DNA from: Streptomyces sp. SID3343
GTDB taxonomy: Bacteria > Actinomycetota > Actinomycetes > Streptomycetales > Streptomycetaceae
DNA length: 51,552 nucleotides
Assembly (NCBI RefSeq): GCF_009865215.1
Contig: NZ_WWJX01001603.1
Span: 1-51,552, forward strand
Direction of reading: 5' to 3'
The notes beneath the pieces were generated by a model that was not told the DNA's origin, searched no databases, and saw only the letters and a list, made by a program, of their open reading frames with translations. Below, one piece after another: positions 1-51,552 of this stretch (position 1 is its first letter; every line of letters starts with the position of its first letter). A program made the translations under genes and the position numbers.

Positions 1-87
1 GCCTCGCTGCCCGTCACCGACGGCGCCGGCTCCCCGGTCAAGGTCACCCCCATGGGCGGCGCCGGCCAAGGCGGCATGGACGACTGA
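1..87 (+). CDS. 3' end of an unidentified protein
   Basis: Frame 1 is open from the first base to a TGA at 85-87 and encodes 28 residues ending in GGAGQGGMDD. The Gly/Asp-rich tail and G/C-rich third positions look coding, but too little is present to assign a family. The gene begins outside the window. Confidence 0.5.
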   Translation, partial: ASLPVTDGAGSPVKVTPMGGAGQGGMDD

Positions 88-399
88 CACGCGTACGCAC
101 CGTCACTCCGCCGACGCTGGAAGGGTCCCCGGACGATGACGCCGCAGCGATGAAGAAGCCCCGCCACTCGTGGGCCGAGTGCCGAGGCGCCAGGCGAACG
201 GGTCGATGGCGGCGTGCGGACCTGAGCCGGGCCGAACCGAACCGAACTCGACGGAAACGGGCCTGGGCGCTCCTACACGGCAGGAGAGCGGACGTCCGTC
301 TGTCGGCGGCAACCGTCCACGTCCTCGGCCTTCCGCATCGCTGTCGGTCCGCCTTGCGGCCGTCCCTGTCCGGGCGTGGCAGTGACGCGGCCTCGGGGT
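88..399. other. Intergenic stretch with no supported gene
   Basis: About 310 bases between the end of the first gene and the minus-strand hypothetical gene. Open frames here are Arg-rich and low in complexity, as expected of chance frames in GC-rich DNA. The only repeat seen is a short CCGAA pentamer tandem near 232-246. I see no clear hairpin or RNA gene. Confidence 0.5.
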
Positions 400-855
400 T
401 CACAGACCCAAGCTCGTGACAAAGGTCGAGAACGTAGGTGCTACGACCCGCCATCGGCACTCACCAGGGTTCGTCCAAAAGTCACTGCCGACAACGCGAG
501 GGTCCGAAGGGTCGGTGCGGTAGTCGAGCGCCAGGCCAACGTCATCACCCAGGCGGCGATTGACGGCGATCAGCACTGCCTGTTCGATGTCGAGCCACGG
601 TAGTTCGAGCGGAGTCGTGACCCTGCTTCCGCGTGCCTCGCGAAAGTAGGTGCCGTGCCGATCGTCGGCGAACACGTCCATCGATCGGGACTCGAACTCC
701 ATCTGCTCCGGGTTCGACAGGAGGACAAGCGGGTCCTCGAACCACGGGATGACCTTCGCCAGGACGGCATCACCCGGGTCAAGCCAGAGGCCGCGGTCGA
801 TGAGGGACGTCAGCGGGGCGGGGAGGGCATGCCCACGGACCGTCAAAGGCGCCAT
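400..855 (-). CDS. Hypothetical protein (151 aa)
   Basis: The frame is open further upstream (to 1005), but the Arg/Cys/Pro-rich extension looks non-coding. The ATG at 853-855 (protein begins MAPLTVRGHALP) is the more natural start. The product is a soluble, acidic protein with a central FEDPLVLLSNPEQMEFESRS block. No signal peptide, membrane segment or known catalytic motif is visible. Function is unknown. It faces away from the next gene (1047), so the 190 bp between them should hold divergent promoters. Confidence 0.55.
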   Translation of the reverse strand: MAPLTVRGHALPAPLTSLIDRGLWLDPGDAVLAKVIPWFEDPLVLLSNPEQMEFESRSMDVFADDRHGTYFREARGSRVTTPLELPWLDIEQAVLIAVNRRLGDDVGLALDYRTDPSDPRVVGSDFWTNPGECRWRVVAPTFSTFVTSLGL

Positions 856-1046
856 GGCGCACAGCTTCGCACGGGCTGGACGACTCGGAACGGTTCGCCG
901 TTCGGTCGGGATCGTTCGGGGCGGGCAGGGCCGGGGGCGGGCAAGCGTAGTGGAACTCGCCGAAATGCCGATCATCTGACCACGCCGGAGGCAACGGCAC
1001 GGCATGATCGAGTCCGGGTTTCCGACCCGCCCGCGTCGTTCGCTGG

Positions 1047-1709
1047 ATGCCCAGAGCGCCCGAGGAGATCTTCTTGTCTGCGTCTGATCGAGAACTGGTC
1101 AAGGAACGCGCGGTGTTGCTGCGCACGTTCGACGAGTTCGACGCCGAGTTGGCCGCGGTCGAGGCGCGTGTGGTCGATGGTGGTTCACCTGCCGCGGCGG
1201 TGGCCCGTACCGCGGATGCCGCGCGTATTCGGGACGCGTGGCGCGCCGCACCCGATCCGACCGACCTCCTCCTGGATCCCTCGCCCGTGGGCTGGTTCAC
1301 CGCTCAACTCGCCCAAGCCCGCGTGTGTCTGCCCGCGGGACCCGAAGAAGGCTTCGGCCCCGACGCCTCGGGCCGCTACCCGGCGCCGTGCCTGTTCGAC
1401 CCGCATCACGGGCCGGCGAACGTCAGTGCGTTGTGGCAACCGTCGCCGGGACTGCTGCCCCGACCGGTCCTGTGCTGTGCCGAGGACGCCGCGCTCCTCA
1501 CCGAGGGCAAGGCTCCGCGTACCCGGCTGTTCCCGACGTCGAAGGGCCCTCGGCCGCTCTGGGAATGCGACGGTGACATCCACGTGTGGTGGCTGCTGGG
1601 ACACTTCACCTTGGCGGGTTGGGACCGGCTCGCGGCTGTGCTCGCCCACACCGCCCCGATCTTTTCGCTGAATCGCGTGATGACCCACCAGGGCGCCGGT
1701 ATGAAATGA
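1047..1709 (+). CDS. Hypothetical protein (220 aa)
   Basis: A 220-residue soluble protein. The N-terminal part (about residues 10-70) is acidic and helical, with alternating Glu/Ala/Arg. The C-terminal half holds conserved-looking patches such as CLFDPHHGPANVSALWQPSPG and WECDGDIHVWWLLGHFTLAGWD. Third positions are strongly G/C, which supports coding. I do not recognise the family. No clear ribosome site precedes the ATG at 1047, so the true start could be slightly downstream. The MerR gene begins about 60 bp later behind its own operator, so it is probably a separate transcript. Confidence 0.65.
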   Translation: MPRAPEEIFLSASDRELVKERAVLLRTFDEFDAELAAVEARVVDGGSPAAAVARTADAARIRDAWRAAPDPTDLLLDPSPVGWFTAQLAQARVCLPAGPEEGFGPDASGRYPAPCLFDPHHGPANVSALWQPSPGLLPRPVLCCAEDAALLTEGKAPRTRLFPTSKGPRPLWECDGDIHVWWLLGHFTLAGWDRLAAVLAHTAPIFSLNRVMTHQGAGMK

Positions 1710-1735
1710 GCCTGCACGCCGGGAAACAGCCTTGA

Positions 1736-1754
1736 GTCTCCAGTGACTGGAGAC
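1736..1754. promoter_or_regulatory. MerR-type operator palindrome
   Basis: GTCTCCAG-TGA-CTGGAGAC is a perfect 8-3-8 inverted repeat directly after a TTGAGT (-35-like, 1732-1737) and ending 15 bp before the MerR start codon. MerR regulators bind dyads between -35 and -10 of their own promoters, so this is the likely autoregulatory operator. Confidence 0.75.
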
Positions 1755-1769
1755 AGCAGAGTTGGGGGC

Positions 1770-2708
1770 ATGGACGCTGCGACCCTCTATTCGATCGGGG
1801 AGCTTTCCCGGCGGACCGGCTTGTCCGTGAGGACCATCCGGTTCTACTCGGATTCAGGGATCGTCGCGCCGACCACCCGAAGTCCCGCCGGTTATCGGCT
1901 CTACGACCTCGACGCATTGCTTCGCCTGGAGTTCGTCCGCACGCTGCGCGAACTGGGCATGGACCTGGCCACGATCCAACGGGTACTGGACCGCGAGCTC
2001 TCGGTGCCGGAAGTCGCCGCGGCGCACGCCGACGCCGTGGACGTCCAGATCCGGGTGCTGCAACTGCGTCGGAGCGTGCTACGAGTCGTGGCCCAACGCG
2101 GGTCCGATCCCGAGGAGACCCAGCTCATGCACAGGCTCACGCAGTTGTCCGGCGAGGAACGCCGGCGGTTGTTCGACGATTTCATCGTCGGCACCTTCGG
2201 TACGGGGGATACCGACCCGGCCGCGGTGGCCATGGTTCGCGCCGCCACGCCCAACCTCCCCGACGATCCGTCCAGTGCGCAGGTCGCCGCGTGGGTGGAG
2301 CTCGCCGGGCTGGTCGGCGACGAGTGCTTCCGGGCTCGGATGCGCCGGACGGCCGTGTTCCAGGCCGCCGGGCGCCCGCTCGACATCGAGAGCGCGGCCG
2401 GCGAGGAGTTGATGCGGTTCGCCCGTCACACGGTGACCGAGGCCATGGAGTCGGGCATCGACCCGCTCGGCAGCAAGGGCGCAGCCGTCGTCGACGACCT
2501 GGTGCACCGCTTCGCCGAGGCCTTCACGCGCCGCCCCGACCCGGATTTCCGGGACTGGATGGCCCGACAGTTCGAGGAGGCACACGACCCCCGAGTGGAC
2601 CGATACTGGCGCCTGGTGTGGATCGTCAACGGCTGGGAGGTGGTACCGAGCCTGGTCCCGGTGTACTCCTGGCTCGTCCGGGCCCTGCGAAACGACCGCG
2701 ACGGATAG
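1770..2708 (+). CDS. MerR family transcriptional regulator
   Basis: The N-terminal winged HTH is clear: YSIGELSRRTGLSVRTIRFY (about residues 6-25), then a wing with SPAGYRLYD and a helix rich in Arg/Leu. A dimerisation coiled coil follows (about residues 60-110). The remaining 200 residues are a helical effector-binding domain without obvious Cys metal ligands, so the ligand is probably organic rather than metal. The ATG at 1770 is preferred over an in-frame GTG at 1743 because the latter lies inside the operator dyad and adds no domain. The gene is convergent with the DUF6882 gene (20 bp gap). Confidence 0.85.
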   Translation: MDAATLYSIGELSRRTGLSVRTIRFYSDSGIVAPTTRSPAGYRLYDLDALLRLEFVRTLRELGMDLATIQRVLDRELSVPEVAAAHADAVDVQIRVLQLRRSVLRVVAQRGSDPEETQLMHRLTQLSGEERRRLFDDFIVGTFGTGDTDPAAVAMVRAATPNLPDDPSSAQVAAWVELAGLVGDECFRARMRRTAVFQAAGRPLDIESAAGEELMRFARHTVTEAMESGIDPLGSKGAAVVDDLVHRFAEAFTRRPDPDFRDWMARQFEEAHDPRVDRYWRLVWIVNGWEVVPSLVPVYSWLVRALRNDRDG

Positions 2709-2728
2709 CAATGCGGTGCAGGCCGAGG

Positions 2729-3454
2729 TCAGCCCGAGGCCACGGCCGGCCCTCGCACGGACACGGCCGCCAACAGGCCGTCATCGGTGAACCGGGCGGC
2801 CACGGTGGTCCCGTCGGGGTGGTCGGCGTGCAGCGATCCGTCCGACACCGCCTCACGGACGGTGAACCCGTGCCGCGCGAGATACCCCGTCGCGGTCCGG
2901 CGCGGATCGTACGGAAACAACCGCACCGCGGCATCGAACATCCGCGACACCACCCGCCGGTCGAACCCGGCCTCCGGCACGTCCGCGTCGTCGACGAGGA
3001 CGAACGCCCACGCACCGTCGTCGAGTGGCACACCCGCGAAGCCGCGCGTGCGCAACGCGCCGAGGGCTACCGTGGCCAACCGCTCCGCGGCTGCCAACGG
3101 ATCCGGAAACCCGTCGAGTTCGAGCCGCGGCTCGGCGAATTCGTAGATCCGGTTCCGCTCCCCGAACGCCCGCAGCCACGTCGCCGATGCGAGGCGAGGT
3201 ACCCCCGGCGAATGTGTGCGCTCGTTCGCCCACGCCCACAGCCAACTGCCGTCGTAGCCCAGCGAACCCAGCGGCGACTGGTGCACGGTGACCTCGCCGA
3301 TCCGAAGCAGGCTCGTGTCGTAGTTCAGCGTCCAGGCACCGCCCGCCGGCTGGTAGCGCGCATACGCGGCCTGTTGCTCGAGAGCCGCCGCCGCGTAATA
3401 CGCGCCCGCGTCCTCGAACGTGCGACTGAAAACGTCGTTCGGCTTCAGCGGCAT
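2729..3454 (-). CDS. DUF6882-type protein of unknown function
   Basis: About 241 aa, soluble. The middle contains GSWLWAWANERTHSPGVP, a signature I associate with the actinobacterial DUF6882 family. A C-terminal region with FDAAVRLFPYDPRRTATGYLARHGF follows. No enzymatic residues are recognised. The start is uncertain: ATG at 3454 or an in-frame GTG at 3484, neither with a well-spaced ribosome site. The family is uncharacterised, so no role is proposed. Confidence 0.65.
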   Translation of the reverse strand: MPLKPNDVFSRTFEDAGAYYAAAALEQQAAYARYQPAGGAWTLNYDTSLLRIGEVTVHQSPLGSLGYDGSWLWAWANERTHSPGVPRLASATWLRAFGERNRIYEFAEPRLELDGFPDPLAAAERLATVALGALRTRGFAGVPLDDGAWAFVLVDDADVPEAGFDRRVVSRMFDAAVRLFPYDPRRTATGYLARHGFTVREAVSDGSLHADHPDGTTVAARFTDDGLLAAVSVRGPAVASG

Positions 3455-3541
3455 CGGCACGAAACGCACCACCTCTCGACTCACCGGAACGAAGGGACGA
3501 AGGACGAAGGGACACAGGGAAGGCCGAAATCGCGTACCGAC

Positions 3542-4528
3542 TCAGGCCCTCGGCGAGCTTGCCTCGCGGGCGTAGTCGGTAGGAGTCCGGCCGTAGTGTG
3601 CCTTGAACGCCCGGATGAAGTGGCTACTGTCCGAGAACTGCCAACGGGCGGCCAGTTCCGAGACGCTCGGCCGGCCGGACCGGGCGGTGAGGGCGAGTCG
3701 CGCCTCTTCCAGCCGCCGGAGGCGGATGTAGGCGGTCACTGATTCTCCTCCTGCGGCGAACGCGCGCTGCAGGGTGCGTACGGAGACGTTGAGTTCGCTC
3801 GCGAGCGTCCTGGACGAGAGCGAGGGGTCGGCGAGCCGGCTGTCCGCCAGGTCCTTCGCCGCCTGGGCGAGCGCGGGGGCCAGCAGGGGTTCCCGGTCGT
3901 CGAACCGGTGCCTCGCCACCGCCTTGGCCAGTTCGATCAGAGCGCTGTGGGCGGCGTGCAGACCGGCCGGACCGAGGTCGGTCACGGTGGCGTGGATCAT
4001 GTTCGTGTGCGCTACGAGCAGCCGCACCTCTGCCGAGTCCGTCGATCCGGTGAGGATCCGGTTCCCGAGCAACGGTTCGAGCATGGCGGTGGGCAGGACG
4101 ACGACCTTCGCCGTCGTGTGCGGGGCCGTCTCGAAGTGCACCGGCCGCCCGACGTGCCGGACGAGGAACTGCCCGGCGGATATCGTGCGTTCGCCACCGT
4201 GGTCGGGGCCGGGGCCGCCGCCGAGAGTCCACGCCCCGCGCCGCACCAACCAGATCCGTACGCGGTCCTCGTCGTCGCCGGGGTCGGCGGTCCGCAGCGC
4301 CGATGCGCCGTGGAGATCGGTGATCGCCACGTCGCCTACCTTCGCGGCGCGGCCCTTGACCCGGAAGTCGCCCGTCGTGTCCGGGCTGAAGGTCGGCAGT
4401 GGGAAGCCGTCACCGACCTGTGTCTCCCAGTCGTGCACGAAGTTGGTGAACCCGCGCGGCAAGGGGGTGATGGTGTCCAGGGAGAACGCCCCTCGCGAGT
4501 CGTCGGCTCCTGCTCCGGCACTGTCCAT
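3542..4528 (-). CDS. AraC family transcriptional regulator
   Basis: A 328-aa protein with an N-terminal AraC-type ligand-binding beta domain (about residues 20-200). The C-terminal double HTH has the SVRTLQRAFAAGGESVTAYIRLRRLEEAR block, then FSDSSHFIRAFKAHYGRTPTDYAR, the AraC signature. It is divergent from the aldo/keto reductase at 4822, about 290 bp away, which makes that gene a plausible target. The inducer is unknown. Confidence 0.88.
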   Translation of the reverse strand: MDSAGAGADDSRGAFSLDTITPLPRGFTNFVHDWETQVGDGFPLPTFSPDTTGDFRVKGRAAKVGDVAITDLHGASALRTADPGDDEDRVRIWLVRRGAWTLGGGPGPDHGGERTISAGQFLVRHVGRPVHFETAPHTTAKVVVLPTAMLEPLLGNRILTGSTDSAEVRLLVAHTNMIHATVTDLGPAGLHAAHSALIELAKAVARHRFDDREPLLAPALAQAAKDLADSRLADPSLSSRTLASELNVSVRTLQRAFAAGGESVTAYIRLRRLEEARLALTARSGRPSVSELAARWQFSDSSHFIRAFKAHYGRTPTDYAREASSPRA

Positions 4529-4821
4529 GACCCGTCGATCCGCCTCTCCTTCGACGTACCGAGGCTACCTCGTGGCGCCGATGTTCCATGGACGGGTCGC
4601 CGAGGTTCAATCGCGGGCCGAACCGCCGTCCATAGAGTGCAGTGGCAGGCAGGAGTCGGCAGGACACCGAGCCCGGGCCGCACGGCGCGGGTGCTCACGG
4701 CATGCCCCGAGTGATCGCAGTACGCCCGGCAAGCGGCCGGGCCCGGTTGCCCCGCCGAGTCCGGTCGACGCCTCCTCGGCGCCGCCCGCACCCCATCCGC
4801 AACCTTTTGCAGGGAGTACCC

Positions 4822-5700
4822 ATGGTCCAGGACCAGCGTCCCGGAAATCGCGTCAACCACGCGTCCGGGACCATCGAGATCGCCGGAAAGACCGTTCACC
4901 GGCTCGGCTTCGGGGCCATGCGAGTGGTCGGCCCCGACCTCTGGGGCGAGCCGGTCGACCGGGCCGGCTCCGTCCGGCTCGTACGGCGCGCGGTCGAACT
5001 GGGCGTCGACTTCATCGACACCGCCGCCGTCTACGGACCACACGTCAGCGAGGTGATCATCCGTGAGGCGCTGCATCCGTATCCGGAGCATGTGCTGATC
5101 ACGACCAAGGGCGGTCAGACGCAGTCCGGACCGGGCGTCTACGCCACCCTTGGGCGCCCGGAGTTCTTGCGGCAGGAATGCGTGTTGAGCCTGCGCCGTC
5201 TGGGCGTCGATCACATCGACCTCTACCAGCTGCACCAGGTCGACCCCAAGGTGCCGTTCGAGGACCAGATCGGCGAGTTGGTGCAGCTGAAGGAAGAGGG
5301 AAAGATCGGCGCGATCGGGCTCAACGAGGTGACCGTCGACCAGATCGTCGCTGCCCGGCGGATCACCGAGATCGCCTCCGTCGAGAATCAGTACAGCATC
5401 ACGGAACGCAAGCACGAGGACGTGCTCGACTACTGCACACGCGAGGGCCTGCCGTTCGTCTCCTGGTTTCCGCTCGACATGGGCCCCTTGGCCCAGCCGG
5501 ACAGCCCCCTCCGCGACCTCGCCGCACGGATCGACGCCACGCCGGCCCAGGTCGCGCTCGCGTGGTTGCTGGCCCGGGCCGAGAACATGGTGCCGATCCC
5601 GGGTACATCCTCGACGGCGCACCTTGAGGAGAACATCGCGGCGGCGACGGTGCGGTTGAGCCCGGCGCAGCTCAAGGAGCTGAATACGGCGGTCGGTTGA
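4822..5700 (+). CDS. Aldo/keto reductase
   Basis: A 292-aa (beta/alpha)8 NADPH-dependent oxidoreductase. Family features are visible: GFGAMR at the N-terminus, DTAAVYGPH carrying the catalytic Asp and Tyr, the Lys in LITTKGG, and the His in DLYQLHQVD. The C-terminal VALAWLLAR...IPGTSS cofactor-binding segment is also present. An open frame extends upstream to 4642, but AGGGAG at 4811-4816 precedes the ATG at 4822, which fixes the start. Substrate cannot be read from sequence. The divergent AraC gene may regulate it. Confidence 0.88.
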   Translation: MVQDQRPGNRVNHASGTIEIAGKTVHRLGFGAMRVVGPDLWGEPVDRAGSVRLVRRAVELGVDFIDTAAVYGPHVSEVIIREALHPYPEHVLITTKGGQTQSGPGVYATLGRPEFLRQECVLSLRRLGVDHIDLYQLHQVDPKVPFEDQIGELVQLKEEGKIGAIGLNEVTVDQIVAARRITEIASVENQYSITERKHEDVLDYCTREGLPFVSWFPLDMGPLAQPDSPLRDLAARIDATPAQVALAWLLARAENMVPIPGTSSTAHLEENIAAATVRLSPAQLKELNTAVG

Positions 5701-5875
5701 CCGACTCGTCGGCGGCCCTGGGCTGTTCTCGACGGGGTCGCCGAGCGGCCGAGTCGACCTCGTGGCGGGCGTGAGCGGGCAACTCGTGGGCGATCCGCCG
5801 CGTCGCCGCCACGCCGTACGTGCCCGGCATCGGCGGCCCGATCACCGGAGCCGCTCCGCCCGCAAGCCCGGTCAC
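5672..5875 (-). CDS. Possible small ORF translationally coupled to the sensor kinase
   Basis: A GTG at 5873-5875 overlaps the TGA of the sensor kinase (GTGA junction), and the frame stays open for 67 codons with G/C-rich third positions. This is where a response regulator would normally start, yet the translation (start VTGLAGGAAPVIGPPMPG) has no receiver or LuxR motif. It overlaps the 3' end of the aldo/keto reductase tail to tail. It may be a chance frame or a remnant. Confidence 0.2.
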   Translation of the reverse strand: MTGLAGGAAPVIGPPMPGTYGVAATRRIAHELPAHARHEVDSAARRPRREQPRAADESVNRPPYSAP

Positions 5876-7098
5876 CGGGGTACCTCCACTCGTACGGTCG
5901 TGCCGTGCCCCGGCGCGGAGAGCACCTCGACGACGCCGCCGACCTGCGCGAGCCGTGCCCGCATCCCGGGAAGGCCGTATCCCCCCTTCCCCTCGCCCGG
6001 ATCGACGCTCGGGTCGAAGCCTCGCCCGTCGTCCGCGACGGTCAGCCACGCGGCGTCCGGACGGTAGGTCAGCTCCACCTCCACCGACCGGGCCCCGGCG
6101 TGCTTGCGGATGTTGGCCAGCGATTCCTGGAGCGCCCGGACCAACACCACCTGCACGGTCGAGGACAACTCGTGCTCGGTCCCGCGAATACGGAAGTCGG
6201 CGGCCACCTCCAACTCCTCCCCCAGGTCGGCGACCGTACGACCGAGTACGTGGGCGAGCGGCTCGGCCGGGCCGCCTCCCGCCGCCGGGCCCTGCGCGGC
6301 GACCAGCGCCCGTGCCTCGGCCAGGTTGTCGCGGGCCACCCGCTCGGCCAGTTCCAGCCGCTTGCGGGTCGCGGCGTCGTCGGGGTCCACGGTGATTCCG
6401 GCCGCCTGAAGAAGCATCAGAATGCTGGTGAAGCCCTGCGCGAGGGTGTCGTGGATCTCGCGGGCCATCCGTTCGCGCTCCACCCGTACGCCCGCCTCGT
6501 GGTGGGTCACCGCCAGTTCGGCCCGCGTGCTCTCCAACTCGTGGACCAGCCGACTGCGCTCTTCCAGCCGATCGGCGAGCCAGGTGATCATCCGGGTCAT
6601 CAGGTAACTGAAGCTCAGCACGATGATCGTCTCGACCAGCAGGCCGACGACCTTTCCGCGCTCCCAGTCCGCCTGCCGGGCCTGGAGCACGCCGTTCACG
6701 CCCACGAGGTAGCCGCCCGCGAGCATCGCCAAAAGCATCGGCTCGATGAACGTGAAGGTCAGCGGCATCAGCACGTACATCAGCACCAGGCCGCCCGGGT
6801 CGACCACGCTCAGTGCGGTCATCCCCACGTAGGCCACCGCCAGGTGCATCCATCCGCGCGAATCCCAGGCCGTCGGATCCACGTCCATGGGCAGCAACAG
6901 CCAAAAGGACACGGGCATCACGACGAGCGCGACGTAGCACCACATCGGCCTGCCGTCGTTGGCGAGCTGAACGGCGGTGAACGCGCCGAGAACGACGTAG
7001 ACCCAGCGATAGACCCACAGCAGCTTCCACGCGAACTCCGCCTGCTCGTGTTCCAGGGCGGGTGCGAACCGCTCGATCGTCGGTCGTTCTCGGTCCAC
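5872..7098 (-). CDS. NarL-type sensor histidine kinase (orphan)
   Basis: About 408 aa. Six hydrophobic segments fill residues 25-170, followed by a coiled-coil linker. The HisKA_3 dimerisation box is RERMAREIHDTLAQGF with His at about 216, and the HATPase domain has an N-box (QESLANIRKHA) and G-boxes (DDGRGFDP, GYGLPGMRAR). This is the kinase architecture normally paired with NarL/LuxR response regulators, but none is adjacent. The chosen GTG at 7098 has AAGGA seven bases upstream. Alternatives are GTG at 7116 and ATG at 7140. The signal is unknown. Confidence 0.87.
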   Translation of the reverse strand: MDRERPTIERFAPALEHEQAEFAWKLLWVYRWVYVVLGAFTAVQLANDGRPMWCYVALVVMPVSFWLLLPMDVDPTAWDSRGWMHLAVAYVGMTALSVVDPGGLVLMYVLMPLTFTFIEPMLLAMLAGGYLVGVNGVLQARQADWERGKVVGLLVETIIVLSFSYLMTRMITWLADRLEERSRLVHELESTRAELAVTHHEAGVRVERERMAREIHDTLAQGFTSILMLLQAAGITVDPDDAATRKRLELAERVARDNLAEARALVAAQGPAAGGGPAEPLAHVLGRTVADLGEELEVAADFRIRGTEHELSSTVQVVLVRALQESLANIRKHAGARSVEVELTYRPDAAWLTVADDGRGFDPSVDPGEGKGGYGLPGMRARLAQVGGVVEVLSAPGHGTTVRVEVPR

Positions 7099-7455
7099 CC
7101 GAATGTCCTTGTCCACAGCACCAAGGCGACCACACCCCATGGGCCCGGGACCAGCGCCACCCGACCGAGCTTCCAGGCGCCGGCCGGTTCGACCGCCGCG
7201 AATGACTCCGGCAGGGACACCGCGCGCAGGTTCGGCCTCGTCGAGGCTCTGCGCGGTGAGCGGGATCGTCGTACCGGCGTCGCGCGGCCCGGCGACCATC
7301 GGCACGATCCGCACCGTGGCCGGCCGTCGACTCCATGCCACCGAGTGCGAGGGCGACGTCCTTTGGTGGTGACCCCGCACGCCCCGCCGGTTGGCGCAAC
7401 CGATCCGGTGGGACCATGGGAGGGCCGGGGATACGTGCTCACGAAAGGATTCCGC
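7099..7455. other. Divergent intergenic region, sensor kinase / bicupin
   Basis: About 350 bp between two divergent genes. Minus-strand frames continue through it in phase with the kinase, but they lack a good start and read Gly/Arg/Pro-rich. It presumably holds both promoters. I found no strong dyad here. Confidence 0.4.
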
Positions 7456-8511
7456 ATGACTGCGCAGTCTGAGGTGACAGTCGATCAACAGGCTTCCGGC
7501 GAGCGGGACACCGGGCTCTTCGATCCCACCATCGCCGCCCCGCCGGTCGTGGACGTGGCCCGGTTCGGCTTCGAGGGACCGCTCGCGGAGACCGCGACCC
7601 GGTGGGCCGAGGACGCGGTCTACTGGGAGTACACGAAGGCCGCCAACCCGATCGGCTCCGGCTACATCACCCCGGTGCCGGTGGAACGGTTCCCGGCCGC
7701 GCTGCACACCGGCGGCGACACCCGCGTGGTCCCGCTCGACCTGGCCGAGCCGATGCGGATCACGGGCGGACCCGCGACCAGCCCGGCGCTGTTGGCCAAC
7801 TTCGTCCGGATCAACGCGGGCGATCGGCTCGCGGTGCGGCCCAACGCGACGTCGCAGTTGTACTACGTGATGTACGGGCGTGGCATGTCGCTCGTCGGCG
7901 GCCAGGCCGTCGAGTGGGAGAAGGGCGACTTCCTGGTCCTGCCGGACCTGGGCGAGATCGTCCACCACGCCGCGCAGGACACGGTCATGTACTGGGTGCA
8001 CGACGAGCCGTTGCTGCGCTACCTGGGCGTCACACCCAACGAGGCGCGATTTCGGCCAACCAAGTTCGCCCGGCACCGCGCGGTCGAGGAACTGACCAGG
8101 ATCGCCGAGGCGCCGGGTGCCAACGCCAAGAACCGGGTCAGCGTCCTGCTCAACACGATCGACCAGGACCAGACGCTGACCGTCACGCACACCCTGTGGG
8201 CGATGTTCGGCCTGCTGCCGGTCGACCAGATCCAACGGCCGCACCGCCACCAGTCGGTCGCCCTCGACCTGATCCTGGACTGCGAACCGGGCTGCTTCAC
8301 GCTCTTGGGCGACCGTCTCGACGACCACGGCGACATCGTCGACCCGCAGCGCGTGGAGTGGGAACCGGGCGGCGCGTTCATCACCCCGCCGGGGAAGTGG
8401 CACGCCCACCACAACGAGTCGGGCAGCCCGGCCCACCTGATCCCGATTCAGGACGCGGGCCTGCAGACCTACCTCCGCAGCCTGGACATCCGCTTCAGCG
8501 ACCGCCGCTGA
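7456..8511 (+). CDS. Bicupin protein, gentisate 1,2-dioxygenase-like
   Basis: A 351-aa protein with two cupin beta-barrels: residues about 105-180 (NATSQLYYVMYGRGMSLVGG ... WEKGDFLVLPDLGEIVHHA) and about 250-340 (IQRPHRHQSVALDLILD ... GGAFITPPGKWHAHHNESG). The second barrel has the His cluster expected for iron. The bicupin layout matches gentisate and 1-hydroxy-2-naphthoate ring-cleaving dioxygenases, but those identities cannot be confirmed from motifs alone. GAAAGGA precedes the ATG. A terminator follows. The nearby flavin reductase and pob/pca genes fit an aromatic-degradation role. Confidence 0.72.
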   Translation: MTAQSEVTVDQQASGERDTGLFDPTIAAPPVVDVARFGFEGPLAETATRWAEDAVYWEYTKAANPIGSGYITPVPVERFPAALHTGGDTRVVPLDLAEPMRITGGPATSPALLANFVRINAGDRLAVRPNATSQLYYVMYGRGMSLVGGQAVEWEKGDFLVLPDLGEIVHHAAQDTVMYWVHDEPLLRYLGVTPNEARFRPTKFARHRAVEELTRIAEAPGANAKNRVSVLLNTIDQDQTLTVTHTLWAMFGLLPVDQIQRPHRHQSVALDLILDCEPGCFTLLGDRLDDHGDIVDPQRVEWEPGGAFITPPGKWHAHHNESGSPAHLIPIQDAGLQTYLRSLDIRFSDRR

Positions 8512-8540
8512 CCCGGTGTGCGCGCCGACACGCGCCTGAC

Positions 8541-8580
8541 GCCCCGTCATCCACCGCGCTGCGGCGGGTGGCGGGGCTTT
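8541..8580 (+). terminator. Intrinsic terminator after the bicupin gene
   Basis: GCCCCG and CCACC on the left pair with GGTGG and CGGGGC on the right, followed by TTT. The hairpin has a small bulge and starts about 30 bp after the stop codon. Confidence 0.6.
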
Positions 8581-8731
8581 CCGCGTCCCGCGCCCGCGGC
8601 CAAGTCAGGAACCCGAACCGAGCCCGACCCGTCCCCCGCCTTGGCCGTCATCGGTCGGTTGCCGATCCGGTTGCCCAGCGTGGCGCCGAGGGCGTTGAAC
8701 ACCAGCGACAGCCCGAGGCGGCCGGTTCCGG

Positions 8732-9235
8732 CTACTCGGCGATCAGCCGTGCGTAGCGGCCCTTGTGGAACATCAGCGGTGACGCGTCCCGCGGCAGGTC
8801 CAGCGCGGTGACCGCGCCGATCACGATCACGTGGTCGCCACCGGGCAGTTCGTGGGCGAGGTCGCATTCGATCCAGGCGAGCGCGCCGGCCAGCCGCGGG
8901 GCGCCGTTCGCGGCGGGCGCCCAGTCGACGCCGGCGAACTTGTCACCGCCGCTGCGGCCCATCGCGCGGCACACGTCCTGCTGGTCCTCGGCGAGTATGT
9001 TCACCACGAACCGCCCGGCCGTCCGCACCTTCGGGTAGGTCGTGGAGGTGAGTGCCGGGGAGATCGAGATGTACGCGGGCTCCAGCGACAGGGACGTGAA
9101 CGACTGGCAGGCCATGCCCACCGGGGCGTCGTCGTGGATCGCCGTGACAACCGTGACGCCGGTGGCGAAGTGGCCCATGACCTGACGCATCCGCGCCTGA
9201 TCGATCGCGGCCGACGGCGTCGTTGCGCTGGACAT
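8732..9235 (-). CDS. Flavin reductase domain protein (two-component monooxygenase partner type)
   Basis: A 167-aa flavin reductase-like domain. MGHFATGVTVVTA at the N-terminus, GMACQSFTSLSLEP and FVVNILAEDQQ are family hallmarks, as is the C-terminal MFHKGRYARL. Such proteins supply reduced FMN/FAD to oxygenases, or act directly on a substrate. The ATG at 9235 has GGGGGC upstream. An ATG four codons earlier (9247) is possible. A 19-bp palindrome lies just upstream of the start. No oxygenase subunit is adjacent, so the partner is unknown. Confidence 0.85.
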   Translation of the reverse strand: MSSATTPSAAIDQARMRQVMGHFATGVTVVTAIHDDAPVGMACQSFTSLSLEPAYISISPALTSTTYPKVRTAGRFVVNILAEDQQDVCRAMGRSGGDKFAGVDWAPAANGAPRLAGALAWIECDLAHELPGGDHVIVIGAVTALDLPRDASPLMFHKGRYARLIAE

Positions 9236-9261
9236 GGCTGCCCCCATGGGTCCGGAACTCG

Positions 9262-9280
9262 ATATGACTATTAGTCGTAT
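9262..9280. promoter_or_regulatory. Operator-like palindrome upstream of the flavin reductase gene
   Basis: ATATGACTA-T-TAGTCGTAT pairs at 8 of 9 positions per arm around a central T. It sits about 27 bp before the start codon and is AT-rich in a very GC-rich region, which suits a MarR- or TetR-type repressor site. The cognate regulator is not obvious in the window. Confidence 0.6.
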
Positions 9281-9475
9281 ATCTGTTTGGCCCTGCCATT
9301 GAACGGTGGATCTGACGAAGCGTCAATAACCTGACGGCCGCCTTTGCTCCGTGATCACCGCCACTCGACGCACCCATTCGAGCCATTCGGGAACTTACAT
9401 ATGCCTGCTGCACGTCCGGACCAGTAGCAGTAGCGTCGTCCGCGACGTCATACATCCTTCTGGAAGGACACACCC

Positions 9476-10051
9476 ATGGCCGTGAGCCTGAGCAAGGGCG
9501 GAAACGTCTCCCTCACCAAGGAGGCCCCTGGCCTGACCGCCGTCGTCGTCGGCCTCGGTTGGGACCTGCGCACGACCACGGGCGAGGACTTCGACCTCGA
9601 CGCGAGCGCGATCGTCGTGAACGCGGGCGGCAAGGTCTACTCCGACCAGCACTTCGTGTTCTTCAACAACATGAAGACCCCCGACGGCACCGTCGAGCAC
9701 ACCGGCGACAACCGCACCGGCGAGGGCGAGGGTGACGACGAGCAGATCAAGGTCAACCTCGCGCAGCTCCCCGCCGACGTCGACAAGGTCGTCTTCCCGG
9801 TCTCGGTCTACGACGCCGACAACCGCAAGCAGTCCTTCGGCCAGGTCCGCAACGCGTTCATCCGCGTGCTCAACGCGGCCGACAACGTCGAGCTCGCGCG
9901 CTACGACCTTTCGGAGGACGCGTCCACCGAGACCGCGATGCTCTTCGGCGAGCTGTACCGCGCCGGCACCGACTGGAAGTTCCGCGCGCTGGGCCAGGGC
10001 TACGCGTCCGGCCTCGCGGGCATCGCGAAGGACTTCGGCGTCAGCGTCTGA
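9476..10051 (+). CDS. TerD family protein
   Basis: A 191-aa TerD-family protein. It begins [20 protein letters not shown] and continues with [18 protein letters not shown] and [20 protein letters not shown], the acidic loops that bind calcium in this family. It closes with [21 protein letters not shown]. The length is standard. Streptomycetes carry many TerD paralogues, linked to stress responses and development rather than tellurite alone. CTGGAAGGA precedes the ATG. It is a single gene followed by a strong terminator. Confidence 0.93.
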
Positions 10052-10060
10052 CCCGAGCCG

Positions 10061-10135
10061 CGCCCGCAGGACTCGCAGCACCCGCAGGACCCGCGACACC
10101 GGTAGGACGCGCAGGACATGTGACACCCGTAGGAC
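10061..10135. repeat. Degenerate short direct repeats between terD-like gene and its terminator
   Basis: The motif GCAGGAC or GTAGGAC, often followed by two or three bases and CGC/CAC, recurs about six times in 75 bp. The units are imperfect and vary in spacing. It lies in the 3' untranslated region. Confidence 0.5.
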
Positions 10136-10171
10136 ACGACGGCCCGATCTCGGCGGAGATCGGGTCGTCGT
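10136..10171. terminator. Terminator after the TerD gene
   Basis: CCCGATCTC-GGCG-GAGATCGGG is a perfect 9-bp stem with a 4-base loop, extended outward by ACGAC/GTCGT. It lies between convergent genes (TerD and pobA) and can serve both. Confidence 0.8.
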
Positions 10172-10213
10172 GCGTTCGGCTGCCGAGGTCCCGCCCCCGG
10201 GGCCGACCTCGGG

Positions 10214-11395
10214 TCAGTCGTCCCCGTTCCAGTCGTAGCCGACGTAGTTCTCCGCGAGCGTGGTCATCGCGGCCTCCGAGTCGGCGACGTACGCCAGGTG
10301 CGCGAGTCGGCAACGACGGTCGAACTCGGGCGCGCTCGGGTCCACGTGCAACAGCGTCGTCATCCAGTACGAGAAGTGCTCGGCCCGCCACACCCGCCGC
10401 AGGCACGTGTCGCTGTAGGCGTCGAGCCCGGCCCTCGACCCCCGGCCGAACCACTCGACGCACGCGTCCGCGAGCACCCGCACGTCGGCCATCGCCAGGT
10501 TGAGCCCCTTGGCTCCCGTGGGCGGGACTACGTGCGCCGCGTCGCCCGCCAGAAACAGCCGGCCGAAGCTCATCGGCTCGGCCACGAAGCTGCGCATCGG
10601 GGTGATGCTCTTGTCCGTGATCGGGCCCTCGTCGAGCCGCCATCCCGGCACCGCGAAGCGCTCGTGCAACTCCGCCCAGATCCTCACGTCCGGCCAGTCC
10701 TCGACCTTCGCGTCCGGCTCCACCTGGAGGTACAACCGGCTGACCGACGCCGAACGCATGCTGTGCAGCGCGAAGCCGCGGTCGCTGTACGCATAGATCA
10801 GATCGTCGGTGGACGGCGCGACGTCGGCCAGGATGCCGAGCCACGCGAACGGATACACCCGCTCGAAGGTCTTGAGCACGTGCGCCGGAAGGGCGGGGCG
10901 CGCGACGCCGTGGAAGCCGTCACAGCCCGCGATCACGTCGCATTCCAGGGTCTGTTCGACGCCGTCACGCACGAACCGGATCCGCGGCGCGTCCGAGTCG
11001 ATGCCCTCGATCGCGGTGACGGGTGTGTCGAAGTACAGCCGCGCGCCCTCGTCGACCCGCTTGGCGATCAGATCCTTGACGATCTCGGTCTGCCCGTAGA
11101 CGGTGACCGACTTGCCGCCGGTCCGGCTCGGGAAGTCGATGTGCCGGTCGCGGCCGGCGAAGCGCAGGTGGATCCCGTGGTGGAGCAGACCCTCGCGGTC
11201 CAGGCGATCGGCGGCGCCGGCCGCGCGCAGCGCGTCGACCGTGGACTGCTCCAACATGCCCGCGCGCCGGCGCTGTTCGCAGTACTCGCGACCGCGCGCC
11301 TCCAGGACCACCGAGTCGATCCCCTGGTTGTGCAGCAGTTGGGACAGGAGCAGGCCCGCCGGGCCCGCGCCGATGATTCCGACCTGTGTCCGCAT
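10214..11395 (-). CDS. pobA: 4-hydroxybenzoate 3-monooxygenase
   Basis: A 393-aa class A flavoprotein hydroxylase that converts 4-hydroxybenzoate to protocatechuate using NAD(P)H and O2. The FAD-binding GxGxxG is GAGPAG (residues 9-14), the second FAD motif is FLAGDAAHVVPPTGAKGLNLA (near 285), and the middle DG motif is AGCDGFHG. The length matches PobA. The start at 11395 gives the canonical MRTQVGIIGAGPAG. Frames upstream are unsupported. A 15-bp dyad of the proposed IclR regulon lies 104 bp upstream. Its product feeds the pcaHGBDC operon nearby. Confidence 0.93.
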   Translation of the reverse strand: MRTQVGIIGAGPAGLLLSQLLHNQGIDSVVLEARGREYCEQRRRAGMLEQSTVDALRAAGAADRLDREGLLHHGIHLRFAGRDRHIDFPSRTGGKSVTVYGQTEIVKDLIAKRVDEGARLYFDTPVTAIEGIDSDAPRIRFVRDGVEQTLECDVIAGCDGFHGVARPALPAHVLKTFERVYPFAWLGILADVAPSTDDLIYAYSDRGFALHSMRSASVSRLYLQVEPDAKVEDWPDVRIWAELHERFAVPGWRLDEGPITDKSITPMRSFVAEPMSFGRLFLAGDAAHVVPPTGAKGLNLAMADVRVLADACVEWFGRGSRAGLDAYSDTCLRRVWRAEHFSYWMTTLLHVDPSAPEFDRRCRLAHLAYVADSEAAMTTLAENYVGYDWNGDD

Positions 11396-11498
11396 CAGCC
11401 CGCTCCTCACCCATCGCGGTCCACCGCGACACCCGCGATGCGTCGTCGCACCGTTCGTTGCAGGTTCGCCCATTCCGGGCAGCGCGAAGGGGCCTGCC

Positions 11499-11513
11499 TT
11501 CCGGTGACCGGAA
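11499..11513. promoter_or_regulatory. Putative IclR-regulon operator upstream of pobA
   Basis: TTCCGGTGACCGGAA is a perfect 7-1-7 palindrome. It shares 12 fixed positions with two other dyads at 14102 and 18356 (TTCCG-STSAS-CGGAA). It is 104 bp upstream of the pobA start codon. Confidence 0.75.
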
Positions 11514-11658
11514 ACCCTTTGTCCCGGCGGCGTTTGGCCTTCCGGGTCCGGGCAAGTCATGAGTCTGGCAAGCACGAGCGGATGCTCCGGATTCACGGAG
11601 TACGTCCGCTGTTCCACCGAAAGGCACGATCCGAGACCCGACGCATATGGGAGTCCCC

Positions 11659-12357
11659 GTGAACCCGACAGCGACCGTCATCCTGGTCGTGGTGATCATC
11701 GTCGCCCTCGCCGCTGCGGCCTTCTTCGCGGGCCGGCTCCTGATGCGGCGGAAGCACCTGCAGACCCGTTTCGGCCCGGAGTACGACCGGGCGATCGAAC
11801 AGTACGGCGACCGCCGCGAGGCCGAACGCAACCTGGTCGAGCGCGAGCGTCGGCACAGCGAGCTGCAGCTCAAGCCGCTGGACCCGGCCGCCCGCGAGAA
11901 GTACTCCGCCGAGTGGACCGACGTCCAGGAGCGGTTCGTCGACGCTCCCGACGGCGCGGTCCAGGAGGCCGACGAGTTGATCACCCGCCTGATGCGTGAG
12001 CGTGGTTACCCGACCGGCGCCCACGACAAGCGGATGGAAATGCTGTCCGTCGAGCACGGCCACACGCTCGACCACTACCGCAAGGCGCACGACATCGCGC
12101 GTCGCAGCGAGTCCGGCGACGCCGGTACCGAGGACCTGCGCCAGGCGATGATCCACCACCGCGCGCTGTTCGACGAGCTGCTCGGCCGTACCTACCGGCC
12201 GCGCGCCGACGTCGGCCCGACCACGCGACAGGCCGCGGACCCGACCTCGCCCGGCGCGACCGGCGCGGTGCACGACGGCCGGACCGACCAGTGGATCGCG
12301 GGGCCCGGCGAGACGGCCACGCCGCACGTGGACACCTCCAAGCCCGAGGCCCGCTGA
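11659..12357 (+). CDS. Membrane-anchored hypothetical protein, paralogue of the next gene
   Basis: A 232-aa protein with one N-terminal membrane helix (about residues 5-25, ATVILVVVIIVALAAAAFFA) followed by a charged helical cytoplasmic part. The motif FVDAPDGAVQEADEL (near residue 97) and the later EDLRQAMIHHRALFDELLG recur in the product at 12503, so the two share a domain. GGGAG five bases upstream favours the GTG at 11659 over an ATG at 11647. No function is known. The C-terminal 45 residues are disordered and Pro/Thr-rich. Confidence 0.72.
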   Translation: MNPTATVILVVVIIVALAAAAFFAGRLLMRRKHLQTRFGPEYDRAIEQYGDRREAERNLVERERRHSELQLKPLDPAAREKYSAEWTDVQERFVDAPDGAVQEADELITRLMRERGYPTGAHDKRMEMLSVEHGHTLDHYRKAHDIARRSESGDAGTEDLRQAMIHHRALFDELLGRTYRPRADVGPTTRQAADPTSPGATGAVHDGRTDQWIAGPGETATPHVDTSKPEAR

Positions 12358-12412
12358 CCCGCACACGAACGCGAGCACGACAGGCACCCGCCGACGCACG
12401 CAGACGCGTGGT

Positions 12413-12445
12413 CAAGCACGCCAAGCACGCCAAGCACGCCAAGCA
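12413..12445. repeat. 9-bp tandem repeat
   Basis: CAAGCACGC is repeated three times, with a partial fourth copy, in the 145-bp gap between the two related hypothetical genes. Read from 12411, it would encode a Lys-His-Ala repeat ending in a stop, but no start codon or gene frame leads into it. Confidence 0.7.
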
Positions 12446-12502
12446 GTAAGCGCAGAGGAACAGCGCCACCGCCAGTCGTACCGGACGAGAGGACCCATAC
12501 CG

Positions 12503-13156
12503 ATGCGCAAGCAGAACTCCCCGACAGGGCCGGGCGCTTCCGGTCCCAGCCGGGACGACGTGCCCTTCGTCGAACGCGACGACCGCGACCGCGCCGCACG
12601 CCAGGCGCGCGTCACCGACGGCCCGAGGCCCGACATCGACAGCCCGCCGGCCGCGCCCAAGGCACCGCCGGCCGCGCACGGCCTTCCGCACCAGCAGCAC
12701 GACGAAGCGGAGCCGTACGGCACCACGGTGCACGCCGTCCCGAACAAGGACAGGGACGCGCCGCCCCCGCCGCCGAGCACGCCGCCGCGCCCGACCCGGG
12801 ACGTCGGCGGGCGCAGCCCGGCCTCGGCGGACACCCCCACCAAGGTCTCTCCGCGACACAACGGCGACGCCGACGGCGCCCCCGACGCCGAGGCGCACAT
12901 GTTCGACCGCGCCGCCGCCGAGGACCTCAACCATCGGTTCCGGGAGGCGCTCGCGGGATTCGTGGACAGCCCCTCCGACGCGGTTGCGGACGCCGACGAG
13001 ATCGCCGCCCAGGTCACCAAGCTCGTGACGGACTCGATCCGAACCCGGCGCAACGAGTTGGAGCAGGTCAAGAGCACGGCGGGCGGCGACACCGAGCAAC
13101 TGCGGCTCGCGCTGCACAAGTACCGGACGTTCCTACAGAGCATGTTGAAGCTCTGA
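12503..13156 (+). CDS. Hypothetical protein sharing a domain with its upstream neighbour
   Basis: A 217-aa soluble protein. Residues 1-125 are disordered and rich in Pro, Ala and Asp (including a PPPPPS run). Residues 130-217 form a helical domain with FVDSPSDAVADADEI and EQLRLALHKYRTFLQSML, matching the domain of the 11659 product in order and spacing. ACGAGAGGA precedes the ATG. A 48-bp perfect palindrome follows. Function is unknown, but the arrangement suggests a membrane-bound and a soluble member of one small family. Confidence 0.72.
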   Translation: MRKQNSPTGPGASGPSRDDVPFVERDDRDRAARQARVTDGPRPDIDSPPAAPKAPPAAHGLPHQQHDEAEPYGTTVHAVPNKDRDAPPPPPSTPPRPTRDVGGRSPASADTPTKVSPRHNGDADGAPDAEAHMFDRAAAEDLNHRFREALAGFVDSPSDAVADADEIAAQVTKLVTDSIRTRRNELEQVKSTAGGDTEQLRLALHKYRTFLQSMLKL

Positions 13157-13176
13157 CCGGGTTCGAACACTCGGAA

Positions 13177-13224
13177 CACGGCGGCGGGGTCGTCACCCAC
13201 GTGGGTGACGACCCCGCCGCCGTG
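13177..13224. terminator. Bidirectional terminator (48-bp perfect palindrome)
   Basis: CACGGCGGCGGGGTCGTCAC... and its exact complement form two 24-bp arms with no spacer, centred at 13200/13201 (CCCAC|GTGGG). It sits between the convergent hypothetical gene and the IclR gene and serves both. Confidence 0.85.
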
Positions 13225-13227
13225 CGC

Positions 13228-14001
13228 TCACTCTCCCCCGCCGATGTCCCCGCTCCCCGACCAGTGCTGGGCCACGTCTCTCGACAGCGCCCGCGCCGCC
13301 GTGGTCACGGTCGGCACCAACCGCCGTAGATCCGCCGTCCGCCGGCCCGTCACCAGGGACAACGCGGCGACCACCGTCCCGTGTGTGTCGCGTACCGGCG
13401 CGGCCACCGAGTGCGCGCCCGCCGTCATCTCCGCCGACGTGGTGGCCACCCCCGTGCGCCGCACCTCGACCAGACACTCGCGCAGGCGGACCGGGTCGGT
13501 GATGGTGCGGGCGGTGTGCTTCGCGAGGCCCTCGGCCAACACCCGTTCGCGCAGCGCCTCGGGCGCGAACGCGAGCAGCACCTTGCCCACCCCCGTGGCG
13601 TGCAACGGCAGTTCGGTCCCCACCCGGGTCACCACCGGCACCGAGCGCGGTCCGCGCAGGCGTTCCAGGTACAGCGCCTTGCCCTCGCGCAGCACGGCCA
13701 GCTGCACGTTCTCGTGGGTGGCCTCGTACAGGTCCTCCATGTGTGGCAACGCGAGGTCGCGCAGGTCGGTCGCCGCGTGCGCCTGGGCGCCGATGTGCCA
13801 CAGCTTGACCCCGACCCGATACGTGCCGTCGTCGAGCCGCTCCAGGAGCCCGCCGCCGACCAGTTCGGCGACCAGCCGGTGGCCGGTGGCGAGCGCGAGA
13901 TCGGCGCGCCGGCACACCTCGGTCAGGGTGAGCCGGCCGTCACCCGCCGCGAACGCGCCCAGGATGGCCATCACCTTGCCCGTGACCGTGCTGGGCGTCA
14001 T
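13228..14001 (-). CDS. IclR family regulator of pob/pca genes
   Basis: A 257-aa protein. The N-terminal winged HTH (residues about 5-65) contains RLTLTEVCRRADLALATGHRLVAEL. The IclR effector domain has LPLHATGVGKVLLAF and the TTSAEMTAGAHSVAAPVRD segment. GGAGG upstream supports the ATG at 14001. It is downstream of, and co-oriented with, pcaHGBDC but separated by 202 bp. It has its own dyad 101 bp upstream of the start. It resembles the PcaR/PobR group, and the three shared dyads suggest control of pobA, pcaH and itself. Protocatechuate or 4-hydroxybenzoate is the likely effector. Confidence 0.87.
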   Translation of the reverse strand: MTPSTVTGKVMAILGAFAAGDGRLTLTEVCRRADLALATGHRLVAELVGGGLLERLDDGTYRVGVKLWHIGAQAHAATDLRDLALPHMEDLYEATHENVQLAVLREGKALYLERLRGPRSVPVVTRVGTELPLHATGVGKVLLAFAPEALRERVLAEGLAKHTARTITDPVRLRECLVEVRRTGVATTSAEMTAGAHSVAAPVRDTHGTVVAALSLVTGRRTADLRRLVPTVTTAARALSRDVAQHWSGSGDIGGGE

Positions 14002-14035
14002 GGCCGAACCTCCGGGAGCGGGACGTGTGGACTGG

Positions 14036-14104
14036 CGGTCGGCGCAAGCCCGGGCTTCCGGTCGGCGCAAGCCCGGGCTCCCGGTCGGCGCAAGCCCGGG
14101 CTTC
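14036..14104. repeat. Three tandem copies of a 23-bp unit
   Basis: The unit begins CGGTCGGCGCAAGCCCGGG and repeats head to tail at 14036, 14059 and 14082, with one substitution in copy 2. A diverged partial copy follows and contains the operator-like dyad at 14102. Each unit carries the self-complementary AAGCCCGGGCTT, so each can form a small hairpin. Confidence 0.85.
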
Positions 14105-14116
14105 CGGTCAGCGGAA
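14102..14116. promoter_or_regulatory. Putative IclR-regulon operator upstream of the IclR gene
   Basis: TTCCGGTCAGCGGAA matches the TTCCG-STSAS-CGGAA pattern found upstream of pobA and pcaH. It is 101 bp upstream of the IclR start codon, a distance nearly equal to that at pobA. Confidence 0.75.
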
Positions 14117-14203
14117 GCCTCGTGGAGTTTACGTCGCGCCCGGCGGTGCCTTCCGGCAACACGGTTCGGCGATGCGTTCCGACGGCGCGTCGCGGCGCAC
14201 CGA

Positions 14204-14572
14204 CTACTCGCCCATCTCCACCCGGACCCGCTGGGCGACGGCGAAGGCGCTGTTGGCGGCCGGTACTCCGCAGTAGATCGCGCTCTGCAACAGCACCTCC
14301 TTGACCTCGTCCCACGTGAGCCCGTTGTTCCGCGCCGCCCGCACGTGCAGCGCGAGTTCGTCCATGTGGTTGTGGGCGATCAGCGCGGTCAACGTGATGC
14401 AGCTGCGCGTCCTGCGGTCCAGGCCCGGCCGGGTCCAGATCTCGCCCCACGCGTAACGGGTGATCAGTTCCTGGAAATCGCCGGTCAGTTCGGTGGTTCC
14501 GGTGATCGCGCGGTCCACCTGCGCGTCGCCCAGCACCTCACGGCGCACGCGCATGCCGTCGTCGTGGCTCAC
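14204..14572 (-). CDS. pcaC: 4-carboxymuconolactone decarboxylase
   Basis: A 122-aa AhpD-like protein that decarboxylates 4-carboxymuconolactone to 3-oxoadipate enol-lactone. The body carries TRSCITLTALIAHNHMDELALHVRAA and the conserved GLTWDEVKEVLLQSAIYCGVPAAN. The GTG start at 14570-14572 overlaps the pcaD stop (GTGA), so translation is coupled. In many actinomycetes pcaD and pcaC are fused as pcaL. Here they are separate genes. It is the last gene of the operon. Confidence 0.92.
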   Translation of the reverse strand: MSHDDGMRVRREVLGDAQVDRAITGTTELTGDFQELITRYAWGEIWTRPGLDRRTRSCITLTALIAHNHMDELALHVRAARNNGLTWDEVKEVLLQSAIYCGVPAANSAFAVAQRVRVEMGE

Positions 14573-15342
14573 GCGTGACCCACCAGGTGCTTGAGCATCG
14601 CGTCGGTCACCGTGTCGGCCTGCTGGATGTTGGCCAGGTGCGCGGCGTCGGCGACCTCGACGAGCATCGCGTCGGGGATGCCCGCGGCCAGCTCGCGCGC
14701 GTGCTCCACAGGGGTGGACGGGTCCTGCTCCGCGCCGATCACAAGCGTGGGCGCGGTGACCCGGCCGAGTTCGGCGCGCAGGTCGTAGTGGGCGAGCGCG
14801 TCGCAACAGCCCGCGTAGCCCTCGGCCGGGCATGCGTAGAGCATGTCCAGAATGCGCTGTACGGCGGCGGGCTCGCGGGTGATGTACTCCGGCGTGAACC
14901 AGCGCCGGATGACCGTGTCGGCCACCTCTCGCATGCCCTTGGCCCGCACCGTCGCGGCCCGGTCGAGCCAGCCCTGCGGCTCGCCGAAGTGGGCCGACGA
15001 GCAGCACAGGATCAGGCCGGTGAGCCGTTCGGGGTGATGCACGCCCATCCACAGGCCGATCGCACCGCCGAGCGAGACGCCGGCGTACGCGAACCGTTTG
15101 ATGCCGTACGAGTCGGCCAGCGTCAGCACGTCGCCGACCAGGTCGCCGACCGACGAGGTCCCGAGCACGGGGTGCGACCTGCCGTGTCCGCGCAGGTCGA
15201 AGCGCAGCACGCGCAGATGCTGCGACAGGGCCGGGATCTGCGCGTCCCACATGCCCAGCTCGGTGCCGAGCGAGGGGCCCAGGATCAGTACCGGGGCGTC
15301 GGCGGGGCCGTCGAATCGGTGATTGAGCGTGGCGATCGTCAT
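14569..15342 (-). CDS. pcaD: 3-oxoadipate enol-lactonase
   Basis: A 257-aa alpha/beta hydrolase that opens 3-oxoadipate enol-lactone to 3-oxoadipate. The nucleophile elbow is GVSLGG (Ser near 91), RFDLRGHGRSHP is the typical segment before it, and DAAHLANIQQ carries the catalytic His. GAGAAGGA precedes the ATG, which overlaps the pcaB stop (ATGA). Confidence 0.93.
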   Translation of the reverse strand: MTIATLNHRFDGPADAPVLILGPSLGTELGMWDAQIPALSQHLRVLRFDLRGHGRSHPVLGTSSVGDLVGDVLTLADSYGIKRFAYAGVSLGGAIGLWMGVHHPERLTGLILCCSSAHFGEPQGWLDRAATVRAKGMREVADTVIRRWFTPEYITREPAAVQRILDMLYACPAEGYAGCCDALAHYDLRAELGRVTAPTLVIGAEQDPSTPVEHARELAAGIPDAMLVEVADAAHLANIQQADTVTDAMLKHLVGHA

Positions 15343-16748
15343 TGGTCCTTCTCTTGGAACACGGTGCGATGGTGCGCGAGCGCCCGGTCGATCAGGGCCG
15401 GGGTCGAGCCGATGTAGGCGGCGGGGTCGAATGCCGCCTCGTCCAACTCCCCAAGCACATCACGAAGGTGACGACCGGTCAGCGCCGAGGTCCGGGATGC
15501 CTCGGTGAGCACTCGCGCGGCCTCGGCCCGGCCGAGCCGCGCCGCCAACTCGACGGACAGTCGCTCCGACACGATCCGTCCGCCGGTCAGGTCCAGATTG
15601 GCGCGCATGCGGTCCGGAAAGACCTCCAGGCCCTCGGCCAACTCGGCGGCCGTGCACGCCGACCCGCCCGCGAGCCGCAGGCACGCGCGCACCGGCTGCC
15701 ACTCGGCGTGCCACGCGCCCGCCGGGCGTTCGTGCTCGGCGCCGGCCATCGAGGCGGCCGTGATCGAGGCGTACGCGGGAATCTGGCGCGCGGCCGAGAC
15801 GATCAGCACCGAGAGCACGGGGTTGCGTTTGTGCGGCATCGCGGACGAACCGCCGCGGCCCTCGCCGACGGGTTCGGCGACCTCGCCGACCTCGGTCTGG
15901 GTGAGCAGCGCGACGTCGCCGGCGAACTTGCCCAGTGCGCCGCCGGCGTGCGCGAGCGCGCTCGTGAGGTCGACGATCGGGGTGCGCAGGGTGTGCCATG
16001 GCAGGACCGGCTCGGCGAGCGCGAGCTCCTCGGCGAACGGCGCGAGCAGCGCGACGGCGTCCGCACCGAGCGCGGCCAGGGTGCCTGCCGCCCCGCCGAG
16101 CTGCGCGGGCAGCGCCGTCCGGACGGCGTGTACGCGCGTGTACGCGTCGGTGACGCCCACGCACCACCCGGCGGCCTTGAGCCCGAACGTGGTCGGTACC
16201 GCGTGTTGGGTGAGGGTGCGACCCGCCATGACGGTGCGCCGGTGTCGGTCCGCGAGGTCGGCCAGGGCCGCCGCGGTGCGGGCGAGGTCGGGCAGCGCCA
16301 GGTCGAGCGCGCGGGCGGCCACGAGCATCGCGGCGCTGTCCACGATGTCCTGGCTGGTGGCGCCGCGGTGCACGTACTCGGCCGCGGCCGGATCGATCGC
16401 CCGCACCGCGGCCGTGAGATCGCGCACCAGCGGCACGACCGGATTGCCGGCGCCCCGGGCGCGGCGGGCCAGTTCGACGAGGTCGATCCGGTCGTACGCG
16501 GCGCGCGTGCCGGCCTCGATCGCCACGGCCGCGGTCGCGGGGATCAGGCCGATCCGAGCCTGGGCGCGGGCGAGCGCGGCCTCGGTGTCGAGCAGGGCGC
16601 GAAGGTGCGCTGCGTCGCTCGTGGCCGCCTCGACGGCGGTGCCGGCGCGTACCGGTTCGAGCAGACCCGAGTCCGCCGCCTCGGCCGGCGACGCGGCGTC
16701 GAACCGCTCCGCGTCGAATCCATCGAACGGTGAGGGGTCAGACAGCAA
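15339..16748 (-). CDS. pcaB: 3-carboxy-cis,cis-muconate cycloisomerase
   Basis: A 469-aa member of the fumarase/aspartase superfamily that forms 4-carboxymuconolactone. The family signature GGSSAMPHKRNP and the EYVHRGATSQDIVDSA block with catalytic His/Ser are present. The start is inferred to be the TTG at 16746-16748, with GGAGA about nine bases upstream. It overlaps the pcaG 3' end by 11 bases. A CTG one codon later is an alternative. No ATG occurs in a sensible place, and the open frame reaches 16784. Confidence 0.9.
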   Translation of the reverse strand: MLSDPSPFDGFDAERFDAASPAEAADSGLLEPVRAGTAVEAATSDAAHLRALLDTEAALARAQARIGLIPATAAVAIEAGTRAAYDRIDLVELARRARGAGNPVVPLVRDLTAAVRAIDPAAAEYVHRGATSQDIVDSAAMLVAARALDLALPDLARTAAALADLADRHRRTVMAGRTLTQHAVPTTFGLKAAGWCVGVTDAYTRVHAVRTALPAQLGGAAGTLAALGADAVALLAPFAEELALAEPVLPWHTLRTPIVDLTSALAHAGGALGKFAGDVALLTQTEVGEVAEPVGEGRGGSSAMPHKRNPVLSVLIVSAARQIPAYASITAASMAGAEHERPAGAWHAEWQPVRACLRLAGGSACTAAELAEGLEVFPDRMRANLDLTGGRIVSERLSVELAARLGRAEAARVLTEASRTSALTGRHLRDVLGELDEAAFDPAAYIGSTPALIDRALAHHRTVFQEKDQ

Positions 16749-17385
16749 AGAAAACGGTCTCCTTTTCGCCCTGGATGTGCACATCGAAGCGGTAGGAACC
16801 CGATTCCTCCGGCACCGCGATCAGCGTCTCATGCCGAGCCGCCGGGACCACCGAGAACACCGGATCCCCGACGCGCGCGGGGGCGGGGGTGGGGGCGGGG
16901 TCTGCGCCCTCGGGGCCGCCCGGATCCTCGGGGCGGCCGGTGTCCTCGGGAAAATACATGCGCGTGACGACCCGACGCAGCATGCCGCGTGCGAACACCG
17001 AAACCGCGATGTACGGCAGCGCGTCCGCGTCCACGGCACCCGGCTTGACGGTGTCGAACGCGTAGCGCCCCAGGCGGTCCACGGCGCACCGGCCCCAACC
17101 GGTGAAGGTCGCCCCGTCCCGGGCGAACGAGCCCTGGGCCTGCGGTATCCGGCCTGCCGCGTCGGCCTGCCAGAACTCCACGATCGCGTCCGGGACCGGT
17201 ACGCCCTCGCCGTCGTACACGGTGCCGTGCACCCGGATCGCGCCCGGCGTGTGGGCGGGGACCAGGTCCGGGCCGCCGGCGAAGGGCAGCGCGTGGCCGA
17301 AGAACGGTCCGACCGTCTGGGACGGGGTGAGCCCGCCGTCCGGGTTGGGCGCCGCGCCGTCGGCGCCGATCGGCCACGTGTTCAT
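16738..17385 (-). CDS. pcaG: Protocatechuate 3,4-dioxygenase, alpha subunit
   Basis: A 215-aa intradiol dioxygenase alpha chain. LTPSQTVGPFFGHALPF at the N-terminus, IVEFWQADAAGRIPQ and GWGRCAVDRLGRYAFDTVKPG are the subunit hallmarks. It lacks the full iron-ligand set carried by the beta chain. A Pro/Gly/Asp-rich insertion near residues 150-170 is unusual but compatible with a surface loop. The ATG overlaps the pcaH stop (ATGA). Confidence 0.92.
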   Translation of the reverse strand: MNTWPIGADGAAPNPDGGLTPSQTVGPFFGHALPFAGGPDLVPAHTPGAIRVHGTVYDGEGVPVPDAIVEFWQADAAGRIPQAQGSFARDGATFTGWGRCAVDRLGRYAFDTVKPGAVDADALPYIAVSVFARGMLRRVVTRMYFPEDTGRPEDPGGPEGADPAPTPAPARVGDPVFSVVPAARHETLIAVPEESGSYRFDVHIQGEKETVFFAV

Positions 17386-18101
17386 CGATCCTCCGTCGGG
17401 GTCGCGCTCGCACCGCCGAGGACGATGTCCCACCGGTAGCCGAGGGCCCATTCGCTCTCCGTGGTGTCGATGTCGAACGCGGCGATCATCCGGCGCCGGG
17501 CGGATGCCTCGCGCACCGCGTTGAAGATCGGGTCGTACGCGAACAACGGGTCGCCCGGGAAGTACATCTGGGTCACCAGCCGTTGGGTGAACGCGGTACC
17601 GAAGAGCGAGAAGTGGATGTGCGCGGGACGCCACGCGTTGTGGTGGTTGCGCCACGGGTAGGCGCCGGGCTTGACCGTGACGAACCGGTAGCGGCCCCGG
17701 TCGTCGGTCAGGCAGCGGCCCGCGCCGGTGAAGTTGGGGTCCAGCGGCGCGGCGTGCCGGTCGCCCTTGTGCGGGTAGCGGCCCGCCGCGTTCGCCTGCC
17801 ACACCTCCACGAGTTGGTTGCGCAGCGGCCGGCCCGCCTCGTCGAGTACCCGGCCGCCGACCACGATCCGCTCGCCGAGCGGGTGCCCGGCGTGCTGCCG
17901 GGTCAGGTCGGCGTCGAGCGGGTGCACGTCGGTGGGCCCGAACACGGGCCCGTACAACTCGGTGGTGCCGCTCGGTGGGATCACCAACTCGTGCCTGGGA
18001 CTGCGGAGTTCGGTGCTCTTGTAGGCCGGCCAGGCGAACTCGGGCAGGCGCGGGCGCGGGGCTTCGCGCGGCGCTGCCGGCTGCGGCGGTCGTGTGGTCA
18101 T
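17382..18101 (-). CDS. pcaH: Protocatechuate 3,4-dioxygenase, beta subunit
   Basis: A 239-aa catalytic subunit that cleaves protocatechuate between the hydroxyls to 3-carboxy-cis,cis-muconate. The Fe(III) ligands are expected in VTVKPGAYPWRNHHNAW (Tyr) and RPAHIHFSLFG (two His), both seen. LVEVWQANAAGRYPHKGD is the conserved core strand. GAGGAA upstream supports the ATG at 18101. It is the first gene of pcaHGBDC. An operator-like dyad lies 255 bp upstream. Confidence 0.94.
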   Translation of the reverse strand: MTTRPPQPAAPREAPRPRLPEFAWPAYKSTELRSPRHELVIPPSGTTELYGPVFGPTDVHPLDADLTRQHAGHPLGERIVVGGRVLDEAGRPLRNQLVEVWQANAAGRYPHKGDRHAAPLDPNFTGAGRCLTDDRGRYRFVTVKPGAYPWRNHHNAWRPAHIHFSLFGTAFTQRLVTQMYFPGDPLFAYDPIFNAVREASARRRMIAAFDIDTTESEWALGYRWDIVLGGASATPTEDR

Positions 18102-18520
18102 CCGATCGTTCCTCACTTTTCCAACGTGACGGCGAGGCGCTGACCGACCCCGGTGTCCACGCGCCCGGGCACGCGAGTGACTGCGCGGCGACCGCCTCGT
18201 TGAACTCGACCCGTCGAGGTCGGCCCGTTGCTTCTCCCCTACGGCAACGACCGCGGCGAGCGACCGGGCACCGACCTCGGCGACGCGGAGGCCGACGGCC
18301 CCCACGATTCCCGGTTCCACGGTGGCGCGTTCGTGCCCTTCGGACGCCGTCGGGATTCCGCTGAGCGGAAGTCGTCCCGGTGCCGATCGTGGCGTCCGGC
18401 GCGGGGGCAATTTTTTACCTCAAGGCACCCGAGCGCCCGGCGCTTCCTCGTTACCCTCTGAACCCATCGATGCACGGGGCGCGCACCCGGCGCGTGCCGG
18501 GGTTCCACGGGGAGAAGCAC
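18102..18520. other. Regulatory region between pcaH and a divergent small gene
   Basis: About 420 bp with no credible gene. Frames here are Arg/Pro-rich shadows. It contains the dyad at 18356-18370 and should hold both the pca operon promoter and the promoter of the divergent gene at 18521. Confidence 0.5.
18356..18370. promoter_or_regulatory. Putative IclR-regulon operator in the pcaH upstream region
   Basis: TTCCGCT-G-AGCGGAA is a perfect palindrome of the same type as those at 11499 and 14102. It is 255 bp from the pcaH start codon and 150 bp from the divergent gene, so a long pca leader or control of the divergent gene are both possible. Confidence 0.7.
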
Positions 18521-18949
18521 ATGGCCATGCGCAAGAAGACGATGCAAAAGCAGATAGCGGAGGCCGTGGCGCAGGCCAATCCCAGCGACCAGCCGATCGT
18601 GACGATGTACGCGGTCACCGGCTCGAACCCGATGTTCATGGCATTCCTGGGCGTCATCTGGACGCTGATGATCACCCAGTACTTCTTCACGGTGACCCAG
18701 CAGGCCGTGGTGATCCATCGGGCGAGCAAGCTGACCACCCGCCCCAAGGAGGTCGTGCACGTCCTGGCCCACGCGCAGGCCGCGAGTCTGATCTCCGACG
18801 TGCGGTTGAAGAGTCCGTGGAGCAGCTTCCGGATCCTGTTCCCGGGCGAGCGGGAGACGACCCGGCTGAACGTGCCCCGGGTTTGGCGCGCCGAGTTGGA
18901 GTACGCGCTCAACTTCATGGCAGGCGCAGGCGCCCAGCAGCATCACTGA
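18521..18949 (+). CDS. Small hypothetical protein with one membrane segment
   Basis: A 142-aa protein. Residues 44-64 (MFMAFLGVIWTLMITQYFFTV) form a probable membrane helix. The rest is polar, with VVHVLAHAQAASLISDV and WSSFRILFPGERETTRLNVP. GGGGAG lies six bases before the ATG at 18521, and longer upstream frames are not supported. The family is unknown. It is divergent from the pca operon. Confidence 0.68.
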   Translation: MAMRKKTMQKQIAEAVAQANPSDQPIVTMYAVTGSNPMFMAFLGVIWTLMITQYFFTVTQQAVVIHRASKLTTRPKEVVHVLAHAQAASLISDVRLKSPWSSFRILFPGERETTRLNVPRVWRAELEYALNFMAGAGAQQHH

Positions 18950-19040
18950 CCGGCGGCCGGCACCCGTCCATATCGGTCACCGGCGGACGGCACCCGACAC
19001 CGGCTACCCGTCCGCGTCACCGACGGGCGGACGACGCCCG
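18944..19040. repeat. Imperfect direct repeats in a 3' untranslated region
   Basis: Three copies of a roughly 20-24 bp unit resembling TCACCGGCGGACGGCACCCG occur at about 18944, 18977 and 19017, with substitutions and short insertions. They lie between two convergent genes. Confidence 0.5.
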
Positions 19041-19114
19041 GCCCGACCGCGGACACCGGTTGCGGGGTGCCTTCGTACATCGTCGTCGAACGGGCGGCCC
19101 CTTGCGAAGGCGCC

Positions 19115-20101
19115 CTACGGGCGGACCCGGACCACGTACTTGCCGCTGCCGCGCCCCTCGGCCAGCAGGTCGTGCGCCTCCGGCACGTCGGCGAGCGCGG
19201 GCAACTCGGTGACGGGGAAGGACAGTTCGCCGGCGGCCAGCAGTTCGAGGGTGCGTCGTACGGCCGACGCGACCCGGTGCGGGGCGCCGGCGACCAGACC
19301 TCGGTGGCTGAACCCGGTCACCGTGATGTTGCCGCCGATCAGGCGCCCGGCGGGCGGCAGCGGATCGAGCGCGCCGCCGGACGCGTTGCCGAACAGCACG
19401 ATGCGCGCGCCGGTCGCCACGACGTCGAGGTCCAGGGCCAGCGCGCTCGTGCCGAGCGGGTCCAGTACGACGTCGACGCCGCGCCCGTCGTTGGCCGAGC
19501 GAATCGCGTCGGCGCTCACGTGGTCGCGCAGGATCGCCACGTCGTAGCCGGCCTTCTCGGCCGCGGCCACCTTGTCGGCGCGGCCCACGGTCCCGATCAG
19601 TCGGCCGCCGCCGAGCAGTGGGACGAGCTGGGCCAGCGCGCTGCCGATCCCGCCGCTCGCGGAGTGCACCAGGACGCTGTCGCCGGGCGTGAACCGGCCC
19701 ACCTCCGCGATCAGCAGCATCGCCGTGGCCAGGCCGAGCGGCACCGCCGCCGCGGTGCGCAGGGACACCTCGGCCGGCACCGGCACGGTCAGCCCGGCCC
19801 GGGCGGTGGCGATCTCGGCGAGACCGCCGCCCGCCGGCACGGCCGCGACCCGGTCGCCGACCGACAGGCCCACCACGTCGGCGCCGATCTCGCGCACGGT
19901 GCCGGCGACCTCCAGGCCGGGGTGATACGGCCAGCTCGGCGCGTAGCCGGGGTCGCCGCGACGGGCCATGACGTCCATGAAGTTCAACCCGGCGTAGGCC
20001 ACGTCGATGGTGATCTCACCCGGTCCCGGGTGTGGTGTCTCGACGTCGTGGACCTGCGACCTCGCCGAATCCCCCGGCTCGATCATCACCAAAGCACGCA
20101 T
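19115..20101 (-). CDS. NADPH:quinone oxidoreductase-type MDR enzyme
   Basis: A 328-aa zinc-free medium-chain dehydrogenase/reductase. The N-terminal GroES-like domain contains YHPGLEVAGTVREIG and AGLNFMDVMARRG. The Rossmann domain has VLVHSASGGIGSALAQL. No zinc Cys/His set is present, as in quinone oxidoreductases. GGGGGAG upstream fixes the ATG at 20101. It is divergent from an ArsR gene, with a 16-bp dyad between them, so it is probably repressed by that ArsR protein. Confidence 0.88.
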   Translation of the reverse strand: MRALVMIEPGDSARSQVHDVETPHPGPGEITIDVAYAGLNFMDVMARRGDPGYAPSWPYHPGLEVAGTVREIGADVVGLSVGDRVAAVPAGGGLAEIATARAGLTVPVPAEVSLRTAAAVPLGLATAMLLIAEVGRFTPGDSVLVHSASGGIGSALAQLVPLLGGGRLIGTVGRADKVAAAEKAGYDVAILRDHVSADAIRSANDGRGVDVVLDPLGTSALALDLDVVATGARIVLFGNASGGALDPLPPAGRLIGGNITVTGFSHRGLVAGAPHRVASAVRRTLELLAAGELSFPVTELPALADVPEAHDLLAEGRGSGKYVVRVRP

Positions 20102-20128
20102 CTCGGACTCCCCCTGAATTGTACGATG

Positions 20129-20144
20129 TTCGACGTACGACGAA
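20129..20144. promoter_or_regulatory. ArsR-type operator dyad between quinone oxidoreductase and ArsR genes
   Basis: TTCGACGTACGACGAA is palindromic at 14 of 16 positions. A second, overlapping inverted repeat GTACG-n8-CGTAC covers 20121-20138. It lies 28 bp upstream of the oxidoreductase start codon, a good position for repression. Confidence 0.65.
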
Positions 20145-20284
20145 AGTAATAGCATGCGCGCGCGACGCCCCGCCCGCGCGCCCCCCGCCCCGGACGGCCC
20201 GACTCGGCGGCGCCGACGGCCGTCGAGCGTGGCCGACGTGGTCCGAAAGCACACCGAACGCCGAGCACCGAAGAGAGCCACCGA

Positions 20285-20635
20285 ATGCCCCGCCCCCACC
20301 GACACCGCCCAGCCCTCGTCCACGTGTCGACCGCCGACATCGACGTGTTCGACGTGCTGCACGCGCTGTCCGATCCGACCCGGATGACGATCACCCGCAC
20401 CCTGCGGGCCGATCCCGAGCGGGCATGCGGCACGTTCCCGGTCGACGTGGCCGCCTCCACGCTCAGCCACCACTTCCGGGTGCTGCGCGAGGCCGGGATC
20501 ATCCACCAGCGCGAGGACGGCAATCGTCGGCTGACCACGTTGCGCGAGGCCGACCTACAGGCGCGGTTTCCCGGTCTGCTCGACGCGATCCTGGCGGCGT
20601 ACGACGGCCGAACGGGCGCGCGGACCGAGAACTGA
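20285..20635 (+). CDS. ArsR family transcriptional regulator
   Basis: A 116-aa winged-helix repressor. The core is LHALSDPTRMTITRTL (helix 1-2), with recognition helix STLSHHFRVLREAGII and wing HQREDGNRRLTTL. The metal-binding ELCVCDL motif of arsenic/cadmium sensors is absent; the segment reads RACGTFPVDV, so a non-metal effector is likely. The first 17 residues are basic and extra. It is divergent from the quinone oxidoreductase. Confidence 0.87.
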   Translation: MPRPHRHRPALVHVSTADIDVFDVLHALSDPTRMTITRTLRADPERACGTFPVDVAASTLSHHFRVLREAGIIHQREDGNRRLTTLREADLQARFPGLLDAILAAYDGRTGARTEN

Positions 20636-20641
20636 CGCCGA

Positions 20642-21220
20642 CTATCCCCGAGCGGGCAGCGGCAGCGGGACGGCCGGGAGACCGTCGATGCTCTCCTGGT
20701 TGTAGGGCTTGTTGTTCGTGTACTCGACGAACTCCTCGTCGGTCTTGCGCCCCATGAACGTCTCGTGCAGCGTGCGCTCCTCGCGGTAGTCCATGAACGG
20801 GACGGCGTAGCCGCACGTGTCGCTGATCAGCTTCGCGCGCACGACCACCACCGCGCGCAGGCCCGGCGCGTCCGCGTCGCCGAACCGGGCGACCAGGTCG
20901 TCGAAGCGCGGGTCGTCCCGGAAGACCGGCTCGCCGACCCCGTGCACCCGCACGATCTTGGGCGGGCCCTCGAACGCGCACCACATCAGTGTGATCCGGC
21001 CGTTCTCCCGCAGGTGCGCGACGGTTTCCGCGTGGCTCCCGCCGAAGTCCAGGTAGGCCACGGTCTGCTCGTCGAACACGGCGAGCGTGCCGGCGCGCCC
21101 CTTGGGCGACACGTTGACGTGCCCGTCACCGGCGAGCGGCGCGCTGGCCACGAAGAAGACCGGCTGGGCTTCGATGAAGGCCCGCAGGCGATCGTCCAAA
21201 CGTTCGTATGTTTTTCCCAT
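20642..21220 (-). CDS. Pyridoxamine 5'-phosphate oxidase-fold flavin/F420 protein
   Basis: A 192-aa split-barrel protein. VFFVASAPLAGDGHVNVSPKG, VAYLDFGGSHAETVAHLRENGRITLMW and DTCGYAVPFMDY are typical of the PNPOx-like group that binds FMN or F420. The substrate is unknown. The ATG at 21220 is chosen; an in-frame ATG three codons upstream (21229) is equally possible, and neither has a strong ribosome site. It ends 6 bp from the convergent ArsR stop. Confidence 0.84.
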   Translation of the reverse strand: MGKTYERLDDRLRAFIEAQPVFFVASAPLAGDGHVNVSPKGRAGTLAVFDEQTVAYLDFGGSHAETVAHLRENGRITLMWCAFEGPPKIVRVHGVGEPVFRDDPRFDDLVARFGDADAPGLRAVVVVRAKLISDTCGYAVPFMDYREERTLHETFMGRKTDEEFVEYTNNKPYNQESIDGLPAVPLPLPARG

Positions 21221-21308
21221 ACGACGCATTGTCCAAGGCGAGCCGACCCGGCCCCATCGAATTACCCGCGCGTCTCGATCGGCGGACCGATCCCCCGCCG
21301 GCCGGGCC

Positions 21309-22841
21309 TCAGCACGCCCGTACCGCCGCCCGTACCCGGGCCAACGCCGAGGGCGCCACCGACACCGCGTCGCAGCCCAGTCGGACCAGATGCGGCAGCA
21401 CGGCCGGGTCCGCCGCCGCGTCCCCACACAGCGACACCGCGCGACCGCGCGCGTGGCCCGCCCGGATCGTCTGCGCGATCGCGGCCAGTACCACCGGCTC
21501 CGCCGCCGACGCCGGGGTCAACCGGGGGTCGTCGCGGTCCAGGCCCAGCAGTCGCGAGGTCAGGTCGTTGGTGCCCAGGGCCAGGAAGTCGGCGTGCTCG
21601 GCGAGGTCGTCCACCTTGTCGAGCACCTGCGGCAGCTCGACCATCGCGCCGAGCGGCGGCGCCACGAGCCCGAGTTCGGCACCGGCCCGGACGAGCAATC
21701 CGCGCACGTGCTTGATCCGCCGGGGATGGTCGACCATCGGCAGCAACACCGCGACCTGCACACCGGTGTCGGCCGCGGCGCGCATGATGCCGCGCAACTG
21801 CGCGCTGAGGGGGTCGGGCCCGGGCAGGGTGATGTGCCGGTCCTTGAGGAACGGCGGTCGCTTGTCACCGGTGAAGTCCAGGGTCCGGACCACGACCGGC
21901 CCGGGCGGCACCGAGTACAGGATCGGGGTCAGCACCGCGACGTGTCGGTCCTCGTCGGGCCAGCCCGACTCCTCGGTCAGGAACGGGAGTTCGGTACGCA
22001 GCAGGCCGACGCCCTCGGAACCGACCTCGGCCGCGGCGAGCGCGTCGGAGATCGTCGCGACGTTGGCCCTGACCCGGATCCGCCGACCGTCGCGGGTGAT
22101 CGCCTGGCCCGCGCCGCCGCCGGGGTAGCGCCGCGGCGAGGGAATCGTACGCACCCGGGCGCCGGCGTTCGGCTCGACCGTGCCCGCCTCGCCGTCCACC
22201 AGGATCAGCCCGTCCGCGAGAGGCGCGAGCTCCGCCACCGGGATGCCGAGCACGAGCGGAATCCCCAGCGAACGGGCCACGATCGCCAAGTGGCCGGTGA
22301 GCCCGCCCCGTTCGGACAGCGCCGCGGCCGGCAGCACGCCGCGCAGCAGGTCCACCGCGGCCAGTTCGGTCCCCGCCAGCACCGCCGGCGCACCGCCCCG
22401 CTCCCGGTTGCCCGTCGGGTCCTCGCCGCGCAGCAACGCCTCGGCCTGCCGGCCCACGTCCCGCACGTCCACCGCGCGCTCCGCGAGCACCACGTCGTCG
22501 AGGCCGGCCAGCATCGCCGCGAAGTCCTGTACGGCCGAGGCCAACGCGTCGATCAGGCCCTGCCCGGCCGCGACGTACTCGGCGGCGGCGCCCCGCAGTT
22601 GCTGGTCGCGGGCGAGGAACGCGGCGAACTCCACGATGTCCGCCTCGGCGGCAAGTCCGCGCGTGCGCAAGGCCTCGGCCAGGTCGTCCATGTGCCGGGC
22701 CACGGTGTCCAACGCGTCCACGATGCCGATCGGCGCGTCGGGCGTGGAGGGCGCCTGCGTATCCTCGGCGGTGTGGGCGACGACCAGGCGTCCGACCGCC
22801 GACCCCGGCGCGGCTCCGGTGCCGCGCAGCACCGCGTTCAC
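21309..22841 (-). CDS. Divergent PTS enzyme I (phosphoenolpyruvate-protein phosphotransferase)
   Basis: A 510-aa protein, shorter than the usual 550-575. The phosphohistidine site is GGLTGHLAIVARSLGIP (canonical form has TSH). The PEP-binding barrel has LLRTELPFL, VVRTLDFTGDKRPPFL and GTNDLTSRLLGLDRDD. The active-site Cys is in SLCGDAAADP, where enzyme I normally has CGEMAGD. The start is GTG at 22839-22841. No HPr or EII gene is nearby. It could act in a dedicated phosphorelay or be functionally altered. Confidence 0.82.
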   Translation of the reverse strand: MNAVLRGTGAAPGSAVGRLVVAHTAEDTQAPSTPDAPIGIVDALDTVARHMDDLAEALRTRGLAAEADIVEFAAFLARDQQLRGAAAEYVAAGQGLIDALASAVQDFAAMLAGLDDVVLAERAVDVRDVGRQAEALLRGEDPTGNRERGGAPAVLAGTELAAVDLLRGVLPAAALSERGGLTGHLAIVARSLGIPLVLGIPVAELAPLADGLILVDGEAGTVEPNAGARVRTIPSPRRYPGGGAGQAITRDGRRIRVRANVATISDALAAAEVGSEGVGLLRTELPFLTEESGWPDEDRHVAVLTPILYSVPPGPVVVRTLDFTGDKRPPFLKDRHITLPGPDPLSAQLRGIMRAAADTGVQVAVLLPMVDHPRRIKHVRGLLVRAGAELGLVAPPLGAMVELPQVLDKVDDLAEHADFLALGTNDLTSRLLGLDRDDPRLTPASAAEPVVLAAIAQTIRAGHARGRAVSLCGDAAADPAVLPHLVRLGCDAVSVAPSALARVRAAVRAC

Positions 22842-23023
22842 GCGGCCCGGCCGCGGTCGTGACCCGGCCAGTGCAGCTCTCCCACGGCGCGTCCCCTTCG
22901 TCCATCACCCGAGCGACAACACGCGCACACGCCCGCACGCGAGTTCGACCGAGTGCGGCACAACCACCCGGTCCCGGGTCACAGTGTGGTGGACGCGCCG
23001 GCGGTGTCCACCCGGGGCGGGCG

Positions 23024-23668
23024 TCAGGTGCTCTCGTCGGCCTCGCGAAAGCCCACGGCGGCGAGGTCGTCGACGAATCGACCCATCAACTCGCCCAGTG
23101 CGGCGAGGTCGTCGTCGGTCCACCCCGAGAGCGCGTCCTCCAAGTGCCGGTCGCGCACCCGCCGTAGCCTGCGCACGACGCCGCGGCCCTTCGGGGTCAG
23201 CCCGACCCGGGTGATCCGACCGTCGTGCGCATCGGTGGTGCGGGTGACCAGTTCGTCGGCCTCCAGCTTGCGCAACTCCCGGCTCACCAACGACATGTCC
23301 ATCCGCGCGAGCTTGGCGAGATCGCCGATCGCCAGGCCACCGCCGCCCGCTTGCAGGCGGGTCAGCAACACCACCGCGGGCTGCGAGACCTGGGCACGCG
23401 ACGCGGTGGTGAGTTCGCCGTGTACGCGCCGGCTCTGTTGCAGGCGGATCAACCGCTCCAGCGCGGTCTGCACGTGTTGTCTGGACTCGTGCCGCTCCGG
23501 AGCGGACGACTCGGAAGGAGCGCACGACTCGGCGGGAGAGGACGGCTCGGCGGGAGAGGGAGCAGTCGACTCGGCGGGAGAGGACGACTCGGAGGGAACT
23601 GCTGACGCCGCAGGAGTGGAAGGCTCCTCGGGAGCGGAAAGGTCGAAGGACTCGGATGTCGGGGGCAC
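23024..23668 (-). CDS. MarR family regulator with a disordered N-terminal extension
   Basis: A 214-aa protein. Residues 60-200 form a MarR winged helix: LAIGDLAKLARMDMSLVSRELRKLEADELVTR, then the wing DAHDGRITRVGLTPKG. Residues 1-58 are almost entirely Ser, Pro, Ala and Glu in imperfect SSPAES-type repeats, which is unusual for MarR proteins. The start is GTG at 23666-23668 with TGGAGG upstream. It is divergent from the SDR gene at 23870, its most likely target. Confidence 0.83.
   Translation of the reverse strand: MPPTSESFDLSAPEEPSTPAASAVPSESSSPAESTAPSPAEPSSPAESCAPSESSAPERHESRQHVQTALERLIRLQQSRRVHGELTTASRAQVSQPAVVLLTRLQAGGGGLAIGDLAKLARMDMSLVSRELRKLEADELVTRTTDAHDGRITRVGLTPKGRGVVRRLRRVRDRHLEDALSGWTDDDLAALGELMGRFVDDLAAVGFREADEST
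23505..23605. repeat. Imperfect tandem repeat encoding the MarR N-terminal extension
   Basis: Variants of GACTCGGCGGGAGAGGA recur about five times, giving the Ser/Pro/Ala/Glu repeat in the protein. The register is kept in multiples of three. Confidence 0.6.
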
Positions 23669-23869
23669 GGGACGAGTCCTCCAGGAAGGGAGCGACGCCG
23701 TACGGTTTCGTATGGCGGCGGTGGGCGCCCCACAGTCTAGGTGCGACCTCCGACCCCACGAAGGTTATTGATGGAGTCCAGCATTGACACGTGTAGGGCC
23801 CGATGGTTGGCTGCGCGCGTCAAGATCGACGGCGCGCCGTCGATGCTCCGATCCCCCCGGGAGACCCGC

Positions 23870-24631
23870 GTGTTCGCACTCGACGGCAGGGCCGCGCTCG
23901 TCACCGGGGCAGGGCAGGGGGTCGGCGCGGGCATCGCCCGACTGCTCGCCGCGCAGGGCGCGATCGTCGCGGTCAACGACCTCGACGGAGAGCGCGCCGA
24001 GGCGACCGCGGCCGAGATCCGGGCCGCCGGTGGGCGGGCGTATCCGTCCGTCTTCGACGTGACGGACCATCCGGGCGCGTCGTCGGCCGTACGTACCTTC
24101 GAGCGCGCCGTCGCCCCGATCGACATCCTGGTCAACAACGCGGGCAACGGCGGCGCCGAGGGCTTTCGACCGGCCAGGTTCCGCGAGACGGTGCCCGAGG
24201 ACTGGCAACGGTTCGCCGACGTCAACCTGTTCGGCGTGATGGCCTGTACGAAGGCGGTCGTCGACGGTATGTGCGTGCGTCGGTTCGGCCGGGTGATCAC
24301 GATCGCCTCGGCGGCGGGCGTGGTCGGCCAGTCGTTCGGCATCTCGCTGTACGGAGCCGCCAAGGGCGGCGCGATCTCGTTCATGCGCCACCTCGCGATG
24401 GAGACCGCGCGCGACGGCGTCACCGCGAACACGATCGCGCTCGGTCTGATGGACCCGCGCCCCAGCGGCCGTGAACTCGCACACACCGCCGAGCAGGCCA
24501 AGCACATACCCGTGGGCCGGCTCGGCTCGCCGGAGGACGCGGGCGCGGCGTGCGTGTTCCTGGCCTCCGACGAGGCGGCGTGGATCACCGGCCAGACGCT
24601 TCAGGTCAACGGCGGCTCGTCGACCTCCTGA
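23870..24631 (+). CDS. Short-chain dehydrogenase/reductase
   Basis: A 253-aa classical SDR. It has TGAGQGVGAGIA (NAD(P)-binding glycine motif), DILVNNAG, and catalytic Ser, Tyr and Lys in IASAAGVVGQSFGISLYGAAKGG. The C-terminus ends with ITGQTLQVNGG. The Asp after the second strand (VNDLDGE) suggests NAD(H). The GTG at 23870 has GGGAG seven bases upstream. Longer in-frame starts back to 23741 add nothing SDR-like. The next gene is a P450, so the two may act on a common substrate. Confidence 0.88.
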   Translation: MFALDGRAALVTGAGQGVGAGIARLLAAQGAIVAVNDLDGERAEATAAEIRAAGGRAYPSVFDVTDHPGASSAVRTFERAVAPIDILVNNAGNGGAEGFRPARFRETVPEDWQRFADVNLFGVMACTKAVVDGMCVRRFGRVITIASAAGVVGQSFGISLYGAAKGGAISFMRHLAMETARDGVTANTIALGLMDPRPSGRELAHTAEQAKHIPVGRLGSPEDAGAACVFLASDEAAWITGQTLQVNGGSSTS

Positions 24632-24759
24632 CGGCGCCGGAAGGCGTTGACCGGCGTTGCCGCCGACGGCCCTTTCCTGCCTGCTCTGGATAGCCACTGC
24701 CATCTGTGCTGCACTGATTCCGAACCCGCGAGTAACAACGCGTGATCGGAGTGACCGGA

Positions 24760-26061
24760 ATGACGGCCGATGCGGCTGGACCGAGCACGACGGACCCGAA
24801 CCCCAGGACCTGGCCGGCGGATGTCCCGCTCGCCGACCTGGACTTCTGGTCGGGCTCCCTGGAAGAGCGCGAACAAGGCTTCGCGCGGTTGCGCGGCACC
24901 TGGCCGATGCCGTACTACCCCGAGCCCGAGAGCCCGCTGCCGGCCGGCCCCGGGTTCTGGGCGTTGACCCGGCATGCCGACGTGGCCGAGGCGAGCCGCC
25001 GCCCCGAGGACTTCTGTTCAGGGCAGGGCGCGACCCACATCCCGGACTTCCCACCGGAGTTCGCCGAATTCTTCGGGTCCATCATCGAGATGGACGATCC
25101 CCGCCACCAACGGCTGCGACGGATCGTCTCGCGCGCTTTCACACCGCGCATGATCAAGAAGTTCGAGAGCGACGTCGACGCGACCGCCAAGGAGATCGTC
25201 GACGACGTGGTCGAACGCGGCGCGTGCGACTTCGTCACCGACGTCGCGGCCCGTCTGCCGCTCAAGGTCATCTGCGACATGATGGGCGTGCCGACGAAGG
25301 ACCATCGCTTCGTCTTCGACCGCTCCAACGTGATCCTCGGCGTCGCCGACCCGGAGTACGTGGAACAGGAGGGCGGCGGGCACATCGAGGCGCTGCTCAC
25401 CGCAGGCGCCGAACTCGCCGAACTCATGCGCGACCTGGCCGGTTTCCGTCGCGACAACCCCACCGACGATGTGACGTCGGCCCTGGTGAACGCCGAGGTC
25501 GACGGCGAGAGTCTGACCACCGACGAGCTGGCGTCCTTCTTCGTCCTACTGCTCGCGGCCGGCAACGAGACCACTCGCAACGCGATCTCGCACGGACTCC
25601 GGTTGGTGACCGAGCATCCGGACCAACGCGAGCTGTGGCTCTCGAACTTCGAGCGGTACACGCCCACGGCCGTCGAAGAGATCGTCCGACTCGCGTCACC
25701 GGTCGTATGGATGCGGCGGACCGCCACCCGGGACACCGATCTCAACGGCAAGCCCGTGCGCGAGGGCGACAAGATGTTGCTCTTCTACTGGTCGGCGAAC
25801 CGGGACGAGGCGGTGTTCACCGACCCGCTCGGGTTCGACATCACCCGCGATCCGAACCCGCACGTGGGATTCGGCGCACGCGGACCGCACTTCTGCCTCG
25901 GCGCGCACCTGGCCCGACGGGAGATCACCCTGCTGTTCCGGGAGTTGTTCGAGCGCCTGCCGGACATCCGGACGGTCGGCGAGCCGCAGCGGCTGCGGTC
26001 CAGCTTCATCAACGGCATCAAGCACATGAACTGCGAGTTCACGCCCCGTCCCCGGGCTTGA
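24760..26061 (+). CDS. Cytochrome P450 (CYP125/CYP142-like)
   Basis: A 433-aa soluble P450. The I-helix oxygen motif is AAGNETTRNAISHG, the ExxR is EEIVR, and the heme-thiolate loop is FGARGPHFCLGAHLARRE. MDDPRHQRLRRIVSRAFTPR is the C-helix. The combination GNETTRNAISHG and GARGPHFCLG is characteristic of the actinobacterial group that includes steroid-side-chain hydroxylases CYP125 and CYP142, but the substrate is not proven. GGAG eight bases upstream supports ATG 24760; GTG 24742 is an alternative. The 3' end overlaps the convergent DUF937 gene by 23 bases. Confidence 0.9.
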   Translation: MTADAAGPSTTDPNPRTWPADVPLADLDFWSGSLEEREQGFARLRGTWPMPYYPEPESPLPAGPGFWALTRHADVAEASRRPEDFCSGQGATHIPDFPPEFAEFFGSIIEMDDPRHQRLRRIVSRAFTPRMIKKFESDVDATAKEIVDDVVERGACDFVTDVAARLPLKVICDMMGVPTKDHRFVFDRSNVILGVADPEYVEQEGGGHIEALLTAGAELAELMRDLAGFRRDNPTDDVTSALVNAEVDGESLTTDELASFFVLLLAAGNETTRNAISHGLRLVTEHPDQRELWLSNFERYTPTAVEEIVRLASPVVWMRRTATRDTDLNGKPVREGDKMLLFYWSANRDEAVFTDPLGFDITRDPNPHVGFGARGPHFCLGAHLARREITLLFRELFERLPDIRTVGEPQRLRSSFINGIKHMNCEFTPRPRA

Positions 26062-26824
26062 CGTCGTCGGGCTTGGGGGGATCCTCGGGCTTGGGGGTGT
26101 CCTCGGGCTTGGGGGCGTCCTCGGTGGTGGGGACTCCGGGCTTGGGGTCCTGGGTTTTCGCCTTCCGGAGCCTGCCCTTCCTGAGGATGCCCCCCTTGCC
26201 GGTCCTGGGCTGATCCGGCTTGGGCTCGTCCGACTCGGGCTTGCGGTCGTCGGGTCCGGGGCCGCTCGTTCCGGTGGCCGTCGTCCCGGTGTCCGTCGTC
26301 CCGGCGTCCGTCGTCCCGGCGTCCGTCGTCTCGATGTCCCCCGTCTCGGTCGCCTCGGCCTCGGCCGACCCCGGCACGGCGGGTGGGGCCGGCGGCCGGG
26401 GTGGGCGAGGCGGGGACGGCGGCGTGATCAGCGCGTCGATCGATTCGGGCGGCGGCACCTCGCCGTCGGGAGTGACGGCGTCTACCACTTGGGGCAGTGT
26501 CGCGGCGAGCGCGGCCGCCGTCTCCTCCTTGGTCATCCCCGCCTGCCCGGCCAACCGGATCATCTCGTCCTCGCCGAGTGCGTCGGTGAGCTCCTTGCCG
26601 CTGACGGGCTGGTTGCGGCCGGTGTCCACCCACGACCTGGTCTGCTCACCCAGCCCGCCGTCCTGGAGCCGTTTCAACAGCGACCCGAGCCCGCCGGTCC
26701 CGCCTTGCTTGCTCAGCAAGCCCAGCACGACGTCGAGCAGTGGCCCCTGGCCGCCGCCGCGTCCGCCGAGCAGGCCGCCGAGGATGCCACCCAGCCCACC
26801 GGGAAGTCCCGTTCCGCCGCTCAT
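26039..26824 (-). CDS. YidB-like (DUF937) protein with a long low-complexity tail
   Basis: A 261-aa protein. Residues 1-125 resemble the DUF937/YidB family: Gly-rich GGLGGILGGLLGG start, LLDVVLGLLSKQGGTGGLGSLLKRLQDGGL, and GKELTDALGEDEMIRLAGQAGMTKEE. Residues 130-261 are a Pro/Thr/Asp/Lys tail with a TTDAG-type repeat and a PKPED-type repeat. GGGAG upstream fixes the ATG at 26824. Function is unknown. The 3' end overlaps the P450 gene tail to tail. Confidence 0.75.
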   Translation of the reverse strand: MSGGTGLPGGLGGILGGLLGGRGGGQGPLLDVVLGLLSKQGGTGGLGSLLKRLQDGGLGEQTRSWVDTGRNQPVSGKELTDALGEDEMIRLAGQAGMTKEETAAALAATLPQVVDAVTPDGEVPPPESIDALITPPSPPRPPRPPAPPAVPGSAEAEATETGDIETTDAGTTDAGTTDTGTTATGTSGPGPDDRKPESDEPKPDQPRTGKGGILRKGRLRKAKTQDPKPGVPTTEDAPKPEDTPKPEDPPKPDDVKPGDGA

Positions 26825-26944
26825 ACCTTTTTCTCCCTGCACAGATCGCCTTGTCGGGCTCTCATAGTGGGGTAAATAGGACAGCGGATCGCGGTGGGCG
26901 CGTCGGAAGTAGGCCCATCGGGGGAAGAACGGAGGGCCGTACGC

Positions 26945-27988
26945 TCAGCGCGTCGGGTCGAACAGGACCTTCAGGCACCCGTCGGCGCGGTCGGCGAAGG
27001 CCCGATAGCCGGCGGCGGCCTCGGTCAACGGCATCCGGTGCGTGAACACGTCCACCGGGTTCAGCCGGCCGTAGCGGATCAACGGGATCAACGTCGGCCA
27101 CGTGGACGCCACCGGCGCCGTGGTGAACCGCATCGTGACGTTGCGGATGATCATCAGCGGTACCGCGATCGGGAAGGCGAAGTTGGCGTCCACACCCACC
27201 ACCGAGACGGTGCGCGACGTGCGCACCGCGCTGATCGCCGCGGTCAGCGTCGCGTCCTGACCCACCGCCTCGATCACCGCGTCCGCGCCGCGCCCGCCGG
27301 TGGCGGCCAGCACCTGCTCGACGATGTCGCCCTTGGTTCCGTCGATCGGCTCGGCGCCGAGCCGCTCGGCCATCGCGAGGCGGGCCGGCACCCGGTCCGC
27401 GGCCAGGATCCGGCCGGCCCCGAGTACCTGCGCGGCCTGGAGCGCGTACAGCCCGACCGGGCCGAGGCCGATCACCAGGACCGTCGCACCCGGCGTGATG
27501 TCGGCCCGGACGGCCGCCGTCCAGCCGGTCGGCAGCGCGTCGGTGAGCAACACCGCGTTGTCGACGCCGATGTCCTGCGGGACCGGCATGAGCCACGCGT
27601 CGGCCGCCGGGATCGCGACCGCCTCCGCGTGCCCGCCGGGCAGCGAGTCGTCACCGCCCAGGACCCGCATGCCCCCGCCCGTGCAGTCGATCGGATTGCC
27701 GGCCGCGCACCCCGCGCACCGCCCGCACCCCAGGACCGGGGACACCAGGACTCGGTCGCCCACCTTGATCCGGCCCACCTCGGCGCCGGTCTCGATCACC
27801 GTGCCCACGACCTCGTGCCCGGGCCGCAGGCCGCTGACCGGGAACTCGCCCTCGTAGAAGTGCAGATCCGAACCGCACAGCGCACTCGCCGTGACCTCGA
27901 CGATCGCGCCGTCCGGGCCGGACAGCACCGGATCCGCGACCGTCTCGACACTCACGTCACGGGTTCCGTTGATGACGACGGCACGCAT
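26945..27988 (-). CDS. Zinc-dependent alcohol dehydrogenase family protein
   Basis: A 347-aa MDR enzyme. ALCGSDLHFYEGEFP and GHEVVGTVIETG supply the catalytic zinc ligands. CGRCAGCAAGNPIDC holds the four structural-zinc cysteines, and LVIGLGPVGLYALQAA is the Rossmann motif with ADR after strand two. The group includes glutathione-independent aldehyde and polyol dehydrogenases, but the substrate is not evident. The start at 27988 gives MRAVVINGTRDVSV. It is divergent from the acyltransferase gene. Confidence 0.88.
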   Translation of the reverse strand: MRAVVINGTRDVSVETVADPVLSGPDGAIVEVTASALCGSDLHFYEGEFPVSGLRPGHEVVGTVIETGAEVGRIKVGDRVLVSPVLGCGRCAGCAAGNPIDCTGGGMRVLGGDDSLPGGHAEAVAIPAADAWLMPVPQDIGVDNAVLLTDALPTGWTAAVRADITPGATVLVIGLGPVGLYALQAAQVLGAGRILAADRVPARLAMAERLGAEPIDGTKGDIVEQVLAATGGRGADAVIEAVGQDATLTAAISAVRTSRTVSVVGVDANFAFPIAVPLMIIRNVTMRFTTAPVASTWPTLIPLIRYGRLNPVDVFTHRMPLTEAAAGYRAFADRADGCLKVLFDPTR

Positions 27989-28148
27989 GTCAGGCTCCAC
28001 ATCGATCCGGGAAGCGGCGCCGGGACCGACGACGCTGCACGCCGTAACACTGTTACAGAACGCTGTGGAATCCAACCCTCGCAACCCTCGCGTGACGTTC
28101 GTCCCACGCGTCCCCGACCGCGCGGACCGCGTCGGTACGGTGATCACC

Positions 28149-28880
28149 ATGTCGTTGTCCGAAGCCCTGCGGGGGCATGCCCGGGACGCCCTCTCACGCG
28201 CGGCGCACCGAGGCTGGCGGGCCCTGCAACGCACGGCCTCGATCACCTCCGAGCAGCCGGGCCCGTACCGCTTCCGCAGCCTGGGCCCCCGCAGCAAGCT
28301 CGCGTTCCCGGTCGGCTCGGTGTTCGGCGAACAATGGATCACGGTGGGCGCGGGCTGCATCATCGGCGAACACGTCACCCTGTCGGCGGGCCTGGCCCCC
28401 GGGCACGACCTGGGCAGCGAACCGGTCGTCACGATCGGGGACCGCTGCACGATAGGCCGGGGCAGCCACATCGTCGGGCACTCGTCGATCGTGATCGCCG
28501 ACGACGTGTGGACCGGCCCGTACATCTACATCACCGACCAAAACCACAGCTACGCCGACCCGGACCAGCCGATCGGCAAACAGTGGCCGATCAACGACAC
28601 GGTCGAAATCGGCCCCGGCAGCTGGCTGGGCGCGGGCGCCATCATCCTCCCGGGCGCCAAACTCGGCCGAAACGTAGTGGTGGCCGCCGGCTCGGTGGTC
28701 CGCGGCACCATCCCGGACCACACCGTCGTGGCAGGCGTCCCCGCCAAACCCATCCGCCGCCACACCCCCACCGGCTGGGACCCACCACTACGCCACACCC
28801 CCACCCCCCTACCGGACGGCATAACCCACGACGAACTGGTAGCCCTACTCACCGAACACGAAGCCGGCAAGGGCGAGTAG
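28149..28880 (+). CDS. Left-handed beta-helix (hexapeptide) acyltransferase
   Basis: A 243-aa protein of the LbetaH acetyltransferase superfamily. Isoleucine/valine hexad repeats run from about residue 65 to 200 (IGEHVTLSAG, IGDRCTIGRGSHIVGHSSIVI, IGPGSWLGAGAIILPGAKLGRNVVVAAGSVV). ITDQNHSYADP carries the likely catalytic His. Such enzymes O- or N-acetylate sugars or glycans. The ATG at 28149 is chosen. A GTG at 28140 is also in frame. The last 40 residues are Pro/His-rich. Confidence 0.83.
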   Translation: MSLSEALRGHARDALSRAAHRGWRALQRTASITSEQPGPYRFRSLGPRSKLAFPVGSVFGEQWITVGAGCIIGEHVTLSAGLAPGHDLGSEPVVTIGDRCTIGRGSHIVGHSSIVIADDVWTGPYIYITDQNHSYADPDQPIGKQWPINDTVEIGPGSWLGAGAIILPGAKLGRNVVVAAGSVVRGTIPDHTVVAGVPAKPIRRHTPTGWDPPLRHTPTPLPDGITHDELVALLTEHEAGKGE

Positions 28881-29005
28881 ACCCCGGCGCTCGATCGGCC
28901 ACCCCAGAACGCAGGGGCGACACGGCCCGTCCCGGCACTGGACGAAACGAGACATCAAGCTTTGCCGAGGGAAGGGGAGGGCGACGTCTGACGGCACTGC
29001 CGAGG

Positions 29006-29347
29006 TCACCCAGCGATGCGTTTATCTTCGATGGCGATCAGGGCGAACCGAGCGTGATCCTGTCCCAGTTCGGCACTGACCACCGCCTCCAATGCTTTCG
29101 GGCCGAGCCCCGGGAGAGCGAACGCCGCTTCGAAGACGGCGAGCGCAGCGTCGTGTACCTGCGTTTGCTCGCAACACGCGAGGGCTCGGACGACGGCTCG
29201 GGTACCGAGTTCCAGCCGATCTCTGAACCGCCATCGGCCATCAGCGAGCCACACCCACCGCACGACGACCACGGCGCCTGCCGCGCGTCGGGGATAGGCA
29301 GTGAACGTCCGTCGCGGGCTCGGGTCCGCTTCGAAGAACATCTTCAC
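29006..29347 (-). CDS. Hypothetical protein coupled to the anti-sigma-like ATPase
   Basis: A 113-aa protein. The GTG at 29345-29347 overlaps the TGA of the ATPase gene (GTGA). The sequence has WVWLADGRWRFRDRLELG and a C-terminal helix ending VVSAELGQDHARFALIAIEDKR. The family is not recognised. Tight coupling implies a functional link to the upstream ATPase. Confidence 0.6.
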   Translation of the reverse strand: MKMFFEADPSPRRTFTAYPRRAAGAVVVVRWVWLADGRWRFRDRLELGTRAVVRALACCEQTQVHDAALAVFEAAFALPGLGPKALEAVVSAELGQDHARFALIAIEDKRIAG

Positions 29348-29868
29348 GAGCTGCTGCCTTTATGCGCCGAGGTTTGCCGTTTGCGGCCCCAAACCGGTCG
29401 GTTCCGCTCCGCCCGACGGCGGTTTTGCGACCTGAGAAGGGTGTCGGGGAGAGTGAATCCGGCGGCCACCCACTTGCCGTCGCGGCCGTCCGCGCCCATC
29501 GGACCGTAGGTCAGGGTGTCCGCGAGGCCGGCGACGATCCCCAAGCCTCGCCCGTTCTCGTTGTCTACGGGGACGGCTCCCTCGCCGCGCACCCACACCA
29601 GTTCCACGAAGTGCGTATCCACTACGGCGAGTGTCAGCATCCGTCCCTCGATCCACCAGTGCATGGCGATCTCGCCGGTGGTGTGTGTCAAGGCGTTGGT
29701 GACGAGTTCGGATGCCGCCACAAGCACGTCATCCAGCCAATCGGCATGGCTCTTGTTGGTGCTATCTACGCCCAAGGCGACGCACACGTCGGAGATGTGG
29801 GCGCGGGCGGTCGCGGTGACGACAGATTGCCGACACAGATGCAGGTGGGGGGCTGGAAGTGACGTCAT
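29344..29868 (-). CDS. SpoIIAB/RsbW-like ATP-binding protein (anti-sigma factor type)
   Basis: A 174-aa GHKL ATPase. The N-box is LVAASELVTNALTHT, and the nucleotide lid region is NGRGLGIVAGLADTL. No kinase dimerisation domain is present, so it is of the stand-alone anti-sigma or regulatory type common in Streptomyces. GGGAG precedes the ATG at 29868. It is divergent from the HTH-DUF5753/DUF397 pair, an arrangement seen at whiJ/abaA-like loci, where such proteins modulate development. Confidence 0.83.
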   Translation of the reverse strand: MTSLPAPHLHLCRQSVVTATARAHISDVCVALGVDSTNKSHADWLDDVLVAASELVTNALTHTTGEIAMHWWIEGRMLTLAVVDTHFVELVWVRGEGAVPVDNENGRGLGIVAGLADTLTYGPMGADGRDGKWVAAGFTLPDTLLRSQNRRRAERNRPVWGRKRQTSAHKGSSS

Positions 29869-30007
29869 GCCGAACTCCCTTGCGGCAGGGGTCTTGCCAT
29901 CGCGTGAAGCACCTCTCTCGCCATGATCACTGTCCGTGGCTTGAAGGTGACATCAGAGTAGGAGCAAACAAGCCCTCCGCAATAGACGTCTCTAAAATTT
30001 CACTAGA

Positions 30008-30023
30008 TGGGATTGCAATCCCA
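30008..30023. promoter_or_regulatory. Perfect 16-bp palindrome upstream of the HTH gene
   Basis: TGGGATTGCAATCCCA is fully self-complementary and AT-richer than its surroundings. It lies 100 bp before the HTH start codon, within the divergent region. It is the likely binding site of the adjacent HTH regulator. Confidence 0.65.
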
Positions 30024-30122
30024 CGGATCCATCAAGCCCGGGTGTCGCTGTTGCGGCATTCGGCCTGCGGAGATACGGCAAGATGACGTCAACGGCCCGC
30101 CGGGCGACGACGAGGAGACTGC

Positions 30123-30983
30123 GTGGCGAACACACCGGAGCCGACCCGGCTTCGTCTGGCACTCGGGCGGCGCATGCGGTTCTTGCGCGAGCAGGCGAAC
30201 GTGACGGCAAAGCAGGCTGCGGCTGTGATCGACGGCTCGGTGCCCAAGATCAGCCGAATCGAGACCGGCAAGTCCGCACTCAAACGCATCGAGATCGAAG
30301 CCCTCCTGCGGGCCTACGGTGCAAGTGAGGAGACGATCACCCACGCACTGGCCCTCATGGAGGAAGCCAAGAAACCGGACTGGTGGGAGGACGAGGCCGC
30401 CGTGGTCCCGGTCGGACTCGGTCAGCTCTTCAACAGTGAGAGTTCCGCCAAAACCCTCAGGACCGTCAGCAGCACGATTGTTTTCGGCATGCTCCAGACC
30501 GAGTCCTACGCCCGTGCCATCTTCGACGCCCATTGCCCCGACGACTCCGAGGACGTCAAGGCGCGGAGGGTCCGACTGCGTATGCGGCGACAGGACTTAC
30601 TCTCTCGGGAAAGTCCACCGCGGTTGATCGCGATCATCGACGAAGCCGCACTGCGGCGCGAAGTCGGTAGCCGGGCCGTCATGCGCGAACAGATCGAGCA
30701 TCTCATCGAGATGGATCGCCGGCCGACGGTCACCATCAAGGTGATCCCGTTCGGTGCCGGCGCGCACCGGGGCCAGATCGGCAGTTTCATCTGGCTGGAG
30801 TTCCCCGAGGACGATGCCACGGACGTGATCTATTCCGACAACCCATCGGGCAACAGTTACTTCAGGAAACCCGATGAGGTCGCGGCCTTCGTCAGCACCT
30901 TCACGAGCATCGACAAGCTGTCCCTCGCACCGGCCGATACCCGGCGCTTTCTCCGTGCATTGACGATGGAGTACACGACATGA
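30123..30983 (+). CDS. WhiJ-like HTH regulator (XRE HTH + DUF5753)
   Basis: A 286-aa protein. The N-terminal HTH is LGRRMRFLREQANVTAKQAAAVID followed by SVPKISRIETGKSA (residues 12-60). The DUF5753 domain follows, with FGMLQTESYARAI, RRQDLLSRESPPRLIAIIDEAALRREVG and TIKVIPFGAGAHRG. GAGGAG precedes the GTG at 30123. Its stop overlaps the DUF397 start (ATGA). Such pairs are abundant in Streptomyces and have been compared with toxin-antitoxin modules or developmental switches. Confidence 0.9.
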   Translation: MANTPEPTRLRLALGRRMRFLREQANVTAKQAAAVIDGSVPKISRIETGKSALKRIEIEALLRAYGASEETITHALALMEEAKKPDWWEDEAAVVPVGLGQLFNSESSAKTLRTVSSTIVFGMLQTESYARAIFDAHCPDDSEDVKARRVRLRMRRQDLLSRESPPRLIAIIDEAALRREVGSRAVMREQIEHLIEMDRRPTVTIKVIPFGAGAHRGQIGSFIWLEFPEDDATDVIYSDNPSGNSYFRKPDEVAAFVSTFTSIDKLSLAPADTRRFLRALTMEYTT

Positions 30984-31183
30984 TCAGTCCTGTTCCACAC
31001 CCGAAACACCCGACCGCCGTGTGGACCAAAGCCGATGCCTCGGGCCAGGGTTCGGACTGCATCGACGTCGCCAAGCTTGGGGCGACCATGGGCGTCCGAG
31101 ACTCCAAGCGCCCCACGAACGACATCCTTACGTTCTCGTTCACAACCTTCTCGGCCATGACCGAAGCCCTGACCCTGTCCTAA
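30980..31183 (+). CDS. DUF397 small protein
   Basis: A 67-aa protein with the DUF397 pattern: a Trp-Thr-Lys segment (VWTKADASGQGSDCIDVAKL), then VRDSKRP and a C-terminal LTFSFTTFSAMTEAL. In this family the partner HTH protein is encoded just upstream, as here with an ATGA overlap. It probably binds and modulates that regulator. Confidence 0.87.
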   Translation: MISPVPHPKHPTAVWTKADASGQGSDCIDVAKLGATMGVRDSKRPTNDILTFSFTTFSAMTEALTLS

Positions 31184-31532
31184 CCACTCGCCTCTCCGAA
31201 AAGGGGGTCGTCCGCAGCCGCCCCCACACAGCCGGGGCGTGGTTCACCGTTCTGGGCAGCTCTGGGTGCCCAGAACGGTTCGCGGCGGCGCCGGCTACAA
31301 CGTCCTCGGTCCATTCGACGTAGTCGACCAAGCACGGCTTGGAGACGCCAGGTGCGCAGCGTCCCGGGTGCCCGACCAGGCTTTCCCGCCCCTCGGCCTG
31401 GGGTAAGCGGCCTGCCGTACCCGGTCGGGAACGCCTCGTACGAGGCTGGGCGTTCGCTCCAGTGTCGAATGGTGATACGAAGTCCGGATCGTCGGCGGTG
31501 TCGTGCAAAGGGTCGGCCACCGCGCGGGTCAC
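31140..31532 (-). CDS. Doubtful small ORF after the lanthipeptide-cluster helical protein
   Basis: A GTG at 31530-31532 overlaps the stop of the upstream gene (GTGA), the same junction used elsewhere in the window. The frame is open for 130 codons. However, it runs through a strong terminator hairpin and into the convergent DUF397 gene. Third-position G/C bias fades after about 15 codons. If real, only its 5' part is likely coding. Confidence 0.2.
   Translation of the reverse strand: MTRAVADPLHDTADDPDFVSPFDTGANAQPRTRRSRPGTAGRLPQAEGRESLVGHPGRCAPGVSKPCLVDYVEWTEDVVAGAAANRSGHPELPRTVNHAPAVWGRLRTTPFSERRVVRTGSGLRSWPRRL
31184..31528. other. Convergent intergenic region with terminator
   Basis: About 345 bp between DUF397 and the lanthipeptide cluster end. 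It holds a strong hairpin (31247-31278) and one doubtful minus-strand ORF. No other signal is seen. Confidence 0.5.
31247..31278. terminator. Bidirectional terminator hairpin
   Basis: CCGTTCTGGGCA and TGCCCAGAACGG form a perfect 12-bp stem with an 8-base loop, between convergent transcription units. Confidence 0.8.
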
Positions 31533-32611
31533 AGAAGCCTGCGAAGCGCGCCTTCGGCCTTGGTCACGGCCATGGTGAGGGCTTGCGTGTGGGCCGCGGA
31601 GAGATTCCCGGCGTCGAGCCCTGACGCCGTGAGCACGGCGTCGAGTATCCGAGTCTGTTCACTGGTCAGGTAGGCGCGTGTCGGGTGGTGATTCAAGACG
31701 TCGCGAGCGGCGTAGGCATCGAGGGCGGCCACGTCGACGACAGCGTCCCGCACGAAGGTTGCGTCGAGGTTCGACTGGTCGGGGCTCAGATCGAGTGCGG
31801 TCAGCCCGACTCGGGCCTGGAACGCCGCCGTCGCCGGTTCCGGCGGGGCGATCACGGCGAGCGCCTGCCGCAGTGCAAGATCCAGTTCTTCCTGCCGGGG
31901 CCGACAGCAGGCACGCAGGAGGGCCGCGATGGTGTTCTCCCACGGTTCCGCAGGGACGGTGGAGTCGATCATGGCGTGGGCCTGACGGTCGAGGCCACGT
32001 TCCAGCAACGACATGATCATGATCTGGCGGCCGTCGAGCAGTCGGTTGCCGACGCCGCGGTGCGCGGCCATGGCCTTGGCAGCCTCGGTCCAGCGGCCGA
32101 TCCGCGCCAAGGCCCTGGCACCGTCGATGAGGACGGTCACCCACAGTTCCTCGCAGATCTTCCGGTGGTCCGTGTCCGTACCGGTCAACACCGACAGATC
32201 GACCTCGTGGCCGCGAATCTCGGCTGTATCGCGCCGTTGGGCGGCGCGGTACAGCCGACCGAGGACCTCGTAGGCGCCTTCGCCGTCGCCCTCGCGGATC
32301 AGCAGTCGGGCAATGTTCACCACGGGCATGAGTGCCATCACGGCGATGTCCCCGGTGAGGCCTCCGGCTGCGGCGAAGACACGGTGCTGTCTCCAGCACA
32401 AGTGAGCAGCCAGGTCGGGCATCCCGACATCGGAGGCGATCAGCGCCGCGTAGTTGAGGACCCCGCTCGCGCGGGCCACCAGGGTGTGGTGGCTCGCATC
32501 GGCGGGCGGGACGACGAGCGCGGTGAGTTCGGTAATGCGCTCGGCCAGGGGCAACCCGGTTGCCTTGGGTCGGCGCACCAGCGGGATACGGCCGGCCACT
32601 GCGGGGATCAT
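31529..32611 (-). CDS. Helical-repeat protein of the FxLD lanthipeptide cluster
   Basis: A 360-aa all-helical protein with TPR-like spacing (LLIREGDGEGAYEVLGRLYRAA, ALARIGRWTEAAKAMAAHRG). No HTH and no catalytic motif are visible. The sequence resembles the C-terminal sensory part of actinobacterial XRE-TPR regulators. AGGAG precedes the ATG, and only 4 bp separate it from the methyltransferase stop, so it is in the same operon. Its role in the pathway is unknown; an accessory or regulatory scaffold is possible. Confidence 0.68.
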   Translation of the reverse strand: MIPAVAGRIPLVRRPKATGLPLAERITELTALVVPPADASHHTLVARASGVLNYAALIASDVGMPDLAAHLCWRQHRVFAAAGGLTGDIAVMALMPVVNIARLLIREGDGEGAYEVLGRLYRAAQRRDTAEIRGHEVDLSVLTGTDTDHRKICEELWVTVLIDGARALARIGRWTEAAKAMAAHRGVGNRLLDGRQIMIMSLLERGLDRQAHAMIDSTVPAEPWENTIAALLRACCRPRQEELDLALRQALAVIAPPEPATAAFQARVGLTALDLSPDQSNLDATFVRDAVVDVAALDAYAARDVLNHHPTRAYLTSEQTRILDAVLTASGLDAGNLSAAHTQALTMAVTKAEGALRRLL

Positions 32612-32615
32612 CGGC

Positions 32616-34667
32616 TCAGCTCCTGCGTGGCCAGTCGACGACGAGGCGGCTGTGGGTCTTGTCGATGACGAAGCGCGGTTCGGCGAAAGTCAGTTGGTCG
32701 CGGGAGTCGCCGACGGCCATGCGGAAGCCGGGTTCGGGTGCGGTATTGCCCCAGCCACGGTCCCACTCGCCGATCTCACCTGCGACGTGGTCGGCGAGCG
32801 CGGCGGCGCATGGGCCGTGTCCGATGACGCCGATCTCCCAGAACCGGCCCTGCTCGTCCTCGCCTTCGCGCACGGTCAGGTAGGCCAGGGTGTCGCCGTC
32901 GAGCGCGGCCATGGAGCCCCATCCGAAATGCGGGGTGAAGCCGGGACGGGAACCGGGCATACGGGACAAACCGTTGGGCAGTACCGACGCCAGGTAGAGG
33001 TAGAGCCACTCCCAGGGGTCGCCTTGGCGAAACTTCACACCCGAGTAGATCTTGGTGAAGGGCTGGTCCAGAACGGTGCTGATGGCCTCTCGGTCTACGT
33101 CCTGTTCGCTGAAGGTCTCCAGGCGCACGTTTCCTTCGCCGGCCATGGGCACGAGGGCGTAGACGTCGTCGCAGACTCCCTTGCGCAGGGGCAAGAACGT
33201 GGCCATCTCGCACGAGACGGTCTCCCAGGTCCGGCCGTCGCGTTCGAAGGCGAAGCTGCGGGAGATGCTGCCGCGGATGCGCATCGGCAGGACCAGGCGT
33301 CCGCCGGGTGCGAGCTGGTCGAGGATCCGCACGGGAACATCGCCGGCGCCGACGGTGAACTGGATGCGATCGAAGGGAGCGTGTTCGGGAAGGCCGGCAG
33401 CACCGTCGGCCAGTACGACGCTCACGTTCGAGGCCCCGGCTTGCGCGAGGTTGTTTCGGGCGCGGTCGACGAGGTCCTGGTCGACGTCGACGGTCCACAC
33501 GTGGCCGTCGGGGGCAACGAGTCGGCCGAGCAGGCGGGCGTTGTAGCCGGTGGCGGCTCCGGCTTCCAAGACCTTGTGGCCGGGCTCTGCACCGAGTTGC
33601 TGGATCTGGGTGGCGACGATCGAGGGGGCGGAGATGCAGGAGATCATCTCGCCGCTCTCGTCATGCTTGATCGGGACCGCGTCGTCGACGTACGCGGCCC
33701 GCAGGTCGACGCCGGGAAGAAACCGGTGCCGCTCGGTGTCCCGGAACGCACTGACGACGGCAGACGTGCGCAGGTGGCCGCTGTCGACGAGGCGATTCAC
33801 GAGCGCTTCGCGCAGCTCGGCGGGGTCGGTTGCGGGGGGCAGGGTGCTCTCCATCCGAGTGAAGCTAGGGGCCGGGGCGGTGTGCCGGCGGGTGGACACG
33901 TCGGATTCATCCCTGTCGGCGAAGGCGACTTGCCGGCCCAGCCAAGCCGTCGCAGCCTGCTCGTGGACGGGTACTCCGGCACGATTGAGGGTGAAGATCG
34001 CATGGTGGGCGAGTACCGCACGCAGGCCCCGCGTCAGCTGCCCGTCGGCGGCCAGACGGGCCAGCCGGCCGCCTGCGTCCTCGAATGCGGTGACGCGCTC
34101 GACCCAGCCGGGCTGGGCGTCCGGCCGCCGGGCGGCGTCGGCATTCATCAGGCGCCTCATGGCCGTTATGGCCCGCTCGCGCGAGGCGCCGGCGGGCGCG
34201 GTGACGGGCGGCCGTAGGACGCCGATTCTGGCCCAGACGTCCCCGACCTCGAACGGGTCCAGGCCGGCCGCTCGGTTCATGGCGGACAGCAACAGGACGG
34301 AGCGTTCCCTCGCTCCGGGGCTGCCGGTTTCGGCCAGGGCGGCGCGACTGTCCGCGCAGAACACGTCGTGCGCGATGTCGATGCCATCGGGGCCGCCGAA
34401 CGCCTCGACCTCCGGCTCGTAGACGCCGCCGGCCCAGTCGCCGACCACCCGCTCGGCGACGAGCGTCTCCAGCAAGCGAGTTGCGGAGTGTTCGGTGCGC
34501 AGTCTCAGCCCCCCGTCCTTATGCAGGAAGTGAAACCGCCGGTCGCCCAGTGCGTACGACAGTGTCCGGGCGGCCTCGGCGCTCACCCCGCCATCGGGGA
34601 AGAACACGGTGGCGTGCCACCAGTGCTTCTCGGTGGTAATCGGAAGGTCCTCGTCGTCGACGTCCAT
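32616..34667 (-). CDS. FxLD-system methyltransferase fused to a LanB elimination domain
   Basis: A 683-aa fusion. Residues about 14-245 resemble the lantibiotic dehydratase C-terminal/thiopeptide-type domain (HWWHATVFFPDGG, FLHKDGGLRLR, VYEPEVEAFGGPDGIDIAHDVFCADS), which eliminates glutamate to form dehydroamino acids. Residues about 285-500 are a protein-L-isoaspartate O-methyltransferase-like domain, with SAM motif VLEAGAATGYNARL at 366-379. A 180-residue C-terminal extension follows. The family is known as the FxLD-system methyltransferase. In related lanthipeptide clusters such enzymes methylate a core Asp, which then forms aspartimide or isoAsp. AGGAGT precedes the ATG. Confidence 0.88.
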   Translation of the reverse strand: MDVDDEDLPITTEKHWWHATVFFPDGGVSAEAARTLSYALGDRRFHFLHKDGGLRLRTEHSATRLLETLVAERVVGDWAGGVYEPEVEAFGGPDGIDIAHDVFCADSRAALAETGSPGARERSVLLLSAMNRAAGLDPFEVGDVWARIGVLRPPVTAPAGASRERAITAMRRLMNADAARRPDAQPGWVERVTAFEDAGGRLARLAADGQLTRGLRAVLAHHAIFTLNRAGVPVHEQAATAWLGRQVAFADRDESDVSTRRHTAPAPSFTRMESTLPPATDPAELREALVNRLVDSGHLRTSAVVSAFRDTERHRFLPGVDLRAAYVDDAVPIKHDESGEMISCISAPSIVATQIQQLGAEPGHKVLEAGAATGYNARLLGRLVAPDGHVWTVDVDQDLVDRARNNLAQAGASNVSVVLADGAAGLPEHAPFDRIQFTVGAGDVPVRILDQLAPGGRLVLPMRIRGSISRSFAFERDGRTWETVSCEMATFLPLRKGVCDDVYALVPMAGEGNVRLETFSEQDVDREAISTVLDQPFTKIYSGVKFRQGDPWEWLYLYLASVLPNGLSRMPGSRPGFTPHFGWGSMAALDGDTLAYLTVREGEDEQGRFWEIGVIGHGPCAAALADHVAGEIGEWDRGWGNTAPEPGFRMAVGDSRDQLTFAEPRFVIDKTHSRLVVDWPRRS

Positions 34668-34715
34668 GGTCGTGGGTACTCCTCGGTCGTGAGGCTTCGG
34701 GCGGATGAGGGGTGG

Positions 34716-35786
34716 TCAGGAAATGAGCAATGCGCGGGTCCAGCCGGTGGTGTTCATGCCGTCGAGTGCCAGGAGAGCACCCGCGCGGCCTTCCATGAAG
34801 CCGGGCTTGGACAACCGGTCGAAGTCGGCGCTCAGGCGCTTTTCCAGGTCTTCGATCAGTGGCGCGAACCGGGCCGGATCGGGACTGTCCTCGGCGACGG
34901 CGCGGGCGACGGTCAGCAGGCCGGACCATCCGTGACACAGCGAGGCGTCGGAGGTGCGGCCCAGGCGGTCCCGGTCGCCCAAGGCGCGTACGAAAGTGTC
35001 CTCCGCGGCGCGTCGGCGGGCCGGGTCACCCAAGGCGATTGCGGCCAGTTGCCGGGTACGGGCGATGCCGGGCTCCCCGTAACACCAAGACGGGCGTGCA
35101 ACCTGCGCTGCGGGCGGCTGGTCGGCGGACAACTGGTCGCGAGTGATCCAGTAGGACTGGCCGTACCTGTCCAGCCAACGCGTGAACACCATGATGGCGT
35201 CATGCTGTCCCGGCACGTGGATGCCATGTCGGGCGGCGAGGGACAGCACAGCCAACGGGCCGGCGATGCCGTGTGCGACACCGTTGTTGCCGTGTCCACC
35301 GTGCATGTCCTCGCCAGCGGGCCCGGTCTTCGACCACCAGCCCGGCAGTTTCCGGCCCTCGATGCAGACCGGTTGTGACAGGGATACCAGGTAGGTCAGC
35401 ACCTCCAGCAGCAGCGAGGCACCTTCGCGGGTCAGCAGCAGCGCGCCCAGCCCGCTCAAGCCGCGGATGAGGTCGAACTCCGAGAGATCCGGCAGCGACC
35501 CGCAAGCCTGCCGTCGGTGTGCCGCAGCCAGTCGGGTCGCCACGACGCAGTCGACGGCGTCCCGTACGTCGCGGTCGGCGCGCCCGGCACACCCGAGCAC
35601 GAACTCCAGCGCCGGGGCGCCATGGAACAACGACGCGTTGCCTCCGGCGCTGACACCTCCCGTGACCCCCTGCGCCAAACTGCTTCGCGCGCACCCGAGG
35701 TCACCGCGTTCGAGATGCAGGAGCGCCACCCCGAGTGCGCCCTCGGACAAGTCCTGCGTCCCGGACGGGGTTGCCGTCATCTTCAT
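34716..35786 (-). CDS. LanC-like lanthionine cyclase
   Basis: A 356-aa alpha-toroid cyclase that adds Cys thiols to dehydroalanine/dehydrobutyrine. The zinc ligands are Cys235 (SWCYGEPG), Cys284 and His285 (LCHGWSG). HGNNGVAHGIAG supplies the catalytic His172. It is somewhat shorter than NisC-type LanC (about 410 aa). The ATG at 35784-35786 overlaps the dehydratase stop (ATGA). An ATG two codons later is also possible. It belongs to the precursor-LanB-LanC-methyltransferase operon. Confidence 0.9.
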   Translation of the reverse strand: MKMTATPSGTQDLSEGALGVALLHLERGDLGCARSSLAQGVTGGVSAGGNASLFHGAPALEFVLGCAGRADRDVRDAVDCVVATRLAAAHRRQACGSLPDLSEFDLIRGLSGLGALLLTREGASLLLEVLTYLVSLSQPVCIEGRKLPGWWSKTGPAGEDMHGGHGNNGVAHGIAGPLAVLSLAARHGIHVPGQHDAIMVFTRWLDRYGQSYWITRDQLSADQPPAAQVARPSWCYGEPGIARTRQLAAIALGDPARRRAAEDTFVRALGDRDRLGRTSDASLCHGWSGLLTVARAVAEDSPDPARFAPLIEDLEKRLSADFDRLSKPGFMEGRAGALLALDGMNTTGWTRALLIS

Positions 35787-37819
35787 CGGCGTGCCCGCAG
35801 GGAGATGACGACGCTGTGGGCACGACCACCGATCCAGCCGTCGGCATCCGGCGGCGGCGCGTCGTGCAGGACCGCGACGCCGGTCGGGGCGGCGGCAAGG
35901 TGGGTGCGCAGCAGGTCCAGGTGCATGTTCTGGCACAGGTCGAGCGGCAGTTGTCGATCGTCCTGGGCCAAGAGCACATGGTCGGGGACGCCGAACCGGC
36001 CCATCCAGGCATGCAGTTTCGCGGCCCACTCGTCCAACGTTGTGGTGCGGCCGGGCAACGTCCGGGCCGGCAACTTCCATCGGGCAGGCGCAAGGATCGA
36101 ACGCCGGTAGTGAAGTGCGGGGGTGAACGGGAGGGCCCATGCCGCGCCCCAGTCGAACCACGTCACCTGCGGGGTCCCGGCGCGGCTGATCTCGGCCAGG
36201 AACCGGGCCAAGGGTGGGGTGTAGTTGTTCCACACGAAGTTGATCGCGGTCGGTGCGAGCAACTCCAAGTGTGTCCCGGTGGCGGCCTCGGCCAGATAGA
36301 GGCGGCCGTCGTGGAGGCCGACGGTCAGATCGGACGGGAACAACACGCCGTCCCCTCGGCGGCGAAACTCTCCGACGCTGACCACCCGGGGCAGCATTTG
36401 CGGGGCGCGGGTGAGCAGGTCGGCTGGGACGCGGCCGGCGTGGAAGGACAACTGGGCCACCTCCGCACCGAATTCGACCGTGGGCACGTCGGTGCACGTC
36501 GAGGCGCTCGGCGGGAACAGGTGCCAGAACCGGCCCGTCATCGATCCGGACGCGCGGGAAACGGTGGCCACCCGAAGGCGGAAGTCCCCGCAATCCAGAG
36601 CCCGGGTCGAGGCAGCCTGGACCTGCACGCACAGTTCGAGGTGGGGCGGGCCGACGGTCGGGTTACCCGCTGCAGCCTCCAACTGCTCGATCATTGCGCC
36701 GGAGAGCACAACCGATCTGCCGCCTTCGACGGCCGTAGTGCCGGCCAGTTCCAGAAGCAGGCGGTCCCGGCCCGTCATCGGGCGTGGCGGCTCGGAAAGT
36801 CGGCCGAACCCCTCGGGGAATCCCAGTCCCTTGTCGGGATCCGTCACCAGGTCCAACGGCACCTCGACGTCCTCGCCGAAGCGGTCGGCGAACTGATCGG
36901 TATAGCGCCGCCATGCCCAGGTCCCGGTTGGATACATGGCGAGCCTGGTCAGGACGGTCGCGGCGGTCTCCGCCTCCACTTCCACCGCCGCCGGCAGCCG
37001 GACCGAGGCGTCCAGCCACAGATCCGGCGCTCCTGTGCAGTTGCGCATACCCTCGCGCAGGTCGGGTGGCAGGGAGTCGGTTGGATCAACGACGGTGGCG
37101 GGGGCGCGCAGCGATGAACGCAGCAGCCGCAACCGCAACAGTTGGGCCGGCAGCCGAACCCGGCGGCGCTCGTCCGCCTCCGGGAATTCGGCGGCGAGCT
37201 TGTCCGTCAGGGCCGAGTACCGGATCGGTGACCGGGCCGCGTCGAGCACCAACGCGACCGCAGGCGTCAGCGCGAGTGAGAACTCGGATGCGCCCTCGGA
37301 CGGAACGTATACGCGGCCTTTCCGTCGACTGGCCAGATTGTTGACGCAGACCTCGACGTCGGCCATCCGCTCGACGTCCCCCTCCCACTCGCTGATCGCC
37401 GCGTCGAGCGCCACGGGATCCGGCCGAGCAACTGCCTGGTGGCGGTCTCCGAAGCGGGCCTGTGCCACGTCGCCGAACTCCACCGGTGCGACGCCCGCGA
37501 ACAGACCGAACGGGGTGGGACGTTGCGTGTACCTGATCGCGTATCGGGCGGTGGCAAGCGCCGCCCGGCGCGCCCGGCGTACCTCCGTCGATCGCCCGCG
37601 AATGATCGCTTGGACCTGCCGCGCCAGGTCGGGACTGGCGCCGGACACAGCCTGTCGAAACGCGTCGTCGGCCCACACCGCGCTCAGCCACGAACTCCAG
37701 TGTTCGAGAGGAGCCACGGGCCCCGGCCAAGGTGGCATGTCCGGCCCTGTGAGGTTCACCGCGGCGCGCAGCATCCCTTCGCCGGAACCCCGGTACCAAC
37801 TGTGTCGTAAGCGCGTCAT
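35783..37819 (-). CDS. Class I lanthipeptide dehydratase, glutamylation domain only
   Basis: A 678-aa LanB N-terminal domain. The signature RYTQRPTPFGLFAGVAP is at residues 96-112, and FNNL-like VNNLASRRKGRVYVPSE and FVWNNYTPPLARFLAEI are further family blocks. Full-length LanB proteins are about 1000 aa with a C-terminal elimination domain. Here the protein stops after the tRNA-Glu-dependent glutamylation part, and the elimination domain lies in the methyltransferase fusion. ATG 37819 is chosen; a GTG directly before it (37822) is equally plausible. It is coupled to lanC by ATGA. Confidence 0.9.
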   Translation of the reverse strand: MTRLRHSWYRGSGEGMLRAAVNLTGPDMPPWPGPVAPLEHWSSWLSAVWADDAFRQAVSGASPDLARQVQAIIRGRSTEVRRARRAALATARYAIRYTQRPTPFGLFAGVAPVEFGDVAQARFGDRHQAVARPDPVALDAAISEWEGDVERMADVEVCVNNLASRRKGRVYVPSEGASEFSLALTPAVALVLDAARSPIRYSALTDKLAAEFPEADERRRVRLPAQLLRLRLLRSSLRAPATVVDPTDSLPPDLREGMRNCTGAPDLWLDASVRLPAAVEVEAETAATVLTRLAMYPTGTWAWRRYTDQFADRFGEDVEVPLDLVTDPDKGLGFPEGFGRLSEPPRPMTGRDRLLLELAGTTAVEGGRSVVLSGAMIEQLEAAAGNPTVGPPHLELCVQVQAASTRALDCGDFRLRVATVSRASGSMTGRFWHLFPPSASTCTDVPTVEFGAEVAQLSFHAGRVPADLLTRAPQMLPRVVSVGEFRRRGDGVLFPSDLTVGLHDGRLYLAEAATGTHLELLAPTAINFVWNNYTPPLARFLAEISRAGTPQVTWFDWGAAWALPFTPALHYRRSILAPARWKLPARTLPGRTTTLDEWAAKLHAWMGRFGVPDHVLLAQDDRQLPLDLCQNMHLDLLRTHLAAAPTGVAVLHDAPPPDADGWIGGRAHSVVISLRARR

Positions 37820-37849
37820 CACCTACACCGTTCCGAGGAGAAGAGGAGC

Positions 37850-37881
37850 GTGGGCCGAACAGGACCGTCCGTCCGGCCCAC
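37850..37881 (-). terminator. Hairpin between precursor gene and dehydratase gene
   Basis: GTGGGCCG pairs with CGGCCCAC across 16 bases, with a further GGAC/GTCC inside. It lies 20 bp after the precursor stop and 30 bp before the dehydratase. It is a plausible attenuator that raises precursor expression over the enzymes. Confidence 0.5.
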
Positions 37882-37900
37882 ACCCTTGGGCGGACCTGGG

Positions 37901-38083
37901 CTAGGAGGTGGTGCAGGCGCTGGGGCAGGAACTCCCGCAGTTGTCACCCGTGCTGCACATCAGCACCGTCTCGGTCGCCGGCGTGTTCTCGATGATGGTG
38001 ATGTCGAGCCGGAACGGGTCGTCGACGTCGGCGACATCGCCCTGGGGCGGCTCGACGCTCGACGCGATGGTCTGCGTGCTCAT
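37901..38083 (-). CDS. FxLD family lanthipeptide precursor
   Basis: A 60-aa precursor. The leader (residues 1 to about 41) is acidic and carries FRLD at 24-27 within DDPFRLDITIIE, the FxLD box that corresponds to the FNLD box of nisin-type leaders. The core region is MCSTGDNCGSSCPSACTTS (42-60), with Cys at 43, 49, 53, 57, eight Ser/Thr and a single Asp (47) followed by Asn. AGGAGT eight bases upstream fixes the ATG at 38083. An open frame upstream to 38158 is not needed. It is the first gene of the biosynthetic operon. Confidence 0.92.
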   Translation of the reverse strand: MSTQTIASSVEPPQGDVADVDDPFRLDITIIENTPATETVLMCSTGDNCGSSCPSACTTS

Positions 38084-38278
38084 GTGTTGTACTCCTGATC
38101 CTTGTCGAAGAGACCCTGACGGGGACGCGCGGCCAGGCGCTGCTTGGTGCGACCGCACGGCCTGGCGTGGCCGGGCTCCGACTTCCGCAGCGCCCGGGGC
38201 GCAGCCGGCAGATGGGCAAAGGTCATCGCTTTATGTCCCGAGTCGAGCACACACCGCAACCGGGTGAAGGACAATGGC

Positions 38279-39616
38279 ATGGCCCGATCCAGCACCGATC
38301 CCATGCGAGGGAGGCTGTCCCTGATGCCCGATCAGCTCCGCGACGAAATGCGGAAGGCGCGCAAGGCATCCGGCATGGTCTGGGCGAGGCTCGCGCGCGA
38401 GGCAGGGTTCGGCGAGGCGTACCTGCGCAACGTGGAGAACGGCAACCGGTCGGTGACCGTCGCCGTCGCGACCGCCTACGACAGAGTTCTGCGCACCGGC
38501 GGCACCTTCGCTGCGGCGCTGCACGAGACCGGTTCGACGATCGACAAGAACGTGCCGTGGGACCAGCCGGGGGGCCTGACGGTTCTCGCCGAGTTGCTGA
38601 ACGGAAGCAGCGTGGATCGCAGAGGTTTCCTCTCGGCGGGGGCCGCACTCTCCGTCTCGGCAAGCAGTTGGTCCAAAGCCCTGGAGCGGATCCGGACGGC
38701 CAGGACGCCCGTGCCCCTCCCGGACGGTCCGGCCCTGTTGACCCATGTGAACGCCCGTCTGGATCACCTCAGGCATCTCGATGACGAACTCGGCAGCGGC
38801 GAGGTGTGTCAACTGGCGCGTGATGAACTGTCCTTGATCGTGAGGCTGATCACGTCGGGTCGCTACGACGAGGCAACGGTGGGCCGCCTGCATTCGACGG
38901 CGTCCGAAGCGGCTCGGCAGGTGGCGTGGAGCGCCTTCGACCAGGGCAGGCCCGGTATTGCCCAGCGCTTTTTCGACGGCTCCCTCCGAGCCTCCGCCGA
39001 GGCACGAGATCCGATCAGCGGCGCCTACGCACTGTCGTTCGCCGCGATCCAGTGCTACTCCACTCCGGGGCAGGCGGGTAGGGCGGTATCGCTTCTGGAG
39101 GCAGCGCAGGAACAGGTGAGGCGGAAGGCGACCCCACGCATGCACGCCATGTTGGCTGCCCGCATCGCCCGCGCCCTGTCGAAGACCGGCGCGAAGAAGG
39201 AGTGCGCTCACCAACTAGGCATCGCCCGGGCGGCGCTGGACAAGGGGAGGCACGACTACGACCCGCAGACCCTCTACTGGGTGGACTACGGCGAGATCGA
39301 AATGATCGCCGGCTCGTCCGCCCTGCAACTCGGCGACCCTGCCGAGGCGGTACGCCGCTTCGAGGCCGCCATGCAAGCGTCGTATCCCGGTGACGTCGAA
39401 TATCCGCGAAGCAACGCGATCTACCTGGCCCGCGCCGCCGAGGCGCACCTGGCCATGCACGACCTGGACGCGGCGGTCGCCAACGCGCGCCATGCCTCCC
39501 GATGCCTCGGCTCGGTGGACTCCGCTCGCTCGGCCTCCGAGCTGAAGGGCCTTCGCGAACAGTTGGCGACACATACATCACACACGGCCGTACGCGAGTT
39601 CCTAGAGGTCGGGTAG
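38279..39616 (+). CDS. XRE-family regulator with TPR-like C-terminal domain
   Basis: A 445-aa protein. The HTH is MRKARKASGMVWARLAREAGFGEAYLRNVENGNRSV (about residues 22-60, shown by VWARLAREAGFGEAYL). The rest is helical repeats, including AVSLLEAAQEQVRRKATPRM and QLGDPAEAVRRFEAAMQASY. A DRRGFLSAG stretch resembles a twin-arginine motif but is internal and common in this cytoplasmic family. GTGAAGGA precedes the ATG at 38279. It is divergent from the FxLD precursor (195 bp between starts), so it is the likely pathway regulator. Confidence 0.85.
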   Translation: MARSSTDPMRGRLSLMPDQLRDEMRKARKASGMVWARLAREAGFGEAYLRNVENGNRSVTVAVATAYDRVLRTGGTFAAALHETGSTIDKNVPWDQPGGLTVLAELLNGSSVDRRGFLSAGAALSVSASSWSKALERIRTARTPVPLPDGPALLTHVNARLDHLRHLDDELGSGEVCQLARDELSLIVRLITSGRYDEATVGRLHSTASEAARQVAWSAFDQGRPGIAQRFFDGSLRASAEARDPISGAYALSFAAIQCYSTPGQAGRAVSLLEAAQEQVRRKATPRMHAMLAARIARALSKTGAKKECAHQLGIARAALDKGRHDYDPQTLYWVDYGEIEMIAGSSALQLGDPAEAVRRFEAAMQASYPGDVEYPRSNAIYLARAAEAHLAMHDLDAAVANARHASRCLGSVDSARSASELKGLREQLATHTSHTAVREFLEVG

Positions 39617-40234
39617 ACCAAGTACTCCACGCAAACGGGCAGTCACGACCTTCTCGTCCAACGCCAGCAGCGGCGTGATGCCGAGCCTGTAAGCGGCAGC
39701 GAGATTCTCCTCGCTGTCATCGACGAACAGACACCGCTCAGCCGACACGCCGAGCTTGTCGAGCACCAGGCGAAAGATGGCGGGATCGGGCTTGCGCACT
39801 CCGTGCTCCGCGGAGAAAACGACCTCGTCGAAGGTGTTGTGCAGATCGAACCCCGCGTAAGGATCGTACGGTTCCCGCCCGAGGCTGTTCGACAACACCG
39901 CGGTCTTGATCCCGGCATTCCGCGCCTGTTGCGCCACCTTGAGCACCTGGTGGGCAGGGAAGGCATCGTGGAGATAGCGGGCGATCAGGTTGTCGGGAGC
40001 AACGTCGATCAGGGCGGCGAACCCTTCGTTCCAGTCGATCTGGGTGATCGCACCGAGTTCGAGTTGTCGGAAGAGTTCCTGCCCCCGCGGGTCGGCCCAG
40101 GCACGAAGGAAAGTCCCCCGCGTGATCTTCTCCCGGTCCTCGAAGCACGAGATCACCTCGACCATGTTGAAGGTCAGGACCCCGAAGAAGTCGAAGATCA
40201 TGCCGTCGTATGTGGACCCCGAAGATGTCGCCAT
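39602..40234 (-). CDS. HAD family hydrolase
   Basis: A 210-aa HAD-IA phosphatase-like protein. Motif I is MIFDFFGVLT, where the nucleophile Asp is present but the second position Asp is replaced by Phe-Gly (DFFGV is usual in this subgroup). Motif II is AVLSNS, motif III has RKPDPAIF, and motif IV is CLFVDDSEEN. It overlaps the convergent XRE-TPR gene by 15 bases. The substrate is unknown. Whether it belongs to the lanthipeptide pathway is unclear. Confidence 0.86.
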   Translation of the reverse strand: MATSSGSTYDGMIFDFFGVLTFNMVEVISCFEDREKITRGTFLRAWADPRGQELFRQLELGAITQIDWNEGFAALIDVAPDNLIARYLHDAFPAHQVLKVAQQARNAGIKTAVLSNSLGREPYDPYAGFDLHNTFDEVVFSAEHGVRKPDPAIFRLVLDKLGVSAERCLFVDDSEENLAAAYRLGITPLLALDEKVVTARLRGVLGLPDL

Positions 40235-40324
40235 CCTCGAAGACTACGATCCGTGGGTACATTGCAGCACTGCCTGTGCGTACGTATCCCTCGGCCCGCG
40301 ACAACTTCCGGCTCGAACCCCATT

Positions 40325-40347
40325 CAGCCCGGCCGGCGCTTGAGGCC
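40325..40347. repeat. Interspersed repeat copy 1
   Basis: A 23-bp sequence containing CAGCCCGGCCGGCGCTTGAG differs at only a few positions from the copy at 51525-51547. It lies in the gap between the HAD and SurE genes. Confidence 0.65.
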
Positions 40348-40391
40348 CCCGCGAACCGACCCGTTCCGGGAGCCCCAACCGCCGCCAAGGA

Positions 40392-41357
40392 TCAGGCGGT
40401 CAACCCCGCCAACCGGAGTTGCACACCCACCGCGTCCAACAAACGCGCGCGCTGGCCCCACTGCCACCCGGGAACCGTCCAGTCCCCGTCCAGCATCGAG
40501 ATCGACACCGCCCCCTTGGAGATCGCGGTGGTGTCGGCGTTCGACACCGTCTCCTTGAAGTCGGGGTTCAACCCGAGCGAGAGCTTGTAACAGGAGTCGC
40601 AGGAAGCGTCCTTGACGTAGACGACGGCCAACGGGTCCCCCTCCCCGACATTGGTCATCTGCACCTTGCCGGTCGGCTTCGCCGGGTAGTTCACGTTCAG
40701 CGTCGTGTGCGCGGGCAGCACCGGGCCGTTGCGCTTGCCCGAGGATGCCAGCCGGTCCACCAGCTTCACCGCAAAGGACAGCGCCTGCGGCATCTGCGGG
40801 AACGGGTTGCGCGGGTCGGCCTGGCTGTACTCCGCGCTGAACGCGACCGCCGGAACCCCGTGCTCCGCAGCGGTGATCGACGCCCCGACGGTGCCCGAGT
40901 GGTTCGCCGTGGAGCCGATGTTCTGGCCGGGGTTGATCCCCGTCACGACCAGGTCGGGCTGCTTGTCCTTGAACACGTTCGCGAGCCCGAACGCGACCGA
41001 GTCGGCCGGCGTCCCCTCCACCGACCAGATGCCGGGCTCGACCTCCGACGCCTTGACGATCGAGCCGGGAGTCGCGTTGATGCCCGTGCCCTTGCCCGAC
41101 TGGTCGGTGGCGGGCGCGACGATCACCGCGTCGTGGCCGGCCGCCTTGAGCGACTTCTGCAGGGCGCGAATGAACGGCCCCTGCTGACCGTCGTCGTTGC
41201 TCATCAGGATGTTGAGCTTGCGCGCGGGTTGCGCGGGCGACGTGCCGCTCGCCACCGCGGCGGGCGCACTCGCCGCGAGCAGCGCCGCCGCGGTGGCGGT
41301 CGCCGCGAGCGTCAAGGAGTGTTTCCTGCCCGAACGGGCCGTACCGAACATGGCCAT
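40392..41357 (-). CDS. surE: Secreted SurE-like 5'/3'-nucleotidase
   Basis: A 321-aa protein. Residues 1-37 are a signal peptide: basic RSGRKH start, an Ala-rich hydrophobic core, and ASAPAAVASG near the cleavage site. The mature part has the SurE metal site KLNILMSNDDGQQG, then VVAPATDQSG-like VAPATDQSGKG, VEGTPADSVAFGL and DLVVTGINPGQNIG with the SGTVGAS loop. SurE is usually cytoplasmic and about 250 aa, so export is unusual. GGAGGACGAG directly upstream fixes the ATG at 41357. Confidence 0.88.
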   Translation of the reverse strand: MAMFGTARSGRKHSLTLAATATAAALLAASAPAAVASGTSPAQPARKLNILMSNDDGQQGPFIRALQKSLKAAGHDAVIVAPATDQSGKGTGINATPGSIVKASEVEPGIWSVEGTPADSVAFGLANVFKDKQPDLVVTGINPGQNIGSTANHSGTVGASITAAEHGVPAVAFSAEYSQADPRNPFPQMPQALSFAVKLVDRLASSGKRNGPVLPAHTTLNVNYPAKPTGKVQMTNVGEGDPLAVVYVKDASCDSCYKLSLGLNPDFKETVSNADTTAISKGAVSISMLDGDWTVPGWQWGQRARLLDAVGVQLRLAGLTA

Positions 41358-41739
41358 CTCGTCCTCCGTACGCGAGAAGGTCTGCTGACTGAATTCCGCG
41401 AGGCGATGCCTCGCGCCCCGTGTGCAAAGCGGAACAGGCTGTGCGCGACTCACGACCGACCCCCACCGACAGGTGGGTGCGTGGGTGGGTCGATCGGTCG
41501 GCGCACCGTGTACGGAGGGGTGAATCGGACGGAATGCACCCTGCGATTCGACACGTGTCAGCCGGCGGATAGCGAAAATAAGGTCATCGGTCGGACATTG
41601 CAATGCCCAAGGCCGCCCCCGACCACTACGGCATCGATCGATCACCGATGCGTCGCCCCGACGCTCGCCTCTGGCCAAAGCCCTTGCGCCGAACATAATC
41701 TGACGCCGCATCAGCAGCCACGACCGGGCGGAGCCTCGA
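41358..41739. other. Divergent intergenic region, surE-like / SDR
   Basis: About 380 bp with no credible gene. Around 41460-41510 a GTGGGT-rich stretch (CAGGTGGGTGCGTGGGTGGG) is present. The AT-rich segment 41570-41600 could contain promoter elements. No clear dyad was recognised. Confidence 0.4.
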
Positions 41740-42522
41740 ATGATCCTGGACGGCAAGACGGTGATCGTGTCGGGCGTGGGCCCGGGGCTGGGGCGCAGGG
41801 TGGCCCTCGCCGCCGCCCGCGACGGCGCCAACGTCGTACTCGGCGCGCGCACCGAGGCCAATCTGATCGATACCGCCGAGGAGATCGACCCGACCGGCAA
41901 GCGCGTCGCGTGGGCCGTGACGGACATCACCGCGCACGACACGTGCCAGGCCCTGGCCGACCTCGCTGTCGACCGCTTCGGGACGGTCGACGGGTTGGTC
42001 AACTGCGCGGCACTGGACAACGTCTTCGGCGGCCTGGAGAGCACCGCCTTCGACGAGTTGCGCAAGGTCGTCGAGGTCAACCTCGTCGGCAGCCTCGCGA
42101 TGACCAAGGCCGCCCTTCCCGCGCTCAAGGACGGCGGCGGCGCCGTCGTGTTCATCAACACGCAGTCCCAGCTCGTCCCCCCGCCCGAGGCCCCGCAGAT
42201 GGCGTACGCCGCGTCCAAGGGCGGCCTCACATCGGCCATGTACGCGCTGTCGCACGAGCTGGGCCGATACCGCATCCGCGTCAATTCGGTCGCCCCGGGC
42301 TGGATGTGGGGACCGCCCGTCGAAAGCTTCGTCAACTACCAGGCGCAGGCAACCGGCACGCGGGCCGCGGAAGTTCTCGCGGGACTCGTGGCGCCGATGG
42401 CCCTGCCCGACATGGCCACCGACGCCGACGTGGCCGAAGCCGTCGTCTTCTTCCTCTCGGACCGCGCCAAAGCCATCACCGGCCAGATGCTGCTGGTCAA
42501 TGCGGGCCACGTGGTCCGGTAG
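41740..42522 (+). CDS. Short-chain dehydrogenase/reductase
   Basis: A 260-aa SDR. The cofactor motif is SGVGPGLGRRVAL, with ARTE after strand two (Arg suggests NADP). The NNAG equivalent is NCAALDN, which is atypical. The catalytic Ser lies in INTQSQLVPP and Tyr-Lys in MAYAASKGGL. The C-terminus AITGQMLLVNAGHVVR is typical. GGAG precedes the ATG. It is a single gene, with unknown substrate. Confidence 0.87.
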   Translation: MILDGKTVIVSGVGPGLGRRVALAAARDGANVVLGARTEANLIDTAEEIDPTGKRVAWAVTDITAHDTCQALADLAVDRFGTVDGLVNCAALDNVFGGLESTAFDELRKVVEVNLVGSLAMTKAALPALKDGGGAVVFINTQSQLVPPPEAPQMAYAASKGGLTSAMYALSHELGRYRIRVNSVAPGWMWGPPVESFVNYQAQATGTRAAEVLAGLVAPMALPDMATDADVAEAVVFFLSDRAKAITGQMLLVNAGHVVR

Positions 42523-42659
42523 CCGCCCCACGCGCGCCACATTCGGAATTCAACACGATATCGGTCAAAAGGGATGCAAGCGGCACTCATGACACGCCAG
42601 TTGGGCACGGGCGTCATCCGAAAAGATCACCTCACGGATAACCCCACCTGTTCGGGGGC

Positions 42660-43427
42660 ATGAATGCCGCCATGTTGGGGCTGCCGAACACCATTCACGC
42701 GCTTCTCTTCGATCTCGACGGGGTCTTGACCCAGACGGCCAAGGTGCATGGCGTCGCCTGGAAGGAGATGTTCGACGCGTATCTGCGCGAACGCGACGGC
42801 GACTCCTTCACGCCCTTCGACCCCAGACGGGACTACGACACGTTCGTGGACGGCAAGCCGCGCCTGGACGGCACGAGGTCCTTCCTCCAGTCGCGCGGCA
42901 TCGAACTGCCCGAGGGCCACGACGACGATCCGCCGGGGACGCACACGCTGCGCGGTCTGAGCAATGCCAAGAACGACCTCGTGCTGAAGCTGATCCACGA
43001 CCGCGGGGTCGAGGTGTACGACGGCTCGGTCCGCTACGTGCACGCCGCGCGCGCCGCGAAGCTGCCGTGCGCGGTGGTGTCCTCCAGCGCCAACTGCGAG
43101 GACGTGCTGCGCGCGGCCAGCATCCACGACCTCTTCGACGCGATCGTCGACGGCGTGGTGGCCAAGCGTGACGGGCTCAAGGGCAAGCCGGCGCCCGACA
43201 CGTTCCTCGCCGGCGCCGCCGCGCTCGGCATCGCCCCCGCGAACGCCGCGGTGTTCGAGGACGCGCTCGCGGGCGTCGCCGCCGGCCGCGCGGGAGACTT
43301 CGGCTACGTGGTGGGAGTGGACCGGGTCGGTCAGGCCGAGGCGTTGCACACCCACGGCGCAGACGTGGTCGTCGAGGACCTCGACGAGCTGACGAACGGC
43401 ACGACCCCACCGGAGGCCAAGGCATGA
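42660..43427 (+). CDS. Beta-phosphoglucomutase-type HAD hydrolase
   Basis: A 255-aa HAD enzyme. LLFDLDGVLTQTAKVHGVAW has the nucleophile Asp and the general acid/base Asp. VVSSSANCEDVL and GKPAPDTFLAGAAALG, then VFEDALAGVAAG, complete the beta-PGM pattern. It interconverts beta-glucose 1-phosphate and glucose 6-phosphate. Its stop overlaps the GH65 start (ATGA), and GH65 phosphorylases release beta-glucose 1-phosphate, so the pair is a two-step disaccharide pathway. Confidence 0.9.
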   Translation: MNAAMLGLPNTIHALLFDLDGVLTQTAKVHGVAWKEMFDAYLRERDGDSFTPFDPRRDYDTFVDGKPRLDGTRSFLQSRGIELPEGHDDDPPGTHTLRGLSNAKNDLVLKLIHDRGVEVYDGSVRYVHAARAAKLPCAVVSSSANCEDVLRAASIHDLFDAIVDGVVAKRDGLKGKPAPDTFLAGAAALGIAPANAAVFEDALAGVAAGRAGDFGYVVGVDRVGQAEALHTHGADVVVEDLDELTNGTTPPEAKA

Positions 43428-45808
43428 CCAGCGGACGCACCTATACGGTCGAGCCGTGGGGGATCACCGAACAGGCCCTCGACTTCGACCATCTCCCCCA
43501 GGCCGAATCGGTCTTCGCGCTCTCCAACGGGCACATCGGTCTGCGCGCCAACCTCGACGAGGGGGAGCCGCACGGCCTCCCCGGCACCTACCTCAACGGC
43601 GTCTTCGAGCTGCGACCGCTGCCCTACGCGGAGGCCGGCTACGGCTATCCCGAGTCCGGCCAGAGCGTCATCAACGTCACCAACGGCAAGATCATCCGCC
43701 TGCTCGTCGACGACGAACCGTTCGACCTGCGCTACGGCCGGACCCAGGACCACGAGCGCTCGATCGACTTCCGCGAAGGCGTACTGCATCGCCGCGCGCT
43801 GTGGACCTCGCCCGCCGGCCGCACGATCCGCGTGGTGTCCAAGCGCCTGGTCTCGCTCACTCAGCGCTCGATCGCCGCGATCGAGTACGAGATCGAGCCG
43901 ATAGACGGCTCGGCCCGCATCGTGCTCCAGTCCGAGTTGGTCACCAACGAGGAACTCCCGTTGCCCAACGCGGACCCGCGCGCGGCCGCCGTCCTGGAGG
44001 CGCCGCTGCGCGCCGAGGAGCACACCCACAACGGCACGAAGGCGATCCTGGTCCACCGCACCGAGCACAGCGGCCTGCGCGTCGCGGTCGGCATGGACCA
44101 CGAGATCTACGGCCCCGAGAGCATGTACGTGGAGACCGAGAGCGCCGACGACCTGGCCCGGTTCAGCGTCACCACGGTGTTGGAGCGCGGCCAGAAGCTG
44201 CGGATCGTCAAGTACATCGCGTACGGCTGGTCCTCGACGCGCTCGCTGCCCGCGCTGCGCGACCAGGTCGCCGCCGCGCTGACCGCCGCGCGCTACACCC
44301 AGTGGGACGGGCTCGTCGACGAGCAGCGGGGCTACCTCAAGCGCTACTGGGACGCCTCCGACATCGAGGTCGAGGGTGACATCGAACTGCAACAAGCGGT
44401 GCGCTTCGCGATGTTCCACGTGTTGCAGGCGGGCGCGCGGGCGGAGGAGCGGGCCATTCCGGCGAAGGGCCTGACCGGCCCCGGCTACGACGGACACTGC
44501 TTCTGGGACACCGAGGTGTTCGTCCTGCCGGTGCTGACCTACGCCCTGCCCCACGCGGTCGCCCAGGCCCTGCGCTGGCGGCACTCCACGTTGCCGCTCG
44601 CCCGCGAGCGCGCGGCCCAACTGGGGTTGGCCGGCGCGCTGTTCCCGTGGCGCACGATCCGGGGCGAGGAGTGTTCGGGCTACTGGCCCGCGGGCACCGC
44701 CGCGTTCCACATCGGGGCCGACATCGCGGTCGCGGTCGCGCGCTACGTACGCGTCACCGGAGACCGGGACTTCGAGCGCGACTACGGCCTGGAGATCCTG
44801 ATCGAGACGGCCCGGATGTGGCGTTCGCTGGGCCATCACGACGCCGCGGGTCTGTTCCGGATCAACGGCGTGACCGGCCCCGACGAGTACAGCGCGATCG
44901 CCGACAACAACGTGTTCACCAACCTGATGGCGCAGACCAACCTGCGCGCGGCGGCCGACTCGGTGGCCCGACACCCGCACGAGGCCCGGGCGCTCGGCGT
45001 GGACGACGAGGAGACCGCGAGCTGGCGCGACGCCGCGCACGCGATGTACATCCCCTACGACGAGGACCTGGGCATCCATCCCCAGGCCGACGGCTTCACC
45101 AAGCACCGGGTGTGGGACTTCGAGAACACTCCCGAGGACCACTACCCGCTGATGCTGCACTATCCGTACTTCGACATCTACCGCAAGCAGGTCGTCAAGC
45201 AGGCCGACCTGGTGCTCGCGATGCAGGTGCGCGGCGATGCGTTCACCGACGAGCAAAAGCGCCGCAACTTCGACTACTACGAGGCCCTGACGGTCCGCGA
45301 CTCGTCGCTGTCCGCGTGCACGCAGGCGGTCATGGCGGCCGAGGTCGGTCATCTCGAACTCGCCTTGGACTACACCGCCGAAGCGGCGCTGATGGACCTG
45401 CACGACCTCGCCAAGAACACCAAGGACGGCCTGCACATAGCGTCCCTCGCGGGCACGTGCCTGGCCCTGGTCGCGGGCTTCGGCGGGTTGCGCGACCACG
45501 AGGAGTTCCTGTCCTTCAAGCCGCGCCTGCCGGTCGGCCTGACCCGGCTCGCGTTCTCGCTCTCGGTGCGCGGGTGCCGACTGCGGGTGGAGACGACGCA
45601 CGAGCAGACCACGTACACGCTGCGCGAGGGCGAGGACTGCCCGATCCTGCACCACGGAGAGAAGCACGTGCTCACCCCGGGCAAGCCGGTCTCGCTGAGC
45701 ATCGAGCACCTGCCGCGCGACACCGCGCCCGGGCAGCCGAAGGGTCGCGCCCCGGTCCGCCGCGAGAGCGCCCCGGACGCGCACGTGATGGGCCCCTCCC
45801 CGAGCTGA
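43424..45808 (+). CDS. Glycoside hydrolase family 65 phosphorylase
   Basis: A 794-aa enzyme. The GH65 (alpha/alpha)6 core carries GHCFWDTEVFVLP and catalytic Glu in NGVTGPDEYSAIADNN. KQADLVLAM and HIASLAGTCLALVAGFGG are the phosphate-loop blocks. Family members phosphorolyse maltose, trehalose, kojibiose or nigerose. The exact sugar cannot be told from sequence. The C-terminal 30 residues are disordered. It is translationally coupled to the upstream beta-phosphoglucomutase. Confidence 0.92.
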   Translation: MTSGRTYTVEPWGITEQALDFDHLPQAESVFALSNGHIGLRANLDEGEPHGLPGTYLNGVFELRPLPYAEAGYGYPESGQSVINVTNGKIIRLLVDDEPFDLRYGRTQDHERSIDFREGVLHRRALWTSPAGRTIRVVSKRLVSLTQRSIAAIEYEIEPIDGSARIVLQSELVTNEELPLPNADPRAAAVLEAPLRAEEHTHNGTKAILVHRTEHSGLRVAVGMDHEIYGPESMYVETESADDLARFSVTTVLERGQKLRIVKYIAYGWSSTRSLPALRDQVAAALTAARYTQWDGLVDEQRGYLKRYWDASDIEVEGDIELQQAVRFAMFHVLQAGARAEERAIPAKGLTGPGYDGHCFWDTEVFVLPVLTYALPHAVAQALRWRHSTLPLARERAAQLGLAGALFPWRTIRGEECSGYWPAGTAAFHIGADIAVAVARYVRVTGDRDFERDYGLEILIETARMWRSLGHHDAAGLFRINGVTGPDEYSAIADNNVFTNLMAQTNLRAAADSVARHPHEARALGVDDEETASWRDAAHAMYIPYDEDLGIHPQADGFTKHRVWDFENTPEDHYPLMLHYPYFDIYRKQVVKQADLVLAMQVRGDAFTDEQKRRNFDYYEALTVRDSSLSACTQAVMAAEVGHLELALDYTAEAALMDLHDLAKNTKDGLHIASLAGTCLALVAGFGGLRDHEEFLSFKPRLPVGLTRLAFSLSVRGCRLRVETTHEQTTYTLREGEDCPILHHGEKHVLTPGKPVSLSIEHLPRDTAPGQPKGRAPVRRESAPDAHVMGPSPS

Positions 45809-45904
45809 CCCCCTTTCGCGCGGCGCCGTCGGGGACCGAGACCGGTCCTCGACGGCGCTGCGGTGTGTGCGGGGGCCGGGAGCTCGGGTGAGTCCGGGGC
45901 CTGG

Positions 45905-45924
45905 CCTTGACGTCGACGTCAAGG
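45905..45924. promoter_or_regulatory. Perfect 20-bp palindrome at the MerR-thioredoxin promoter
   Basis: CCTTGACGTCGACGTCAAGG is fully self-complementary, contains a TTGACG (-35-like), and ends 14 bp before the MerR start codon. The position implies autoregulation and a leaderless or near-leaderless transcript. Confidence 0.75.
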
Positions 45925-45938
45925 TCTACCGTCGGGTC

Positions 45939-46415
45939 ATGCGCATCGGAGAACTGGCGGAGCAGGTGGGGACGAGCACTCGGACCCTGCGCTACTACGA
46001 GCAACGCGGGCTCCTGCGGGCCCGCCGCACGAGCAGCGGATACCGCGACTACGACCAGGAGGACGCCCGCCTGGTCCGCGAGATCCGCGCGCTCCTGGGC
46101 ATCGGGTTCGACCTGGAGGAGACCCGTCCGTTCGTGGAGTGCCTCCAGGCGGGACACGACACGGGCGACGAGTGTCCGGCGTCGGTCGCGGTGTACCGCA
46201 GGAAACTCGACGAGTTGGACGCGTGCATCGACCGGATGCAGTCGGTACGCGCCCACCTGGCCGCCCAGCTCGACCACACCGAGCGCGCCCACTCGCGCGC
46301 CGCCGAGGCGGCCGCGACGTTGCCCGCGCCGCCGGAGCCCCTGTGCGCACTGACCCAGGGTCCACACCCGATCGCACCCCCGGCCGCACGCCCGAACGCG
46401 AAGGAAACCCGATGA
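45939..46415 (+). CDS. MerR family regulator (thioredoxin operon)
   Basis: A 158-aa MerR protein. The HTH is MRIGELAEQVGTSTRTLRYYEQRGLLRARR, split as RIGELAEQVGTSTRTLRYY and the wing SSGYRDYDQED. Only two Cys (in FVECLQAG and GDECPAS) plus one at the C-terminus are seen, not the classical SoxR cluster CxxCxC. The start at 45939 is 14 bp after a palindrome that contains the -35. It overlaps the thioredoxin gene (ATGA). A redox or thiol signal is plausible. Confidence 0.87.
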   Translation: MRIGELAEQVGTSTRTLRYYEQRGLLRARRTSSGYRDYDQEDARLVREIRALLGIGFDLEETRPFVECLQAGHDTGDECPASVAVYRRKLDELDACIDRMQSVRAHLAAQLDHTERAHSRAAEAAATLPAPPEPLCALTQGPHPIAPPAARPNAKETR

Positions 46416-46756
46416 GCGACACCGTGCACGACGCGACCGACGCCGACTTCACCGACACGGTCCTGAGGGCCGACCGGCCGACCCTGGTCGAGTTCACCGC
46501 CGACTGGTGCCCCCCGTGCCACCAGATGGCACCGGTCCTGGAGGAGATCGCCCGGGAGCAGCCCGGCCTGGCCGTGGTCAAGCTCGACGTGGACCGCAAT
46601 CCCGAGACCACGGCGCGCTACGCCGTGCTGTCCATGCCCACGTTCATCGTCTTCGAAAAGGGTGAGCCGGTCCGGCAGTTCGTCGGCGCCCGAGCCAAGC
46701 GCCGCGTACTGGCCGAACTCGCCGACGTGCTGGGCGAGGCATCGCTCGCTCGGTAG
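46412..46756 (+). CDS. Thioredoxin
   Basis: A 114-aa thioredoxin. The active site is WCPPC (ADWCPPCHQMAPVLEE) rather than the common WCGPC. VKLDVDRNPETTARYAVLSMPTFIVFEKGEPV is the conserved beta core with the cis-Pro in SMPT. It is translationally coupled to the MerR gene. It probably forms a thiol-stress output module. Confidence 0.92.
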   Translation: MSDTVHDATDADFTDTVLRADRPTLVEFTADWCPPCHQMAPVLEEIAREQPGLAVVKLDVDRNPETTARYAVLSMPTFIVFEKGEPVRQFVGARAKRRVLAELADVLGEASLAR

Positions 46757-46765
46757 ATTCCGGGC

Positions 46766-47551
46766 ATGGCCACTTCCCGCCGGATCACCTTCCTGACCGA
46801 CTACGGGCTCACCGACGGGTTCGTGGCCGCGTGCCACGGGGTGATCGCGCGGATCGCGCCCGACGCACGGGTGGTGGACGTCGGGCACCTGGTGCCGGCG
46901 GGCGACGTCCGGGCCGGGGCGCTCGTGCTCGCGCAGACCCTGCCGTACTTTCCGGCCGACAGTGTGCACGTCGGGGTGGTCGACCCCGGAGTCGGCACCG
47001 CCCGGCGCGCGATCGTGGTGGTCGCGGGCGGCCACTTGCTGATCGGGCCGGACAACGGGCTGCTGATGTGGGCCGCACGCGCCCTCGGCGGGGTGACCGA
47101 GGTGCGGGAGATCGCCGCTCCGGCACTGACCCTGGAGCGGGTCTCGCGCACCTTCCACGGCCGCGACGTGTTCGCGCCGGTGGCCGCGCACCTCGCGCTC
47201 GGTACGCCCGTCGCCGAGGTCGGGCCGGTGCTCGCGGATCCGGTGTGGTTGCCCGAGCCCGCGCCGGGTGAGGTGCTCACGGTGGACCACTTCGGCAACG
47301 TGCAACTCGCGCTCACGATCGCGGGGTTGGCCGGCGCCGACGTGTTGCGCGTCGAGGTGCACGGCGGCACCTACTCGATTCCCTTGCGTGGCACGTTCGG
47401 TGACGTGCCGTCAGGTGAACTCGTCGGCTACGAGGACTCGTCCGGCCTGCTCGCGCTCTCGGTCAACGGCGGCGACGCCGCCCGACGGCTCGCGGTGCGA
47501 GCCGGCGACCGGGTCGACGTACGGGCCGACCGAAGGCGGCCTGCTAGCTGA
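46766..47551 (+). CDS. S-adenosyl-L-methionine hydrolase (adenosine-forming), DUF62 family
   Basis: A 261-aa SAM hydroxide adenosyltransferase. FLTDYGLTDGFVAACHG (Asp at residue 11), VVDPGVGTARR and the TFHGRDVFAPVAAHLA block with the Arg-Asp/His catalytic triad are present. The C-terminal domain starts at VDHFGNVQLAL. The family hydrolyses SAM to adenosine and methionine and is related to fluorinase. It overlaps the convergent gene by 8 bases. Confidence 0.9.
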   Translation: MATSRRITFLTDYGLTDGFVAACHGVIARIAPDARVVDVGHLVPAGDVRAGALVLAQTLPYFPADSVHVGVVDPGVGTARRAIVVVAGGHLLIGPDNGLLMWAARALGGVTEVREIAAPALTLERVSRTFHGRDVFAPVAAHLALGTPVAEVGPVLADPVWLPEPAPGEVLTVDHFGNVQLALTIAGLAGADVLRVEVHGGTYSIPLRGTFGDVPSGELVGYEDSSGLLALSVNGGDAARRLAVRAGDRVDVRADRRRPAS

Positions 47552-48434
47552 AGTCGGGCTTCACGTCGCCCACCGAGATCGAGTCGAGCGCCACCTTGCA
47601 GGAGTCGCCCGCGCCGCACGTGAGCGCGACGTCGTTCGCACCCTCCTTGAGGGTGACCTTGTTCCACGTACCGGTGGTGCTGTTGGGCGTGCCGTAGGAC
47701 TTGAGTTTCGCCTTGTTCTTGGTGTCCGTGCCGTTCACCACGATCGACAGGTTCTGGGTGTCGCCCTTCGCGGCGGCGTTGACGAACTTGACCGACAGGT
47801 AGTACACACCCGCCTTGGGCGCGTTCACCTTGACGGTCACCGTCGAGCCGGGTGCCTCCATGTTCAACATCCCGGAGCCGGTCGAGTTGGGCACCGCGCC
47901 GACCGGGGCCGCGCCGCCGCTCGGCGAGGCATCCTCGGCCTCGACGGTGACGAGCTTGCCGTCGGACGCGGTGGAGGGGGCCGAGGTCGGCTTGTCGGGC
48001 TGCGCGGGGGCCGCCGCCGTCTGCCCGCTGGGCGTGGGCGCCACCGTCTCTTTCTCCTTCTTGTCGCCGTCGCTCTTCGTCAACAGGACGGCCGCGATCA
48101 CGCCGATCACGACCAGGATGGCCACCGTCGCGCCGATCACCGCACCGCGGCCGCCGCTCCCACCGCCACGCCGCTGCGGCGGCTGCGGTTCACGGGGCGG
48201 AGCACCGGCGTGCTCGTGCCGGGCCGGCACCGCGGCCTGCGGCTGGGTCTGCGCGGCCGGCGGGGGCTGACCGTAATTCATCTGCCCGACCTGCACGTAT
48301 TGCGGCATCATCCGATTGGCGGGAGAACCGTACGCTCCGGTTGTCCCTGCTCCCTCGGCCGGTTCCTCGCCCGGCGCGGGCCGGTACAGGTACCCGTACG
48401 GGTCTTCGGGTTCACCGTTGGTACCCGCCGTCAT
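47544..48434 (-). CDS. Membrane-anchored protein with carbohydrate-binding-like domain
   Basis: A 296-aa protein. Residues 1-100 are Pro/Gln/Gly-rich and cytoplasmic-looking. A membrane helix follows (GAVIGATVAILVVIGVIAAVLL, about residues 97-118), then a Pro/Thr/Ala linker. The last 135 residues form a beta-sandwich like a CBM6/35-type module (LVTVEAEDAS, AGVYYLSVKFVNA, WNKVTLKEGANDVALTCG). A Cys pair near the end may form a disulfide outside the cell. GGGAGG fixes the ATG at 48434. Confidence 0.78.
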   Translation of the reverse strand: MTAGTNGEPEDPYGYLYRPAPGEEPAEGAGTTGAYGSPANRMMPQYVQVGQMNYGQPPPAAQTQPQAAVPARHEHAGAPPREPQPPQRRGGGSGGRGAVIGATVAILVVIGVIAAVLLTKSDGDKKEKETVAPTPSGQTAAAPAQPDKPTSAPSTASDGKLVTVEAEDASPSGGAAPVGAVPNSTGSGMLNMEAPGSTVTVKVNAPKAGVYYLSVKFVNAAAKGDTQNLSIVVNGTDTKNKAKLKSYGTPNSTTGTWNKVTLKEGANDVALTCGAGDSCKVALDSISVGDVKPDFS

Positions 48435-48695
48435 CGGGTGATCCTCCCTACGTTCGCCAGGCAATACTTTGAACAAACCAAGGCATCACACTAACGGGCG
48501 ACGGACAGGGCACGTGGCGATGTCCGCGTGACGGGACTGTCACGAAAAGGCCGTGCTGCGGCGTACGGTGGCCGGCCGCACACGTGCGTGAGCCCAGTGC
48601 TCACCGGTGTCGACGCACTCGCGCCCCCCACGTGCGGCTGCGGTGGAACCACTGCGTCCGGGCGAGGTCTTCGCCGTCGTTTCGCAGCGATTTCG

Positions 48696-50330
48696 TTACC
48701 CGGCGCGACGCTGGGCCCGATCCCGACGGCGCTTGTTGGCGTACATGTGCTCGTCGGCGATCCGCAGCAGGTCCTCGGGTTCGGCCGCCTCCTCGGCCCA
48801 CCCGATGCCGAAGCTCGCCCCCTCCAACGGGACCGCGAGCCCCTCGGCCGGGATCGGCAGGGACAGCGCGCGGCGCAGGCGCACCGCCATCTCCTCGGCC
48901 TCCTCGCGGCCGATCCCGTCGGCGAGCACGACGAACTCGTCACCGCCGAGCCTGGCCACGGTGTCGCCCTCGCGTACCGCCGCCGTGAGCCGTTCGGCGA
49001 CCGCCTTGAGCACGACGTCGCCTATGTGGTGTCCGAAGTTGTCGTTGATGTGCTTGAAGCCGTCCAGGTCGCAGAACAGCAGCGCGACACCGCGCCGCTC
49101 CATCGGCGGCGGATCGTCGACGACCACCACCGCGCCTTCCGGGACACTCAGGATCTGGCCGGCGGGCACCGCCCACTCGTCGGCGTACGGCGCGCGGCCG
49201 TCGACCGACGGCACACTCGCGCCGGCCGCCCTTGCCGACACGCCCGCGACCAGGCCGAACCGGGCGGCCAGCCGGGCCCGCAGCTCGCGCCCGTTGGGCA
49301 GTCCGGTGAGCGGGTCGTGGCTGGCCTCGTGCACGAGCGCCTGCTCGCGTTGCTTGCGGTCCTCGATGTCCTCGACGTGGGTCAGCCCGAACCGCAGGTC
49401 ACCGAGCCCGTCCGCGACCTGCGACGTGCGCAACGAGACCCAGCGATACGTACCGTCGCTGCGTGCGAGACGCAGCTCCGTACAGCCCGCCACCGGGACG
49501 GTCCCGCCCAGGTGTCCACCGAGCAGCGGGCGATCCTCGGGGTGCGCCAACGCGCCCAGCCCGAGCCGCTTGAGCACCGGTGCCGGATAGCCGAGCATCC
49601 GGCACAGGGCGTCGTTGGCGCGCAGCAGTTGTCCCTGTTCGTGTCCGCGCACCCCGGTCATCACCATGCCGCTGGGGGCGTACTCGAACGCCTGCCGAAA
49701 GCTCTCCTCGCTCGCCCGCAGCGCGAGCTGCTCGCGCTCCAGCCGGGCCACCGCGCGCAGCATCTCGCTGCGCAGCCGGGCGTTGTCGACGGCTATCGCG
49801 GCCTGCGCGGCGAACATCCCCAGCACCTCGCGCCGCCACGGCGCGGGCCGCAGGCCGTCCACGGGCAGATCGACGGACAGCACGCCGACCAACTCGCCCT
49901 CGGGAGTGTGCAGCGGCGCGAGCAGCGCGTCGCGCGGATGCCACGCCTCCGGGTCGTCGCCGACCGGCACGTCGGGGATCCAACTGGGCACGTCGCCGAC
50001 GTCGGACAGGCCCGTACGGTGCCCGAGGAAGCGCAGCGGGCCCCACGGTTCGGCGGCGGCCAGGATCCGGTCCCAGCCCTCGCGCGAGCCGATCTGGCCG
50101 GCAATCGCCTTGCGCAGGTCGTCGTTGCCCGCAACCGCGGCGACTTCCAGGTCGGCGTCGGAGCGGACGAGATTGACCGCGGCGACCCCGAATCCGAGGC
50201 CGGACACCACTCCGTCGACTACGGCTTGGAGGGTGTCCTTGAGGTCGCGCGTGGCGTTGAGGTCGGCGACGACGCGGTTCAAAAGGCGCAGAGTCGCCAA
50301 CCGGACGTGGGTCTCCGTCTCGGCTGTCAT
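48696..50330 (-). CDS. cdgB: Diguanylate cyclase, GAF-PAS-GGDEF (CdgB-like)
   Basis: A 544-aa protein. GAF is at about residues 10-185, PAS/PAC at about 205-330 and GGDEF at about 335-540. The cyclase signature is intact: VARLGGDEFVVLADG, with CDLDGFKHINDNFGHHIGD as the metal/nucleotide site. An insertion of about 55 residues (near 355-410) sits between the GGDEF entry helix and its core strand. The domain order matches CdgB of Streptomyces, which makes c-di-GMP and affects BldD-controlled development. It has no membrane segment. Confidence 0.88.
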   Translation of the reverse strand: MTAETETHVRLATLRLLNRVVADLNATRDLKDTLQAVVDGVVSGLGFGVAAVNLVRSDADLEVAAVAGNDDLRKAIAGQIGSREGWDRILAAAEPWGPLRFLGHRTGLSDVGDVPSWIPDVPVGDDPEAWHPRDALLAPLHTPEGELVGVLSVDLPVDGLRPAPWRREVLGMFAAQAAIAVDNARLRSEMLRAVARLEREQLALRASEESFRQAFEYAPSGMVMTGVRGHEQGQLLRANDALCRMLGYPAPVLKRLGLGALAHPEDRPLLGGHLGGTVPVAGCTELRLARSDGTYRWVSLRTSQVADGLGDLRFGLTHVEDIEDRKQREQALVHEASHDPLTGLPNGRELRARLAARFGLVAGVSARAAGASVPSVDGRAPYADEWAVPAGQILSVPEGAVVVVDDPPPMERRGVALLFCDLDGFKHINDNFGHHIGDVVLKAVAERLTAAVREGDTVARLGGDEFVVLADGIGREEAEEMAVRLRRALSLPIPAEGLAVPLEGASFGIGWAEEAAEPEDLLRIADEHMYANKRRRDRAQRRAG

Positions 50331-50969
50331 GGGTCTCCCCCAGGGGTCGACGCCGGTGTCTTCTGAACAGATATCGTCTGTTTACCAGAGAAACTGAATC
50401 ACAGTGGGCTTCGCATTGGCGACGTTCCGTCATCGATCCGGCTGTCACTGTGAGCCACTTCACGCTTCGTACCGTATCGACTCGAACCGCCGGACCGGCC
50501 CGGAACACCGCCCTCCGCAGGCACCCAAGGCGCATCGTACGAGGCCGGAGTGCATCTTCGCGGGCGATCGCCAGGGATCGGTCGATCGAGCTGACGCTCA
50601 ATCAGAAATGCGAAGAGGGACGCGCTGTGCGTCAGGACACTGAGGCACAGCCGGTGGGGACCGACGTCGTCGGACCCACTCCCCGCCGGGCCGCCGGCGC
50701 CCCTGTGGTGCGTCCGTCGAGCATCCGTACGACCTCGCCCACGCGCCACAAGCTCCCCGTACGACTCGTCGAAACGCCGCGCGGACGACGGAAGTGGACC
50801 CCAAGCGCCGACCTGCCTGCCGGGGATGCCTCCGCGACCGACCGGCCCACGCCTCGAGGCCGGCCACAGCACCCGCGTCCGTGCTCCGAAGAGTCCGCGC
50901 GATCGGCGGCGAACGTCGAGGATCGGGCCGCTGCCCGGCCTATACGCGTGACGCGCATACCCTGTAGCC
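50331..50969. other. Divergent intergenic region, 639 bp
   Basis: Between cdgB-like and the right-end flavin reductase. Several long frames on both strands are open, including one on the plus strand from a GTG at 50627, but they are Arg/Pro-rich with mixed third-position bias and lack homology I recognise. A 17-bp dyad lies at 50366. A TACCCT (-10-like) at 50959 suggests a leaderless start for the gene at 50970. Confidence 0.45.
50366..50382. promoter_or_regulatory. Operator-like dyad upstream of the CdgB-like gene
   Basis: AACAGA-TATCG-TCTGTT is a perfect 6-5-6 inverted repeat in an AT-richer patch, 36 bp upstream of the start codon. Its regulator is unknown. I could not recognise a clear BldD box. 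Confidence 0.55.
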
Positions 50970-51500
50970 GTGTCCAAGCAAGCCCCGCCTCCGGTCGAGG
51001 CATTCGCATTCAAGGCCGCTTTGTCCCGATTTGCCGCCGGCGTCGTTCTGGTCACCGCCCGCGAGGGCGAACCGGGCGAAGGGCCCACGGACGACGTGGG
51101 CATGACCGCCACGGCGTTCATGTCGGTGTCGCTCGAACCACCGCTGATCCTGATCAGCCTGCGCCGCGAGGCACGCATGCGCGACGTCCTGGACGAACAA
51201 CCCAGATGGGCGGTGTCCCTGCTCTCCCAGGCCCAACGCCACGTGGCCGGCCGCTTCGCCATCCCGGGCCGGGTCAGCGACCGCCTGCTCTTCGCCGACA
51301 TCCCCCACCAACGAGGCGAACTCTCCGGCGCCCTCCTGGTAGGCGGGGCCCTGGCCACCCTGGAATGCGAAACCCACCAGGTGGTGGAAGCCGGCGACCA
51401 CATCCTGTACATCGCCCAAGTCCTCACAGCGAACCTCCCAAGCCCGGAAGGCCACCCCTTGATCCACTTCAAGGGCCGCTACAAAAACCTCACCCAGTAG
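50970..51500 (+). CDS. Flavin reductase family protein
   Basis: A 176-aa flavin reductase-like domain. LSRFAAGVVLVTARE, TATAFMSVSLEPPLILISLRR and WAVSLLSQAQRHVAGRFA follow the family order, and LIHFKGRYKNL closes it. It differs from the 8732 product in having an insert near residue 35. The GTG at 50970 is chosen; no ribosome site is seen and a -10-like TACCCT lies 6-11 bases upstream, so the mRNA may be leaderless. No oxygenase partner is within the window. Confidence 0.82.
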   Translation: MSKQAPPPVEAFAFKAALSRFAAGVVLVTAREGEPGEGPTDDVGMTATAFMSVSLEPPLILISLRREARMRDVLDEQPRWAVSLLSQAQRHVAGRFAIPGRVSDRLLFADIPHQRGELSGALLVGGALATLECETHQVVEAGDHILYIAQVLTANLPSPEGHPLIHFKGRYKNLTQ

Positions 51501-51524
51501 CCACACCCCCACCCAACCCACATC

Positions 51525-51547
51525 CAGCCCGTCCGGCGTTTGAGGAC
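51525..51547. repeat. Interspersed repeat copy 2
   Basis: A 23-bp sequence containing GTCCGGCGTTTGAGGAC, similar to the copy at 40325. I associate this sequence with a repeat that is widespread in intergenic DNA of Streptomyces. It lies just after the last gene. Confidence 0.65.
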
Positions 51548-51552
51548 ACCCC

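What the first reader, a model, noticed from the sequence alone, without database searches (positions are those of the whole stretch)
31529..38083. FxLD lanthipeptide cluster with a split LanB and an elimination-domain/methyltransferase fusion
The operon encodes a precursor, a 678-aa LanB that ends after the glutamylation domain, LanC, and a 683-aa protein whose first 245 residues look like the missing LanB elimination domain joined to an isoaspartate-type methyltransferase. Dehydration thus needs two proteins, and the enzyme that completes it also carries the Asp methylation activity. This could order the steps so that Asp modification follows dehydration. No transporter or protease gene is present, so export and leader removal would depend on host genes.
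Basis: partly seen in the sequence, partly recalled or inferred. Interest (0 to 1): 0.9.

Follow-up and report, generated by a model that had tools for sequence, protein, structure and literature searches.

The report
Lanthipeptide cluster with one fused lyase
A small antibiotic-like peptide gene cluster appears to have lost its usual dehydrating half-enzyme and to rely on an unusual lyase fused to a methyltransferase, which predicts a peptide with rare ring geometry and can be tested directly.

Summary
Five co-directional genes on the minus strand encode an FxLD precursor, a LanB ending after the glutamylation domain, LanC, a 683-aa lyase-methyltransferase fusion, and a conserved 360-aa protein. 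The fusion itself is known: it is the architecture of CoiSA, whose lyase domain takes part in forming D-allo-L-methyllanthionine (PMC9486935, PMC9011353). The fused domain is not the 'missing' LanB domain: it has the CoiSA/SptBb-type syn-lyase signature and branches apart from LanB C-termini. What differs is the LanB. In coi the fusion works beside a full-length LanB with its own anti-lyase; here that half is gone. The arrangement is conserved: of 45 fused clusters with a usable LanB from a scan of 199 genomes, 13 have the short LanB and 32 the full one. In 5 of 26 carrier genomes checked the fused lyase is the only PF14028 match. The ring-B residue (coi Thr50) is Ser in 27 of 28 short-LanB precursors and 3 of 32 parsed full-LanB ones. 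Best reading: a coi-related, syn-lyase-only system, a new variant of a known kind. The chemistry is inferred, not shown.

The parts
37901..38083 (-). LanA precursor, 60 aa; FRLD motif at residues 24-27; core with T39, C43, T45-G-D47-N-C49, S52, C53, C57, T59 (ring pairing inferred from CoiA1)
   Evidence: TIGR04363 59.3 bits, cut-off 30; core compared with relatives
35783..37819 (-). LanB glutamyl transferase only, 678 aa; no C-terminal anti-glutamyl lyase
   Evidence: Lant_dehydr_N 528 bits and no Lant_dehydr_C; 35 aa left after the N-domain profile
34716..35786 (-). LanC cyclase; CYG and CHG motifs present (zinc-ligand role recalled); start overlaps LanB stop (ATGA)
   Evidence: LANC_like 103 bits; conserved columns; overlap
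33906..34667 (-). N-terminal glutamyl lyase domain of the fusion, CoiSA/SptBb (syn) type: K50, R55, R57, E86, Ala at the NisB Arg826 position, no LLHxH motif
   Evidence: PF14028 52.3 bits, TIGR03891 102 bits; signature; K50, R55, R57, E86, A89 invariant in 12 aligned fusions; trees
32616..33821 (-). C-terminal PIMT-type aspartate O-methyltransferase domain with the extension of the FxLD system
   Evidence: PCMT 141 bits, TIGR04364 423 bits, cut-off 320
31529..32611 (-). Protein H, 360 aa, no family match; predicted mostly helical; conserved downstream gene; an H-like domain is fused to a lyase domain on another contig of the same genome
   Evidence: No Pfam (E <= 0.01) or NCBIfam (E <= 0.001) match; present in 30 of 30 short-LanB loci, window included; model pLDDT 75; lyase-H frame

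Best explanation
This is a class I lanthipeptide cluster of the coi type that has lost the anti-lyase half of LanB. The short LanB glutamylates Ser/Thr of the precursor using Glu-tRNA (inferred from family). The N-terminal domain of the fusion protein, a syn-type glutamyl lyase, removes glutamate in trans and is the cluster's only lyase, giving Dha from Ser and, by homology with SptBb, E-Dhb from Thr. LanC closes the rings, and the PIMT-type domain of the same polypeptide then methylates the conserved Asp (D47), leading to aspartimide or isoaspartate as in OlvA. Shown here: gene content, domain limits, lyase type by signature and tree, conservation of the arrangement, and absence of any other PF14028 match in five carrier genomes. 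Inferred: activity, stereochemistry (D-allo-L-MeLan from Thr, Lan from the ring-B Ser), ring pattern and order.
For: Short LanB: 33-39 aa after the N-domain in 26 of the 27 short-LanB rows used for the tree (16 by profile end in L117), against 317-340 aa in most full-length ones. Syn signature: the CoiSA K46-position Lys in 66 of 66 extra lyases and 0 of 44 LanB C-terminal domains; the LLHxH-type motif in 0 of 66 against 44 of 44; the NisB Arg826 position is Arg in 2 of 66 (L082, L096) against 42 of 44. Trees separate the two lyase types with support 100, and 28 of 29 fused lyases of short-LanB clusters form one clade (100/100) that groups with 26 full-LanB fused lyases (99/92). In 5 of 26 carrier genomes the fused lyase is the only PF14028 match (G127, G130; G199, G202, G212). 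Ring-B residue is Ser in 27 of 28 short-LanB precursors against 3 of 32 parsed full-LanB fused ones; Dha has no E/Z geometry, so an anti-lyase would no longer matter there. Precedent in papers: CoiSA(ED) with a lyase-dead CoiB still gave three dehydrations (PMC9486935), and SptBb, the only lyase of its cluster, makes E-Dhb (PMC9890492).
Against: In the coi system the product made with only the syn-lyase was not fully cyclised by CoiC, so a syn-only system needs a LanC that accepts E-Dhb at the ring-A Thr, which is Thr in 28 of 28 short-LanB precursors (plus the window). LanC of the short-LanB group differs at five conserved columns, which proves nothing. One short-LanB precursor keeps Thr at ring B (L131, from G127, a genome with no other PF14028 match). 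The window's own genome holds 7 other PF14028 matches, so help in trans cannot be excluded in this organism. The His of the IFHANR stretch common in coi-type lyases is Ala or Thr in the short-LanB rows, so activity may differ. The Ser change and the LanB loss lie mostly in one clade, so they count as few events. One of the five sole-lyase genomes (G199, L009) has its LanB in two frames in the held sequence. The structure prediction of the fusion failed.
Confidence: 0.7

Rival explanations
1. A host anti-lyase from another LanB in the genome completes elimination at some positions in trans, so the product has the mixed coi-like stereochemistry.
For: The window's genome has 7 other PF14028 matches, including LanBs with a complete C-terminal lyase (L065, L066); 21 of 26 checked carrier genomes have at least one more match.
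Against: 5 of 26 carrier genomes have none yet keep the same arrangement; LanB lyases are tethered and guided to their own precursors (recalled).
Confidence: 0.15
2. The fused lyase of the short-LanB clade has changed stereochemistry or has none, working as an ordinary replacement lyase that makes Z-Dhb as well.
For: Group-specific changes near the signature residues: typically FHFLRKDG in place of WWFMNKQP-like stretches and IFAFNR in place of IFHANR; the coi cyclase needed Z-Dhb at ring A (PMC9486935).
Against: The Lys, the R-x-R pair and the Glu are kept, and the His and Arg of anti-lyases are missing, as in syn-lyases.
Confidence: 0.12
3. The cluster is decaying: LanB has been truncated and no complete product is made.
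For: Several relatives have LanB in broken frames (L009, L011, L014, L030), and a truncated second copy lies on contig C986.
Against: Open frames, AGGAG-like stretches before three of the five genes and an ATGA overlap in the window; near-invariant cores and 83% mean column identity among 12 fusions from several genera.
Confidence: 0.03

Closest known systems
coi cluster of Streptomyces coelicolor A3(2) with CoiSA (PMC9486935, PMC9011353)
   Same: FxLD-type precursor, LanC, glutamyl lyase fused to PIMT-type methyltransferase with the same Lys and Arg spacing, no protease; an extra gene of unknown function (CoiH) in coi, a conserved H gene here (whether they are the same was not checked; the CoiSA and CoiH sequences were not fetched).
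   Different: CoiB is full length with an anti-lyase and both lyases are needed; here the LanB ends before the lyase. Core has Ser for Thr50 and a fourth Cys.
SapT (spt) split LanB, SptBa and SptBb (PMC9011353, PMC9890492)
   Same: Glutamyl transferase on its own polypeptide and a syn-lyase as the only lyase of the cluster.
   Different: SptBb is not fused to a methyltransferase; four SptBb-like rows fall far from the window's lyase in the tree (they were picked by motif and are not SptBb itself).
olv cluster with OlvSA (PMC13001092 and PMC9486935)
   Same: PIMT-type methyltransferase acting on a conserved Asp; an extra N-terminal Cys ring in OlvA, an extra Cys here.
   Different: Canonical OlvB and no extra lyase domain.
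Split LanB of pinensin, dmxorosin and thiopeptides (PMC7268733, PMC11855644, passages)
   Same: Glutamylation and elimination on two proteins.
   Different: Separate elimination protein, not described as joined to a methyltransferase.

Membership tests
FxLD lanthipeptide system (NCBIfam TIGR04363/TIGR04364) | Precursor and methyltransferase score above the curated cut-offs | tested here: met
   59.3 against 30 and 423 against 320 bits
coi-type cluster (CoiSA) | Glutamyl lyase domain fused to PIMT-type methyltransferase, with syn-lyase residues | tested here: met
coi-type cluster (CoiSA) | Full-length LanB with its own anti-lyase (both lyases used) | tested here: not met
   LanB lacks Lant_dehydr_C
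coi-type cluster (CoiSA) | Ring-forming Thr43, Thr50, Thr57 and three Cys of CoiA1 | tested here: inconclusive
   Thr at the Thr43 and Thr57 positions in the window, Ser at Thr50, one more Cys; CoiA1 itself was not fetched, positions taken from the paper and fitted to relatives
Split-LanB lanthipeptides (SapT type) | LanB glutamylation and elimination on separate polypeptides | tested here: met
Split-LanB lanthipeptides (SapT type) | Stand-alone elimination protein | tested here: not met
   Elimination domain is fused to the methyltransferase
Aspartimidylated lanthipeptides (lanthimiditides) | Conserved core Asp beside a PIMT homologue | tested here: met
   T45-G-D47-N-C49 in the window; T-x-D in 28 of 28 short-LanB precursors
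Aspartimidylated lanthipeptides (lanthimiditides) | Aspartimide or isoaspartate in the product | not testable with these tools
   Needs mass spectrometry

The most novel reading that the evidence does not exclude
A widespread clade of actinobacterial lanthipeptide systems has dropped the canonical anti-lyase altogether: a single bifunctional polypeptide is both the only lyase and the Asp methyltransferase. All Thr dehydrations would be syn, so the MeLan rings would all be of the allo kind, and replacement of the ring-B Thr by Ser, whose Dha has no geometry, would have made the loss possible.
Probability: 0.45. Interest if true: 0.62.

Novelty: new variant of a known kind. Interest (0 to 1): 0.5.

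Why it matters
The published survey places methyltransferase-fused syn-lyases in clusters that also have a full-length dehydratase, and the coi cyclase failed to close all rings of a substrate dehydrated by the syn-lyase alone. A natural clade with only the fused syn-lyase suggests that a cluster can manage without the anti-lyase, gives a ready test of whether LanC and the core have co-evolved with alkene geometry, and offers a small (five-gene) possible source of all-allo methyllanthionine rings.

Tried and rejected
Fused domain as the relocated LanB C-terminus: rejected by signature and trees. Truncation artefact: rejected because the short LanB is shared across genera and overlaps LanC. Help in trans as a general explanation: weakened by five genomes without any other PF14028 match, not excluded for this organism. 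Two independent losses of the anti-lyase (L102 apart from the main clade): suggested by the lyase tree (one clade in 0% of 200 bootstrap trees), but a single loss is not rejected (p-AU 0.479, 0.209), and the LanB tree puts all 27 on one side of a branch with support 11. Structure prediction of the fusion (mean pLDDT 39, 12 similar rows) was useless and was not searched. The H model gave no Foldseek match at E <= 0.001; the top rows include TPR and other helical proteins with low TM-scores.

Rows dropped: the match list was cut ('more matches are not listed'). From the listed rows I picked those with an open frame of at least 540 aa and fetched 74 regions. 57 of 74 had a LanB match; the other 17 were not counted. 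L097 (a 43-bit LanB fragment) was dropped from the short-LanB count (14 before, 13 after), 6 regions had a lyase outside the methyltransferase frame (among them L129, whose frames are broken) and 6 had none downstream of the LanB. Loci L009-L034 came from a search with the window's own fusion and are kept out of the 13-to-32 count. For the LanB tree L011, L014, L030, L070, L097, L129, L130 and L133 were left out; L009 was kept although its LanB is in two frames. In one search precursors under 30 bits were dropped (L066, L067, L096, L082 and two pieces of L077; L082 and L096 are full-LanB fused clusters), and one L073 precursor could not be parsed for ring B; some clusters give more than one precursor.

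Full report
What is there. On the minus strand, from 38083 down to 31529, five genes follow one another: LanA (37901-38083), LanB (35783-37819), LanC (34716-35786), the fusion (32616-34667) and a 360-aa protein H (31529-32611). The gaps are 81, overlap, 48 and 4 bases, and LanB stop and LanC start overlap as ATGA. Domain matches of LanA, LanB, LanC and the fusion are above the curated cut-offs. LanB matches the N-domain profile to its end and has no elimination domain; its alignment to the solved dehydratase 5ehk stops at residue 772 of 1115. The fusion holds a Lant_dehydr_C/TIGR03891 domain and a PIMT-type methyltransferase with the FxLD-system extension. No transporter or peptidase family was hit in nine neighbouring ORFs. 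In a tblastn comparison of the window's ORFs with 29 short-LanB relatives, the widely shared stretch is the five-gene block; an HTH/TPR regulator-like gene (38144-39616) and a HAD-hydrolase gene (39602-40234) are shared with three loci each.

The fusion is known. What I saw of the papers: PMC9486935, parts 1-3 of 5; PMC9011353, passages and the section on SptBb; PMC9890492, part 1 of 2; PMC7268733, PMC13001092, PMC10787088, PMC11285071, PMC11855644, PMC12710340, PMC9303977 and PMC9889658, passages only. CoiSA of Streptomyces coelicolor is a glutamyl lyase fused to a PIMT-type methyltransferase. Its lyase domain, CoiSA(ED), needs Lys46 and takes part in forming D-allo-L-MeLan; CoiB is full length. 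With a lyase-dead CoiB and CoiC, CoiSA(ED) still gave three dehydrations, but the product was not fully cyclised. [quoted passage not shown] PMC9011353 says clusters of that group contain two elimination domains in almost all cases. PMC7268733 had already noted stand-alone elimination proteins often fused to PIMT-type methyltransferases.

Which lyase is it. In an alignment of 110 lyase domains (recounted), the window's domain has K50, R55 and R57 with the spacing of CoiSA K46, R51 and R53, a Glu three residues before an Ala where NisB has Arg826, and no LLHxH motif. All 66 extra lyases have the Lys and lack LLHxH; all 44 LanB C-terminal domains have LLHxH or a close form and none has the Lys. 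Arg is at the Arg826 position in 2 of 66 and 42 of 44. The tree splits the two kinds with support 100. In a careful tree with four SptBb-like rows added (chosen by motif) and 7 LanB C-termini, 28 of 29 fused lyases from short-LanB clusters form one clade (100/100) that groups with 26 fused lyases from full-LanB clusters (99/92); branching inside that 54-row group is not resolved. Other fused and unfused syn-type lyases with a full-length LanB lie outside it, so loss of the LanB lyase from a coi-like ancestor is the simpler reading, rather than splitting of one LanB in two. CoiSA itself was not in the tree.

How common it is. A scan of 199 genomes (own genome and relatives) with TIGR04364 gave 84 over the cut-off. 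From its listed rows I fetched 74 regions; 57 had a LanB. With the window, 45 fused clusters had a usable LanB: 32 full and 13 short. A separate search with the window's protein gave 26 loci from named genomes, in Streptomyces, Microbispora, Nonomuraea, Streptoalloteichus, Sinosporangium, Rhizohabitans, Microtetraspora and others. 18 of them had a LanB: 16 short with a fusion in one frame, L030 short with broken frames, and L027 full with an unfused lyase; the bias to short is expected from the query. In the LanB tree 26 of 27 short rows form one clade (99); L102 lies apart on a long branch. One origin is not rejected.

Is it the only lyase. PF14028 was searched in 26 genomes with the short-LanB cluster, 12 and 14. 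In five (G127, G130, G199 = Microbispora catharanthi, G202 = Streptomyces bluensis, G212 = Microtetraspora sp.) the only match is the fused lyase. Limits: most are draft genomes, divergent lyases below the threshold would be missed, and in G199 the LanB lies in two frames. The window's own genome, a draft of 1645 contigs with 6.69% contamination, has 8 matches, counting the fusion itself and one identical pair on two contigs, so for this organism help in trans stays possible.

The precursor fits, with limits. In CoiA1 rings come from Thr43, Thr50 and Thr57. At the place of Thr50, 27 of 28 short-LanB precursors have Ser, against 3 of 32 parsed precursors from full-LanB fused clusters. L131 is the exception with Thr. 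The Thr43 position is Thr in 28 of 28 and the Thr57 position in 26 of 28, window included (for 27 of them). Four Cys in the last 30 residues are found in 24 of 28 short-LanB precursors, window included, and in 1 of 33 full-LanB fused ones (window read from its sequence). Since most short-LanB rows are one clade, these are few evolutionary events, not 28. The Ser gives Dha, which has no E/Z geometry, so ring B would no longer need an anti-lyase; ring A (Thr) would, if its cyclase still required Z-Dhb. That is the weak point of the all-syn reading and also its best test.

Mechanism. LanB glutamylates, the fused lyase eliminates in trans, LanC cyclises, the PIMT-type domain methylates D47. The last step is by homology with OlvSA, which acts only on cyclised peptide (PMC13001092, passages). 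I found no evidence that the fusion is needed for that order. H is present in 30 of 30 short-LanB loci and in 29 of 32 full-LanB fused loci, is predicted to be mostly helical, and an H-like domain is joined to a lyase domain in one 950-aa frame on contig C986 of the same genome, which ties it to the lyase.

Novelty. The literature searches showed no description of a methyltransferase-fused syn-lyase as sole lyase; one search listed 20 of 5,101 papers, most unrelated. The library lacks most subscription papers, two relevant ones were not held, and supplementary tables could not be read, so it may be recorded there. I rate it a new variant of a known kind, interest 0.5.

Noticed in passing
L005 616-3468 (contig C986 of the same genome): A single 950-aa frame joins a syn-type lyase domain to an H-like domain, in a cluster with a full-length LanB. 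It suggests that the H protein works with the lyase.
   Followed up: partly
L066 15540-17634: A truncated second copy of the window's cluster: lyase-methyltransferase 86% identical but missing the methyltransferase end, and a LanC remnant; no LanB match on that strand in the fetched stretch.
   Followed up: no
L065 (contig C18): The same genome also holds a coi-type cluster with full-length LanB, lyase-methyltransferase fusion and H.
   Followed up: partly
L102: A short-LanB cluster outside the main clade whose core joins a coi-like first half (LTDDGC) to the GSSCPSACTTS half of the short-LanB clade; possible second loss of the anti-lyase, or recombination.
   Followed up: partly
L071 5632-8124 and L072 5705-8124: About 2.4-2.5 kb of other DNA lies between LanC and the fusion in two relatives; not identified.
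   Followed up: no
L143, L147, L148, L155: SptBb-like syn-type lyases (FFFMHKPPGLR, YEPE-LFGG) outside any methyltransferase frame; three of the four have a weak LanC match nearby, so possibly SapT-like clusters. They come from genomes that also hold a short-LanB cluster, because only such genomes were searched.
   Followed up: no
LanC alignment (window 34716-35786): Five LanC columns are conserved differently in short-LanB and full-LanB clusters; candidates for a change in which Dhb geometry is accepted.
   Followed up: no
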